Source of the DNA: Paragorgia papillata
Taxonomy: Eukaryota; Cnidaria; Anthozoa; Scleralcyonacea; Coralliidae
Direction: 5' to 3'
Length of the DNA: 64,000 nucleotides
Assembly: GCA_035771165.1 (NCBI GenBank)
Contig: JAWNZC010000348.1
Span: 2,964,501-3,028,500 of the forward strand
The notes under the pieces are model-generated. The model saw only the letters and a program-made list of their open reading frames with translations, did no database searches and had not been told where the DNA came from. Shown here piece by piece: positions 1 to 64,000 of the stretch. Position numbers and translations under genes: made by a program. Each line of letters begins with the position of its first letter. The stretch's first letter is position 1.

Positions 1-161
1 TCTAATGATCTCTGGTCAATGCAAATATGCTGGCTTCAAAATCAGCTCATCCGACACAATAGAAAACTCGACCAGTCCTATTTTTCAGATCAGCGTTGAA
101 TTTTCAGTCAGTAATCAGTTAATCCTACATGTTGTGTTAAAGGACATACAGCAGTAGCACG

Positions 162-224
162 TCGAGAATCTATCTCAGCACCATGCTAGCAACACTACAG
201 CGTGGTGCTAAGACAGATTCTCGA
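162..224. repeat. short foldback hairpin, 26-nt arms
   Basis: Arms 162-187 and 199-224 pair over 26 positions with three non-Watson–Crick pairs and an 11-nt loop. In a minus-strand transcript two of the three become G·U wobbles. The right arm overlaps the first candidate exon of the polycystin gene, and the hairpin encloses its 3' splice site. Confidence 0.7.
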
Positions 225-304
225 AGCAAAGCTGGATACTCTGTCATCATACTCACCTTTTCATCGTGCATGTCAACATGGCAAGTCTGGCCTCCAAATA
301 GTTG
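201..304 (+). CDS. PKD1-like candidate exon 1 (first in window)
   Basis: Acceptor ...ACTACAG, donor G|GTGAGT. It is open in the frame that joins the next exon in phase 1. The residues (VLRQILEAKLDTLSSYSPF...) show no recognisable domain. The acceptor lies inside a 26-bp-arm hairpin (162-224), so this could instead be part of an inverted repeat. Phase agreement alone is a one-in-three chance. Confidence 0.4.
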
Positions 305-3300
305 GTGAGTATTCTTTGAACATTATTGCATCATTCTCACTATATTGGGATAAATTTAACAAATTAGCTTTTTTTCTCTGGCCATGCAGAACAATTTGAG
401 ACATATTTTTTCTCATGGATTAGTTGCTCGGTCAGTTGGTCAAGAAAAGAATAAAAATAGAAAGTCAGTTCTTTTTATAACCATTTAAGAGAACTCAAAC
501 TGGCCAGACAATGTGTAAACTAACAGGGTGTTTTTGTTATGTTTGTTTTAATGATCTATGGTACATTGTCTGTTTTGGTTCAATTTAGTTTAATTATAAT
601 TAATGAAATACAGCATGTGTACTTACACTTGTTTATTGGCATTGAGAAAACATTGGACATTATAGAGGGGGGTACTCCCATATACCGGTATTGGCTATAC
701 AAGGACATGTAATTGTTACATTGTATTATGTACTCAGTTGTAATTCTTTTTATATATTGTTTGTGTTTCTTGGAACCCCGTTATTGGAGGTGTCTCTGTT
801 CAGTAATTCCTGACATACATTGCTAATACTAGCATATTGTTTACTGGCAAACTATGTAAATAAATAAATACATAAAAAATAGAAAAAACCATGGCGTTTT
901 AAGTGGCATGTCCTATATAGTATATAGACGAGTATGATAATCACTTAGTCAAAAGATCAAGAGAGAGCAACACATGCATACACAGAGCTAAATATATTAT
1001 TTAAAGATTGATAAAACAGTTACTAAAGTTTCACGTTCATAGGTGATCTTCAGACTAAGATTGCCTATTGCCTTAAGTGAAGTTAATATTTCTTTTTCAA
1101 GCCTACACAAACGAAGAAAGTTGCGCCATTTAATATTTTTCCTAATAATGATCAAATCGTCAAAACACATGGTAAGTCTGGTATTAAACTTATGCTTTTG
1201 TGAATAAATTCAGTTAAGGTGGCTCTCTACGGTAATCCCCGGGATCTGGCGTGTATGGGTAGTTAGTATAAACCAACTAGTTTATTATTTATTCAAAATT
1301 TATTCTCCGTTTGTTATTGTCATATTGTTAATTTGCATGATCAACTAAGAACGAGCACGTTTACCAGTGCCCAAAACACAAAAAGAAAATATTGGACGGT
1401 TGACGCGTCATGCAGCGAAAACCTTGAAATAGCTTCAAGAGATCACAGAATATTTTCTCACTAACAAGTGTTGAAGTAGCGAAATTTTGAATAAAATAAT
1501 TATTGGACGAGGCTGAGCACGATACGAAGAATTATCTAGACCGAAGTCAATGTTATCTGCCAAAGCCGAAGGCTGAGACAATTCTTTGTATCAAGCCGAA
1601 GGCTGAGACAATTCTTTGTATCAAGCCGAATCCAATAATTGTTTTATTGTACATTCAAAACAGTTGTACTAATATGCCAGCAGAATCTGGCTGTAAAAAG
1701 AGTTGTCTTCGTCAAGTCAACAGAGGAAAATCTTCTGCGAGCCATTTTGTTATTTTTTAATTTTCGCGCGCTTTGCAGTAGTGACGTCATCAACGTCCTA
1801 TAATTTACAGTATTCGACAGAAATGACGTCAGTGCTGTCCAATAATTTTCATTATTCGGTGGAAATGGACGTAACAGCTGCCGGACATTGAGAATTAACT
1901 AGAGTATGTTGACCAGTAAGAAATGAGAATGAACTTGAATGTATAATAACTATTATTTGATTTGGCTTTCGTATGATAAAACACCCATCTTGGTCTGCGC
2001 ATGAGTGCTTCATATACTTCATCCGCGATAATTGTTTATTGGCATGTTAGCGAAACTACCCAAAGCGGTAAACTTGCGTTTAAAATCATCAGGCAAGCAC
2101 ATTAATTTAAGCAATACAATGAATACCTACGTATTTTTAATATGTCATTTCTGATGAACTTGATGTAGGTGAAGACAACTTGTCCCCGTCTTTGGAGAGA
2201 TGTGCTGTAGCACTTAACGAGCTGCGTAATACGAAACGACGCAAATGGTCTGACAAGGTGGGAAAAACTACTTCTGTTTTCGTGTATTTGTCCAAAGCGA
2301 TTTCCGCAAGATATTTATTTACAAGGAATAGTTCTTTTGTTTCCTCACATCGGTTCAAAGTGAGTTGAAGACTAACTTCTTAACAACCGAGAGTGTGCTT
2401 AACCCGTGAAAGGGTTATGGCTTTCCGATACTTCTCCCCTTGACGAGTAAAGGTCTGGCCAAACGCTTTCAACATCGCATTCAACATCATTCAACATTGT
2501 TGAACGATATTGAATAATGTTGAAAGCACGAGTGGCCAAATGAATTCAACATCGTTCAACATTCATGAATGACAATTAATTGAACGCGGGCCACCACAAA
2601 AGCTGGAATCGACAATATGGCGCATGTTTCTGTTCAACAAAGTTGAATGAAATGTGGCCAAATGCGTTCAACACCTTTCAACATTTTGAGAACAATAGAA
2701 ATGTTGAACGCGCGTGTTGAACGAAAATTTGAACATGCTCAAATTTCGTTCAACATCATTCACAGGGGCGCAACTAGAAAATTTTGAGGGCAGGGGTTGA
2801 ACGCAAAAAAGGGCAAAGTCATTCAGTATTCTAAACAATTTGGGACTAGAAGCCAGTGGGGTGGGAAGCAGAGAAAATTTTTGAATTTTGGGTCTCTGAA
2901 ACGGCATTAACTGCATTTTGAGGACGCTTTTCTCGTATTTTCGGTTGCGGAAATTTTTATTTTGGTCTCGCATTATTAAAAATTTATCATAATTATATTC
3001 AGCCTAGCTGACGCCCGGGCCCACTACTAGAAGCCTCTGAGTCTCACCAGATTTGCGGAGAATTGTATTGCGTACTACAACAGACTAGTATTAGAGGTCT
3101 CACAAAAAGGGCAGGGGTTGCAACACCCCCCCCCCTAGTTGCGCGCCTGATTCAACACCATTCAACAACGTTTAACATCATTCAACAGGGGTGGCCAAAC
3201 GCTTTCAACATGTTGAATGAATGAAATGTTGAAAGCGTTTGGCCAGGCCTTAAAATTGTCTGGCGTTAGAGTAAAAAGATAAAGTTGTTCGACAACAAGA

Positions 3301-4266
3301 ATGCGAATGAAAAGGTTACTCAACAGTGTTTTTAATCCTTTCACGCATGACTTTTTCCGAGACTTCTCCCCTTGGCGAGTAAAATCATCTGGCGTTAGAC
3401 AGTAAAAAGATAAAGTTGTTCAAGTTATTTAATGACCCCACGGAACGTTTTTGTTTTTCTATACGCGAGATTTGAACTTATTGAGAGTCAACTGCATGTT
3501 TGTTAGTTTTGGAGTATGATTTTTTTTATTGATATTTTTAGGTCGTCGAAGCTGCTGGATGTATTTTAGAAGATATTTTTGAGGAACTTGATTACCCAAT
3601 TTCAGCAAGAAATGAAGACTTACGAGATATAGGTTAGTTAAAAGTGTTTTTATATATATATTACAAAACAAATACGCCATACTTGTCGTGACGTTTTATT
3701 TTCGCAACTAGTATCCTTCCCTTTATTCGGTAACGTTTTATTTTCACTGATTTTCGCAACTATAGTATACTTCTCTTTATTCAGTAACGTTTTGTTTACA
3801 CTGACTTTCGCATTTAGTATACTTTAATAATTCCCTCTCTTTGGTAACGCTTTGTTTTTACTAGTTTTCTCAACGTTTCTCCACTTCCCTCGTTGTCGTC
3901 TTGTTTTCATTGATTTTCGCAATATATATATATATATATATATATATACTATAAGTGGGCTTACCTCAAATGTTGATTGTCGCTACTGTCAGTTTCACGC
4001 TGGGCGATCTTCAGCCGCCTGAAGATCGCCCAGCGTGAAACTGACAGTAGCGACAATCAACATTTGAGGTAAGCCCACTTATAGTATATTCGCTCTATCT
4101 TTACGGTACTGAGCACTTTTCGATATTTCGCGAACAACACTTTGTTTGTTTGTTTGTTTGTTTGTTTGTTTGTTTGTTTGTTTGTTTGTTTGTTTGTTTG
4201 TTTGTTTGTTTGTTTGTTTGTTTGTTTGTTTGTTTGTTTGTTTGTTTGTTTGTTTGTTTGTTTGTT

Positions 4267-4345
<79 letters not shown>

Positions 4346-4638
4346 TGGAAGAAAAACTACTTATTCTGAAAGCTATAACAAGGCGAACTTGCTCAACAAA
4401 CGATCGGAGCTAATTTCAAAATGCCGGCATGAAAATAAATTTTATGCTAGGAACAGAGATGTACATCCGGGAACAATCTCTCGAACTCATCCCACGCAAT
4501 TTTGCGCGTGCGGTGATGTCACGTATGCTGCGATCTCGCGCGTGCCACGCAATATAAACAGAAGCTAAAGTGAAACTTTTTCAGTTGCCTGGTGATCGCT
4601 TAACGCGTGACACTCGGAGTAGCAACGTTCATTTAAAA

Positions 4639-4700
<62 letters not shown>

Positions 4701-5406
4701 CAATCTACAGACACGGTGTTTCGCTGTACAACAGCTCATCAGTGTAGCTTGGAACAATCTGAATGAACTTCATCAATTACTTATACACATGCGATCGTCG
4801 GTGACAACCGCATGTGGGACAGCATCGGTGAAATACATTCAGATAGCGTGAAGTGCGCATGGGCCCAGAGTGCTCAAACTTCCACAAGGGTAGTGAGCGT
4901 TGCATTATCGCTAATAGGTACCCACGGCAACTTCACAGAGTGCTCAACAACACCGAAGTAAAGGAGCGTACATAGTTCAATCTACAGACACGGTGTTTCG
5001 CTGTACAACAGCTCATCAGTGTAGCTTGGAACAATCTGAATGAACTTCATCAATTACTTATACACATGCGATCGTCGGTGACAACCGCATGTGGGACAGC
5101 ATCGGTGAAATACATTCAGATAGCGTATATATATATATATACAATACCCTGGTTGCTATGCGTGTTTTCATTGGTTGTTGGCCATGATCTATTAGAGGAC
5201 AGACACATGGTCACGTCAGATCACGTCAGCTGACTTGCTTTTTTCCTTTTTTGTTCTTACCACGTTGTGACGTCATCTGTGCATCTATAACTGAACAGAC
5301 AACGGCAAAAAGGAATCTATTTGTTAAATATATATATATAAATTTTCAAGAGGAACTTTATTTAATCTTCAATTCAATTCACAACGTTTCGGGGTCTAGC
5401 CCCTTC

Positions 5407-5449
<43 letters not shown>

Positions 5450-8400
5450 TATAAGTGAGTTTGGGAAAATACAAAGTATGAAGTATAGTTTTACCTTAAA
5501 GTCTTCGCTACCAGAGGTTTCACCCTAAACGGGATCAGAGGTTTCACCCGTTTAGGGTGAAACCTCTGGTAGCGAAGACTTTAAGGTAAAACTATACTTC
5601 ATACTTTGTATATATATATATATATATACAATATCAATTTTGGGGCGGGGGTATTACCGCGTTTTTGTCCATTGTATAACTTTGTTACTGAGCGTTCAAA
5701 AAACTTCTATTTCCTTTTTCTCTTGCAGACACTACAATAGATAGCAACAGCATTGTGTCAAATCTCGGCGTAGTTCCCGATCCTCTTACATATGACAGCA
5801 TGTTTAATCCTGAAATAACGAGTCAAGGCTCTGGTTCATACATGCATTTTCGAAACTCGGAAAAGTTTCGCTTTCCAGCATGTTACAGAGTTTTGATTTG
5901 GATTGGTTCCATAGCAACGTCGGTGGTCGCTGCTTATTTAGCCGTAAAATTAACGAACAGGTATGTGTTAATTCTGGCATCTAGGGTTAGTCAGAGTAAA
6001 ATACTAAAATGGAATTCAGGGTTGAGAAGGGTTAAAGTGTTCTGAGTTAATCTGAAAAGTATATTACTAATATTAACATCTTAGATTCAGAGTTTCATCG
6101 GATGGCCTGAGCTTGTATATCCGATCATATAGTTCCTAGAATTAAATTGTCTGGAAAAGCTGCCGAAGTCTTTGCTAATTCTACGTTTTGGTTAACGTTT
6201 GTGCACTTTCACGCTTGCTGAACACATTGTATTCTTGGTATAATGAAGCAATCAGCAAATAGCATGTAGCCTTGCTGTATAAATATTAATGAACGTAAAA
6301 CAAAAGATTTGTGCACTTTTAGACCCCCTCAACATAAATTACAGCACATTGCCAGCCGCTTTTAATTCTAGACAATTTAATTCTAGGGACGATATATAAC
6401 ATGTAGGGCGACTTAGGGGCTGTACATATGAGGCGGGCTAGCCCGGTTACCAGGCTGCATGGTTTTATGTCACGAAAATCTTATTACAACTATTTGAGAA
6501 ATTCAGAATGATATAAGCAAAGCAGAATTGGCTTCGCTTTTCTGTAAAATATAGCACACAAAGTATTCTAATTCTTTATTACAGTCATAAAAAGATTTTC
6601 GTGACTTAAAATCAACCCGGTAACTAGCCCGCCTCGTATGAACGGTCTCTTACATTGTAAGTAATACAAGTATAAGTATTATTATATGGCTGGGCTTGTT
6701 TTCGGGTCATTACGCCAAACGGCGCACGCTGATTGGTTGCTGAGAGGTTCGGAAAAAGCCGTAATGCCGTAGGGCATTACGTCCTTTTTAATGACCTACA
6801 AGTTTTGGCGGGAAAATTACTGAGTTGATTTGAATGAAAATAAAAGCGAATTAGATATATTCGTTGGAAAATTTTGAACAATAATACGTCCTGAAACATC
6901 AGTGTTTCTTTTTATAAAAACTTCTTATTTAAAAGCGCGAAAAATAAAAGCCTATTAAACAGGTGTAAACATGAAGCAAAACGAACAAGCTCAAAAGTAA
7001 GAACTAAAGTGAACAGCGACACCTGATCAAGACAAACGTAGAACTAAAAACAGATAAAAAAAACGAAACCAAAAGCCATATAATAAAAGGCTTATTAACC
7101 TCGTTTTCTCGGTCTGTACGGGGAAGTATTTGCTCTCGCTCGGTCTGTACGAAAACCTCAGGCAAATACTTTCCCGTACAAACCTCGAACCCGGTTAATA
7201 AGCTTTTAATAATGCAAGTATTATGCTATGATCAAGTATATACTTGCCACATTTCAGCGTCTATATAGTTATTTTTTATCATTCTTTGACCAGTAACTTG
7301 ATTTAGTACATCGTGTTTGTATTTAGATTCGATATGTCGACACTGACCTGCTATGTACAAAGTGTGTTGTGGTCTTTTCTCTTTTCATTTTGCGTATTTC
7401 AACCTTTTCAAGTAAGTTATGTAAATACATTGCACAGCACGTATAGCGCTAATGTGGTAGTTTCAGGATGCACATACTAGTTGTACTAGTAACACATATA
7501 CCAGTACTTAATCAACTTGAAGTGTTAAACATTGAAATATTGCGTTTTTACTAGCAAGATAAATTATCCGATAAATTAGAATCTCAAAGAAAACCTGGGG
7601 GGAGGGTCCTTGAATACTCTATTGCTTTTTCCTGCCATTCAGGCACTGTGTTGTTCTTTACTTAGGCACTTGTCGTTACAGTCGTTGGTGTACTGCACGA
7701 GTATTTCGTTTTTCATGTGTCTGCTATTGACGACCCTATAACTGAAAGTGGAGGAATGCCAGTGGTGATAAGTGACTATATGCATACCAGCAGCACGGAG
7801 CGAAATTTTGAAAACGTAAGTTCTAGCTTCAAACCAAATAGCTGAAATTATTTTTTTCAACAAGCGGTCCGGAGAGTACGGACGTCGCAGTCTTAAGGCT
7901 AGTTTCCACTCAGGAAAATTGTCCGCAGGATAGGAACGGACAGGAAAGTTTCTTTTGTGTTAAAGTCATTAGTTCCGACCGAGAGCTCACAAGACAAAGA
8001 AAACTTTCCTGTCCGTTCCGGTCCTGAGGAAGATTTTCCTGAGTGGAAACTAGCCTTAAAACCACCCAACTGACCCAAAAGAAGCTAAAAACTGCAGAAA
8101 ATGTTAAATTTTAGACAAACAAAGAAAAAATAAATACACTATTTACTAAACATAGTCGGTCTGTACTTGACTGCGCGGACCTCGATCGGCTTGGTCCATA
8201 TAGTCAAGACTTTGGGCAACATTTTCCCAGTAGCTACGGACCTCTGTACGAGTAGACCAGTATGGTAAATAACATATATATCTTTTATACTAAAAGAAGA
8301 AACTTACACAATCGAATGTTTGAGTAAAATTGATTATGATTTCTGCATATTTCAATTATGTCGATTTAGGCTATGTATAAAAAGTCATTGTATCTGAAAT

Positions 8401-9373
8401 ACCTACAACCAGTTTCGAAAAAGAAATTATCAAGAGCAAGGTTTAAGCTAAAGCAACGGAACCAAGAATTTGAGACTATTAGGTAAGTGATGTGGTCGGA
8501 CCTCTTTGGGTAATTTGAGGCTAAAAGACAAAGCGGATGCTTCAAATTCCGAAACATTTGTATTTATTACTCATCAACTTGTGTCTATAGTGTCCAAGAT
8601 ACCGTGACTTTCTGTTTGAAAATAGACATGCATATATTGAGAGTATATATTTATATCATTGACGGAAGCAGTATCATTTGAAAACAGGAAATCATATTAT
8701 TTTGTACATGAGTGAGTACAATTGTTTCAGAACCTGCGACATCCAGTTAGTCGAAAAGTGAGTTTCGTTTAAATAAAAGCTTCTTGTGTGTAATGTTTAG
8801 ATATGTTAATAAACGATATCTGATATCGTAATAACGTTATCATTTTCGTATTTTATGCTTTTGAACAAAGGCACAAGTTTTCTCTGTGGCGGCGTTTCCT
8901 TTTCAATTTTGATGTTATATCTTGAGAGGCAAGGAAATTCTGCTGTCGATAAAACTTGAGCCTTCGTACACATTCAAAATGGCGGCGTTCAAAAGCATAT
9001 GTTAACAATACGGGAAAGGCTACATTGCACTCAGTTGGCGTTGTAACATCAAAAAACTGTTTCAAATCCTTTAACTGATTAAAACTGATTTAAGATTACG
9101 ATTAGAGTAGGGGTTACGTTTAGAGTTATATTTAGGGTTAGGGTTTGATCTTGGATTAGTAACAATAAAACGACTAAGGTGGCGATTACATGGACCGGGC
9201 TGGCCCGGTTAACCGGGCTGAGTTTATGAAACGATTACATGGAGCGGGCTAGCCCCGTAAGCTGGGATGATTTCAGGCCGAAATTCGCAATTATCAAGTA
9301 AATAAGGGCAAAGCTACGTTAGTTTTTGATCAGTTTTATATATATATATATACATATAATTAGTTTTACTTCA

Positions 9374-9416
<43 letters not shown>

Positions 9417-12400
9417 CTAAAATTCATTAATAATTCATGAGGAAAACACAAAGAAAAATCATGAGCGTATCGGATCTATATATGTGATATAGACTCGCTC
9501 TAAGTTTCTCGCTGGTTTTTAACGGCTGAGATAAGCTTAATTTTCAAAATTACTACGCCAATGAACGTATGAAGTGATTCTTTTTAGAAGCCATTTAAAA
9601 ACCTTGTAGTACGGGCTTTATCGGCTCTAAAACACTCGGCTATCGCCTCGTGTTTTATATCCGATAAAGCCCTCCTGCGCGGTTTATAAATAGTACATAT
9701 ATATATACATATAATTAGTCTATTATTTATTTTGTAAGCCCATCCTTAATAAAAAGATTGTTATAATCCACGAAATCGTCTTCCCGAAGACTAATTAATT
9801 TATTAAATCTTCGCTATGATCACGAAACACACAAACAACGTTTTGATGTTCTATTTCAGTTCCTTTGAGCACTTTATTCACACAGTCAAGCAAACGAACG
9901 CGTATCGAAGCGAGTTCAACAGTTTTTCAGCCCGGTTTGCCGGGATGAAAACGATTACATGGACATTTTCATCCCGGTTAACCGGGCTAAGCCCGGTCCA
10001 TGTAATCGCCCCCTAAGTTCCTAAACTATAACACCACAATATCAAATTGAGTGCAAATTAATCTCACTCATATTAATAAAACAATGAAAACGTTATTTCT
10101 CAATACAAGAAGAGATATCGTAAAACTATTAACATATCTGAACATATACTATAAAGTAACTTTTTATTGGACTTGTCGTGTAACAAAATTATTTGAAGAT
10201 TTTCAACTTAGATAAATTATTAAAGTTAATATGTTGATTTATAATTAAATTAAATGATAAATCTATAATAAGGTATCTATAATATATTTATAATTGTTTT
10301 CTCAGAAGTTGTTAAAGTATTTCTTTCTGCTTTTGTTATAATTTTGTTATATTTATTTAACCCTTTCTTTGTAACACTTTATTGATAAAAAATAATTACA
10401 AAAGAGAAAGTATACCCCTGTGGTTAGCTGAAGCTATTCTAGGCAGGGGACACACAAAAATATTTATAACAAATAACTAAAAGATGATATATACACGGGT
10501 GGCGTGTGTTATTAGGGCGCTGCCTCTCACCAAAAGTTAAGCCCGGTTAGACGGGGTTAGTACTTGGATGGGTGACCGTCTGGGAATAGCCCCGTTCTCG
10601 GGGTGGGGACTCATGTGAGTAGAGTTTAGTTGGTCTCTCCTGTGCTTCGAGGGTTTTTCGCTGGGTTCTTCGGTTTTCCTCCCTCCGTAAAATCAACACC
10701 TATAGGTCTTAGCTGTAAATGGAGGACCCCACCATCTCTGCAGAAAAACTTATCCTCCTTAAATAAAGAATAATAATAAAAAATGTGTTATTAAGTAATG
10801 TATTAACCGAAAGTTATTGTATTAATAAAGGTGATAAAGTAAATACATGTATATGTAGATAACTATAAGGTACATAAGTTTATAGATCAGCTGCGAATTA
10901 ATAAATGTAAAAATCAGGATGAAGAAGAAACCATCTGAATGATTTTCTCTAAGTCAATATAACTATTTTGAGACTGTATTAAATATATCTAAAAGTCCAT
11001 ATTTTAACTTTTTCTTAAATAAGCTTTTAATTAATGAACGTAAGGAAATTGGTATACCATTCTATAGACGTGCACCAACTCGTGAAAAGGAAGAAAGAAC
11101 CCGCGTCGATAGGTTTTCCCTGCGACGAGTAAAATCGTCTGGCGTTAGCTAGAGTAAAATACATAAGCCTTGAGAGTTGGATGCTGCCTAGAGTTAAGAG
11201 TTAATATTGTTATTGTGATAAAAGCAAATATTTTTGTCGATGTCTAGTTATTCACTCATTCTTACCTCCTTTTTTTAAAGGGATTTATTGATGTATTCTT
11301 TCTTATTGATCTTGTTGTTTCTCATGACGTCAATGCCGAACCACCAATCGGTTTTCCTGTACAACCAAGGATTGAATCATGTTTTTACTGGGTAGAGTTG
11401 ATTTATGCGAGCAAATATACCGTAGAGTTTCCAAAGTAGCGGGCCCCCGAAAATAATGGCAAATTTTCGAGACCTCTAATAATTTCCAAAAGTAGCGGCA
11501 CCCCCGAAAGTAACGGCTACCCAAAAGTCACGCGTTACATTTAACCGATATAACTTTTTATGTGAACAGATACCCACAAGCAGTTATGCACTGACATGAT
11601 TTCTATAGACACGTGCATGGATGCATGCATGTAACGCGTGCACAAAAGAAAGTAACGACTCAATGGTTAACACTTTTATTACAAACATGGTGCAAACTTT
11701 CCAAGATACTATCTAAATTCATGGAACTAACGTGCGGTATAAGAACTTAAGAAAGTTAAAAGTAACTTCTCAATCAAATGTTGTCTTTTGTCTAGCTGTC
11801 TTACTAAGACTTTTTTACCATTCGAAAATAACGGTCCCGGAAAGTAGCGGGCCCTAATGGCGCTAATCCCGAAAGTAACGGGGGGGGCTACTTTGGGAAC
11901 TCTACGGTACTTGACTTTTCTTGATTTGCGATACGCAAGATTCGGAGTGTTTTATCTTAAGAGTTTTAAGAGGAGAATTTTTTCTATGTCACGTATTTTC
12001 GGTTAAAGTGCCTATATGAAACGAAAATTAAGTTTGTCTTATTTGAAAGAATACTTAAAATGGTAGAGTAACATATTTTGCAGTTTTTCGTTTCCTTGCT
12101 TCGTTGTTGAGATATTTTAGTTTGTTTGATATGCAAATTAAATATTTTGACGTCACACGTGCATAAGGAGTTATCGAAAAAGCTATATATCTTTGCTATT
12201 ATCAAATATAATAATCACTTGAAGATCTACATGTTTAGTCTTGTGGGCGAAACACATCCACATGCTCCATCCAAACTAATTTGGTTTGATAATAGAAAAC
12301 ATATCTAACCTTCTCCGATAGCTAGTCTTCAAACAACAATTTATTTTTGGCGTGCCACTCAAAATTTCTTTATTTTCGCATTATTGTGTAGCTCACTCAG

Positions 12401-15400
12401 TCAACAAACTTCTTAAGTAAATGTGAGGTTTGAGAAACATAAAAAAATATTCTATAATTATGAATGTAGATATGTTCAGTAGAAATCAGTTTTGAGCACA
12501 TGTTACGCGACAAAATTCTCTTTTTAATAAAGTATGGGCAACTATATTTTCTGAAAGTACGGGATCTAATATATAAAAAAGCCAAATTCATTTGCTTTCT
12601 ATTACGTGTTGTAGACAAGCAAATACAAGTTCATTGTTAACATGGTGGTCTTCGAGTCCACGAAAGATCCTTGACACTTTGGAGTTTAGTAACTTAGATA
12701 AAACTATCAGCGCACTGCATGGTAGGGTTATTGTTGTTGGAAATCCGAAGGTGGTAATGACAATCAAGTTTTGCAAAGTGAGTTCCTGCAGTGTGTCCTT
12801 TTGTATTTATGATTTAGTTATTTTTACTTTACTTTACTTTACTTTACTTTACTTACCCTTACCCTTACCCTTACCCTTACCCTTACCCTTACCCTTACCC
12901 TTACCCTTACCCTTACCCTTACCCTTACCCTTACCCTTACCCTTACCCTTACCCTTACCCTTACCCTTACCCTTACCCTTACCCTTACCTTTACCTTTAC
13001 CCTTACCCTTACCCTTACCCTTACCCTTACCCTTACCCTTACCCTTACCCTTACCCTTACCCTTACCCTTACCCTTACCCTTACCCTACTTTAACTTACC
13101 TTATTGTATTTTTTATTTACAGTGTATTTATTGTTTGTTTGTTTGTTTGTTTGTTTGTTTGTTTGTTTGTTTGTTTGTTTGTTTATTTATTTATTTATGC
13201 AACTGGAATATTATATATGTCTATGTCAATGTTAGTTCTATGTCAATGTTATGTCTATGTTTATGTCAAGGTTATGTTTATATCTATTCTGTGTCTACTG
13301 TTTGTCTATGTCAATGTTATGTCTATATGTTTATGTCTGTGTTTAGTGTATGTCTATGTGAGTATTGTACGTGAATGTATATGCCACTATTCTCTCAATT
13401 CTATGTATTTCCTATTGTTACATGGATTTTAGAATGTATCTAAAAAAGAAATGAATTACGACAATCGGTATGTATTGTAGGTCTTTTTCTTCACTTGAAC
13501 TATGTGTTTTTATATGGTTGTATTTTGTATGATTGAGTGACAAAGTAAGATGAACAATTGAGAATTTTTGTTGAACTAATTTTAAAAACCGGTCATATGG
13601 GCGCCAACGATCTAAACCAATACGGTATACATTGGTTTCCGATTGCTAACATGCAGAGAGTGAGCAAGTGAGTGAGCCAGTGATCAAACTCCCCCGCAAC
13701 AATAACTCGTCCCTATGCTTCGTATATCCACGATTTAAGAAAAGTCTTACATATAAGTACAACAGTTGCAGTAAAATGTTAACTATCACCTTGGTCGAAG
13801 TGTGCATGGCGTATGTTTCCTTCTTTATTTAAGTGTTTAATTAATTGGCGTTGTTTTCTAGGCGCTGTTTGGTCCACGAAGAAGAAAAAGTCATCATTTT
13901 CGAAAAGTCGCAGAAGACTAACTGGATAACTGTATCTGATTTTGTTTACAAACAACTCACTCAACATGTAAAAGCTGTTTCACTAGACTTCGTCCTTTAT
14001 TCTCCTTCGTTGAACGTGTTTAGGTAAATAAATAAGTGTGACATTGTAATGGTGTAATACTAAACTACACGGCACCGCACCGCACCGCACCGCACCGCAC
14101 CGCACCGCACCGCACCGCACCGCACCGCACCGCACCGCACCGCACTACACTACACTACACTACACTACACTACACTATTGATTTTTTATTACAAATTAAA
14201 ATTTACAGGTGATGGGTCTTGATTAAATCCTTCGAGATAACAATAAGTGCCATTAATGGTCATACAAATATAGATAATTATATACATGAAATAAGTAAAT
14301 TCTTAAAGAAAATTGGTAATAAAATTTAAAGGGTTAATATGTTTAAAGAAGTTCAAAAGTAAAGTTCTAACATAACAATATTAATACGAGTCAATATGTG
14401 AACAGTTTACTCAGGATCAACTTCTACTTCTAAGACATCTTCTGTGATGGCAAGATGTTCCCGGTAAATGTTTGTCGAGCCTTGAATTGCGTCAGTGCAA
14501 CAAAGTTTTCTGAACAAGGAACGGTATCTTTTGGACATTCGTTTTTGGACATTCGGAGCCGAGAGCACCAACGACAAAACCAAAGACCTCACATTGCTTG
14601 CCTTGACCAATGAAAAATTGCTTCAGCCCTTCATATTTATTGATTTTTCGTAGTTGAGCATCATGAAGGGCTTCAGCATTATTATCACTACACTACACTA
14701 CACTACACTGCACTACACTACACTACACTACACTACACTACACTACACTACACTACACTACACTACACTACACTACACTACACTACACTACACTACACTA
14801 CACTACACTACACTACACTACACTACACTACACGACACGACACGACACGACACGACACGACACTACACGACACGACACGACGTAACGCCATGCAAGTGAT
14901 GCAATGCCATACCACATAAATTATTTATACAATGCAGAAGGTATTCAATACAATACAATACAAAACAAGACGATAAATACAATACAGTAAAATACAACAC
15001 AGTAGGGTAGTTATATTCTGTTTGTCTACAGCTTGGTTTATGACAAATCACATTAATGTCCTACATTGTTAGCAGCCCAGAAATATCTAATTATCTGTGG
15101 GGTTTTTTGTTATAGTGCAATAAAATTATCATCCCAAGTGTTGCTGGCATCAACTCTGCAAACCAGTTTTGCAGTTAAGACCTTTCAATTTTGTGTGAGC
15201 GGATCAAATGGAAATATACTACATAGTATATATCAGGTACTTTTTCTAGACATATAAAGGCAAATAAGTACAGGAAGTATATTCCTCAAACTCATTAATA
15301 ATTCATGAGGAAAACATATACTTGAACAGTTTTTTGCTACCAGAGTCGTATCCAATCAATGGTTAAAACGTCAGTTTAATATTCAGAAGATTATTGGTTT

Positions 15401-16630
15401 GATCCCCATCTGAGGAGCAGAAACTTTCCCTGAGTAACTAGTTACATGCTAGTGTCTAATCTTCTAGCCGACCCTTAAGGGTTTACTAATCGGGGAACAC
15501 CAGCTATAAGATCGATTAAGCTAAAGTTGATTTTGCGCTTCCGAAGCATAGGAGAGAACCACCAACTGTACTTACATGAGTCACAAGTTCGGACAAGTGG
15601 TTATACCGATCAAAGTACTGACCTTATCTATCTGCATGGGCTTAGCTTCGGTCCACAGCAAGGAGAGGCCGTAAACACTACCCGCGTGCTCACAAAAATA
15701 CAACTTAAGAATTCCCGGACTAACGGGACGAAAGATCGGCGTTAATAAAAAGTTACATGGAAGTATCCACAAATGTTTTGATTTATTTAACATCAACTTG
15801 TTACAACAACTACAAGGTAACTTGTAAGGTATACACTGTATACCTGACCTGTTAGATTTCTATTTCTATTACGTTTATTTTTTAGATTTTGTTTACACTG
15901 GTTCTTATTGTGTTGGTGTTTCGCCAAGTTTCTTCTTCTGCCCAAAAGAAAAAAATCGGTTTTAATGTTTGCTACCAAATCGAGGTACGCTGACGTCATT
16001 CATGTGTTGCTTTTTTTACGTATTTGTGTGTTCAATTTTGAAAGCGTTAGGCTAGCTATTTCAGCTAATTATTTTAGCGAGCAGTACGGAGTTTGGTTGC
16101 ATTTTTCTTTATCTACATAAACTTTGTGTTATATATTATTGTCGATTTCAGTTCACGAGCGGTTCGGAAATTCGTTGCCAAGTATCAAATTACGTTTCTA
16201 AGTTCAGAAGTTCATTACGAAGTTCGATTTGATGTTCAAATATTCGATTCGAAGTTCGCATTTACGAAAAACCTTCGATCGACCAGACATTCTTTTGATA
16301 TGATTTCCTTCGGAAAATATGTTGTTAATCATTCTGCAATTCCAAATTACCAACTGTATAGCTAAAGAATGGCTAAAGAATGGCGCAAAGCTGAACTTCG
16401 AATTGAACATTCGAACTTCATAATGAACTTCTGAATTTAGAAACGTATTTTGATACTTGGCAACGAACTTCCAAACCGCGCGTTTAAAAGTGAGCTGAAA
16501 TCGACAATAAGTATCACACGTGCGAAGATTAGTGTAATGTAAAGCGTTGTGGTGCCTTCATTTCAAAAGTGTCGAACGTTTCTTGAAATTATGAGTGAAA
16601 GTAGAACTTGTACTAAGCCGTCATTGATTG

Positions 16631-16663
<33 letters not shown>

Positions 16664-19600
16664 TGTTTGTTTGTTTGTTTGTTTGTTTGTTTGTTTGATT
16701 GGTGATAGAAAATGCAATCGATGTTACCAAAAATTGCTGGAGATATTTAAAATAACTGGTGTATATTCTATCTTATGCAAGTAACGCTTGATACATCACT
16801 AATCATTAGTTTTGTTTATTTTTTTATTTTGTGTTGTAGTTCTCAATTTTTGTTTTGTCACTGATTTCGTTCGTCGTTCTGTGGTTATGGATTAACAGTC
16901 AATATTCAGCGTTGGCATTGCTCCGTGATGCGTCCTACGAAGCAGATCTAATGAAAAGCGCGCACACTATTTGCGATTACCAGGTAATATTCTATTCTTT
17001 AAAAGCACCAATACAAAGAACCATCAATTTGCACTAGTAGGGACTTTTAGATTTAGTACGCAAAACGAAAATGAAGACCAGTTGACCAATATGCATCCTT
17101 CAGCACATTTTGGTTCTTCACACATGCTTTAAAGACCTATAAATATTCTTTTTTTCGTACCAAACAAGCTTTTGTTTCAAAGTTCTAGCGGGCAACAATT
17201 GAGCACTTATTGCCCGAGCAGGCAATAAGTTCTCAATTGTTGCCCGCTCGGTATACATTGAAATTTAGCTAAGGTCATGTGACCACAAACCAACCAATGA
17301 CACTCATCGTTGTATCCAGCGAAACTCTAGCTATATAACAATTGCTTATATTTTCTTGAGTCGTATTGTATTTACCACATATGTTCTTTTACACTTATTG
17401 CGATATATTTTTTGTGTGTATCAAGTTCAAATCTTTATTCCACTGTGTGTAATAGACACAAGCTGAAGAAACTATACTTAAGAAGGACTAAGTCAAAGTA
17501 TTTTGATTTAGTCACATACGAAATAATTGCGATGTAGTCTGAGTAGCATAAAGCTTTCGAGTTGGAAGGAAGGATTTATTTAGTTGACTACTCTTACGAG
17601 TGATTAAATTCTAGAGGTAATCAAGCAAAAATGACATAAAGGAAAATAAAAATTTAATATGTACAGCAGCTAACAGGTAATGTGGAGATCGTGTATCAGT
17701 ACTGATATCATCACTAAGTGATGTTCTTTAGTGTGTAGTGAATTTTTATATATAGTGAACAGAAAGCAAATGGTCGAGGTTAAAAGAGATGACTCTTCGT
17801 GGCTTTTCCAAAATATGTTGTCAAATCTGTTTTTTTCAAATTTGTCGTCAAGCTTCAGTGGGTCGCAAGATTTTAGCAATCTTCTGGATAACCTAATCAC
17901 AATAAGAACTTTAATCCTTGTCAGAAATCTGGTTTACCGCCTAGCTTTTTGGAAAAAGAAATTAAAGGCGAAATAACTGGACTGGTGTCTTTGAATCATC
18001 CCTTCTAACCGTGACCAAAGTGAATATGCATTTCGTGTCCTCATGGCAATGTCAAGTAAAAAAGAACCGTTATACCACAGTTATCCAGCATGTGTTTATT
18101 GCGTGTTTTGTTTATTTTTAGGAATGTCTGATGTTGTTTTTGAGTTTACTGCTGTTTTTCGTTTTCCTAAAAGTATTTGACTTGGTTGGAGTGGGGAAAC
18201 TGTTGTCCTATTATGTCGTGACATTTTCGAAATTATTAAAGCTTGTTTTAATGCCACTGGTAAGTGCTAGTGTTAGGAGTACAATACATATCGCTTAACT
18301 GTTTCTTGCGAAAGACGTACTCTAGTATTTTCTTGTGGCTAAAGCCATGCAGTTTTTTCCTTGGCGGCTTTTTTTGCGCGAAGTCTAGTGGATCTGGGAA
18401 TTTTACTTGCTAAAGCGTTAAAAGAGTTAAAACCTATTTCAATTAAGTTTCTTTATTCTCGGTGACGCCAGACTCGTAAAGGGGAAATAGTTTGCAATGA
18501 AATTAAGGGCAGTCTCAAATGAATTAGTCAAATTTACAGCGATAAAAGTACGTACTTGGCGGGAAACGAAATAGTCTGGTTAAAAATTGTTCAAAGTGAG
18601 AAAATTATTGTCCAGCAAATAATCCCAAGATGGCCACAGCAAACACTAAAACATCAAAAACATCTTTATTACGCTGGAACTTTTCCTTCACTAATAATGT
18701 AAATAATAAAAAAATTGACTATACAATATAGCACAATGCTTTTACAATAATAGTGATTTATAATCTAAAATTATTTTAATAAGGAAAACATGAAAATGCA
18801 TGATAACTTACAATTTGTAGTTTCTCTTAATATAAATGTTCTTTTCTGTTTTTGGTTTTTTTTAGTTTATGTTGATATTGCTTTTGACAGCATTTTCACA
18901 CATAGGAGTGTTGTTATTTGGTAATTATTTGGAAAGCTTCAGTACATTTTTAAAAGCTTTATCGCTCAATGTCATTTATCTCAGGGATATTAATACTGAA
19001 AACTTATTCCTGGAAAATCGTAATGACCACGTGATACTTGCTCTTTATGTTATTGGTTTCTGTGTTGTTATTGGGATAACTTCCTGTTTGGTAAGTTTTA
19101 CTCTATCTCTATTCCGTGAATATGTTGCAGAACTAGGATTGTACGGTTTGCAACAGATTGTACAGCAAGAGCTGGGGGAGACTTACTAATTTCAAGCTGG
19201 AGAATTTGACTGGAGATTTACACAATGGGTCAATGCAATCTGTAGTCCGTATCAAGTACTCCAGGGGGGGGGGGGGGGTACTCTCGTATACTAAGGTATA
19301 CGGGTATACTAAGGTATACGGGTATGTGCCGCCCTATAGGGCATACAAATTGTCTAGTTTGGTCTGGAATAAGGTGCCTATTTTGGTCTGATATAGAGTA
19401 TGGATGCTGATGTGACACCAGTGCTGGGGTAGGGTATTGATTTTTTTTGTTTTTAGGTCTGGGATAGGGTATAGAAAATCGCCTTTTTAGGTCTGGGATA
19501 GGGACAGGATTTTCAGGTCACGTCGGCACACCCCTACCCAAAAATTGCTAGAGTAGTCCCCCCCGGCAAGTACTTCTATTGTTCAATTCGTTCCCAGATA

Positions 19601-22600
19601 TAAGATTTTGTTCGAGTTTTATAGTGGCTCAGTAGTTTGATTGGATCGGAAGATTGCGGGATCGAGTCTAGAGCTCAGAGTTTTTTCTGGGTGTTGGCGG
19701 CTGGTGACAGCTTGTACAGCAAGAACTGAGAAGACGTTACTAGCTACTCCAACCTGAAAATACTATAGGTGTTAGGACACATCCTTTTACCTGTGCCACC
19801 CGATATAGGAAATTTATCCCCCCCAAAAAAATTTATCCCCCTCGGGCCAAATTTCCTAAGAAGTTTGTCCCCCTCTTCGGAAATTTGTCGCCCCACAAGA
19901 ACACGCTTTACTTTATGTTATAACGTACGCTATACGCTCAGAAACCAAGAAGCTAAGCTACTTCTGAAACCAAGTTTATAAAACTGTCAGTATTTACAAC
20001 TTGAGATTAAATAGAAAGTTCAGATTACCTTTGGGAAGGAAGCGTAATGAAGAAGATCGATTTTGCTTTGTTAAATCAATGAAGAAGATCGATTTTGCTT
20101 TGTTAAATCAATGAAGAAGATCGATTTTGCTTTGTTAAATCAATCTTCTTTATTATGCTTACCTTCCAAAGATAACCTGAACTTTCTATTCTATTCCAGT
20201 TTTTATTCAGACACATTTTTTATTTTTTTTTATTTTTTTTTTATTTTTTGTAGGGGGGGGGGGGTATTTCCTGTGACACCGGGTTAACATGCACCATGGG
20301 TTTGTCCAGGTACTCCATGCAGTTTCCTCCTGTATAATAACAACACTGGAGCAATGACGAATGACCCTTGTTGGACCTTTAGGGAAAGCATGACTGATTG
20401 GGTTATTTAGTATAAATAAAGTTAATTTAATTTATACTAACTAAAAACTAGCATTGCTATGGTTTTTACGTAGCCACAACCATACCATATTAGTATCCAC
20501 ATCTGTTTGTTTGTTTGTTTGTTTGTTTGTGTGTTTGTGTTTTTTTTAATAATTATTTGTTTTCAACAATATATAGAGAATCTTTTTGAGTTTTTACAAT
20601 TTGGCATTTCTATTCTATAATTCTTATTGCAACAAGACATGCAATTAACAAAACAACAATGCTTGCAATGACGATAGCTGAAATTTTTGCTATAATACTT
20701 TAGATATTCTCTACGCTGTACGGATTGATTTTGGTGAATCGAATGGTTTCTCTTTTGGCTAGGTCAAAGCAGCATTTTGTCAAGCACATTTATACTGTCT
20801 GCTTACAGTGAAGAACAAGAAAATGTCCATGAAAGCCATGGTGACCAAGGTTTCTAAAAGGTAATTTAAAAGACTACTGATTAAACAGTCAAAAAATATG
20901 TTACTTTTAAATGAAAGTTCCATTAATTATTTATATTTAAAAACTATCTCTCTATAACTCTTTCCTGTCCGAATTGGTCTTTAGTATTTTATTCTGGCTA
21001 ACGCCAGACGATTTTATTCACCTCTGGGGAAGCCCTTGGACAGGAATGAGTTATAAACTATCTCTCTAAAAAGGACTGGGGGCTAAGCATCCTTACTTGC
21101 AGTCAGCGGCTGAATTGCGAAGGACGCAGATCAACGTGGCCGTGTCGAGGCATACATAACGACACAGTTCAGACCTAAGATGTACTGTAGGTGTTGATTT
21201 TATTGAAGGAGAAAAACCGGAGAACCCGATGAAATACCCTCGAAGCACAGGAAAGATCAACTACAATTCTACAGTACTCGCATGAGTTCCAAGCTATCCA
21301 AGTACAACCCGCCTAACCCAAACAAAAACCGTGACCATAATCGGTAACGAGCATGGATTGGGAACGACTTCGTAATTGACAGTGTAATTGGTTACTTAAA
21401 ACCTGGTTTCCATATAAACGCTACGATTGCTCAAAAATGAACTCGGCGATCGTAGCGATCATATGGAAACCACTGACGCGACGATCGCCGGGATAGAAAA
21501 CCGCCCGCCTTAGCGTTCATATGGAAACAGCGACACGATCGTTGATCGTTGCAATCGCCGAGTTAATTCTTGAGCGATCGTAGCGATTACAGTAGAAACC
21601 CGCTAACAAGAACCTACATTTTACCAAATCAGCCTGGGATAGGTTCTTATATTCTTATATATTCTTATATAAATAAATTCTTAATTTCACCCTGAGGTTC
21701 TTAATATAGTGGTAGGTTCCTGTTAGCAGGTTTTTACTGTATATGGAAACCAGGCTTAAATAGCCAATTAGAATAACCCTTCATATTATTAGGTAGGGCT
21801 CTGCACCGCCCAAGTTGTCCGGGGCGAAGTGACTTATCTTTAGCCTATTTTTGTACTTTCTTGCTCTCTAATGTCTCTGTTGTTGTTTGTTTTCCAGGAT
21901 TCGATTGTTTGTCAGGCGTTACTTTAATAAACGAGCCCAACAAGGACAAGTTCATGTGCCAGTTGTACCAATGGTAGAATATTTTAATGTTATAATCAAC
22001 GTAAACTGATAAGATTTATTTAATAAATTAGAGTTAATACAATGTTGTTAAATTTGCTTTGTCAAAACTAACTGAAAACTAAATCAGGCTCAAAGTCAAC
22101 TGTCTCTTATAGTACAGTGCAGTACAGTGCAGCAGAGCAGAGCAGTGCAATGCACTGCAGTATAGTACGGTGTGGTGTGGAGAAATTTGTTGAAATACTG
22201 TGACTATAGGTCGAGGTCTTTTGACAAACTTTCAGGCGTCGCGATAGCGGAAGAAACACTGTTGTTTAGCATATCAAACAAAACAGTAATTAAAAGATTG
22301 GGGTGAAAATTAATTTATGTAATTTTTTCTTCCGATAACCAAACACCATTTCGGTGCTCATTTTCTTTTCTTCATGAATTTGAGATGGTATAGTAAGGCT
22401 GCACTACAGTACTAGTATGTGTTAATTGATGGTCCCGAGTGTGATATGGGATTTAACATTAACTTACCGAGAAAGAAACAACAGTTAGAAAGGTAGATAC
22501 TCATTAGCATGCGATAAGCAGTCAAAACAGTGGGATAACTAGTTATCCGAGTGGAATAACTATAGTTATCCCACTATGCATACTCATCTGCATGCTAATC

Positions 22601-25600
22601 AGTTGAATAAAGGATTTAACCGGTCTGTTAGAACAATGAAATGTGGGTTTGTCATGAGATAATACGCAGTATCAGGACACTGCGCTATACGATTGCGAAG
22701 TTGGTACTCGAATGTACACTAGAACACACTGTGTCTACTTATAAAGCACTTGACTACGCAAAATTACTAAATAAACTGTATTTCAGTAAACTAAATGAAT
22801 AAACTCAATGAATCAAAAAAACGATTTGGAGGATTATTATAAGAATCTGTTTCTTTCTATCTTTTGGATTAACCATAGTTAATAGAAACTAAACATGGTT
22901 TGGAAGCTTAAAAAAGTCACTGTTTTATGTTTTTGTTCAGGTTTATGGAAATTTGTGCACTTTCCTTGTTACTGAACCTATTGTGTTTTCTGTATGAAGA
23001 AGCAATCGTCGAATAGCAACGTTTGGGTTCAATCGCTGAACCGTACTATTTAAATATTGATAAAGCTAAAACAAAGGATTTGTGCACCTTCAGGTACCTT
23101 TCAACGTGAATCGTATTTCGATTGTTAACTGCTTTGAAGTTTGCCGGGTTTCCAAACCATGTTTATTTTCTATTAACTATGGATTAATCTACCGTGATGG
23201 AAATCTAAAAGCTTCCATCATTATTTCATCGAAATGTTGTAATTTGAACTCGTTATGAACGACCTGCGGTTCATTTACTCTATTTTTGTCTAACTTTCTT
23301 TTCAGCATTACATTTTCAAAGAAGTAAACGAACAGTTGGACGACATTCTGTTTCGCTTAGTAAATTTATTTACGAGAGAAAACATGCCTCCTAAAATCGT
23401 TGCTGACAGTGCAAGCTCTTCACCACAATATAGTGATGGTCAAGTGGAGTACGTACATACAGCGAAAGATCATGTGAGTTTGCAAACACTTTTCTCTGTC
23501 ATTTTGTCTTTGGTTCTTGTACTCCTTTTGACTTTTGACTTGTTTCGTTTCTTTTGTTTTTTTTATTTGTGGTTAAAAAAATAATTGAAACGTTTCCTCT
23601 GTTTGATCACAGAATAGTAAGACAACCAGAAGTCCAACTCGCGTCGGAACCTTTGAAGTTTATGTCCTCGCGCATCTTTACTCGTCGTCATCCTACGCCA
23701 TCCTGGCAAGTTGCCCCGGCAGTTTTAACCTTTTGAAGGTCAAAACTGCCGGGGGAACTTGACAGAATTGCATAGGATGGCGTAGATATGCGGCCACTGA
23801 TCTCAAAAGAAAACTGGATAGTGCAACCTATTGTCCACTGGTTCATAAAATGAAGCCAGCTAAACAAAAGAAATCCGTCATTACTAAGGGACCAAACATG
23901 CTGAAAAATGTCTTTATGTCTTCTTAAAACGTCTTCTGTACCAAAAAAGAATATTGAACTATATTTTCTTTCAAAGATTCAGCATCTCATTCAACAAAAT
24001 GTTTATATCGGTGCCAGAATACGCTAGAAAGACCATCACTTGGTCCCTTAGTAATGGGTGACTTCCGGCTTCATTTTGTAAACAATAGATACTTAATCCA
24101 GTTTTATTTCGAGATCAGTGTATGCGGCCCACTGAACTACCTATATAACTGGACTGCGGGTGCTGCCCAAAAATGTGTGACCATTTTCAGATTCAAAATG
24201 GCGGCGTTTATAGATCCTTCTGCTAATGGTAGCGACCACTGACATGTATTTATCGCAACTTCGTTAATATTGTTTTCAACATTTATGTAAATGCAAGGCG
24301 ATTTTTGTCACTTCACATGTATGGTTGGTCATTGTTAATTGTGGAACCAAGACTTTAAAGGCGTACTGAATTAATTATTTGTCTGACCAAATAGGGATTG
24401 ATAACATGATTTCGAGTTTGCATATACAAAATATCAGTTTACGTTTGTTGCTGAGCGGCCCGGAACATTTTCATGATAAGAGACTTATTGTAGCTCTGAA
24501 CTACAACATAATTTTTAGACAATTATTGCTGTAGGCTTGTAACTCTGAATTAAGACGTCCCGGATGTACGGCACGAATAATCAGCAATACAATAAACAAT
24601 TAATATATGGCAGTTGAACCGTCAGTCAGAAGCCTTTCGTCTTCTAAAATTATGACTTTATCGAGTTATAACGCACTTGGAAAAGGTTAATTGATAAAGA
24701 CACTCTAAGAAGAACTCGACTACGCCTCGCTTCTTTACGATTTTCTTGTGTTCTTCATCGCTTGCCCTTCTTTATCGAGCTGGCGACTTCATAAAACAAA
24801 ATGTTTGTAGATCCCAGTCTGGACCGTCTGATAGTTGTCGTCCGGTTTTCTTGTTTTAACAACGGGAAAATAGATGGGCGATGGAAATCTCTTCTTTACT
24901 GGACTATAAAACAGTAACTAGTAACGACGAGTTTCTTGTCTAAAATATACAATTTTAAATACCTGTGTCAACAGTCCGGTCCTTAGGTATCGGTCAGCGA
25001 CCATTAGCAGAAGGACCTATAAATGCCGCCATTTTGAAACTGGAAATGGTCACACTTTTCCCAACTCAAAAGTAATAGGCGCACGCAGTCCAGTTATATA
25101 TGGGTCAGTGATGCGGTCGGATGGCGTAAAATATCGCGCATGCGCATTGAAGAAATGCGGACAAGTTTTCACTCGAGTTGGACTTCTGGTTGTATTACTA
25201 TTCTGTGGTTTGATAGCGTCATTTTGAAGAGAATGACGTTGCGTAATTTAACAATTTTACTCAATGATTATTTATACTAATCCTAGCACTCGTCCTAATC
25301 CTGCGTTTAGATCAAATTTAAATCAAAAGATGTATTCAGAGTTTGGACCAAATGCCATTCTGAAGTCGGCGAACTCTATCCTTTCCCTATCATATTGGAA
25401 TAAAAAACGTCTCTCTTAGTCCCCGCGAGTTTTAATTGTCTTCACAACTGTTTAAAGTGTATTTACAGTGAAAGATACCTTTTCAAATACACTGTTTCAC
25501 TTGGACGAAATCTGCATGAATATGATATGAGATTGGTACTTACAGCTCTTCCACGTTTTACTTTGATTTTAAGATGTTAAAAGTTGCTTGATGATATGCA

Positions 25601-26374
25601 TGCAAATGATTATAACTTTGATGTCACAATATGATGTATGAAAACCGTGTAGAAAAAAAATGATGTTGAAAAATGATATAGATCTTTCGGCATGGATTAT
25701 TATTAATCATTTGAAATTTCATATGTTTATACAAAAACAGCTCACTACATTTTAACATGGCATTAGCATGCACAAAATAGCTTTTAAATAACCCGGTACA
25801 GGGCTATTTAACAAATGCTATGAAATACCATTTTTAGATTCAACTGCTTCATTTGCCAAATTTATCCCATGAAGTTCTTCGTTCACCTACTGCCAGTTCG
25901 CTGGAGAGTAATTTTGTGGAGAACACAGAGAAGACAAAAATTGGCAATTGCGATGAAATTATCATTGAACCACTTCCGAATCGAGTTCAAGATGAGACAC
26001 TGGAGGAGCCTAGTGTAAGCAAAGCTGAAACTAACCTTGCTGTTTCGAGTCGGTATCGTCCGTTCAGAAATGCAATGCTTGCATTTCCTAAACCTATTGA
26101 TGAGCGGATGAAACAATGTGATCAACGGCAACTATGTCTGGATGATTTTACAGAAGAAACTGCTGCTCAGGATCGTGGTCAAGAAGAACTCATTCGAGAT
26201 TTCGAGAGGCCACAAAAATCTACCGAGGGTAAAACAAATACTGCACACAGTCGTAAATTTCGACAGCCAGATTTTCCTGTTCCGGTAGATGTTCATTTAG
26301 CTCGATCAACAGCAACTGCATGTGTGCGTACCAACTTTGATATTTCAGACCTTGAAATAACTGATATTTTTTAA
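201..26374 (+). CDS. polycystin-1/PKD1-like membrane protein, 3' half (20 exons)
   Basis: Exons: 201-304(?), 2169-2359, 3542-3632, 5729-5960, 7327-7411, 7666-7815, 8370-8482, 11281-11391, 12615-12777, 13433-13467, 13862-14023, 15116-15236, 15886-15984, 16840-16983, 18122-18259, 18866-19090, 20763-20860, 21898-21973, 23306-23473, 25838-26374. All junctions are GT–AG and all phases match, giving about 1013 residues to the stop. The order fits the C-terminal half of the polycystin-1 family: two upstream membrane segments (about residues 181-202 and 215-245, with the FxxQPF signature), a basic linker, S1, the extracellular polycystin (TOP) domain with a VGNPKV motif, two Cys and LYSPSLNVF, then S2 to S6 and a cytoplasmic tail. 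Such proteins sit in plasma or ciliary membranes and pair with PKD2-type subunits. The N-terminal REJ/GAIN/PLAT part is outside the window. The pore motif is unusual (L-R-D). Family identity is inferred from motif order without a database search. Confidence 0.85.
1565..1630. repeat. 30-bp tandem repeat (2.2 copies) in a foldback
   Basis: Unit begins GCCGAAGGCTGAGACAATTC. The array is bracketed by AATTATTGGA (1498) and TCCAATAATT (1631-1640) as inverted ends, so it is a small foldback element with an amplified interior. Confidence 0.7.
2169..2359 (+). CDS. PKD1-like exon 2
   Basis: Acceptor GATGTAG, donor AAA|GTGAGT (phase 0 out). It encodes about 63 residues, hydrophilic at first (LSPSLERCAVALNELRNTKR) and then a Ser/Phe-rich stretch ending SSHRFK. 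It precedes the first membrane segment, so it is probably the cytoplasmic loop of the polycystin-1 membrane region. Confidence 0.7.
2398..3292. mobile_element. three-level nested repeat complex
   Basis: The outer sequence is a copy of the dispersed CTCGTCAAGG/CTGGCGTTAG repeat (2398-2449 and 3251-3292), split by a MITE at 2450-3250 flanked by TA. That MITE (TIR GGYCTGGCCAAACGCTTTCA) is itself split at 2763-3149 by an element ending CAGGGGCGCAACTAG/CTAGTTGCGCGCCTG, with ATTCA duplicated on both sides. Confidence 0.8.
2763..3149. mobile_element. CAGGGGCG-ended MITE with 5-bp duplication
   Basis: Imperfect terminal inverted repeats CAGGGGCGCAACTAG and CTAGTTGCGCGCCTG. ATTCA occurs at 2758-2762 and 3150-3154. 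No transposase frame is evident. The termini look hAT-like but the duplication is 5 bp rather than 8. Confidence 0.7.
3333..3420. repeat. dispersed CTCGTCAAGGGG/TAACGCCAGA repeat
   Basis: Carries the paired motifs CTTCTCCCCTTGGCGAGTAA and TCTGGCGTTAGACAGTAAAA. Related copies in either orientation are at 2398-3292 (interrupted), 11100-11160, 20957-21053, 28938-28995, 36800-36850, 37611-37712 and 62144-62262. It is a genome-wide family of unknown class. Confidence 0.7.
3542..3632 (+). CDS. PKD1-like exon 3
   Basis: Acceptor TATTTTTAG, donor ATAG|GTTAGT, 91 nt. It encodes an acidic 30-residue segment (VVEAAGCILEDIFEELDYPI...). It enters in phase 0 and leaves in phase 1, matching both neighbours. 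Confidence 0.75.
3945..4088. repeat. perfect 70-bp-arm palindrome
   Basis: Arms 3945-4014 and 4019-4088 are exact reverse complements with a 4-nt centre (CCGC). The outer ends merge into (TA)n. There is no coding content. Confidence 0.95.
4141..4341. repeat. (TTTG)n followed by (TA)n microsatellites
   Basis: About 32 TTTG units (4141-4270) run straight into about 35 TA units (4271-4341). The long apparent reading frames across this stretch are repeat artefacts. Confidence 0.95.
4698..4755 (-). ncRNA. type I hammerhead ribozyme, copy 1
   Basis: Read on the minus strand: stem I strand CUACA; core CUGAUGA; stem II GCUGU-UGU-ACAGC (5 bp); GAA; stem III ACA-CCG-UGU (3 bp, 3-nt loop); cleavage triplet GUC; then UGUAG, which pairs with CUACA. 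An outer GUUC/GAAC helix extends stem I past an internal loop. All core residues are present. Predicted cut lies between 4710 and 4709. The minimal stem III is typical of Penelope-like and retrozyme hammerheads, which are thought to work as dimers. Confidence 0.93.
4975..5032 (-). ncRNA. type I hammerhead ribozyme, copy 2
   Basis: Identical in sequence to the copy 277 bp away, so every core and stem residue is conserved. Predicted cut lies between 4987 and 4986. Two intact copies in direct orientation are what release of a unit-length RNA needs. Confidence 0.93.
5340..5411 (-). repeat. decayed Penelope/hammerhead-like end fragment
   Basis: The minus strand reads UGAAGA-AGGGGCUAGACCCC-GAAAC, which resembles the CUGANGA–stem II–GAAA core with U4 to A9 kept, but the leading C is replaced by A from the adjoining (TA)n. 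No clean stem III and cleavage triplet follow. Bounded by (TA)n on both sides. Confidence 0.4.
5471..5611. repeat. perfect 64-bp-arm palindrome
   Basis: Arms 5471-5534 and 5548-5611 are exact reverse complements around a 13-nt loop that repeats part of the arm (AGAGGTTTCA). (TA)n lies immediately to the right and a few bases to the left. Confidence 0.95.
5729..5960 (+). CDS. PKD1-like exon 4: loop plus membrane segment
   Basis: Strong acceptor (polypyrimidine tract, CTCTTGCAG) and donor AACAG|GTATGT. It encodes an extramembrane loop followed by RFPACYRVLIWIGSIATSVV and on into VAAYLAVKL. That is one long hydrophobic helix, comparable to the W/I-rich segment that opens the middle membrane block of PKD1 and PKD1L proteins. 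Confidence 0.85.
6131..6392. mobile_element. MITE family A, copy 1
   Basis: Inverted ends CCTAGAATTAAATTGTCTGG and CTAGACAATTTAATTCTAGG. The interior contains GTTTGTGCACTTTCACGCTTG. Relatives are at 22866-23187 and 58521-58801. Intronic. Confidence 0.75.
6411..6652. mobile_element. GGGCTAGCCCGGTTA-type MITE
   Basis: Inverted ends around GAGGCGGGCTAGCCCGGTTA and TAACTAGCCCGCCTC, plus an inner inverted pair GTCACGAAAATCTT/AAGATTTTCGTGAC. Related in sequence to 9175-10015. Confidence 0.65.
7083..7209. mobile_element. short MITE (AAGGCTTATTAACC)
   Basis: Terminal inverted repeat AAAGGCTTATTAACC / GGTTAATAAGCTTTT, with an internal repeat of the CGGTCTGTACG word. Intronic. Confidence 0.6.
7327..7411 (+). 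CDS. PKD1-like exon 5: SVLWSFLFSFCVFQPFQ segment
   Basis: Acceptor TATTTAG, donor CAA|GTAAGT. It encodes FDMSTLTCYVQSVLWSFLFS and ends FCVFQPFQ. This is the 'W...S...S...xxQPxK' membrane signature seen in polycystin-1 relatives, with F in place of the usual L and Q for K. Confidence 0.9.
7666..7815 (+). CDS. PKD1-like exon 6
   Basis: Acceptor TTTACTTAG, donor AAC|GTAAGT, exactly 50 codons. It continues the membrane helix (ALVVTVVGVLHEYFVFHV) into an acidic intracellular loop with DDP. Confidence 0.85.
7896..8056. mobile_element. MITE (AGGCTAGTTTCCACTCAGG) with TA duplication
   Basis: Terminal inverted repeats AGGCTAGTTTCCACTCAGGA / TCCTGAGTGGAAACTAGCCT, TA at both flanks, about 160 bp. Tc1/mariner-like by its TA target only. 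Confidence 0.8.
8370..8482 (+). CDS. PKD1-like exon 7: basic linker before S1
   Basis: Acceptor GATTTAG, donor ATTAG|GTAAGT. It encodes a Lys/Arg-rich linker (KKKLSRARFKLKQRNQEFET) like the 'ERARERRLKEKK' linker that precedes S1 of the channel domain in PKD1-family proteins. Confidence 0.85.
9175..10015. mobile_element. 840-bp foldback element (CGATTACATGGACCGGGC)
   Basis: Ends GGCGATTACATGGACCGGGC and GCCCGGTCCATGTAATCGCC are inverted. Inside are repeats of the same word, two (TA)n tracts and a second foldback near 9600-9680. No transposase seen. It fills part of the intron 8483-11280. Confidence 0.75.
10528..10785 (+). mobile_element. 5S rRNA-derived SINE, copy 1
   Basis: Contains GGTTAGTACTTGGATGGGTG and ACCGTCTGGGAATA, the 3' half of 5S rRNA with its internal promoter region, then a unique body (CTTCGGTTTTCCTCCCTCCG) and an AATAA-type tail. 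This is the structure of SINE3-class elements. Confidence 0.85.
11281..11391 (+). CDS. PKD1-like exon 8: S1 and start of TOP domain
   Basis: Acceptor TTTTTTAAAG, donor ACTGG|GTAGAG. It encodes RDLLMYSFLLILLFLMTSMP followed by FLYNQGLNHVF. This matches the family pattern 'R..l.Y..fl..l..v......f..N..l...F', which is helix S1 leading into the extracellular TOP domain. Confidence 0.85.
11418..11909. mobile_element. MITE (CCGTAGAGTTTCCAAAGTAGC)
   Basis: Ends CCGTAGAGTTTCCAAAGTAG and CTACTTTGGGAACTCTACGG, with TA at each flank. The interior repeats the words GAAAGTAACGG and AAAGTAGCGG. Confidence 0.75.
12615..12777 (+). CDS. PKD1-like exon 9: TOP domain core
   Basis: Acceptor GTGTTGTAG, donor AAA|GTGAGT. 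It encodes TSSLLTWWSSSPRKIL and HGRVIVVGNPKVVMTIKFCK. The VGNPKV...IKFC stretch corresponds to the conserved 'vG.PRlrqlRv...C' of the polycystin extracellular domain. NTS near the start is a possible N-glycosylation site. The following intron carries the (CCCTTA)n array. Confidence 0.85.
12826..13086. repeat. (ACTTT)n then (CCCTTA)n hexamer array
   Basis: About 39 copies of CCCTTA (12852-13086) after a short ACTTT run. Its complement is TAAGGG, which is not a rotation of the telomeric TTAGGG. It sits in the intron just before the 35-nt micro-exon. Confidence 0.95.
13130..13182. repeat. (TTTG)n microsatellite
   Basis: Around 13 TTTG units, followed by a few ATTT units and then a TATGTC-like low-complexity run to about 13350. 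Confidence 0.95.
13433..13467 (+). CDS. PKD1-like exon 10: 35-nt micro-exon
   Basis: The exons on either side do not join directly (phase 0 out, phase 2 in). A 35-nt segment between GGATTTTAG and GTATGT, encoding NVSKKEMNYDN, repairs the phase exactly. It adds a possible glycosylation site (NVS) next to the conserved Cys pair. It is short and rests on phase logic and splice sites only. Confidence 0.6.
13862..14023 (+). CDS. PKD1-like exon 11: distal TOP domain
   Basis: Acceptor GTTTTCTAG, donor TTTAG|GTAAAT. It encodes RCLVHEEEKVIIFEKSQKTN, then NWITVSDFVYKQ and VSLDFVLYSPSLNVF. The last motif matches the family 'W.d..TRAv...F.lYnpn.nLF'. The 'GGY' segment that usually precedes it is missing, so this TOP domain is abbreviated. 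Confidence 0.9.
14071..14176. repeat. pentanucleotide arrays (CACCG)n to (CACTA)n
   Basis: About 15 CACCG units change abruptly to about 7 CACTA units, suggesting point mutation followed by array expansion. Lies in the intron after exon 11. Confidence 0.95.
14687..15000. repeat. (CACTA)n, (CACGA)n and AATAC-rich arrays
   Basis: A long CACTA run (about 14687-14834) passes into CACGA (to about 14880), then a degenerate AATAC run at 14944-15000. No coding meaning. Confidence 0.95.
15116..15236 (+). CDS. PKD1-like exon 12
   Basis: Acceptor TTGTTATAG, donor CAG|GTACTT. It encodes SAIKLSSQVLLASTLQTSFA and on to SGSNGNILHSIYQ, the strand-rich segment between the LF motif and S2. Phase 0 out. Confidence 0.8.
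15886..15984 (+). CDS. PKD1-like exon 13: S2 helix
   Basis: Acceptor TTATTTTTTAG, donor GAG|GTACGC, 33 codons. It encodes ILFTLVLIVLVFRQ, a single helix, then a Lys-rich cytoplasmic turn (AQKKKIGFNVCYQIE). Confidence 0.85.
16138..16509. mobile_element. 370-bp long-arm foldback
   Basis: Ends ATTGTCGATTTCAGTTCAC and GTGAGCTGAAATCGACAAT. Nearly the whole element folds back, including CCAAGTATCAAATTACGTTT against AAACGTATTTTGATACTTGG. GAAGTTCG words are repeated in the interior. Confidence 0.8.
16622..16697. repeat. (GATT)n and (TTTG)n microsatellites
   Basis: Adjacent tetranucleotide runs in the intron before exon 14. Confidence 0.9.
16840..16983 (+). CDS. PKD1-like exon 14: S3 helix
   Basis: Acceptor GTGTTGTAG, donor CAG|GTAATA, 48 codons. 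It encodes FSIFVLSLISFVVLWLWIN, a helix, followed by an extramembrane loop (ASYEADLMKSAHTICDYQ). Confidence 0.85.
17187..17248. repeat. 28-bp-arm palindrome
   Basis: Arms 17187-17214 and 17221-17248 pair with one mismatch around CGAGCA. The core word is GGGCAACAATTGAG. Confidence 0.9.
17808..18015. repeat. dispersed repeat B, uninterrupted copy
   Basis: Shares TTTGTCGTCAAGCTTCAGTG and GATTTTAGCAATCTTCTGGA with 57530-57590, and CAGAAATCTGGTTTAC with 58119-58134. At the second site the same repeat is split by a MITE (57613-58109), so this is the empty-site counterpart. Confidence 0.7.
18122..18259 (+). CDS. PKD1-like exon 15: S4 region
   Basis: Acceptor TTTATTTTTAG, donor CTG|GTAAGT, 46 codons. 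It encodes ECLMLFLSLLLFFVFLKVF, then three spaced lysines (VGVGKLL...TFSKLLKLVL) where PKD channels carry the S4 and S4–S5 basic residues. Confidence 0.88.
18866..19090 (+). CDS. PKD1-like exon 16: S5, pore loop, S6
   Basis: Acceptor GGTTTTTTTTAG, donor TTG|GTAAGT, 75 codons. S5 ends HIGVLLFGNYLESFSTF, matching the family 'lFG...e.Fs.F'. The pore loop then reads LNVIYLRDINTENL, where PKD2 channels have an L-G-D filter followed by IN. S6 is VILALYVIGFCVVIGITSCL. The Arg in the filter position (residue 686 in window numbering) is unusual. Confidence 0.93.
19253..19577. mobile_element. AAGTACTYSCGGGGGGG-type repeat
   Basis: Inverted ends AAGTACTCCAGGGGGGG and CCCCCCCGGCAAGTACTT, with an internal TACTAAGGTATACGGG duplicate. 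Intronic. Confidence 0.6.
20013..20187. mobile_element. foldback with three 32-bp tandem units
   Basis: Ends AGAAAGTTCAGATTACCTTT and AAAGATAACCTGAACTTTCT are inverted. Between them lie three copies of a 32-bp unit starting AATGAAGAAGATCGATTTTG (20046-20141). Confidence 0.8.
20763..20860 (+). CDS. PKD1-like exon 17: post-S6 segment
   Basis: Acceptor TTTTGGCTAG, donor AAAAG|GTAATT. It encodes VKAAFCQAHLYCLLTVKNKK, then MSMKAMVTKVSK. This is the end of S6 followed by a basic cytoplasmic stretch. Confidence 0.82.
21065..21322 (-). mobile_element. 5S rRNA-derived SINE, copy 2 (diverged)
   Basis: Reverse complement contains GTACTTGGATAGCTTGG, CTGTGCTTCGAGGGTATTTC and GGTTTTTCTCCTTCAATAAA, matching the other SINE copies with more decay. 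The tail word AGCCCCCAGTCC is shared with the copy near 48 kb. Confidence 0.65.
21398..21758. mobile_element. MITE (CCTGGTTTCCATATAAACGC), split by insertion
   Basis: Ends AAACCTGGTTTCCATAT and ATATGGAAACCAGGCTT. The interior carries GCGATCGTAGCGATCATATG words. The right arm is interrupted by the element at 21590-21739. Confidence 0.8.
21590..21739. mobile_element. pogo-like MITE (CAGTAAAAACCCGCTAACA), copy 1
   Basis: Terminal inverted repeats CAGTAGAAACCCGCTAACAA and CTGTTAGCAGGTTTTTACTG, with TA duplicated at 21588-21589 and 21740-21741. Removing it restores GCGATTATATGGAAACC of the host MITE. Sister copy at 39069-39216. Confidence 0.88.
21898..21973 (+). CDS. PKD1-like exon 18: cytoplasmic tail
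   Basis: Acceptor TGTTTTCCAG, donor ATG|GTAGAA. It encodes RLFVRRYFNKRAQQGQVHVP, a basic tail segment. Both phases fit the neighbours. Confidence 0.78.
22501..22601. repeat. compound palindrome (GGGATAACTAGTTATCC)
   Basis: The outer pair ATTAGCATGC/GCATGCTAAT encloses inner pairs AGTGGGATAACTA/TAGTTATCCCACT. Lies in the intron before exon 19. Confidence 0.7.
22866..23187. mobile_element. MITE family A, copy 2
   Basis: Ends CCATAGTTAATAGAAA and TTTCTATTAACTATGG. The interior contains TTTGTGCACTTTCC and TTTGTGCACCTTCAGG, as in the copies at 6131 and 58521. Confidence 0.7.
23306..23473 (+). CDS. PKD1-like exon 19: probable coiled-coil
   Basis: Acceptor CTTTTCAG, donor CAT|GTGAGT, 56 codons. 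HYIFKEVNEQLDDILFRLVN has hydrophobic residues in heptad-like spacing. PKD1-family tails carry a coiled-coil here that binds PKD2 partners; that role is inferred from the family. Confidence 0.82.
23608..25207. mobile_element. 1.6-kb foldback element with internal nesting
   Basis: Outer arms CACAGAATAGTAAGACAACC and GGTTGTATTACTATTCTGTG. Internal inverted pairs include GCGACCACTGAC/GTCAGCGACCATT and TATATAACTGGACTGCG/CGCAGTCCAGTTATATA. A shorter palindrome (23693-23785) sits in the left arm. No transposase is visible. It occupies most of the last intron of the polycystin gene. Confidence 0.75.
25838..26374 (+). CDS. PKD1-like exon 20: terminal tail and stop
   Basis: Acceptor CCATTTTTAG; 178 codons to TAA at 26372-26374. 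The encoded tail is acidic and Ser/Glu-rich with no membrane segment (IQLLHLPNLSHEVLRSPTAS at the start, SDLEITDIF at the end), so it is probably a disordered cytoplasmic tail. A possible poly(A) signal AATAAA lies at 27065-27070, beyond a MITE. Confidence 0.85.
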   Translation: MQLLHLPNLSHEVLRSPTASSLESNFVENTEKTKIGNCDEIIIEPLPNRVQDETLEEPSVSKAETNLAVSSRYRPFRNAMLAFPKPIDERMKQCDQRQLCLDDFTEETAAQDRGQEELIRDFERPQKSTEGKTNTAHSRKFRQPDFPVPVDVHLARSTATACVRTNFDISDLEITDIF

Positions 26375-26794
26375 GGTAGCGTAACGGTTTGAATAAGTTG
26401 AGGCGAGCTGTGATTGGTTAGCTCCAGCCCTGCTCAGAGCTAAAAACCTCGGTTGCCATTTTTGCATGCATGAGTCTATAATGCTATGCAAACAAAGTTA
26501 TGGCGTAACATTGTAAGGAATAGAGCTAGAAATATCCAGAAATTAGTGAGCAATCTGTTTTGTATACTAAAAAACGGTATAGGTAACCGCGAGCACATTT
26601 TTACCCATGATGGCAGTAGCGTTCAGTTGCATGGTTTGTACAGGTACAAAAACTTTACACAATAATTCATGAACCGAAAACAAAGGAAATCAGTACCGAG
26701 ACGGAGGTTTTGATATGGTAGGAAGAAATTACGTAAACTATTAAGCCAACTTTCGCCTCGATTTTCTCTTAAAATACTGATTTGTTTGAGAAGC
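26375..26794. other. 3' flank of the polycystin gene
   Basis: AT-rich, presumably 3' untranslated sequence and flank. I see no exon, RNA gene or clear repeat here. Confidence 0.4.
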
Positions 26795-26942
26795 TATATC
26801 ATACACTCGGAAGAGTGTTTCATCAGGATTCCAAACACCTCGAAATTTGTTCAGAAACCTCGGCTTCGCCTCGGTTTTCAGCAAAAGTCTCGGTGTTTGG
26901 AAATCCTGATCATGAAACACTCCTCCTCGTGTATGATTTATA
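26795..26942. mobile_element. MITE (ATATCATACACTCG, CCTCGGCTTCGCCTCGG core)
   Basis: Ends TATATCATACACTCGGAAGA and CTCCTCGTGTATGATTTATA. A palindromic centre contains CCTCGGCTTCGCCTCGG. A related TTCGCCTCG word appears near 54125. Confidence 0.75.
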
Positions 26943-27171
26943 ACATAAAGCGCAGAAAAAAGAAACAAAATCAGCGTCGATTTTGGACATGTGCCCTGAC
27001 CAGAAACAGGATACTTTTTTGGTCGTATGGTGAAATAATGGAATAATCATGTTAATGAATATGAAATAAACGTACATTTGTTTTTAACACCTTGTATATC
27101 CACATTTTTATCCAAATTGCAAAAAGTTCTCGACTTTGATTGGCTGAGAGTGAGAGCAGTGCTTAAAGTAG

Positions 27172-27375
27172 CCTGGTACCCTGGCCCAATTTCAAAAGAA
27201 ATATGGGCCAGGTAACCACTAATCTCATTCTCGCGTCATCAGGGCTAAGTTCACTTATGATGATTGCAATTTCACTCATAGCCAATAAAAACGCGCGAAA
27301 ATTTCAACCAATAGGAAAGCAGAAGTTTTTAGTGGTTACCTGGACATATTCTTTGATTGGGCCAACCAGGCTATG
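27172..27375. mobile_element. MITE (GTAGCCTGGTACCCTGGCCC)
   Basis: Inverted ends TAGCCTGGT.../...ACCAGGCTA with inner pairs GGTAACCACTAA/TAGTGGTTACC and ATATGGGCCAGG/CCTGGACATATT. Confidence 0.7.
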
Positions 27376-27379
27376 CTTA

Positions 27380-28329
27380 AAGGTCAACTATACCTTTTGA
27401 GGTTGTTATATTTTCTGTTAAATTCGAAAACGCTTATTCCAAAACCGACGAAAAAATTAAAATCGGTCACTCGGTTCTGTTTTTATGTTCTGTCAAATAT
27501 CGAGTTTTGGCCATTTTTCTGAACCATATTTAAACAATGACCGCGTTAAAAGGTAGTCTGGCACTGGCAAACTTGTGACGTCATACCGGTATAACAGCTC
27601 GCTTCGGCAAAAGGCCACAACATTGTCAATGCTAACCAGGAGAGTTTTTCTAAAAGATACCCGGCCACATGCAAGTTCGACTCCACGACTTATCAAGAAT
27701 GGCTATGATATTTGAGCTTACCAAACGGTACAGCAGTACAACGGGTTTTCGCAAGAAAAAAACACTACGCCTAGTATGAAGTACGATTCATTTTTGTCTT
27801 GATAAGATAAAACTATTGAGTTTTAAACTACTGTATATTGTTAGTTCTAACTATTGAGTTATTGATTTGACAGAAGCCTGGATATACATTGTTCGTCAGA
27901 ACTGTAGTTTTGCTTTTGCGAAATTGGATCTGCTACCGTAGCTTCATCTATATCACCTTCTACTTTAAATATCGCAAAACTCACCCAAATACAATTAAGA
28001 AGACTCGTTGACAGAGTTTGAAGAAGATATACCTTAAAATGCCCCAAAAATAATGCTAATACACGTATTTGCATGAGTAAATAGGTGGCAAACCAAAGCT
28101 CGAACATTGGAATATTTCTGCAGTAATTAGGCAACTTACCGGTATGATGTCACCGAATATGTAGTACCCATTCTTCTAAACAACTCGGTCGTGCATCAAG
28201 AGGTACTTAGAATCTCCTCCCAGTAAGTCATGCGCTTTTACTCCAAATTCATTTTTTTCTTCAATTTTGCGAAATTAGATGATAACTGCTTTGAAAATAT
28301 ATATAACCTCAAAAGGTATAGTTGACCTT
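27380..28329. mobile_element. 950-bp TA-flanked foldback (AAGGTCAACTATACC)
   Basis: Ends AAGGTCAACTATACCTTTTG and CAAAAGGTATAGTTGACCTT are perfect over 20 bp, and TA flanks both sides (27378-27379, 28330-28331). The interior has no convincing coding frame. Confidence 0.85.
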
Positions 28330-28331
28330 TA

Positions 28332-28619
28332 AAGGTGACGTACAGTCCGTTCTCCGCATGTACGAAACTAATGTTTACATCTTTATTTACAAAAAAATAT
28401 ACTAATACCTTATTCAAGATTGTAAGCTTTTCTTGGTTACCATTCATTACTTGTACCCAATACAAAACATTTTCAGGAGAAATAGAAGAAATCCGAGGAG
28501 ATATCCTTGCCGAATCGCTTGGTTTTCTGCCATGTTCCTAACGTTTACATTGAGCTGAGTACTTCATGTAATTATCTACGAAAATTCGGTCATGCGCAGA
28601 ACGGATTGTATGTCACCTT
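28332..28619. mobile_element. MITE family C (AAGGTGACGTACAGTCCG), copy 1
   Basis: Ends AAGGTGACGTACAGTCCGTT and AACGGATTGTATGTCACCTT. The left TA (28330-28331) is shared with the preceding element; the right TA is at 28620-28621. A relative in the opposite orientation is at 33327-33540. Confidence 0.85.
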
Positions 28620-28699
28620 TAAAAAATTAGAAGTTTGGGGCCAGAAAAGAGCCACCGTTCTACTGTACAGCAGATATTGAAGGATGATACATAATTACT

Positions 28700-29690
28700 T
28701 CATGTACGTATAAAGAAACTACAAATAAATATGGCGGCCAAGATTCGTTTTACATCTCGTTTTAAATGGAGGTATAGTGGAAGACAATTCGTTGGAAGTT
28801 GAAGCTTATTATGCTTTTTGTATTGTAAATTGCTTGCCAGAAGACTAGAAGCATAATTTTATAATGCTTTAATTCAAAATTATGTAAGTAAAAAGTACAG
28901 TTGTGAGATGTCTCGAACATTTTTTAACTCGTGAATTTTTGTCTAACGCCAGACGATTTTACTCGCAAATAGGGAAACTCCTGGTACTCTAAGGCTTAAA
29001 CTGTTAAACATACAGAACTCGTCTTTTGGACTCGTGCAGTTTTAGACTTCGAAAAACTCTTGTTTTTAATTTATAAATTTAAAATTGCATTCGAATCCAT
29101 AACTATAGGTTATGCTATTTATTTAATATACACCTAGTCTACAGCTTACGTACCAATATTGTTTTATCTCGAATATTAAGCACTCGCGTTCTAATAATCG
29201 TCCTCCGAAAAGCTGGTCCGATATTTCACTAGTTATACTGCCACAGGCTGAGGACAGATACAAAATATTTAAATAAGGACATGCAGTATTGCAGTCTGCA
29301 TATTAGTATTTCCCGAAGGTGAGAAGGTCATAAGCCCTTGTTTGGTCTATTGTAACTAGTGAAGTATGAGACTGGTTTTTTGAATGGACTTGGGAGTTTA
29401 TCACAGTCTGTACTCCAGATTGTAAACTTGTTTTTTTGCACGGGGAACAGTAAATTTCTTAAACATTTTTGCACAAAATTTCTTGTCAGAAATGCGCGGG
29501 TAACAAGTTGATATAACAAAAATTCTGTGTGGATTCTTAAACGAATCTGGAAAATGCATAGACAGGAATGTGTTCCCCAAAAATGCATGGACAGGAATGT
29601 GTTCCCTGTCTGGTCTGTACTAGGATACAGCTGTCTGATGTTTCGCTAGTACAGTCCTCACTCCTGGTAAATAAGTTAATTAATATAGCC
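28700..29690. other. no gene recognised
   Basis: AT-rich sequence with one dispersed CTCGTCAAGG/CGCCAGA repeat (28938-28995) and a 22-bp direct repeat (ATGCATAGACAGGAATGTGTTC-like, 29554 and 29582). No credible exon was seen on either strand. Confidence 0.4.
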
Positions 29691-29697
29691 ACACTAG

Positions 29698-30056
29698 CAT
29701 ACTATGGTATATATTGTATGGACTGTGGTATGGTATGATGTACTGTATGTAGTAAAGGTACATGATGGTGGGGATAGTATGGTATGCAATGGTGTTAGTG
29801 TAGTTGGGGTGAGCCCCTAGTTAGGGAATCCAATGCAGTGCTGTCTGTAACCATAACAGCAGAAGAAAGGGAAGTGAGGTTAGCAAGATGAAAGAAAAAA
29901 TACTGAGCACATGCAGCGTGCAAAAAGAGAAACATTTGGCAAGCGTGCTGTTTGAGATGACTGATTTTATTGTTGAACAGATACTCAAGGACTCACTCCA
30001 CAATGCTTTGCATCTTTCTAGTATAGTGTGGTATGTGTGGTATGGTATGGTATGGT
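29698..30056. repeat. (TATGG)-type low-complexity region
   Basis: Scattered TATGG/GTATG words, denser at 29700-29800 and 30020-30056. The run continues at 30471-30535 after a MITE insertion. Confidence 0.8.
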
Positions 30057-30470
30057 CAGTGGTGCAACTACTGGATGGGAAGGGTGGGTAAACCCCACAG
30101 GCCCCAAGCAAAAGGAATTAATTAGGTTGCCCCGAGCATTTTGTGACATCATTATTATTGTCATGATATTATATTATATTATTATCATGTCTTCCACTAG
30201 GCTATGTGCACAGGCTATGTGAATGAATGCAGTTATGAATCTATTCAAATAATCTGCCCACTTTAACAGATTTTGAATCAGAGTGTGAGTGATTAGATTT
30301 TGCTCAAAAGTGCCCTCAAACTGCAGGAAATGCTATTTCAGAGACCCTAGATTCAAACATTTTCTGGGGGAGCATGCCCCCGAACCCCCCTACAAATGCG
30401 GTCACTAAATCGGAAAGGGCCCCTGAAGTAATCAATCCCACAGGCCCCCAGATGCCTAGTTGCACCACTG
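30057..30470. mobile_element. hAT-like MITE (CAGTGGTGCAACTA) inside (TATGG)n
   Basis: Ends CAGTGGTGCAACTA and TAGTTGCACCACTG. Flanks GGTATGGT at 30049-30056 and 30471-30478 form an 8-bp duplication consistent with hAT. The phase shift of the pentamer across the site supports a length of 3 or 8. Confidence 0.8.
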
Positions 30471-31081
30471 GGTATGGTATGGTGTAGTGTATGGTATGGT
30501 GTATGGTATGATGTGTAGTGTATGGTATGGTGTGGTACAAACAAGAAGAAAACTATCTTTGTCAAAATGTGTTTTACCGTACAGTTCTTGAGCTTTATTC
30601 CCAGTTTTATGAGAGCTTATACAGGTAACAAAGTATTAACAAAATGTTGATAAGTGGGTTTGTTACCACTGCTGTCAAACAAAGCTGTTGAAGACAACAT
30701 TGTGACAGAGAACTGGTGCAATGAAAGATGGAAATTGCTAGCTAATGAGAATGAATGCTCATACGATATTTTTTATTAGTTTAACCATATTTGTTTAACT
30801 ATATTTAGAAATCCAATACATGTACTATACAATACTTTTCCACTAGTGAAGAAATATCGCATGTCAATGAGAGCCTAGGAAATTCATTTTGAAATGTACA
30901 AGTTTTATTTGTCTTATTAATTGCATGAAAAGATCTGATTTTGCAATCCAATAGGATTTATAAAATAACATTCTAAAAACGCACGCGGTGATTGGTTAAA
31001 ACTTAAAAGCCGTGTTTCTATATAAATATAATATAAAACATATTCTGAAAATGAACATCTTGAAAAATCCAAACTATTTTA

Positions 31082-31657
31082 GGCCTGCGCTAAAACGTCG
31101 CACAATAGATCGTTTTCACCTGACGTCACGGCGGCCATATTGGTGTACCAAAACAATGAAATGGCGGCCATATTGGTGTACGGTATGGGAATTAGCTCTT
31201 TCTTATTCAAATATTTCGTATTGTTTCACCACCCCCATGGGGTCACCGATCACGTGAGTGAAAACGATCCATAGACGAATTTAATTCAGACGAATTTAAT
31301 TCGGATTAACTTCGTCGGTAATGCGACGTAAATGCGACGTCGAGTAAACGTCGAATTTCAGTCGAATTTAATGGTTTTTACTTGGACCCGTGGAGCCTGA
31401 AAACGACTTCTTGAAAACATGGTGGCGAATTGTCACAGATAGAAGAGAAATATTTAATTCGACGCGACGATAATTCGTCCTATAACTCGAACACGCATTA
31501 TCCGTCTGACTCACACGAACTGTTTAATTGCCCAGACGAATTTAATTCGTGAGTCGAATTTAATCGTGTTCTACGTCGCAGTTTCGTCGAATAAAATTCA
31601 AACAATTAAATTCGTCTGAATTAAATTCGTCGATTGGGCGACGTTTAGCGCAGGCCT
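31082..31657. mobile_element. foldback (AGGCCTGCGCTAAAACGTCG) with nested MITE
   Basis: Ends GGCCTGCGCTAAAACGTCG and CGACGTTTAGCGCAGGCC. The interior is dense in ACGAATTTAATTCG words. A second foldback (31107-31270, GATCGTTTTCACCTGACGTC/GTGAGTGAAAACGATCC, containing CGGCGGCCATATTGG) is inserted near the left end. A relative of the inner one is at 49560-50097. Confidence 0.75.
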
Positions 31658-31936
31658 TAAAAACGTTGCGTTAAAAGCCGTGTTCTACGCTGTCACTGCA
31701 TTACCTTTTGACCGTAATATAGCAACCTCGTACCCAGGCTCTTATCTCCGCTAGCTGATTTTACTTTCTGCCCCGAAGTTAGCGTTCCAGTTATGGAAAT
31801 TGAATTCACTGACTGGGTACAGTATAGTAAACATAACCTTCCGTTATTTATTTGTGCTGGAGTTGCCCCAAATGCATCGTATAACTGGGCTCTTCAGTAG
31901 AAGAACAAAAAAGTTATTTTATTGGCTTTTGTTATT

Positions 31937-32219
31937 TACTGTCGTGGCAATAGAAGCGTTCCTAAAATATTTTTGCAATTCATTTGCTATGTTTGACCAA
32001 TTCATTTGATAAAAATTATTGCTAACTGCCTGTTTTGAATTTGATTGGTTTCTGGTCTTTAAACAACCAATAAGAAAAAGGATCATTTGCCAAACACCAA
32101 TCAAATTCAAAACAGAATTAAAAAGAGGAAGTTGTCAACGAATCTTATCAAATGAATTGTTCAACTTGAGGAATATATTGCAACAATATTTTAGGAACGC
32201 TTCTATTGCCACGACAGTT
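31937..32219. mobile_element. 283-bp foldback (ACTGTCGTGGCAATAGAAGC)
   Basis: Arms TACTGTCGTGGCAATAGAAG and CTTCTATTGCCACGACAGTT, with inner pair TTTTGAATTTGATTGG/CCAATCAAATTCAAAA. Nearly full-length complementarity. Confidence 0.8.
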
Positions 32220-32600
32220 AGAAATAGAAAACATTTTCCGTGTTTCTATAAAGTTATAGAAACATGAGGGGACGGTTGGGAGAACGAGAAATTACAGTGG
32301 GACAAAAGCCGTGTTTCTATAACTCTACGGGAACACAAAGAAAAAATTTTTCCATTTCCTTTATTAAATAACCGTCAAAAATAGATTAAACTTAAAATGA
32401 ATCCAAATAAAAAGCGTAAATTCTCATTACTGTCCGTTGGATGAGGTTTGATGGCGTATAATATTAATTAATGGTGTTTCTGTACAAATTTTAATTAGAA
32501 TGATAGGGTATTGGATGGCGTAATCTATCCATGAGTTATAGAACACGGGTTTTAACCAATCACTGTTAGTATAAAACAAGTTGATGGTTTATAAGGGCTG

Positions 32601-32962
32601 GCCTGGTTTATACAGCGTGCTATGAGCGCACCGAACTAATTAATTAATTGGCGCGGTCTTGGCACGCTGATAGAACCCTATCCGATTTATACATGAAAAA
32701 TTTTGAACGAACCAAATTTATCAGAACGCTAAAATTAAATGGATTATAATAAATTATATTCAATCATTGCTTATTTAGGCACGGTGTTGGCACGATCGTA
32801 TAAATGACCAGCGTGCTTCACCGTGCTAAGTGCGTTCCGCGCACGCCTTCGACGAGCGAGCCACACTGTTAAGAGCGAGCCAAATTGATTTATACAGCGT
32901 GCTATGACCGAGCCAATTAGGCAAATAATTAGTTAGCACATAGCACGCTGTATAAACCAGGT
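32601..32962. mobile_element. MITE (CCTGGTTTATACAGCGTGCTA)
   Basis: Ends CCTGGTTTATACAGCGTGCT and AGCACGCTGTATAAACCAGG, with a third internal copy of TTTATACAGCGTGCTATG. Confidence 0.85.
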
Positions 32963-33326
32963 TTAAAGAGTCTTGTCAAAAACAAATCAATAATTATTTT
33001 CCAGTAAAGTTATCACTGAGTCAAATAAGCTTTATTAACTCGAATTTAAATATTGCAGTTACATGTTAGACAACAGGCTTTACGTTTTCGTTTTTCTAGA
33101 AAAAATGCACAGGATAATCAATGGACGTCACAACGCAGACTTGTATAAAAGTCAGAAAACATGGTACATTTATGAAAGGCTTATTTGAAACCTTAACTGA
33201 AATACAAACTTCCATATTTTATAGGTAAAGATTTGTATTATCTATATATTTATATCTATTTACAGCGAAGTTCTGTTTTTGCATCGCCAAGAGCGAGCAT
33301 GAACACTACATACGCACACTCGTTTA

Positions 33327-33540
33327 AAGGTGCTGTCCAGTCGGTTCTGCGCATGATCGGCCATCTTTGTTTTGAGATCCCTCAAACATGACATTCGTAG
33401 ATAATTACATGAAGTACCCAGCTCAGTGTAAACCGTTCGGAGAAACATGGCAGAAAACCAAGCGATTCGGTATATTCTTTTGTAAATAAAGATGGAAACA
33501 TTAGTTTCGTACATGCGCAGAACGGAATGGAGGGCATCTT
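33327..33540. mobile_element. MITE family C, copy 2
   Basis: Ends AAGGTGCTGTCCAGTCGGTT and AACGGAATGGAGGGCATCTT with TA at both flanks. The interior matches the reverse of 28332-28619 (ATTACATGAAGTAC, ATGGCAGAAAACCAAGCG). Confidence 0.8.
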
Positions 33541-33873
33541 TAAGTTGATTGACAGTAAGAGCTGCGACAGACGATGGATATCTACATGTATCGGACATGT
33601 TGACATGCCGCTAACGACATATAACATTTTAAACAACTGTTGTGATATATAATCTTTTAAGATGGTAATTAGAATCGGCAATTTTGTTTTGTTAAACCAA
33701 AACAGAAAAACACTACATGTCCTCAATGTCATAATCGTCAAAATTAATTATGTACATCAAAGAAGCGCGATAGCTTTCTCCTCCAAACAGAAGCGAATTG
33801 TGAAAGTCGTGTTGAAAAGTGCGGTAGCCAAACTGAATTCACGACGACTCCTAATCATCCTCGCTTTTACCAC

Positions 33874-34056
33874 TCAACCTCGGTTCATATTTCTTCTACT
33901 GTTTACTCTGTCCACCATCCGACATCGCATGTCCTCTCTTCTCGCAAGATGCATGTTTTTGTTGCACGAACCACCATATATGGTACGATCTAATAACTCT
34001 TGGGAACTAATTTCATAGTTTGCTTGGAATTGTCTCGTGTTTATCGCCGTCACATC
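33874..34056 (-). CDS. possible terminal exon, unknown protein
   Basis: On the minus strand a strong acceptor (TTTTTGTTCTTCTTAAATCCTGTAG, split here by its G) opens a 60-codon frame to TGA. It starts DVTAINTRQFQANYEISSQE and is rich in Arg, Asn and Met (HLARREDMRCRMVDRVNSRR). No domain recognised and no upstream partner found. A donor-like GTAAAC inside would allow an internal exon instead. It may be chance. Confidence 0.3.
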   Translation of the reverse strand, partial: DVTAINTRQFQANYEISSQELLDRTIYGGSCNKNMHLARREDMRCRMVDRVNSRRNMNRG

Positions 34057-34099
34057 CTACAGGATTTAAGAAGAACAAAAATGGTCAACTAAAGTTAAA

Positions 34100-35440
34100 A
34101 TTGTCAAATTTAACAGGCCAACTGCAGTCGAAAAACAAAGTTGCTTTTGAATAAAAGGCTTTTTAGTATGTTTTATAGAAAGGTTAATAATTTGACAATA
34201 CTGTATATGCTCAGCTGCTCTAGGGGTTAGCTGCTCTGGGGTTAGTCGTTTGCGGCGCAGGCTACTGAAGCTGCTCGAGAAATGACATATAACCGTATTT
34301 TTATACAATCACAACCATGACACTATTGAACTTCGAAATTTCTAGTTTGCATGATACAAGGGAATTTCTTTTCAATTCGTCAAGTCGTCACAAATCAAGT
34401 CAAAATTGACGATATGACGTCAAAATTGAAAGGAAAATCCCGCTGTATGTCTAACATAAGCCATAACACAAACTGAACATAGTGGCGTTCAAGAGCATAA
34501 AAAGACGAGAATTATTAGAGACCATGTTTATAATAAGTAAGAAGAACGCGAACGTTACGACGACAACCTAAGGACAATAGCTTTTTCAATTCACACTTGG
34601 AATAATGGTTTTAAAAGATGTGGCAAAGCAGAGTAGCTTCTATCTTTCCAAGGTTCAGAAAATGATCTTTAATGTGAATTTACAGCTATATAATTATGCA
34701 CATTTTCAACCAAATCAAGAACGCGAACAATACTTTTGGTTCAACATTGCTGTTCACGCATGATAGCCGCCTTGTTACAGTACTGTTTATTTTTGGCTGT
34801 GTAATCTGTACTATAGTACAGATAGTATATAGTACAGATAGATAGTATAGTATAGTTCCAGGAGTAACCCAAACACCATCTTCGTTGCACATACAACTTC
34901 AACTGAAGCACACTCGTCTTTTCAAGTTGTAAGCTCACTTCAGCGTTAATTTATTATAGTTGTACGTCACTTTTAGGAGCTGTAGACAATTTCTTATTAA
35001 AATACATTGTTTCTTTTAAGATGTGGTAATTTAGATTGTAGTCGTCATCGTGGGTTGGTTAAAGGTCCGTAATATCAATTTTCTGCCAATACTTTCTAAA
35101 TGTATATTTAAAGATCTTTTAGCTTTTATTTGACTGCAGTTATATTGACAAATCTAGGACTGAGAGCCTAAAATGGGAAAAAACCCACTTCTGTGCCAAC
35201 TTCTCTGTCTCGGTACTGATTTCCTTTGTTTTTATGAATTATTAATGAGTTTGAGAAGTATATATAAGTAATCAGTAGACAGTTTTAACACTTTCTAGGC
35301 GACAATTTTTTAAACACTTATTTGCCATTGGGTTGTAATACGTTGTTTCTCTTCTGAGTAGATGAAGTTAGGCAGTATGTCAGTAAATTAAGTGTCAACA
35401 GCTTCAAATGACGATAAAAAAACATCCGAAAAAACGAGTT
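34100..35440. other. no gene recognised
   Basis: AT-rich. A short inverted pair near 34350-34430 (GGGAATTTCTTTTCAATT / AATTGAAAGGAAAATCCC) and an ATAGTACAG-like run at 34800-34860 are the only structures noted. Confidence 0.4.
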
Positions 35441-35449
35441 TTAGACTTA

Positions 35450-36078
35450 CAGTGGAACCCCGCCATACGACCACGCCGTTAATATACGACCACCTCGTTA
35501 TTACGACTGAATACATCCTAAGTAGTGTAATACGACCACGCCGTTAATATACGACCACCTCGTTATTACGACTGAATACATCCTAAGTGGTGTAATACGA
35601 CCACCCCGTTATTACGACTGAATACATCCTAAGTAGTGTAATACGACCACCTCGTTATTACGACTGAATACATCCTAAGTAGTGTAATACGACCACCTCG
35701 TTATTACGACTGAATACATCCTAAGTAGTGTAATACGACCACCCCGTTATTACGACTGAATACATCCTAAGTAGTGTAATACGACCACCTCGTTATTACG
35801 ACTGAATACATCCTAAGTAGTGTAATACGACCACCTCGTTATTACGACTGAATACATCCTAAGTAGTGTAATACGACCACCTCGTTATTACGACTGAATA
35901 CATCCTAAGTAGTGTAATACGACCACCCCGTTATTACGACTGAATACATCCTAAGTAGTGTAATACGACCACCTCGTTATTACGACTGAATACATCCTAA
36001 GTAGTGTAATACGACCACCCCGTTAATACGACCACATTTTTTTGGCCCGACGGTGGTCGTATTAACGATGTGCCACTG
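35450..36078. mobile_element. pogo/Tigger-like MITE with 46-bp tandem interior
   Basis: Ends CAGTGGAACCCCGCC... and ...GATGTGCCACTG with TA on both flanks (35448-35449, 36079-36080). The TIR word ATACGACCACC recurs because about ten 46-bp units (AATACGACCACCTCGTTATT... CATCCTAAGTAGTG) fill the interior. No transposase frame. Confidence 0.88.
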
Positions 36079-36102
36079 TACATATACGTACGTGTATAGT
36101 AG

Positions 36103-36580
36103 AGATGTGCGAATCCGATCCGAATCCGATCCGATCGGATTAAATTCGGACTAAACTTTTATCGTTCGGATCGGATCAGATTTTGTTCTTTATTTCTCGG
36201 ATCGGATCGAATCGGATTTTGCACTTTTTACCCGCACCAGATTCACTTTTGTCATTGTTTTTGTCACAAAATTAACAATTCACTAGTTGTATGCACATTG
36301 CACAACATATGAACGTTACTATTGCATAAGATTATTATTGTATAGTAGTTTTCTTAAATTTATTTGTTCATTGGTTTTCTTTTCGGAAAATTTGCGCAAC
36401 TATTGCAACATATATCCGGTGTTTTAATTTTTTCGGATCGGATTGGATTTGAGCAGCTGTTTTCGGATCGGATCGGATCGGACTACGATTTCTTGGCTTC
36501 GGATCGGATCGGATTCGGATTGACAGTTTTGGCAAACCCTCGGATTATAAGGTGTCAATCCGATCCGACGCACACCACTA
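36103..36580. mobile_element. GGATCGGATCGGA-rich foldback repeat
   Basis: Ends GATGTGCGAATCCGATCCGA and CAATCCGATCCGACGCACA. Many GGATC words occur throughout in opposite orientations in the two halves. Confidence 0.75.
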
Positions 36581-37231
36581 GTGTATAGCTAAATGAATTT
36601 TCGTTTTACCTTAGATGTCATGTCACACGCACCGATTAAAAATGTGTACAAGATGGCGAACAAAGATTCAGAGTACGAACTTTAAAAGTACAATTATTGA
36701 ATTTGTTTTATTTTCATCTCTACTTTGCAAAACCTAAATGGCATACCAGAGTGTATTTTCAAAACTCTTGCTTTTTTTCCCTTTACGGCTCTTATATATT
36801 TTACTTTAACTAACACCAGATGATTTTACTTGTCAAGCTAGGGACGAAGTCTTCGACGGCAAAGGCCGGTTAAGCCGTCTTAAATTAAAAGATGAAAGAT
36901 AAACCGCGATGTCATCTTGAGACTTGGTATTCAAGTTAACTGTATCAAGTCTAACGATGACATTTTTCGGTATTTTTTATTCCTTTAATACTATAAATCT
37001 AAATAGCATTCGTCACATTTGACAACGCGCGCCTAAAACTGATGACAAAAATTTCTTTAAACACGAGAAAAATCCCAGATAATTTCATTTGGTCAGTCAA
37101 TGCCATTGCAAACTTGAACGAGCAATAATGAAAATGTTATCACTAATCACGATATTATATCGCCCGATAATTTACACTTAGCGATAATGAATGCTAACAC
37201 TATAGTATAATAATTTAAGGTTTCGATATAT

Positions 37232-37237
37232 TTTATT
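37232..37237 (-). promoter_or_regulatory. poly(A) signal AATAAA
   Basis: AATAAA on the minus strand, about 93 nt past the stop codon at 37330, at a sensible distance for the clan CD-like gene. Confidence 0.5.
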
Positions 37238-37329
37238 TAACTTTCAACACAGAGTGGCCATGCAGAATGGACACACGGTGCGAACGTTGAATTACTATAT
37301 AGCTGCAATTATTTGGGCTGATTTCTGCT

Positions 37330-37512
37330 TTAGAATCCTGCAGATGCATGTTCCAATGAGAAATAATCATCGGAATGATGATGTGGGCGCATTGCCAGTA
37401 GTATACTCTTTAACACTTGTTGAGCAGGAAGGCCTTGGTCGATGTTGCATTTTCGCAACTGGTCCCAGTTTGGTCTATTTTCTTCAGTTTTCTTCAGTAA
37501 AAATCCCTTTAA
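37330..37512 (-). CDS. clan CD-like gene, candidate exon 4
   Basis: Acceptor AAACTACAG in phase 0 opens 60 codons to TAA (LKGFLLKKTEENRPNWDQLR start, FSLEHASAGF end). It is the most economical continuation of exon 3, but a read-through stop inside exon 3's extension is the alternative. Confidence 0.5.
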   Translation of the reverse strand, partial: LKGFLLKKTEENRPNWDQLRKCNIDQGLPAQQVLKSILLAMRPHHHSDDYFSLEHASAGF

Positions 37513-40500
37513 CTGTAGTTTAATGGAGTGAAATGCCAACTACACTTTGCCAGCTCGACATTATATACATTACTTACCATGCATGCATCTAAACCACAAA
37601 TCACAGTCCTGTTAACCCTTTCGTGCATGCGCATTGTTCATATGGACAGCTGCTATTTTTTGTTTTCTTTTTTTACTTTAACGCGCCAAACGATTTTTCT
37701 CGTCAAGGTGCTCGCAAACAATGCAACTTCAATGCCTTCTCACTTCTGGCTGACCGTACCCACGAGGTATTATGCTAAACATGCCAAATATTCACTATTA
37801 TATACCGTATATATACAGTAATACTAATTGACTAAAGGTTCGCAATGCATTTATATCCAGACTGGAAATTCTCAATTCAATTTCATTGCTATTGTATAAG
37901 TGTTATATTTCCTTATAACCCTTCTTGCTCAAGTATGTTTGTGTAACAACTTAAGAGACAAATTTAGACAAATTTATCATGACGGCATATATCTACAGTA
38001 TATAGGTTTACTTCAAACCTACCTTAACAACGGCTTTTAAGCACCGTGGCTTATTGGCTGTTGGTTGCGAAGCTTTTACCCAGCTCTTCGTCAGGCTACC
38101 ATGGACAGAGTAGTCGTTGGCATTAGCTGAAGCAACTATTACAACATTCTTGAGGGTGCCTCTTGAAGAATGACGCTTGGCGGAACGAAACTTTTCCAAA
38201 AGAACACCTGAAAAACTGTGATCAGCAATCACGTTGACTTGTTTGGCTCGACAGTTTCTGAGATCATCAAATAATTCTTTGGTGTCGTATCTTTCAGATT
38301 CCTCAGCAAAACCATCGTTGTTCTCGTCCCACACCAGCATTCCTCCATTACTTTTTGTTGGTTTGTCCAGATAGATAACAAGACTGTCGACGCAGTAGGA
38401 GTTACATAACTGCTTTATTTGACTTCGAATTATGAATTCATTTTTGGCAGGTACGGTGTCCTTCGTCGATGGATCTCCATCAACTAATAACGTACAATGA
38501 TATTTTAGTTAAAGGGTAAACAATAATATTTTTGGTATTATAAGAGGATGAAACCGAGTATTCAAATACGTGATAGCAGTTTAATAGCACCGAAACTATA
38601 CACAGACATGCACAGACCTTATTTTTGGCCATTTCGACTTTGAAGTTGCCTAAGTTTCACTTTCAAACGAAAGTCCTTTATCAGTGTATACTAAACGCTG
38701 CATGAAAACGCACTGGGTTCGTGAAATACTGATTGCAGTGGTATGGGGATTGAACGACTGTTTTATACACCTATAGTGCTGTGAACAGACTACGGCTATA
38801 ATTATATGAAGTGCGTTGATCTATATTAAACTAATTATAGGGTAAAATCTAGCATAATTATTTAGTTTTATACAGGATGAAATAGAATTCTGAACAAAAT
38901 TACAGTATGTGAACACCATAAATCATAGTGCATCTGTTGATTTGTGAATACTTCTTCAATCATTTCTACCTAAATAGAATATCTCTCCCCTTCCCCCAAC
39001 AGCAGTGCATGCATGTTGTGTTATTTAAGGAAAACGTAGCTGAAATTCCGAGCTTTTTCAGTCTACTACAGTAAAAACCCGCTAACAAGAACCTACCACT
39101 ATTAAGAACCTCAGGCTGAAATTAAGAATTTATATATATAAGAATATATAAGAATATAAGAACCTATCCGAGGCTGACTGGGTAAAATGTAGGTTCTTGT
39201 TAGCGGGTTTTTACTGTAGCTGTATAGACTATATATACACTCGCCAACATTGAGCGCGGGAGCCAGGGTAAAAATGTATTTTATTGGTTTTTTAACTTAA
39301 ATTCCCGGCTCATATTAATATAAACCGTGCACTGTGTTCACATGAATTTTTTACAACATTGTAGGTGTAAAGCTTTATTGCCAAACTTGTTAGAAATTAA
39401 CAAATATAAAGCGGTATAATGCACTCTGGTATTGCGGACTACGTGGCTTTTAATTTATACCTAAAATATATTGACTAAAAGTCAGTTTCTCGCGCAATAA
39501 ATGCATCCATCCACGCAACTTTAAGTTTAAGACAAGTATAAATATAGGTTGTATCCTAATCGTATGTAGCATATACATTAGCTATACTATTTCAAACTCG
39601 CGGTCATTATCTCAAATATCTCAAAGACTCAAACTGAAACTGACCTTTTCCTTAATTTTAGACAATACTTGCACATATGCATGTGCTATCTCGAACAGTA
39701 TTTTTTATCTTTGGAGAGTTTGAGATACCGGAATTCTAATGCAGTTATATTAAGCGACAGAATACATTTTTTCACGTGCCCTTCTGACCTAAAACCATGA
39801 AAATGCAGTTCAGTCAGTGGTGCATGACTGCTTGTTAACTCTTTCTATGCGACATCAGACTTTTATATGTCCTTTTTGTAACTCTGCCAACGCTATATAG
39901 ATCAGTGATTTTACATGGAACACTGACGACGAATATCCACCGATGGAAAAGGGTTATTAAAGCGACATTTTTTTATTGGTGCTCTAAATTAATAACCATA
40001 AGTTTGTTCTCTTTCACGGTCATAGTAAATTAAACTTTAGCAAAAACTGAACACCTGCTATCAGAAAATGACACTTCATTTGTTAGCGCTAGTCTGGCAT
40101 TAGTACTATGAGTATATGTATATTCAGTTAGTGAGGTTTTGTATATGACGAGAAACAGTTTCGAATTTCTAATATACTCTCCGTACTTCTGTTGTGATGG
40201 ACTTTTCTATTATGTCCTTTTACCTAGTCGGTTTATTGCGCAAATTTGCCGACAGTAGACCGTAGAAAGTTGACCTAATTCTTTAGATGAAACATGTTAG
40301 TGTTTGTCTGCGTTACTAGTATGTAAATAGTATAAGTTAATAAAGATCATGATTTGCTAGACTTGGTGGCCTGGATTCTTGTTTTTCGCAGTTGCTAAAA
40401 CCGCTGCACTTTGTGGGTAGTGACGAGTGATGTTACTTTCGCGGTACTTTCTTCCCTTGCCCTTTGGCCTTGATAATAACTTCGGAGGTATCATGCACGT

Positions 40501-43500
40501 AGTATACGTTTACAAAGTATTCTATTTTTGAATTATCCACGCAGGAGATTACGGATCAGCACTAAATTGTTGCTAGAGTATCTCGTGTATTTACAAATTA
40601 TATAAAAACAAGCGTACTATATTTCCAGTATAGACTCGATAGCTCAACAGATGCGAGACTCGAACTTGCGAGTTCAAATCTAACACATTTTTCTGTCCAC
40701 TTTGGCAATGTTAGAAAATCGTGAACATTTTTCTACAAATATATATATACGTTACGTACAAGAGACAAGACACCAGAATCTTGGAAGCAGCTTTTTGAAT
40801 CAATACATACACGAACAAATACTTAAAAATACTTTGGGCTGATTAAATTCTCCAGGCTGTAGTCGGTCGGTTCAGTAAACGACTAGTCTAGACTAGATAG
40901 AGTTCGGTTACACAAAATAAATATTCGTCATACTTGGAGATGGGAAATTTTAGTGGGAGTAGCAGGAAATCAAAGATGGTTTTGTGTGACCATTAATATA
41001 CTTCTTCTGTCGTTTTGCGTATATCTCGGATTCCAGAATACCTATTAGACACATTTTTAGCGAACATAAGTACTTCGACTTTGTTCTGACACGCCGAACA
41101 AGTATTGTGAGGCACTTGATTTTGACAACAATGATTGCTGATGTTCTGGAAACTATAAGACGAAAGCGTATCAAGATGGTATCAAGAACTATAATTGATT
41201 TGTTACTGGCTTCAGACCATGTTACCACAATTTACACACTACTAGATGCCAGGAAGATTTGGTAAGCATCGAAAAAATGATAATAAACTATAGTGAGTTG
41301 TATAAGAATATGACTTAATTAATTGCACGGACAGTCCAGTTCTTTGAGAAGAGTCACACGCCTTGCCCTTGCAATACAGTTCGGATGTCACCCACAAAAA
41401 AGTCAGACTAGGTATAAACACACCCCCTTCAAGAAAGGGAAACAGTCAAAACGATTAGCGCTTAATGACTGGAATGTGAGAATTAAATGTCGGGGAGTGT
41501 TGCAACCGTCGGACTGGATTAAAATCTAAACATTTTAAAAGCCGTGAATCAGACGACAATTTTATGTCTGGAAATCGTCAAGCCAAATGTTTTAGTGATT
41601 TGTTAATGCAGTTTTGCTTTGTTCGTGTGAGCATCGTTTGGTGACCTTTGCTATTTGAGCTGTCGGAAAAACAAGTAATTAATACAGATTAATATAGACG
41701 GCGCCTACTCTGGTCCAGCCATTCAAGCCTCCGACGACTATTGAAGCAAATTTCTATGTCAATAAACTAATAGCCTCCCAAAAGTGACAATCTTCAAAGT
41801 GAACGTCAGCGCTTCAAGTTGCAAGATTTCCCGCTGTTTGTCGGTACTCAACATTCATTTGATTTCGCACAATTTAAAGATTGTAAGTATTAAAACGACA
41901 ATAACTTAACAAAAGCGGGTGTTAGATTATGCCCCTTGGATTGGAATTATAGACAGATTTAATTAAAGTGTTGCTTATTATGATTTCTGCTCTTTGTATT
42001 TCTAGCTTGTCGTTTATTACGAGAGTCCTCCCTCTCGAAGATTTTCTACATTATCTGCGTCTAATCTCGTCGTTAAACAAATTTGTCATTAGACGAAAGG
42101 GATGGCGGCGAGATTTTATCTCCCATCGTCCACCCTTTGCCCACGTTTTCAATTCATGTCAAAACTGTCTTATCATTTGCCGTATTTGTTCGGGTCACAA
42201 GCCACTAGTCAAGAAGACAAAGGAAGAGACAATATTCGATTAAACCGAAGTTACCGCTAATTATTAGCGGTCGCTTGGGCCATCCCTCACAACGGATTTA
42301 AGTCAAACGAGCTTTCTTCTCACACAATCACTTAAGATTTATAAAATATCACTTACGTTCGACAGAATATTGATTGCCAACGAACACGATAATATTCTGG
42401 TGTTTGAAGCCGTTTAGTCGAAGGTATCTCCACATCGACTTTACGTTTTCTTTCGATCTACTGGTGGCCGTCAGTCCGTTCCAGCCCCCGGAGACCAACA
42501 CTGCATAGTCGCAGGTCTGCGTACAGAAACGTTGCCTGACTATTTTCGGAGTGAGTGTACATCGTTTTGAGTTAATGCATTTCTCGTTCAGTGGATGTTC
42601 AGTCATTCTGCTTGCACAGTTTCCAAATCCAGCCAGACCAGACTTACACTGCAAAAGCTGAGTTTTCTGTCTGCTATCTCTTGCCATCAGGACCGTTGGT
42701 ATAAAATTGATATCACACCGTCTCTTCCTTCTCCGATCGTGGAGGCGGTTGGTGCAACGTCGACTTTTTTGGGCTATGGTAATACATTCTCCGTTATCTA
42801 AAATTCAAAGATTTTAACATTGGACAAGGTCGAGAAAAGAGTACACAAGAAAAAAGAGTAACTTCTAGCATGTTTGAATTAAATAGTATGTTTTAAAAGT
42901 TTTAAATTTGATTTATTACGGCTTCATTTTTGTCCTACATTCGGGCGGGAGCCGTTGCAGTACAAAAGGCCCGACACGATATTAAATAGCAGGAATCAAA
43001 TACATGTCACTTTTCTTCAAAGTGACCGTGATAATTTTTGAATAGCGATAATATTGTTTTTCAATCATTACAGGTTTAATTGCTCTAACTCGAACTAACC
43101 GATGATGTCCTGAGAGATATCCAAAAAGTATGAGATAATATACGTACGCCAGGAAAATTCTAGTTTAAAATCGAAATTGTAAAGTTAGATGCAAAAAAGT
43201 TGAATATCTACTAGGACTTACCTGTGTAGGTAGATCTTCTATTACTAGCACAATCATTTTGACTGCTTGAGAGCTCAATGAAAAACACTAGAACTGGGTG
43301 TCCAAAGCTGGCCTCTGGATATGGATCAACCACAAGGACCGCGTCGTACGAAGTCGGGACAAGTTTGATTTTATCTGGTAAAACGGCTCTTAGTTTTCCT
43401 CGGCTCTTTTTTTCTGCGTTAGCAACATAGACGTTCATAGCATCTCTTTGACGCGTCCTTAGTTCTGTACAATTTCCATTGGGGATGAAGAAATTGCACG

Positions 43501-43666
43501 ATTTCGTCTGTATCAAGCCAAGGCTTGTGTTGATTCGTCGCTCCCAGACCAACGTATTCGACGGGGTAGTCGCTATTGGGACGCGTGGCTGACCCTCCGC
43601 AAATGGTGGAACGTCTTGTAGAACTACGACGAGAAAGAGAGTGGCGATTAGCGAAGTAGGATGCAT
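37330..43666 (-). CDS. secreted protein with inactive-looking clan CD (legumain/caspase-like) domain
   Basis: Minus-strand exons 43222-43666, 42357-42797, 38023-38483 and 37330-37512 join in phases 1, 1 and 0 to give 509 residues. A signal peptide (MHPTSLIATLFLVVVLQ) is followed by a unique Cys-containing region with a GHPVLVFF strand, then a Cys-rich basic linker (residues 150-245). The C-terminal domain begins YAVLVSGGWN (about 246-255), as in C13/caspase-fold proteins. It has a CVDSLVIYL strand, an EF-hand-like loop DENNDGFAEESE (348-359), and VNVIADHSFSG (378-388) where peptidases have D-x-C-[FY]-S-G. The usual HG after the earlier strand is also absent (YLDKPTKSNGG). I infer a secreted, calcium-loop-bearing, non-catalytic relative. 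Family assignment rests on fold motifs, not a search. The final exon is less certain. Confidence 0.78.
38023..38483 (-). CDS. clan CD-like gene, exon 3
   Basis: Acceptor GTTATTAG, donor AAG|GTAGGT. It contains SLVIYLDKPTKSNGGMLVWD, then the EF-type loop, CRAKQVNVIADHSFSGVLLE and NVVIVASANANDYSVHG. If the donor is not used, the frame ends five residues later at 38008-38010. Confidence 0.85.
39069..39216. mobile_element. pogo-like MITE (CAGTAAAAACCCGCTAACA), copy 2
   Basis: Perfect-looking TIRs CAGTAAAAACCCGCTAACAA and TTGTTAGCGGGTTTTTACTG, with TA at 39067-39068 and 39217-39218. Sister of 21590-21739 in the opposite orientation. Lies in intron 2 of the clan CD-like gene. Confidence 0.9.
39220..41030. 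other. intronic stretch, little recognised
   Basis: AT-rich part of intron 2 of the minus-strand gene. A tRNA-like segment is listed separately at 40633-40685. No further exon was found that joins the plus-strand exon at 41037. Confidence 0.4.
40633..40685 (+). repeat. tRNA-like (Pol III A/B box) fragment
   Basis: TAGCTCAACAGATGCGAG resembles a D-arm/A box and GAGTTCAAATC a B box. Spacing between the boxes is too short for a normal anticodon arm and no acceptor stem forms, so it is a degenerate tRNA-derived element at best. Confidence 0.3.
41037..42243 (+). CDS. unknown gene nested in intron on opposite strand (two exons)
   Basis: Exon 41037-41261 (acceptor TCTCGGATTCCAG, donor TTTG|GTAAGC) and exon 42006-42243 (acceptor TTTGTATTTCTAG, stop TAA) join in phase 2. 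Together they give about 154 residues without a stop. The first is helical and Leu/Ile/Arg-rich (HKYFDFVLTRRTSIVRHLIL, MIADVLETIRRKRIKMVS). The second ends with a four-Cys cluster (CQNCLIICRIC) and a Lys/Glu tail. Earlier exons were not found. Both lie inside intron 2 of the minus-strand clan CD-like gene. I do not recognise the family. Confidence 0.45.
42357..42797 (-). CDS. clan CD-like gene, exon 2
   Basis: Acceptor GAATTTTAG, donor GAAC|GTAAGT. It encodes the Cys-rich basic linker (SRRCTNRLHDRRRKRRC), then YAVLVSGGWN and LRLNGFKHQNIIVFVGN, the first strand–helix–strand of the fold. The 42664-43035-type frames on the other strand are shadows. Confidence 0.85.
43222..43666 (-). CDS. clan CD-like gene, exon 1 (signal peptide)
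   Basis: Starts at ATG 43666-43664, with a hydrophobic core LIATLFLVVVL and probable cleavage near AEG. Donor ACACAG|GTAAGT, phase 1. TATA-like sequence lies about 50 nt upstream. Confidence 0.8.
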
Positions 43667-43716
43667 CGTTTCACTAGTGCTGTTTCAGAATGAACACGCT
43701 ATAGAGGTCCCGTCTC

Positions 43717-43725
43717 TTAAATATA
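43717..43725 (-). promoter_or_regulatory. TATA-box-like element
   Basis: TATATTTAA on the minus strand, about 50-60 nt above the signal-peptide ATG. Its position suits a core promoter for the clan CD-like gene. Confidence 0.45.
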
Positions 43726-43729
43726 GAAT

Positions 43730-45740
43730 TCGGCCCGGAAGAACCTCCTCACAAGTACTAATGTAAAATCCAACTGCGGGCCAAGTGTAGACAGTCGACC
43801 GAGTTCCGTTGTACCGTCGATGCTGATTGGCCAAATCGCAGAATAGGCAGGCACAATTGCTCCAGAATAATCAAGTGCGGGTCGACCAAGTGCCGCTTCA
43901 TTTAAACGTTTCGCCGAACAATTAATTATAGGTTTATCGCAGTAAATAGCCGTTTCGTGAATTAAACGGCGGCGTTCAAAACAGGAATAAAAAGAAACCA
44001 AACCGTCCAATGCTTGACCACGCAATGGTCATTAATTAACTAATCCATAATATATGTCGAATGATTGCAAATACCAAGGATATCCCAGCTTAGCTGTTCT
44101 TCGACATTTTTGGTAAATATAGTTGCCGCCGTTTATTTAGAATAGCCGAGCAACATTTTTTTAGCCTTCAAAAATGCTTGTTGTTTATAATAACAAGAGA
44201 TAAAAGTGTCCATTTAAGGCGACCGGACTGAATACAAAAATTCTTTACAAGTTGCCGGTACTAGTCAAGCAAAGTCATCTAGTTATTTAGTATTTTTATA
44301 ACATGTTTGCGCTCTTGTCGTGTTCGCTTTTTTTCTCTCTGATGGGCACAGTAGATTTACTTTGCAAAATAGCCAGTGCACACGAAGTGAGAACTAAACT
44401 TGCTCCCCAACCGTGTTTGTTTTAAATTTAGTGGATTTTTACAGTGGTGTGTCAGTAAAGAAACCGAAGTGTATAAAGCCGATTCAGGACTTCAAAGTCG
44501 GAAAACTACAAGCTCGCCCTTGTTGATATATAATGTAATGAAAACATGCGAGCTGATTTGTTGACGTATCACTGGTTTAGTTTATTGACGCAACCAGGTT
44601 TAGTAAACACCTTTCATGTCGGTCCAATTTTATACAGCTTTCTGTAAACCGAAATACTGCGCATAAAATCGGTGAATAGTATAAGAAGAAAGATCACTTA
44701 ATCAGGAAGTCTTATAATAAGATTAGCAATTCCTTTAAAAGATCAGGGTACTGTATAAACGTTTGTTTATCAGAACACTCGTGCACCTCTCAAACTTTGG
44801 AATGCATGTGTTCTTTTTTTCATAAAGGGCCGACGTAGTTCAGATTAGTGCTACCGTTGCCTGATAATCCTTAATTTCTCCATGGAAATATCCGTCATCG
44901 AGACATTTTAATCTGCGTTGAAATACAATTTGACTGCTTAAGTGGACTGGCTAATTGATCACAATTCTCTAATTGTGATTAGACAAGGAAATCCCGAAGT
45001 TGCTCATTTGTTTGTCTTTAATTATGGATACTTTGCCAAAGAATATAGACAAAGTAGACATACGAGCTAGCTGGTATGACCCTATACATACCCAGCACTT
45101 AAACACCACTTCTTAGAATACATATTGTAAGCTGAAACACTGTTCATTCCAGCTGCGGTATTGCTGACTATATTTTGAAAAATGATCTTCTGGTGCTCTG
45201 CCTCTGACAGATTTCTCGCGCCAAATAATTTTTCATTTTAACACAAACTGTAAATTTGCGAGGGAGTTTTTAATGGACGAGACAGTAGGCGAAATTGATT
45301 ATCAAACCAGATGTTTAAGCATAAGTCAAATAGGCTTGTTGAAAATGGCAGTAGAAATTGCCGTTCTCTCAGGCAACTGGAACGTTCTCTTTAAGGCAAT
45401 TATAGCGCAGTAATTAATAATTTATCGCTAATACACGTCACACAACAAGGTCGGTCATACATCAAACTGTGATCAACCAAACTAAGAATTGCGCCACACA
45501 AAATAGCCCATACATGTGATCTTGACACGAAAAAGTTGTTAAACTGTCCCAGTGCTGTGAAATGTTGAGCCATGCTTTTAGTCGGCGAAGGTGTTGAAGA
45601 ACACCTGCAATGGGATTTAATTGCTCACCACTGAGAGCAAGCGTCCGATAAAGAAATCAAATTGACTGTGCCTTTCTGGCCCTCTGCGAAAACAAACTTG
45701 CTGGAAAGTAAATTATTGCCACTTTTTGTAATTAAAGAAG
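43730..45740. other. 5' flank of the clan CD-like gene, no gene recognised
   Basis: Contains the presumed promoter region and AT-rich sequence. No repeat family member or exon stood out. Confidence 0.4.
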
Positions 45741-45746
45741 GAAGAT

Positions 45747-45970
45747 TAGAGAAACGAACCGCCGTGAGCTTTGTTCACCTTAGAATAGAGTCGGAGAAGA
45801 ACATTCGATTGCGTGCAACAGAACTACGGCACAAAAAAGGTCGAAATACTCTTTCTAACTGTCTGGTGATGTTGTTAGTAATGTTACTGCTTCTATTGCT
45901 TCCATCATTTGTCTTACATTGGAACATATTGGAAGAAGTGTATATAAAATTAAGTCCGGCTACATTTTAG
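45747..45970 (+). CDS. possible terminal exon with membrane anchor
   Basis: Acceptor CCACTTTTTGTAATTAAAG followed by a frame to TAG: a charged segment (RIESEKNIRLRATELRHKKG), then a strong hydrophobic helix (CLVMLLVMLLLLLLPSFVL) near the C-terminus. An ATTAAA lies about 35 nt beyond. No upstream exon was identified, so this is tentative. Confidence 0.25.
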
Positions 45971-45975
45971 CTGTT

Positions 45976-46403
45976 TTAAACGACCAACACGTGCCTACGT
46001 TTGATTATTAAAAACGGAAAGCTCTTAATGACTATTCTTACAAGAATCATTTCCGTTTCATCAAACGTGTTTACGTCTCTAAGACTCGTTTTTCCCCCAC
46101 AGATTTGACCTTTGACGACTACGTAATAGGAAAAAGTGTATTTGTGTTTGCGGTGTAAGTTCTTTTGCCTTTTCGGTTTGCCATATCGAATTCCCGTTTG
46201 ATTGTTGTGATGAGCAAAAAGTACCGACACAGTGGTTTGTCATTATCATCTACTTGGTAATTAAAGTTTGCAAAATTAGATTTATTACCTCCAAGAGTTT
46301 TCACTGGATAGAAAATATAGATTAGAAGCGAAAGCCAAAATTTCGACATGCTCTTCATTTGTTTGGTAAACGTGAGCATTCGAATATCCCTCATTTCCCT
46401 CAC
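45976..46403 (-). pseudogene. possible secreted-protein gene or relic
   Basis: ATG at 46403 starts a frame with a signal-like core (FWLSLLIYIFYPVKTLG) followed by a weak donor GTAATA. A second minus frame (46230 down to 45976) looks coding (YTFSYYVVVKGQICGG, VNTFDETEMILVRIVIKSF), but stops just before it and I found no splice that links the two. A frameshifted relic or chance are both possible. Confidence 0.2.
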
Positions 46404-46439
46404 TCATTTCCTTTGCTGGTTATTAACCAATGACAGAGG

Positions 46440-48140
46440 GCGGTTTGCGTACCTGTGTTGACGTCATGAATGGCAACGAAGGCCAGGGCGCGGAGGGAAC
46501 CACTTGCCAGTTTAGTTTTTTAAACTGATTTAGTATTTGATTAAGTAACCGCATGACGAGTTGTTATTAAACAGTATTTTCCGGTGGTGAAGCAATGATA
46601 CCGCAGTTTGTTTTGTTTTTTGTGAGACTGAGCTGAAACAAATATGATAACGAAATATATGACTATAGTGTTTGAACATCAACTGTGAGGGATTATAAGG
46701 ATGGAGCTTATGAGTTATGTATTGAATAATGGGGCATAGTTAAGTACGTTTGTGTTTTGACCTAATTGAGATCTCTTTTAGTTCTTTCTTGATCTATAAA
46801 CAACCTGATGATGGATGATTCAGGCAATTTCGACTAACAAGTACTTTACAGTATATCGTCTTTCCACCTACATGCATTTATGTACTTTAAAGTCTTTAGC
46901 CTAAATCACTAATGTAACATATCTAGCACACACACGTAGCTATAACTCTCGCTCATTATGAGAACCACACCGTTCTCTAACTGATTCTGGCAATAGGGGA
47001 TTTGCGACATATTATTGGAAATCTTAACATTGGAATTAGTTTCTTTAAATACTGTATTCAAAAAACTCCACGCGTTTACTTAAAACTGTTATATGTTATC
47101 CGACGACATCTATATTATTATTATACCCTCGCAATTAATCGTCCAATCAAATATCTACATTAGCGTCACGTGCCAGCCCAATATTTTACGATGTAGGACA
47201 ACTACTTATTGAGCAGCAACCTTTGGACAGATGGACAAGGTATATTTACTTGCCAATTGCACGATTATTTGTTCGACACAAGAAAACACCTAATAATGGT
47301 TCATCTTCGCCTGATATGGAAAATATTTAAGTCTCAAATTTTAATATTGAATTTTCGACTTAATTAACTATTTTGCCATATCGGGCCTAGATGAATCGAA
47401 TAAGCTATAATATATTTCATTGGGAGTGTCTTAAATATTTAAAGTTTTAACATTAAGATGTGTTTAGTCGGCCAACTAGAAACCAGGCTTTCAGAAGTGA
47501 AGTTTTGTTGTGGCAGTAAAGGCACATGCAAGTGACAAGTACAGGGAAGAAAATTACAGTGAAATTCCTATGTAACGAAGTGCCATGCGAGCCGTACTGA
47601 AAAAATAAGTTCCTTATAAAGGGGCTTTTTATAACCAGGGTCCATGCATGAACTTCCTGTAACTTGCCGGGCTGGCCAAAACTTGTTCATTAACCGGGTC
47701 TTGGTTCATTAAAGTAAAATGCAACGTCAAAACAATTTTGCTTTATTTTAAAGTATGTAATCAAGTAAGTAAGTTGACAAAGTTTTGTTGAGAAATTCGG
47801 TGTAGTTCAAGAACTACTTCCGGCGACAGTGAAACATTTTTTCCGATTCTATTCCGATGTATTCCGACTATATCTGGATGTTTAAAAAGTAGAAAAACCT
47901 GACTTTTATCTTTATATTTAGATTGTTATTTTCAATTAACAACATATCAGCCCAATATGCTATTTCTGAATGATTATAAGAAACGTCTACAAAGCGTATT
48001 TGATGGCAACTTTGATGGCAACTCAACTGTGACGTCACATTGACATTATTATTGTGACATCACACTTAACATTTTCCGAAGGCATTTCCGACAATCCGCC
48101 ATTTTGGATTTAACAAGATTTCCAATTACAAAAATAACTC
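46440..48140. other. no gene recognised
   Basis: AT-rich sequence without a convincing exon, RNA gene or complete repeat on either strand. Confidence 0.4.
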
Positions 48141-48142
48141 CA

Positions 48143-48412
48143 TGCCCGGTTAGACGGGGTTAGTACTTGGATGGGTGACCGCTTGGGAATGACCCCGTTG
48201 TCGGGCTTGGACTCATGTGAGTAGAGTTGTAGTTGACCTCTCGTGTGCTTCGAGGGGTTTTCGCCGGGTTCTCCGGTTTTCCTCCCTCCATAAAATCAAC
48301 ACCTAACATCTTAGCTGTGATCCGTGGTCTGAACTGTGTCGTTGGCGGCTGCTTGGAGCGCCTTTGATATAAGGATGATTAGCCCCCCAGTCCTTTGTCC
48401 TTTATATTAAAC
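48143..48412 (+). mobile_element. 5S rRNA-derived SINE, copy 3
   Basis: Begins GCCCGGTTAGACGGGGTTAG and continues TACTTGGATGGGTGACCG. It shares the body CTTCGAGGGGTTTTCGCCGG with the copy at 10528 and adds a 3' part (GGCTGCTTGGAGCG... CCCAGTCCTTT) also present in the reversed copy at 21065. Confidence 0.88.
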
Positions 48413-48419
48413 TATAAGT

Positions 48420-49555
48420 ACGTTTCCGTCGAAATTTTGCCAGTGGGTTTGCACTATCGTCTAATTAATAAAATGAAGGAAACTTGCATGTCGCTTCAGT
48501 GTTTTCTAGCATTTATGAATATACTCTTAGTATGTTTTCCAGTTTAGATGATGACCTTTCAATTCTATATATATATAGTAACTTCTCGCTCGTGTCGAAA
48601 CCCAGACCGGGCCGGCGGGACCATGTCCCAGATCTGAAGTCCTGTATGAGAAAATGGCTTTAGTCTTAGACGAGAGGAAGATTATGAGAATTATGAACCC
48701 CTTGTCATGCAATCTGGTTTGTAGTTTGATTTGCAAGAGGGAGACATTGATGACAAAGAACATGATTACGTATAGTTTCCGAGCCGGTGCTGCTATTACT
48801 TTGGCGTTCGGGTTAGGGTCAGTGCTCTTACGGCGTCTTATTGTCTAAATATTGCGTAAATCCTGTATCCTGCATTGGAGGCCTTTAGACTTGCTGTCTA
48901 TACTGACGATTTGAATAATCTGTTAATTGCTAGATACGCTGACTTTGATAATCAACGAGGTTTCCTTGTTACTTCCCCGCCGCTAAGTGTTCCAAGTATT
49001 ATAATACCCCAATAAGTTTGTTTACGTAGCTTTCTGAAACGAGGTTCTGTTTTGAGAATATAGCCATATAGGCATATGATTCAGGTTCTCTACTGGTATG
49101 GATGACATTCCAAATTCACATTCCCTTGTCACGTTGTCTAGTTGCATGTCATGTCTTATTTGGTGACCATAAAAGGGACTGCCATGAATAGTATATCCCA
49201 TCTCCAGATGGTTGTTGCAGGAGCCGGATGAATTTTATTGGTAATTAAAAATTTAAGGAATGTATATAGATATGGTCAATATCAATATACATTATTGAAA
49301 TTTTAATTATCAGTTCAATTTAATTTATCAGCCTGATGTCACTGGAAATTTGTTTCCCAACAAATCTCTCCCCTGAATGATAGGACAAATTTCTTAGAAA
49401 TCGACCCCTGATAAAATCTTTGATAATATTATTTGGGGTGGGGAGGCGAAGGGCGATCTCTTGGGCCAGCGGTTTTTCTATGGATCGTTTTTCACTGACG
49501 TGATCGGTGGCCTCATTGTGGTGGTGAAACAATACGAAATGTTTGAATAGGACCG
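48420..49555. other. no gene recognised
   Basis: Short frames here show no splice-consistent exon. Only a small (TA)-rich spot at 48565-48580 stands out. Confidence 0.4.
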
Positions 49556-49559
49556 AATT

Positions 49560-50097
49560 AATCGTTTTCATCGGACGTCACGGCGGCCATATTGCTGTAC
49601 TTGAATGAAATGGCGGTCATATTGATGTACCATCTTTATCCTATGGGAATTTAGCTCTATTCTTATTCGAAGTGCAGGGGCGGATCCAGGGGGAGTTATG
49701 GGGGTTGCAACCCCCCTTGGCCTATTATATATGTATTCTTTGAACAGTATATTATATTATATATAATATATAAATTGTGTTTAGTGTATAATATAGCGTA
49801 TAAAAATCACTATTTCTGATCCTAATATTGTGTTATTAAACTGCCCCCCAAAATGCAGAAATCAAAAATTTTCCGGACCCCCCTAGAGGTGTCAACCCCC
49901 TCTTTTAAAAAAATCCTGGATCCGCCCCTGACGTGTCATAGTTTCACCGCCCAAATGGGGCCACACATCGCGTGAGTGAAAACGATCCATAGAGCTAAGT
50001 TTCCATAGGATAAAAATGGTACACCAATGTGGCCTCTATTTCATTATTTCAGTACACCAATATGACCCTGTGACGCCATGCAGATGAAAACGATCTT
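49560..50097. mobile_element. foldback related to 31107-31270, split by a second MITE
   Basis: Ends ATCGTTTTCATCGGACGTCA... and ...GCAGATGAAAACGAT, containing CGGCGGCCATATTG as in the 31-kb copy. Interrupted at 49675-49930 by the CAGGGGCGGATCCAGG element. Confidence 0.7.
49675..49930. mobile_element. CAGGGGCGGATCCAGG MITE
   Basis: Ends CAGGGGCGGATCCAGG and CCTGGATCCGCCCCTG are perfect inverted repeats. Flanks AAGTG / ACGTG agree at 4 of 5 positions. The interior is AT-rich with a second inverted pair (GGGGGTTGCAACCCCC). Confidence 0.85.
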
Positions 50098-50499
50098 TAA
50101 ATCTCATTTCTTTGCGTACATGTTTACTTTTTTCTGCCACTTCATATTTTGGCAAATGTCGATGCCATTGTTGCTGTTTGACCTGTACTGTCCTAAACGT
50201 TTTCAAGTAAAAATTGTTGCTAAAGTATTGGTTATTGTCCCGATCTAAAAAGGTCTCTAAAACTTATTATTGCTTATTGCTTATCTGCTTTGATTTTTCT
50301 GTGTCCTCTTGACTTCGAAAACAATTAACAAGGTTAAAATCAAAAAAGATGTTTTTGAATAGTATGTAAAAACTAATCATGCAGTCTACACAAACTCAAT
50401 ATATATGTAGATTGTAAGATTACGATGTACATGTTATATGTAGTATATGATTTAATAATTGTCTGTCGCTACTACCATTATTTTTGTGATATTTTCAGG

Positions 50500-50742
50500 A
50501 CTCTTAGTGATAACAGTGCATGCGTCGAACAAAAACAAACTGGCTGTGAAACAAATGAAACATACACAAACCCACTGCGCGAAATAGATTGGAACTCTAG
50601 TTCCATATGGTTCGCCTGCTATAACAATTACTACGCATGCGTATACTACTACTCCGCTCTTTGCTCAACATTCGACCCTGACGACCCACGTACATGGAAG
50701 ACAGCCTGTGTTAAGTGTAATTGTGCTCGTAGTCTATATTAG
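50500..50742 (+). CDS. terminal exon of Cys-rich secreted-type protein
   Basis: Acceptor TTTTTGTGATATTTTCAG, phase 2 in, 80 codons to TAG. It holds eight Cys, including CVKCNC near the end, and many Tyr/Asn/Ser (FACYNNYYACVYYYSALC). NET and NSS are possible glycosylation sites. No membrane segment. I do not recognise the family and no upstream exon was found; a poly(A) signal follows at 51134. Confidence 0.5.
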   Translation, partial: TLSDNSACVEQKQTGCETNETYTNPLREIDWNSSSIWFACYNNYYACVYYYSALCSTFDPDDPRTWKTACVKCNCARSLY

Positions 50743-51133
50743 TTTCCCCTTCTTGTTGTTTTTAAACCGCGCCCAATTTATTATTTATTTATCAGTATTT
50801 ATTTATTTATTTATCTATTTATCTATTTTTCTATTTATCTATTTTTCTACTTTTCTATTTATCTATTTATTAATTCACAGCTCTCTTTTTGGGGTGGGGG
50901 GTGGGGGTGGGGGTGTTAGCGTTCTTTTTCTTTTATCTTTTACTTTAGATTCATTGTTTTTGTATTATCTTGTGCATGTGTATTTCCGTTCACTGTTAAA
51001 CTTGTATGTTATAATATTTGTAACAAAGGATCCGCAGTAATTGGCTTTAGCTGTTGCGGTATTCCTGCCTTGTATTACTTTTGTTGGTACAAATTGTACA
51101 TATATAATTAATGATATTATCAGGGCAAAGTAA

Positions 51134-51139
51134 AATAAA
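51134..51139 (+). promoter_or_regulatory. poly(A) signal AATAAA
   Basis: AATAAA about 390 nt after the stop of the Cys-rich exon, at a plausible 3'-UTR distance. The intervening sequence contains a TTTAT-rich tract and no other gene. Confidence 0.5.
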
Positions 51140-51490
51140 GCCAGTTCAGCTATTTTATGAGTTGTGCGTCATGTACATGTATAGCGCATTGCATTGTGGT
51201 GCGTTTGCGTGCTTATTATGAGTGTTAACGTCTACCAAACGTCACGCTCTGCTTTGACTTTAGGGATTAAAAAATAAATATGGAAAATCATATCATTATT
51301 TACTTTGTTCAAGTTTTGTTTTGTTTAAATTCTATTGTATAAGACTTACTAGATTCGCCAATTAATGCCAATCAAGAAATGAGATTAATTTCCATTTGGG
51401 CAACCTATAACCTCATTAGCTTTATTTAGTAAGATTTTTTGCGATGGTATATTTGTAATAATCTGTTGACTTACGCATTACATCAGTGAT

Positions 51491-51748
51491 AAATAGAGAA
51501 TAATACATGGATGTGCGGAAATATGACATTTATTTCGAGTGTAAATTTCATATTTCCAAACATCCATGTATTGTTCTGTTTATTATATAAAAAAATTGTC
51601 CTATTGCCTTGCAAAAATTGCATTAAACTATAATGCTGATTCAGCGATAATCGTCACATGTGAGATTATCATAAATAATCGCACATGTGAGATTATCACT
51701 TTTATTAGTGGCGGAAAAATCAATAATACACTCTATTTTATATAATAA
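51491..51748. mobile_element. MITE family D, copy 1 (short form)
   Basis: Contains AATACATGGATGTGCGGAAA / TTTCCAAACATCCATGTATT as an inverted pair, then a tail with AATCGTCACATGTGAGATTA. The copy at 53772 has a longer central palindrome. Confidence 0.8.
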
Positions 51749-51759
51749 TGAAGTTTATA

Positions 51760-53385
51760 TAGTCTTCAACAATTTTTTTTAACTAACTGTCGATCGTCAT
51801 GTGCTTTGAGCATTGAGCTTGGCTGCCGTAGACCATGAATACTGCGGCAAATCCTTGCATGGCTAAGAAAACATGTCTGCTTTGGAGACTATCTAGACTA
51901 TCTATGAATCGTGATATTCACGTAATATAAATCGTGATATAAGGCGAAAGCTAGAGTGAAAAAGAGAGCGGCCAGAAGAACGTAGTTCCAATACATATAA
52001 TGTTCGCATGTTTCCTGCATGCTTGTGTTAGTTCTAATGATTTTGCCGGATATTGGCGATGATCACGTAGGCGCGTATTTAAAAACAAAGACATTCACCT
52101 TGGGCACTTGGTGACGTATAACTATAAGTGAGGTTAATCACGACAATACTCAGTAGGAAATGTAAACAGTTTTCCATTTTCAATGAAATGCGATATTTTC
52201 TCTCAGAATAGCTCTTAAAAGTAAAAAAGGGTGTTAACTGTTAAACGTTGATATGATAGTCAAATCTGACTGACAAGCCAGTGCTTGTTCCTCGAAGCAC
52301 TTTTACAGACACCTTATAGCTTTGCTAGCTGCACAACGTGGTGCTTTTCTTCGCTGACTACCAGCCTGTCATGTATGACTAAAAAATTAGCAGCAAATAA
52401 AAAACTCATTATTTCATGACGTAGTTCAGGTTTTATCCTCTTTTGGATTCTGTCCATGGACGTGATAGATTCATCAAACGGAAAATAAGATTAGTTTCCA
52501 GCTATTTTAATACTCGTACATGGGGTGGATTTACTAAGATTCTGTATAGGCTTACGATAATACCTCTTCTGGAAACATGCATTGGAAGTCTGCAGTAAAA
52601 CACTGTTAATATCCTAAAAGATTACATCTATTCTTTGTTTGCACGTGACGTCATGGCGACCATGTTGCATGTATGGAATCATTATCAGCCGCTATCGTAG
52701 ACTCGTCTCCAGTCGTCCCTTTGGGGTCTTGTTGGAGAGGAGAGGAGAGGGAATTACTTATTGACATAGGGAAGCGAAGTTTACAGCATTACTTTAAAAT
52801 TTATTGGAGAAGATGGCAGCAAACACAATAGAAATTGGGAATCAAAGGGCCATGTGGAACACCCGCGGGGACGGATGGGAAAAAAAGAAGCGCGTTAATT
52901 TCTTCTCGCGCTTAAAAACCGCGTTCATTTGCTTCACTGCATAGTGCTCTCTCTATCTCCAAAATTCAATTGAAGGATTCTGAAGTCGCTTCGAACTTCA
53001 AACCGATTTGGCCACATGTAGTACGTATTTTCATGTAAGTGTCCACACCCATCGATGCAGTTGACAACTCTAACTACAATCAATGACAAAAGTCTTTGGG
53101 AAACAGCTGAGATTTTCAAACAGTTGTTTTACATCTATTGTAATATGCACTATATTCCTCCCTTCTTTTTCTCCCGTAAACATGGGCCATGGCATACAAC
53201 ATTGAACAGGGACCCGGGAATCACAGAAACAGGCAATTTCTCATTTTTCAAAATATTTCAATATTATTAAAATCAACTCATGAGTAAATATCAAAAGAAA
53301 GAAATATTTAATCAATATTTACAATACCGAACACTCGTCAGTGTTCTCTGCGATTTCTATTTAACAAATAGAAAATCGCTTGCGT
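51760..53385. other. no gene recognised
   Basis: AT-rich, with a GAGAGGAGAGG purine run near 52735. No exon or RNA gene was supported. Confidence 0.35.
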
Positions 53386-53391
53386 GTCTCT

Positions 53392-53523
53392 GTACTGTGA
53401 TAGAAACACGAATGACGTCATTTCAAGCGGAAAAAATGTCCAGTGGAAACAAGAGGCGAAGTCGAGTTCACACATTTTTTCCGGTTGAAATTGCGTCATT
53501 CGTGTTTCTATCACATTATAGAG
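53392..53523. mobile_element. foldback (GTGATAGAAACACGAATGACG)
   Basis: Arms GTGATAGAAACACGAATGAC and GTCATTCGTGTTTCTATCAC, with inner pair AGCGGAAAAAATGT / ACATTTTTTCCGGT. A small palindrome (GCGATTTCTATTTAACAAATAG) lies just left. Confidence 0.8.
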
Positions 53524-53771
53524 TCACAAAAGCCGTTTTCTATTTGTTTTGTAAAATAACTAACCATTTTACGAGGTAAAAAAAAACAAGGAGAAGCCAC
53601 CAAAGTGACCGAATAATTACGCCAGTGACTGATTACCGGAGATTTAACGAAACAGAGCATGCGTTGTACAATATAAAATGAAAATGACGTCAAACGTGTC
53701 TCTATACTCTGAGTGAAAATGGCTCTCGTCCAATCAGAGCGTGTGTAGGACACCTGTTGTTTTATAAAATT

Positions 53772-54100
53772 AAATAGAGAATAATACATGGATGTGCGGA
53801 AATATGAAATTTATTTCGAGTGTTGACCAGGATATCTCACGAGTGAGCGAAGCGAACGAGTGACATATCCTGTTCAACACGAGAAATAAATTTCATATTT
53901 CCAAGCATCCATGTATTGTTCTGTTTATTATATAAAAAAAATTGTCCTATAGCCTTGCAAAAATTGCATTAAACTATAATGCTGATTCAGCGATAATCGT
54001 CACATGTGCGATTATCATAAATAATCGCACATGTGAGATTATCACTTTTATTAGTGGCGGAAAAATCAATAAAACACTCTATTTTATATAATAAATAGAG
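53772..54100. mobile_element. MITE family D, copy 2 (long form)
   Basis: Same ends and tail as 51491-51748, but the centre holds CAGGATATCTCACGAGTGAG / CGAGTGACATATCCTG, absent from the first copy. One is probably a deletion derivative of the other. Confidence 0.85.
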
Positions 54101-54226
54101 CCAAGCTGGTTTAAAAACTCGGTTTCGCCTCGTATTTTCAACCTAGAAGTATACGAGGAAGAACACCGTAGCTGCACTAGTATTGGACATATTACTTATA
54201 ATATTTTCCTCTCAGAGTAACTCTTA

Positions 54227-54627
54227 GGGCCTGTTCACACGAGACGCTACCGGGTTATCTCGGGGGGTAGGGATAACTCGGGGGCTAGGGTCAAAGTTGA
54301 CCCTATTTCACATGATAAAACGCAACTACCGAGTTGTCCCTGGCCCCCGATATAACCCTAGCTTCATGTGAACGCTTCACCCCGAGTTATCCCGAGCAAC
54401 AGCATAAATACGCATGCCTAAGTTGACCCTACCCCCAAGATAACTCGGGTGAAAGCGTTCACATGGAGGTAGGGATAAATCGGGGGCTAGGGTTATCCTA
54501 TCGCTCCGACCGAGTTATCCCTATCCCCCGAGTTATCTCGGTCTCATGTGAACGCTTTACCGAGTTATCTCGGGGGATAGGGATAACCCTACCCCCCGAG
54601 ATAACTCGCCTCATGTGAACAGGCCCT
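54227..54627. mobile_element. MITE (GGGCCTGTTCACACGAG) with amplified GATAACTCGG words
   Basis: Ends GGGCCTGTTCACACGAGACG and TCATGTGAACAGGCCCT, with TA at both flanks (54225-54226, 54628-54629). The interior is built from alternating GGGATAACTCGG and CATGTGAACGC words in both orientations. Confidence 0.85.
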
Positions 54628-54639
54628 TAGCCTCTTAAA

Positions 54640-55490
54640 ACTAAGTCGCATTGACAGACCAGTGTTTGACTCTCAAAGCACTTTCACAATCGCGTTTGGG
54701 AATCGGGACACGGCTATTCCGTTCTTCATCAACTGCCATGAGAAAAAAGAACATTACATGGCTCCAAAACTCATAAATAGCAACAAACAATATTATGACA
54801 CCATAAATTTTAGCGATGATAGACCTTGCTTGATTTGTTACCAAAAAAAACGGGATTAATTTCCGTTTCATGTTTGTGCAACTTCACCTGGTGCATATTT
54901 TCGGTGTAAATACTGGAGTGGATTTATAACGAGATGCCGTGGGCTTATAATAATCGCCTTTTGATAATAATATCTTTTCCGTGATCACTGAAGATGCCTG
55001 CCAAGTCGGTTGAATCTACAATAAGCTAGCCAAATACCCAAATTTCCTAAGAAGCTTTTATTTAATAATCTACTATAACTAGAAGTTACTATCGCAAGGA
55101 AGTGCTGCCTGGTTAATAGTTGGTAGGTTGTTCAGCGACAACAATTCTTCACGTGGGATAAGACCATTGTGAAAAGCATTCAAGTACATATTGTCTCCTT
55201 GCACTATTGACTCGGTCGATAGTGGACTCCAATCGTTCACTTGAATAGTTTGTGCTGTTAACAGCGCTGATACTCATAAAAGAGCACTGTTTTCCTCGAG
55301 ACTGACCACTAAAACGTTCATGGCCTTGATGAATACTTCCACAAGCAAGTATAAAGACATGATCATTGACCGCACTTACTTAGCGCCAGTGGTAGCGCAC
55401 TTTGCTGCAGCCTCGTACCCAGGCTCTTTACTGCTATCATACCCATCTGTTGCATGGTCAGGGGGTTCAGAACCAACATCTCCAAATCCG
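54640..55490. other. no gene recognised
   Basis: AT-rich; short frames only. CCTCGTACCCAGGCTCTT (near 55412) also occurs near 31728, so a dispersed repeat starts here. Confidence 0.35.
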
Positions 55491-55497
55491 AAAATTG

Positions 55498-55828
55498 CCA
55501 GGGTGCATTCCGTGCATGCTACACCGGATATCTCCGGCGTGGACTTGTCCTCGTGCTTGGCGTGCTGGCGTGAGTTACCCAAAATTTGATATCTTGGCGT
55601 ATTGGCGTACGCACTTGTTCAGCCTTCTTGGCGTGTAAACAAATGTGACCAGCACTTTGCCTCTTTTGGTGTATTATTTTCTTATTATTTTGCGTATTAT
55701 TACTTATTATTTTCAAATGTGCATGGCGTACCAAACGGTCCGATAAAAAATAATTGGTAGCCTTGGCGTAAAGCTCTGAGCCTCGTCGCCAATCTCCGGC
55801 GTGAGACTTGCACGGAATGCACCCTGGG
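55498..55828. mobile_element. MITE (CAGGGTGCATTCCGTGCA)
   Basis: Ends CCAGGGTGCATTCCGTGCA and TGCACGGAATGCACCCTGG. Inner words CTCCGGCGTGGACTTG / CGCCAATCTCCGGCGTGAG and several TTGGCGTA repeats. Confidence 0.75.
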
Positions 55829-56507
55829 AAAATTGATATACGCAGCCATACATAGCTCGGCAAAAAGACTGTGCACGAGTAACGCATAGGTAACCCAAGA
55901 GAGATGCAAGAATAGTGTGCTGCCTCCCTGGTGGGAGGCAGCAACAATAGTCGTCACGCGCCAATCCTCGTTTTCTCCGTTTTATAGAAAGTCCCGAACA
56001 AGAAGATGTCATTGTCCATATAGTAAACTTCTAGAAAGCGTTAAATTATACTGCGAAATTTCTAATAACTTAAATATATAACAACAGCAAGTTTCATTTT
56101 TGTACCATTTGGAAAGGAACAAATGTTTGCTTGTATTCGGCAGTTGTCGACAGCTATTAAGTAAAAACCCGCGTCAGCCTGAAATGGTTCTCAGATATTT
56201 GGCGTCCACTGAGAAAACAGGGAAAATGCTTGTTGACAGTCAAAAAATTAACTAAGTCGAGATGGTTGTTGTGGGTGTGGTCCCTTGCTCCTAAACAGTA
56301 CCCCCACTGCTACTTGATTTATAAAACTGATGTATCCTATAAAACCAATAGAGGCAATTAAATACATCAATTTATATTGGAATTATAAGACACTCACTCC
56401 GACACACTTCGGTTCAGTCAGATTAACTTTAAACATTTTAACTGATTCTGGCCAATTAAAATAAGAAAATTAAGAATCTGTATGATGAAATTTGGCATTT
56501 GGACCTC

Positions 56508-56643
56508 TAAGGCTATGTGCACACGGTAACGTTTCCGAGCGTTTTCGTATTGTTTCAAGTAATGAACTGATTGTTCTCGATTCCCTTGAGAAGAGTAAAC
56601 AATACGAAAACGCTCGGAAACGTTACCGTGTGCACATAGCCTA
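56508..56643. mobile_element. foldback MITE (AGGCTATGTGCACACGGTAAC)
   Basis: Arms AGGCTATGTGCACACGGTAA and TTACCGTGTGCACATAGCCT continue through GTTTCCGAGCGTTTTCGTAT and its complement, giving about 45-bp perfect arms around a short centre. TA at the left flank. Confidence 0.88.
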
Positions 56644-57206
56644 AATAAGAACCTATAGAACCTTGAATAATAATTAGATACGAAATGAAGCAAAAAGCAA
56701 GGAAAATCTTTGTCCAAGTTGGAAAAAATAGACAAAATTTTGTTGGAAAACCTCCTCAATAATAAATTAAGTCAGGCGTCCTTGGGTCTTTATATAGCAT
56801 ACATCCCTCGTTCTCGGGATTTATCTATTACATAGTTAGATTACTATCTATATACACGTGCATATGCTTTATTTTGCTATAAATGTTCGAAAAAATAAAT
56901 AACTGCTAAATATTACAAAAGCTAATTGGTCACCGAAGAATAGTCGTTTCTTCTTTGGTATGTCGAGTAATTTGCAACCAGTCTTTAGTTTTATAGTCTT
57001 CAATATCAGGTCGATCAAGTGTTGGTATTTTCTCCTTCTTTGAACACCACGGTAGCTGTTTCATCACTTCGTTCATTCGAATATGGTCTTTGGAGATCCC
57101 TCGTTGGTATCTCTGTATATAAGAAAAAAGTCGTGGTAATACGAATTTTACTTCCAATTTACTAAATCTCGAATGATTATTGCGGGACAGTGAACTCGGG
57201 TGGAGA

Positions 57207-57355
57207 ATAATAATGTGTTACTCCGAGTGACGAACAATACCGGACAAGTAGAGAAAACTACTAACCGAAGGTCGCGGATTCGAATCCCAGCCGGGTCAAG
57301 TAGAGTTTTCTTTACTTGTCCGGTATGGTTCGTCATTCGGAGTAACACCTTATTA
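57207..57355. mobile_element. palindromic element with central tRNA-like B box
   Basis: Arms AATAATGTGTTACTCCGAGT and ATTCGGAGTAACACCTTATT, also ACCGGACAAGTAGAGAAAAC / GTTTTCTTTACTTGTCCGGT. The unpaired centre ACTAACCGAAGGTCGCGGAT-TCGAATCC reads like the 3' half of a tRNA with a B box (57277-57287). Confidence 0.75.
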
Positions 57356-57505
57356 TTAGTAGTAAATCTTTAACAATTTACATGTAACATGATAGCATGC
57401 ACGGTTTCGAGTAGTGAAATTTGGAAAATAGTGTGTTTTTGAAAGACCTCACTAAATGCCACGAATCCGAAACACAGGTGCTGTTTGAGATGTTGAAAAC
57501 TTAAC

Positions 57506-58205
57506 TTTTAATAATATGTCGTCAAATTTGTTTTCCAAATTTGTCGTCAAGCTTCAGTGAGTCTCGAGATTTTAGCAATCTTCTGGATAACCTAACCGCA
57601 ACAAAAATCCTAAAGGTGATCGGTAATACGGGCAACAATTTTTCTTCAACTTGCAACGCAGCACTTGCAACGCAGCTTTGTTGCGTTGCAAGTTCAGGGA
57701 CCGCGGAACGATTTTTGTATTGGGGGACTAAGCCACTGGCGGTGACAGTGACAATGTTGATATAAAGTGCAGACCGCTGCTTAGAAAAATTATTGGGGGG
57801 GAGGAGGCTAAGCCCCCCTAGCCATTCCGTGGTCCCTGAAGTTGAAAAGCGTTGTTGCACGTATTACCACCCACCTTAAACATTGTCACGCAACAATGAT
57901 TTTGTTGCAAGTTGAAAAAAATTGTTGAAAAAAGTAGACTCCAGTTCTACTTGCTGCAACATGCTGATTCAACTTGCAAGAAAATCATTGTTGCGTGACA
58001 AATGTTTAAGGTGGGTGGTAATCATAGAATGTGGTAATACATGCAACAACGCTTTTCAACTTGCTAGGCAACAATGTTGCAGCAATTTGTTGCTCGTATT
58101 ACTTCACCTTAACCCTACTCAGAAATCTGGTTTACTGCTATTTGGCGACATATTTTGGAAAAGCCCCGAACGACAGGGGGGGGTCCTTTTGAGTCATCCC
58201 TTTTA
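57506..58205. mobile_element. repeat B copy split by two nested MITEs
   Basis: Host repeat (relative of 17808-18015) is interrupted by a TA-flanked MITE at 57613-58109 (GTGATCGGTAATACGGGCAA / TTGCTCGTATTACTTCACC). That in turn is split by a CAGGGACCGCGGAAC element at 57695-57838 flanked by AAGTT on both sides. Confidence 0.8.
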
Positions 58206-58520
58206 GTGACGACATGTTGTCTTTAGTTCTCATAAATCAAGTTACTGAGTTTGCAAAAAGTGGTCGAAATGCAAATTTTCAATTTGGGAAACTTTTTTAC
58301 GACCCTTTAACGATCAAATAAATTCCACAATCGAGCAAAAAGAAATATTGTCAAAATTCAGGTCATGATTCAAACACAAAATTAAAAAAAACTTGTTTTT
58401 CCAATTATAATAGGTCATTTATTGAAACTCCTCTTTGTTATCAGTCAATTGGGTTATACTGAATTCGTATTCTGCCCTTCTGCCCAATACTTGTATATAA
58501 AACAAGTGGCTTTATTTGTC

Positions 58521-58801
58521 CATAGTCCCTAAAAATAAATTGTCTGGAAACGCGGCCAAAGTCTTTGTTCTAGGTTTTTGTTCACGTTTGTGCACCTTAT
58601 TTCACCTTAACGCTCGCTGAACACATTGTATTTTTGGTATAATGAAGCAATCAACCAATAGCAGTATTGCTTTATAAATATTAATGAACGTAAAACAAAA
58701 GATTGTGCACCTTATTTGCCACCCTCAACCTAAATTGTAGCTCATTGTTAACCGCTTTGATGTTCGCCGCGTCTCCAGACAATATAATTCTAAGGACTAT
58801 G
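58521..58801. mobile_element. MITE family A, copy 3
   Basis: Ends CATAGTCCCTAAAAATAAAT and TATAATTCTAAGGACTATG. It shares GAACACATTGTATTTTTGGT and TTTATAAATATTAATGAACG with the copy at 6131. Confidence 0.8.
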
Positions 58802-59024
58802 ACTTGTCCGTGTGTCCCTGGTTGCCGGAGGACGTCACATGTAGCGTACAAAGAATAGTCACGATATACTGTGGCGTTCTTTTGGTCTTTAATAGTGCAA
58901 TAAAATATATTTGTAAAATAATTCAACTGCAAAACATTGTATACTATGCCGTAATACTGTACATTTTTTTCACACGCGATATACTGTATAATCATTTTTA
59001 GATTTTTCAAATTCAGGTGATGAG

Positions 59025-59116
59025 TACCCTGGTCCCAGAGGTTTTCTTTCCAGTAAATATTATATTCGCAGTGAAGCGGGAGAGACCAAATATTTACTGG
59101 AGAGAAAACTTCTGGG
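59025..59116. repeat. foldback (CCTGGTCCCAGAGGTTTTC)
   Basis: Arms GGTCCCAGAGGTTTTCTTTC and GAGAAAACTTCTGGGACC, with inner pair CCAGTAAATATT / AATATTTACTGG. Confidence 0.8.
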
Positions 59117-59139
59117 ACCTTCAACAGCTGTTTTTAGTA

Positions 59140-59281
59140 GACCTTTCCGCATGAAGTGATTGGATCATGTGATCTTTCTTTTCGACAAATCTGATTGGTT
59201 AATGCCCAAAGCTGTCCGAAGTTTTGCGTGAGCCAATCAAATCTCTCAATGCATTATGTACGCACTTCATGCGGAAAGGTC
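59140..59281. mobile_element. MITE (GACCTTTCCGCATGAAGTG) with TA duplication
   Basis: Ends GACCTTTCCGCATGAAGTG and CACTTCATGCGGAAAGGTC are perfect; TA at 59138-59139 and 59282-59283. Confidence 0.9.
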
Positions 59282-59289
59282 TATTGTGT

Positions 59290-61270
59290 CACGAAATTCT
59301 TTCCTCGGCCACAAAAGGAGATTTTAATGAACGTTAGGGTTCGTTTACATCTAAACTAAACAAATTCTTCTTTGTAAATTTAGTTTATGTGAGTTTCAAA
59401 ACCACAGTGAGATCCTAATCAATCGCGTGAGCCCTGTTAACTAGGCTAGCCCGGCTCATGTACAGCCCCTAAGACAACACGTAGCAGCTGCCTGCTATTA
59501 CATGCACTCTATTTTACATAGAATTATGCACCCATTCGGCGAATTAGTCTACTGACCTCTTTTGGTAAAATTAAGGTCCGGTCCCATTTGGGGTAATGCT
59601 TTGCTGAGGTAACAAATGGCTTTGAGCTAAATGAACTTTCTTGCCCATCTCTTATATCCATTGAATTATTTTGGGCTGTATGGTGAATAAATATAAACAA
59701 AAAATACAATATGAGTCAGTGCAGTATAGACATATAGGGGATTATTCATTCTTATGAGAAGTGTTATTTTTCTTGCAAGAAAAAGAGCAAAAATAGTTGT
59801 CCTTAAACAGGAATACGGTGTTGTGACAGTGAATTATAAAACTAATTAAATTAATTCCGTGGAAAATTATGAAAAAATGTTTAAAGTGCCTGTATGGCCT
59901 GTGGGATCTTTACATATTTAAATAACTTAGGTTAAATGAAAATGTTTCCCGAAATTTTTTCTCAAAAATATTAAATCCCCGCCCAGTAACAGCGCTCCAA
60001 AGTTGGCCTTATCAGCCCAAATCGTGCCCTTTCGAAAGTTAGACCGTTTTCTTGGGCCTTAAAATAAATTCTCACTAAATAAATTTTCATAATCAGCAAC
60101 CATTTGGCTTCCTTGACTGAAAATTTGAGATACATACATAGCCCTAAAATTTGGTATGCAATGGCCAATTTCCCAAAACAATGAAAAACATGCTTTCATC
60201 ATCTAATGTAACCAAACTGGAGCTTAAATTAGTTAAGTTAAACAGTCGCATAAAAAGGATTGATCAGTGGTTTCCATTCTTGAGGCATAGTTCGATGTTC
60301 ACCTATTACGTACTATATTGAAATATTTACATGCAGGTGTTGAAATATTAATAGTCTTATAAACTTTAAGTTGTCAATGTTGTCCCCCATGTGGGGGGTG
60401 TGGGAGTGTGTGTGCCTGCGGTTAATATCTCAGAAAGTGTTTATGCTATCGAAGTGAAACTTGGTATGCTAATTAATACAACATCCAAAAATATTTTATT
60501 GGTGTCACCCCAGATGTTACGTATCTATTATGTCATTGGTGATGTCATCCTAAAAATACAACAAAGTGAAATGCAGCCAAATAATAGACAAAAAAAACTC
60601 TCAAATCAATTTTTTTTATTATTACTGTAGTTGAGCCAGTAGAAAGAAGATAAAACTTTGAATTTGAAACTTAAAAATTTAGGAAGAATTTGGTTTATTT
60701 TTTTGGTTTAAGGCAGTTGAGTTAGTTCAGTGTGATAAGGACAGGTAAATGTTATATTCATGAACCAAGCTTTATTGTTCTATTTTCTATCTTTAGACAT
60801 TATTTGAAGCATCCTATGAGCATCCTATTCGTAAATTTAAAAGCAATTTTTCGTAAATATTAAATTGATAACGTCACTGTACGTATGATGTCATTGTTTG
60901 ACCATCTTGGATTCCGCCATATTGAATTTGTGGCATCATTAGATGAACTTAAATAACACAAAATTCATGGAATTATATTAAAAATACTAAACTTAATCAA
61001 ATAGTAAAAAAAACAAAAAAAAATTAAAGCAGAATTTTGAAATTTTTGACACAAACATCAAAAACTGGTTGCTATGGCAACACTAATCAGTGTAAAATTA
61101 TCTTTTACACACAGAAGCAGTTCTGCAACAGCAGTTATATGAAAAGTCACAAAATTTCGTGCAATTATTTTAAATACTTGAAAAGTTACAATTAGCTTTA
61201 ATTAAATTCACCACGGCACACCCCCACCCTCAGTCTAGATATGGTTAATTAATATTATACATCATTGAAA
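59290..61270. other. no gene recognised
   Basis: AT-rich. A fragment with GGCTAGCCCGGCTCATGTA (59441-59462) is related to the 6.4- and 9.2-kb elements. Nothing else is supported. Confidence 0.4.
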
Positions 61271-61273
61271 CAA

Positions 61274-61393
61274 CTACAGACCTGAGCATTTATTATGAAC
61301 ACTTATACTTTTTCGTTTGAATTCCAGATTTCCACAATCTCTTGCAAAGAGTGTTATAAATGGTGACTTTTCCTTTAACCTCTCAACAGCATC
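61274..61393 (-). CDS. unknown basic protein, exon 2
   Basis: Acceptor TTTATTGGTAAATAG; 39 codons to TAG (DAVERLKEKSPFITLFARDC start). A GTATAAG inside could act as a donor, in which case further exons exist. Confidence 0.55.
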   Translation of the reverse strand, partial: DAVERLKEKSPFITLFARDCGNLEFKRKSISVHNKCSGL

Positions 61394-63238
61394 CTATTTA
61401 CCAATAAAAAAGAATATTAAACAAGCATGCATGCATATATATAACTGGTAAGTAAGTTACTATATGCATGTAATTCACTAACATTTTAAAGCTCAATAAA
61501 GTGCAGTATATCCAACTAAATTAAAACAAGGTGTGCACAGCTAGTTTTAATATAAATTTCCCCTTGCATGGTCACAATTACTAGGATAACTACTAGACTC
61601 ACATGGTTCCATGATTTATTTCTATGGGTGTAGAAGTGTATACAACTGTCAGTAGCAATAGTCGATCACAGCAAGCAAATATAATAAATAAGTTATAATA
61701 GTAAAATATCAGTACTACGTACAAATTGATATTTTAAATTGGTGAACCAAACTAAACCTCATGTCCTCTTTAGTCTCTTAGGGAGAACATGCAGTTTTTG
61801 AGATATGACTGATAGTCCTAGCTGATAGGGCTGCATGTACTCCAATATAGAGTTAGTCAATGCATGCATGGTTTATTCAGGACCAGTCCAATTAATTCAG
61901 GTCAGTTACACAAAGTTGTTTCAATAGAAACTATAAGTTGTCTTCCTTTTAGTTCCTTGATATTATGAAAAATATTTTCATTAATTTAGCAAATTGTAAT
62001 TAAAACAATTACCGATACTGAAAAAACTCCAGAAATTACACCACCACCCCACCCACCCCCATAAAAACAAAGAAAAAACAACAACTGATGTTTTGTTGTA
62101 TACCCTTCCCACATCACCAAGACAGCACAAACTTTCTCCATTTTTAACCCTTTCACTCCCAAATATGGAATTTTCCGTACTTCATTATCTTACTCAGTTT
62201 ACCGCCAGATGATTTTACTCGTCGATGAGAGAGCTCCCAGAAAGTTGGGAGTGAAAGGATTAAGAACAACCCAATACTGTTTTGCTAAATTTGGGTTTTC
62301 CAACTGACATGTAGTTTTAATATACCGGTACTGTAAAATTGGGCAGCATGTTCTGTTACACTGGCAATCATACAGTGATTTAAAAGTGGTGGGGTGGTGA
62401 GCAAAGCTAGATAAAAATAGAAGTCTCCGAGGGTTCTTTGAGTTTTTGGAATGGTTGTTTCCAATACAGTACACGTTAGTCCCTTCCCTCCCTCTTATAC
62501 CCTCCCCTCACCCCCCTCCCCTTACCCACTCTCCCCTCTGCAAAATCAACACCATTCTACAGTAGTTTTACCTCAAGTTTCACAAACCACAGGTTCCATT
62601 TGTCATGAAAGAGTGAACTAGCATCATTGGGTTATCAATATCCAGATTATGATCAAATAAAGGTTGATTTTGCGGAGCCGGCTACACGAGTTCCTGCAAG
62701 CTCGAAAACAAAGCACATGCCTGGGCAGGCGTAATTGTGAAATGTCATACTTTAATACGGATCGACTTACCGGTCTAAAATCATTTCCCCGAAACGCGTG
62801 TGGACCCAAAGTTTTGTACGATCCAGCGCGATACATGCCATCTCTAACACCTAACCGCTTAGCAGTGCCAGCGCTGTGGATACGAAATGTTGTCACAAAA
62901 GGGATTCCCATATCCTTTGGTTGTTCCAATACTTTTGGAAGAGGTTTCCTCACAAATTGTCCATTTCTCGTCTGTTGCTTGTCAATTTCTGCACGTCCAT
63001 TTCTCCTCGGCTTTAGCCTCGAACCTTTTGGCTGATAGCGACGTAGTGAAAAGTCAATAGACGGGACACTGGCTTGACTTGTCTCGTCACTCAACAATCT
63101 GTCAGCATGGCTAGTTTTGCCGTATCGAATAAGAGTGTCACTTCTGGACCGAAGTAAACTTGCTCCAGCCTCAAATTGCAGCTGAGAGGCAAAATTAAAT
63201 GAGCCCAATTCACAACCAGGTAGCGAATTATGACTCAT
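61274..63238 (-). CDS. unknown basic protein, two exons, 195 residues
   Basis: Exon 62771-63238 starts at the first in-frame ATG and ends CCG|GTAAGT (phase 0). Exon 61274-61393 follows acceptor GGTAAATAG and ends in TAG. The first part is Ser/Arg-rich and probably disordered (SRSDTLIRYGKTSHADRLLS, RLKPRRNGRAEID). A compact C-terminal part follows (MGIPFVTTFRIHSAGTAKRL, GMYRAGSYKTLGPHAFRG, DAVERLKEKSPFITLFARD). No signal peptide or membrane segment. The short Tyr/Gly/Pro/His motifs recall small microtubule or cilium-associated proteins, but I cannot place it in a family. An open frame continues upstream of the ATG without another Met. Confidence 0.6.
62144..62262. repeat. dispersed CTCGTC/CGCCAGATGATTTTA repeat, intronic copy
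   Basis: Contains AACCCTTTCACTCCCAAATA, CCGCCAGATGATTTTACTCG and TTGGGAGTGAAAGGATT, so its ends are themselves inverted (CTTTCACTCCCAA / TTGGGAGTGAAAG). This copy shows the family is a short foldback. Confidence 0.75.
62771..63238 (-). CDS. unknown basic protein, exon 1
   Basis: 156 codons, donor AGACCG|GTAAGT. Reading-frame length and composition make this the clearest single exon in the right third of the window. Confidence 0.75.
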
Positions 63239-63349
63239 TGCAGATAGTTTCGTAATTAAAAGATAACTCGATAAGCCTACTCTAGCCAACTGGTTGTCAA
63301 GTGTCCAGATTTCTTCTTTCTTTACTTTAATAGCTAAGCCGCTCAAATC

Positions 63350-64000
63350 ACCGTGTCAATTTGATTTTCATATTATAATATAGAGCTTGTTGTCTTTTCT
63401 AACCTTGTGACCAGCTACTTTCTCCCCGAAGAGTCTGTTTATAAAATTTACACTTTCACTTTGAACTGAAGATGAACTTTGAAGAGAGTTTATACATTAG
63501 TAAATTAAGTTATAAAGCTAAATAATTGCAAGATATGCCAGCGTTGCTATGGCAGCACAAACAAAATTATGCAAATTGCAACGTGTCATCAAACCGCAGA
63601 GGGTCTGGGTTTACAGAACTAGTTTTTTTAATAAATTCATTAAATATAAATTTGCGGCCATCGGCCATGGCCATTTCGAAATGTCATTGTTGTCATATTC
63701 TATGCATAACTTTAGTTTCATTCTTTTACAAAATATCCATGAACTTTCTTTAAGGTTGAGATTTGCATGTTTCTACCACAGATCAGTGGATGCTACACTC
63801 TATTTATATATTTGTACTGACTAAACCCCAATATTTTTGCATTGAAATATTTCTTGAGTTTGAGTAATAACTATTTAATGGCACATTATACGAAAAATTT
63901 TATACGTCCAATTTAAAAAAACCCCAACTATAAAACCATGATTTTTCTGGCGTAAAAATATTTGATCTATTTGAAAAATGAAATTTTCCATGTTCGAACT
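63350..64000. other. 5' flank of the basic-protein gene
   Basis: Presumed promoter or 5'-UTR side of the minus-strand gene, AT-rich. No TATA box or other gene could be singled out. Confidence 0.35.

Follow-up and report, generated by a model that had tools for sequence, protein, structure and literature searches.

Target-primed reverse transcription at (TA)n as the probable route of spread of a hammerhead retrozyme family in Paragorgia papillata

The genome of the cnidarian Paragorgia papillata contains a new, very numerous family of metazoan non-LTR retrozymes, itself a known kind of element. The copy described here lies in a stretch of 64,000 nucleotides (hereafter, the window; assembly GCA_035771165.1, contig JAWNZC010000348.1, positions 2,964,501 to 3,028,500), where the whole insertion occupies positions 4692-5126 on the minus strand, with the RNA 3' end at the left; its 435 bp amount to 1.57 times a unit of 277 bp. 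The flanking (TA)n tracts, which an earlier sequence-only reading of this DNA omitted, are the insertion target. Probably, the family spreads as a metazoan non-LTR retrozyme by target-primed reverse transcription at (TA)n, from antisense transcripts and circles, with the enzyme of a Penelope-like element (PLE) as the likely machinery.

Under this mechanism, minus-strand (antisense) transcripts would cut themselves at the hammerheads, and the 277-nt RNA would be re-ligated into circles. At the target, the free 3' end of a nicked (TA)n strand would pair with UAUGUA, which lies 12 nt beyond the cut, and reverse transcription from UAUGUA would cross the joined cut site immediately, a crossing that can be read from the joints. 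Copying may continue for more than one lap, given that multiples of the unit are observed and that the putative template is a circle. It would halt at variable points, and the product would be attached to the opposite side of the tract. A hammerhead-bearing PLE of the same genome would most likely supply the enzyme, a view based on the shared target, on the common order of hammerhead and then start, and on published internal initiation. The question that this family addresses is how animal retrozymes re-enter DNA, and by whose enzyme. Ordinary as a kind, it is informative on mechanism, as its joints reveal start, target and template continuity.

The window copy and its hammerheads

At its fixed end, the insertion meets a (TA)n tract (4647-4697, AT x25.5) whose last six letters, TATATA (4692-4697), are the putative primer; these first six bases of the insertion may be target-derived and not part of the element. 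The two hammerhead copies lie on the minus strand at 4698-4755, on the RNA 3' side, with a predicted cut between 4710 and 4709, and at 4975-5032, on the RNA 5' side, with a predicted cut between 4987 and 4986; both cut positions agree with those given previously. The two cuts would release a 277-nt RNA (4710-4986, minus strand) that is strongly self-paired by energy folding (-96.2 kcal/mol, z -4.6 against 200 shuffles). Between the units lies the inner joint, TACATA on the plus strand and UAUGUA in the RNA (4969-4974, minus strand), the proposed annealing site of the (TA)n primer. The variable end adjoins a second (TA)n tract (5126-5141), the RNA 5' truncation point being unit position 158.

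Positions 4695-4849 equal 4972-5126 letter for letter. The direct repeats had been described as 154 bp long and offset by 277 bp; the offset stands, and the identical length is 155 bp. In-register comparison at the 277-bp offset extends over 158 nt at 99%, the sole difference being 4694 T vs 4971 C, a letter that proves informative on the joints (below), and the identical units fit the proposal that the copy is young. The description of a retrozyme-like dimer was apt in its first part; the insertion is a 5'-truncated 1.57-mer and not a dimer in the LTR style. As had been claimed, it is non-coding: the only stop-to-stop frames of at least 55 aa that touch 4692-5126 are of 64 and 85 aa, and none is long enough for the reverse transcriptase (RT) and GIY-YIG open reading frame of a PLE. 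The assignment of the surrounding DNA to a polycystin intron is not confirmed: PKD_channel has 69 matches in the genome and 0 in the window, and a Pfam scan of 13 distinct window frames yielded no family over the cut-off. The (TA)n flanks would mask any target duplication at this copy. No empty allele was seen among the 40 of 1371 flank-search candidates that were scored, in a search crowded by a dispersed repeat.

This neighbouring repeat (5142-5327, plus strand) returned 1371 first-look candidates in the genome. In nine other fetched copies its left end is also preceded by a TA tract, with no retrozyme in the 75 nt shown, and a TA tract followed by the repeat without a retrozyme is likely the state before insertion. 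Further inserts accompany TA tracts in the window. At 5328-5441, two (TA)n tracts enclose a short insert on the minus strand, in which GAAACG follows a GGGG-CUAGA-CCCC hairpin and which by its sequence would resemble the 3' end of a 5'-truncated, PLE-type element whose hammerhead is damaged. Two perfect palindromes, at 3944-4089 and 5469-5611 (arms of 71 and 65 bp, 100% complementary, spacers of 4 and 13 nt), both adjoin (TA)n tracts and are fold-back or MITE-like inserts. Elsewhere in the window, a 46-bp tandem array spans 35549-36032 (10.5 copies, 97% matches).

On the minus strand, each hammerhead copy reads GUUC-CAAG-CUACA-CUGAUGA-GCUGU-UGU-ACAGC-GAA-ACA-CCG-UGU-C^UGUAG-AUU-GAAC. Both are of type I with all core bases (CUGAUGA, GAA and C17), a stem II of 5 bp with a UGU loop, a stem III of 3 bp, and a stem I of 5 bp with 4 bp beyond an internal loop, which bears out the earlier description of two full minus-strand hammerheads with every core base and all three stems. 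With both strands scanned, a motif finder that combines the core with the three stems returned 2 sites in the window, against none in 300 windows generated by a first-order Markov model. The bare core pattern CTGATGA..GAAA is at chance level in the window (3 matches vs 1.24 expected; 13 of 100 shuffles reach 3). The covariance-model check that had been suggested did not come out in favour either: an Rfam search of the window gave no match at the gathering score, the best hammerhead being RF00008 at 16.1 bits and E 1.8. Nor is the hammerhead the structure preferred by energy folding. With these three approaches unsupportive, the case for the ribozyme rests on the core with its stems and on the family. 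In a circular fold of the 277-nt RNA, the hammerhead is hidden in the best structure, and forming its pairs would cost 6.8 kcal/mol; in this model, the hidden fold is a possible way of keeping circles closed.

Variation in the ribozyme can be gauged from 53 units, drawn from the BLAST-found loci and the window, with the ribozyme letters counted outside the unit-cutting anchor. The ribozyme part has 8 variable letters in 2035 and the rest of the unit 163 in 9530, so that the former is about four times less variable, and across the 12 core positions a single letter in one unit deviates. A diverged subfamily (L077, L078) keeps the core and stems I and III and has a different, longer stem II. Its hammerheads, at 1411-1492 of L077 and 1402-1486 of L078, combine the long stem II with a palindromic stem III, ACACGUGU; that of L077 is isolated between TA tracts and has the same GAAC end.

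The family and its two kinds of end

A 49-nt ribozyme stretch has 5,786 matches with at most 3 mismatches in the searched assembly (617.9 Mb, 473 contigs) and 0 for the reversed control, in accordance with the prediction that relatives would occur in the same genome. The unit is exactly 277 long in 24 of the 31 complete units that precede another unit. The family has the features of metazoan non-LTR retrozymes, namely a type I core, a tandem unit within 150-450 bp, dispersal, lack of coding capacity and self-pairing. Of the marks of plant LTR retrozymes, type III hammerheads within LTRs are absent, the hammerhead being of type I and no LTR-like fixed pair of ends being present among 46 complete insertions; any 4-bp duplication would be masked by the (TA)n flanks. 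The largest BLAST-found loci exceed four units (L013, L015). L025 (G000:C286:21774-31131) is a long array of the 277-bp unit with roughly 3.4% difference between units, some of which were left unsplit; a retrozyme cluster occupies 417-431 kb of C1; and head-to-head pieces occur in L096, L102 and L133. IMG/VR held 0 exact matches to a 38-nt ribozyme stretch, in a search from which records near the window's genome were possibly excluded.

On the plus strand, the fixed end consists of (TA)n followed by GTTCAATCTACAG, at the RNA 3' side, and sits 12 nt past the predicted ribozyme cut. The exact joint of (TA)5 with GTTCAATCTACAG occurs 2,791 times in the genome and 0 times in the control. With 0-2 letters permitted between TATATATAT and GTTC, the count becomes 2,830, which leaves at most 39 joints with another spacing or letter; the one such joint among the first 100 listed is a point change. 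Only 15 (TA)n joints in the genome keep the C of the RNA hexamer, and the exact inner-joint sequence, GAGCGTACATAGTTCAATCTACAG, occurs 2,295 times. As a baseline, (TA)5 follows 0.34% of window positions.

The joints can also be counted from the ribozyme outwards. Among 100 listed exact ribozymes, 44 follow (TA)5, 38 follow the exact inner joint and 18 have another context. At 71 ribozyme ends, from 66 fetched loci and the window, none of them selected by the TA joint, there are 35 in-phase TA joints, 28 inner TACATA joints, 8 others and none out of phase. In a set of 52 insertions, GTTC is directly preceded by TATATA at 51 of 52 outer joints and by TACATA at 31 of 31 inner joints; 19 of these insertions come from loci selected via the TA joint, and the original BLAST query began with TATATA. 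This set leaves out L011 and L024 (duplicate loci of L010 and L014), L017, L025, L029 and L038 (complex, array or atypical), L085, L089, L092 and L101, and the second pieces of L099 and L102. Its counts are cleaner than those of the whole family because the deviants of L017, L029 and L025 are left out: outer joints other than TATATA occur in L017, L029 and L036, the last being the sole exception within the 52, and the inner joints of the L025 array are TACATA in 30 of 35 cases, the remaining 5 never being TATATA.

The simplest reading of this difference is that TATATA would represent target letters and TACATA template letters, copied from UAUGUA. The 3' end of (TA)n could pair with UAUGUA through five normal pairs and one G-T wobble; a phase-locked nick would produce identical joints.

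The opposite end is variable. It was studied in a sample of 40 loci, about every fifth of 100 listed joints from two starting points, with one sampled joint a place off this scheme. These loci provided 54 pieces, of which 8 were dropped as cut by the fetched stretch or not starting at unit 1; they include segmental duplicates (C1 clusters), so that the counts are not all independent. The 46 complete insertions span 0.07-2.79 units, 33 of them being below one unit, and in 31 of the 46 (TA)4 lies within 6 nt on the variable side. Ends near the cut (unit 14-24) show no excess, with 2 of 46 vs 1.8 expected evenly. Ten of the 46 end at unit 199-219 vs 3.5 expected evenly, some of these loci being duplicates; the zone may reflect a reverse-transcription stop, a transcript start or TA microhomology. 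Together, the fixed and variable ends present a picture of what would be target-primed reverse transcription with early stops, on a template unbroken at the cut.

Template, enzyme and alternative explanations

Two simpler schemes are ruled out. An LTR-style dimer is incompatible with copies of 0.07-2.79 units that have one end in common only. Nor can a linear monomer released by self-cutting have served as template, since copying starts 12 nt beyond the cut, only 12 nt from the 5' end of such a molecule, and then crosses the cut; the insertion ends are not in excess at the cut either (2 of 46). The joints show that the template RNA was continuous across the ribozyme cut. A circle and an uncleaved oligomer are both unbroken there, and the joints fit either. 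Units of the same insertion differ on average by 1.03% (median 0.51%; 17 multi-unit insertions, with the same loci left out as for the joint counts) vs 2.42% with shuffled labels, a value as low being reached in 0 of 2000 shuffles; a smaller, earlier set, which omitted L011, L024, L025 and L029, gave 1.33% vs 2.47%, 0 of 5000. A circle predicts such likeness, and an oligomer from a homogeneous source predicts it equally. Unit types are mixed in L013 (unit 4), L016, L039 and L041, and such insertions would need template switching or mixed oligomers, not a single circle.

These data bear on the alternative that uncleaved multimeric transcripts of arrays are inserted at (TA)n by target priming, the hammerhead being unneeded for mobility. 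Arrays such as L025 exist, unit types are mixed, and only 16 of 28 units find their nearest relative within the same insertion, with ties counted; moreover, hammerhead mutants of an Anolis PLE inserted equally in vitro, and unprocessed RNA was deemed the main substrate (PMC11167929). Against this stand the stronger conservation of the ribozyme than of the rest of the unit, and the difference of roughly 3.4% between L025 units, compared with 0-1.23% in 9 of 13 multi-unit insertions (1.87-5.67% in the other four). We regard this explanation as rather unlikely. That the family is an ordinary satellite spread by unequal crossing-over, with a relic hammerhead, could be suggested by extended arrays, L025 and the cluster at C1 417-431 kb among them; the dispersal of copies by the thousand, with one end exact and the other variable, the predominance of insertions below one unit (33 of 46) and the conserved ribozyme make this very improbable. 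It is equally hard to credit that the hammerhead is an inactive chance resemblance. Its scores below the Rfam cut-offs, the unfavourable energy folding and the chance-level bare core would be in keeping with that, but all core bases and three stems together occur in 0 of 300 random windows, one core letter deviates in 53 units, and the L077/L078 subfamily keeps the core and stems I and III.

As for the enzyme of the proposed target-primed reverse transcription, PLEs are the leading candidate on sequence grounds. The genome has at least 104 GIY-YIG matches with E no higher than 0.001, from a scoring of 150 of 540 candidates. RVT_1 and GIY-YIG, together the mark of PLEs, share one open frame in L071; in families A (L057, L065), B (L056) and C (L074), the scanned frames carry GIY-YIG alone. 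For (TA)n landing, we compared the ends of these three families and of the neighbouring repeat at 5142-5327. In family A, a minimal hammerhead follows the endonuclease, and copies terminate on the 3' side at one of two separate points: 69 nt beyond the hammerhead cut, after a short AC-rich hairpin (13 of 22 copies), or 44 nt later, at 113 nt (9 of 22). (TA)5 lies in the next 20 nt in 17 of 22 copies. Family B ends 67 nt past the cut of its minimal hammerhead, with (TA)n in 2 of the 3 copies first seen and 5 exact (TA)5 joints in the genome. Family C, considered as a further case, is unsupported, with no long (TA)n at its end. The (TA)n target alone is indecisive for a PLE, the landing site not being private to retroelements, since the neighbouring repeat also meets TA tracts. 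As read from the joints, the retrozyme has the Penelope-like trait of an internal start near a hammerhead at AT-rich DNA; in its internal start it works like a PLE, and it is not a member of that group. Separately, words of the retrozyme unit turn up within about 1.5 kb in 7 of the 30 PLE loci (L047, L049, L051, L052, L054, L065, L071), whereas a rough calculation from 5,786 ribozymes per 618 Mb predicts about one. Two of the seven, L051 and L052, seem to be duplicates, the match is weak for L047 (at the edge) and L054 (two words), and the common words are read as adjacent retrozyme pieces.

The mobilising enzyme might instead be a LINE-type reverse transcriptase. A fixed 3' end with a variable 5' end is also LINE-like, and Nematostella repeats have been reported with 15-bp LINE-like duplications (PMC4918200); on the other side, the RNA-internal start, the (TA)n target and the hammerhead upstream of the start are common to two PLE families here, and we consider the LINE explanation doubtful. 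Returning to PLEs, we offer a tentative extension, less likely than not: the hammerhead, found just ahead of the copying start in PLEs and retrozymes, may be a docking mark of Penelope-type reverse transcriptases, the PLE protein holding its intact or re-ligated fold and a (TA)n primer being placed directly behind stem I. Retrozymes would then be minimal PLE parasites, reduced to a ribozyme and a landing hexamer carried by a ring, and would normally move by target-primed reverse transcription in rolling-circle mode.

Relation to known retrozymes and Penelope-like elements

Metazoan type I retrozymes have been described; circular forms were demonstrated in coral, mussel and axolotl, and PLEs are put forward as strong candidates for mobilizing the elements (PMC7229834). 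In the parts of that paper (Cervera and de la Pena 2020) used here, target duplications exceed 4 bp when present and no start site is reported; the words 'microsatellite' and 'junction' are absent from its text. Within the sections drawn on here, a 2020 review describes the repeats as lacking a conserved motif that would reveal which autonomous element moves them (PMC7761336), and the listed titles and abstract openings of openly licensed papers name no (TA)n joint or internal start for retrozymes. PLEs have been reported to favour simple AT-rich targets and to form head-to-head copies (PMC3846280). The purified Anolis PLE protein starts inside its own RNA at an AC-rich stem-loop, prefers AT-rich DNA and leaves a two-ended tail, and RNA with a dead hammerhead is still inserted in vitro (PMC11167929). 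Against this background, the present family supplies a motif: an exact start and a six-base landing site able to pair with a repeated target, at thousands of joints. The placement of the copying start behind the hammerhead, common to retrozymes and two PLE families within a single genome, also bears on why PLEs keep hammerheads.

With the metazoan non-LTR retrozymes as characterized in PMC7229834, the family shares a type I hammerhead, a non-coding tandem unit of a few hundred bp, thousands of copies, a strongly self-paired RNA and the absence of visible LTRs; unlike in the accounts given there, the target, the exact copying start and the target-pairing site are readable here. The newt and schistosome hammerhead repeats (PMC7229834, PMC4918200) differ from the many dispersed insertions with one exact end found here, which range from less than a unit to three units; joints were read for the present family only. 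Like plant LTR retrozymes (PMC4918200, PMC7229834), it has a non-coding hammerhead unit and, putatively in our case, a circular RNA intermediate. The plant elements are described as having a type III hammerhead, an LTR, PBS and PPT and 4-bp duplications (PMC4918200), whereas the present ones are of type I and have (TA)n flanks and no LTR-like pair of ends. A hammerhead upstream of an internal start and an AT-rich target are common to the family and to PLEs, including PAc of Anolis (PMC11167929). Unlike PLEs, the retrozyme has no reverse transcriptase or GIY-YIG gene; its stems II and III are fuller than those of the minimal PLE hammerhead, and its start lies 12 nt past the cut vs 67-113 in the PLE families of this genome. 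Finally, the retrozyme start can pair with its target, whereas the PAc start site is described as not homologous to its own (PMC11167929).
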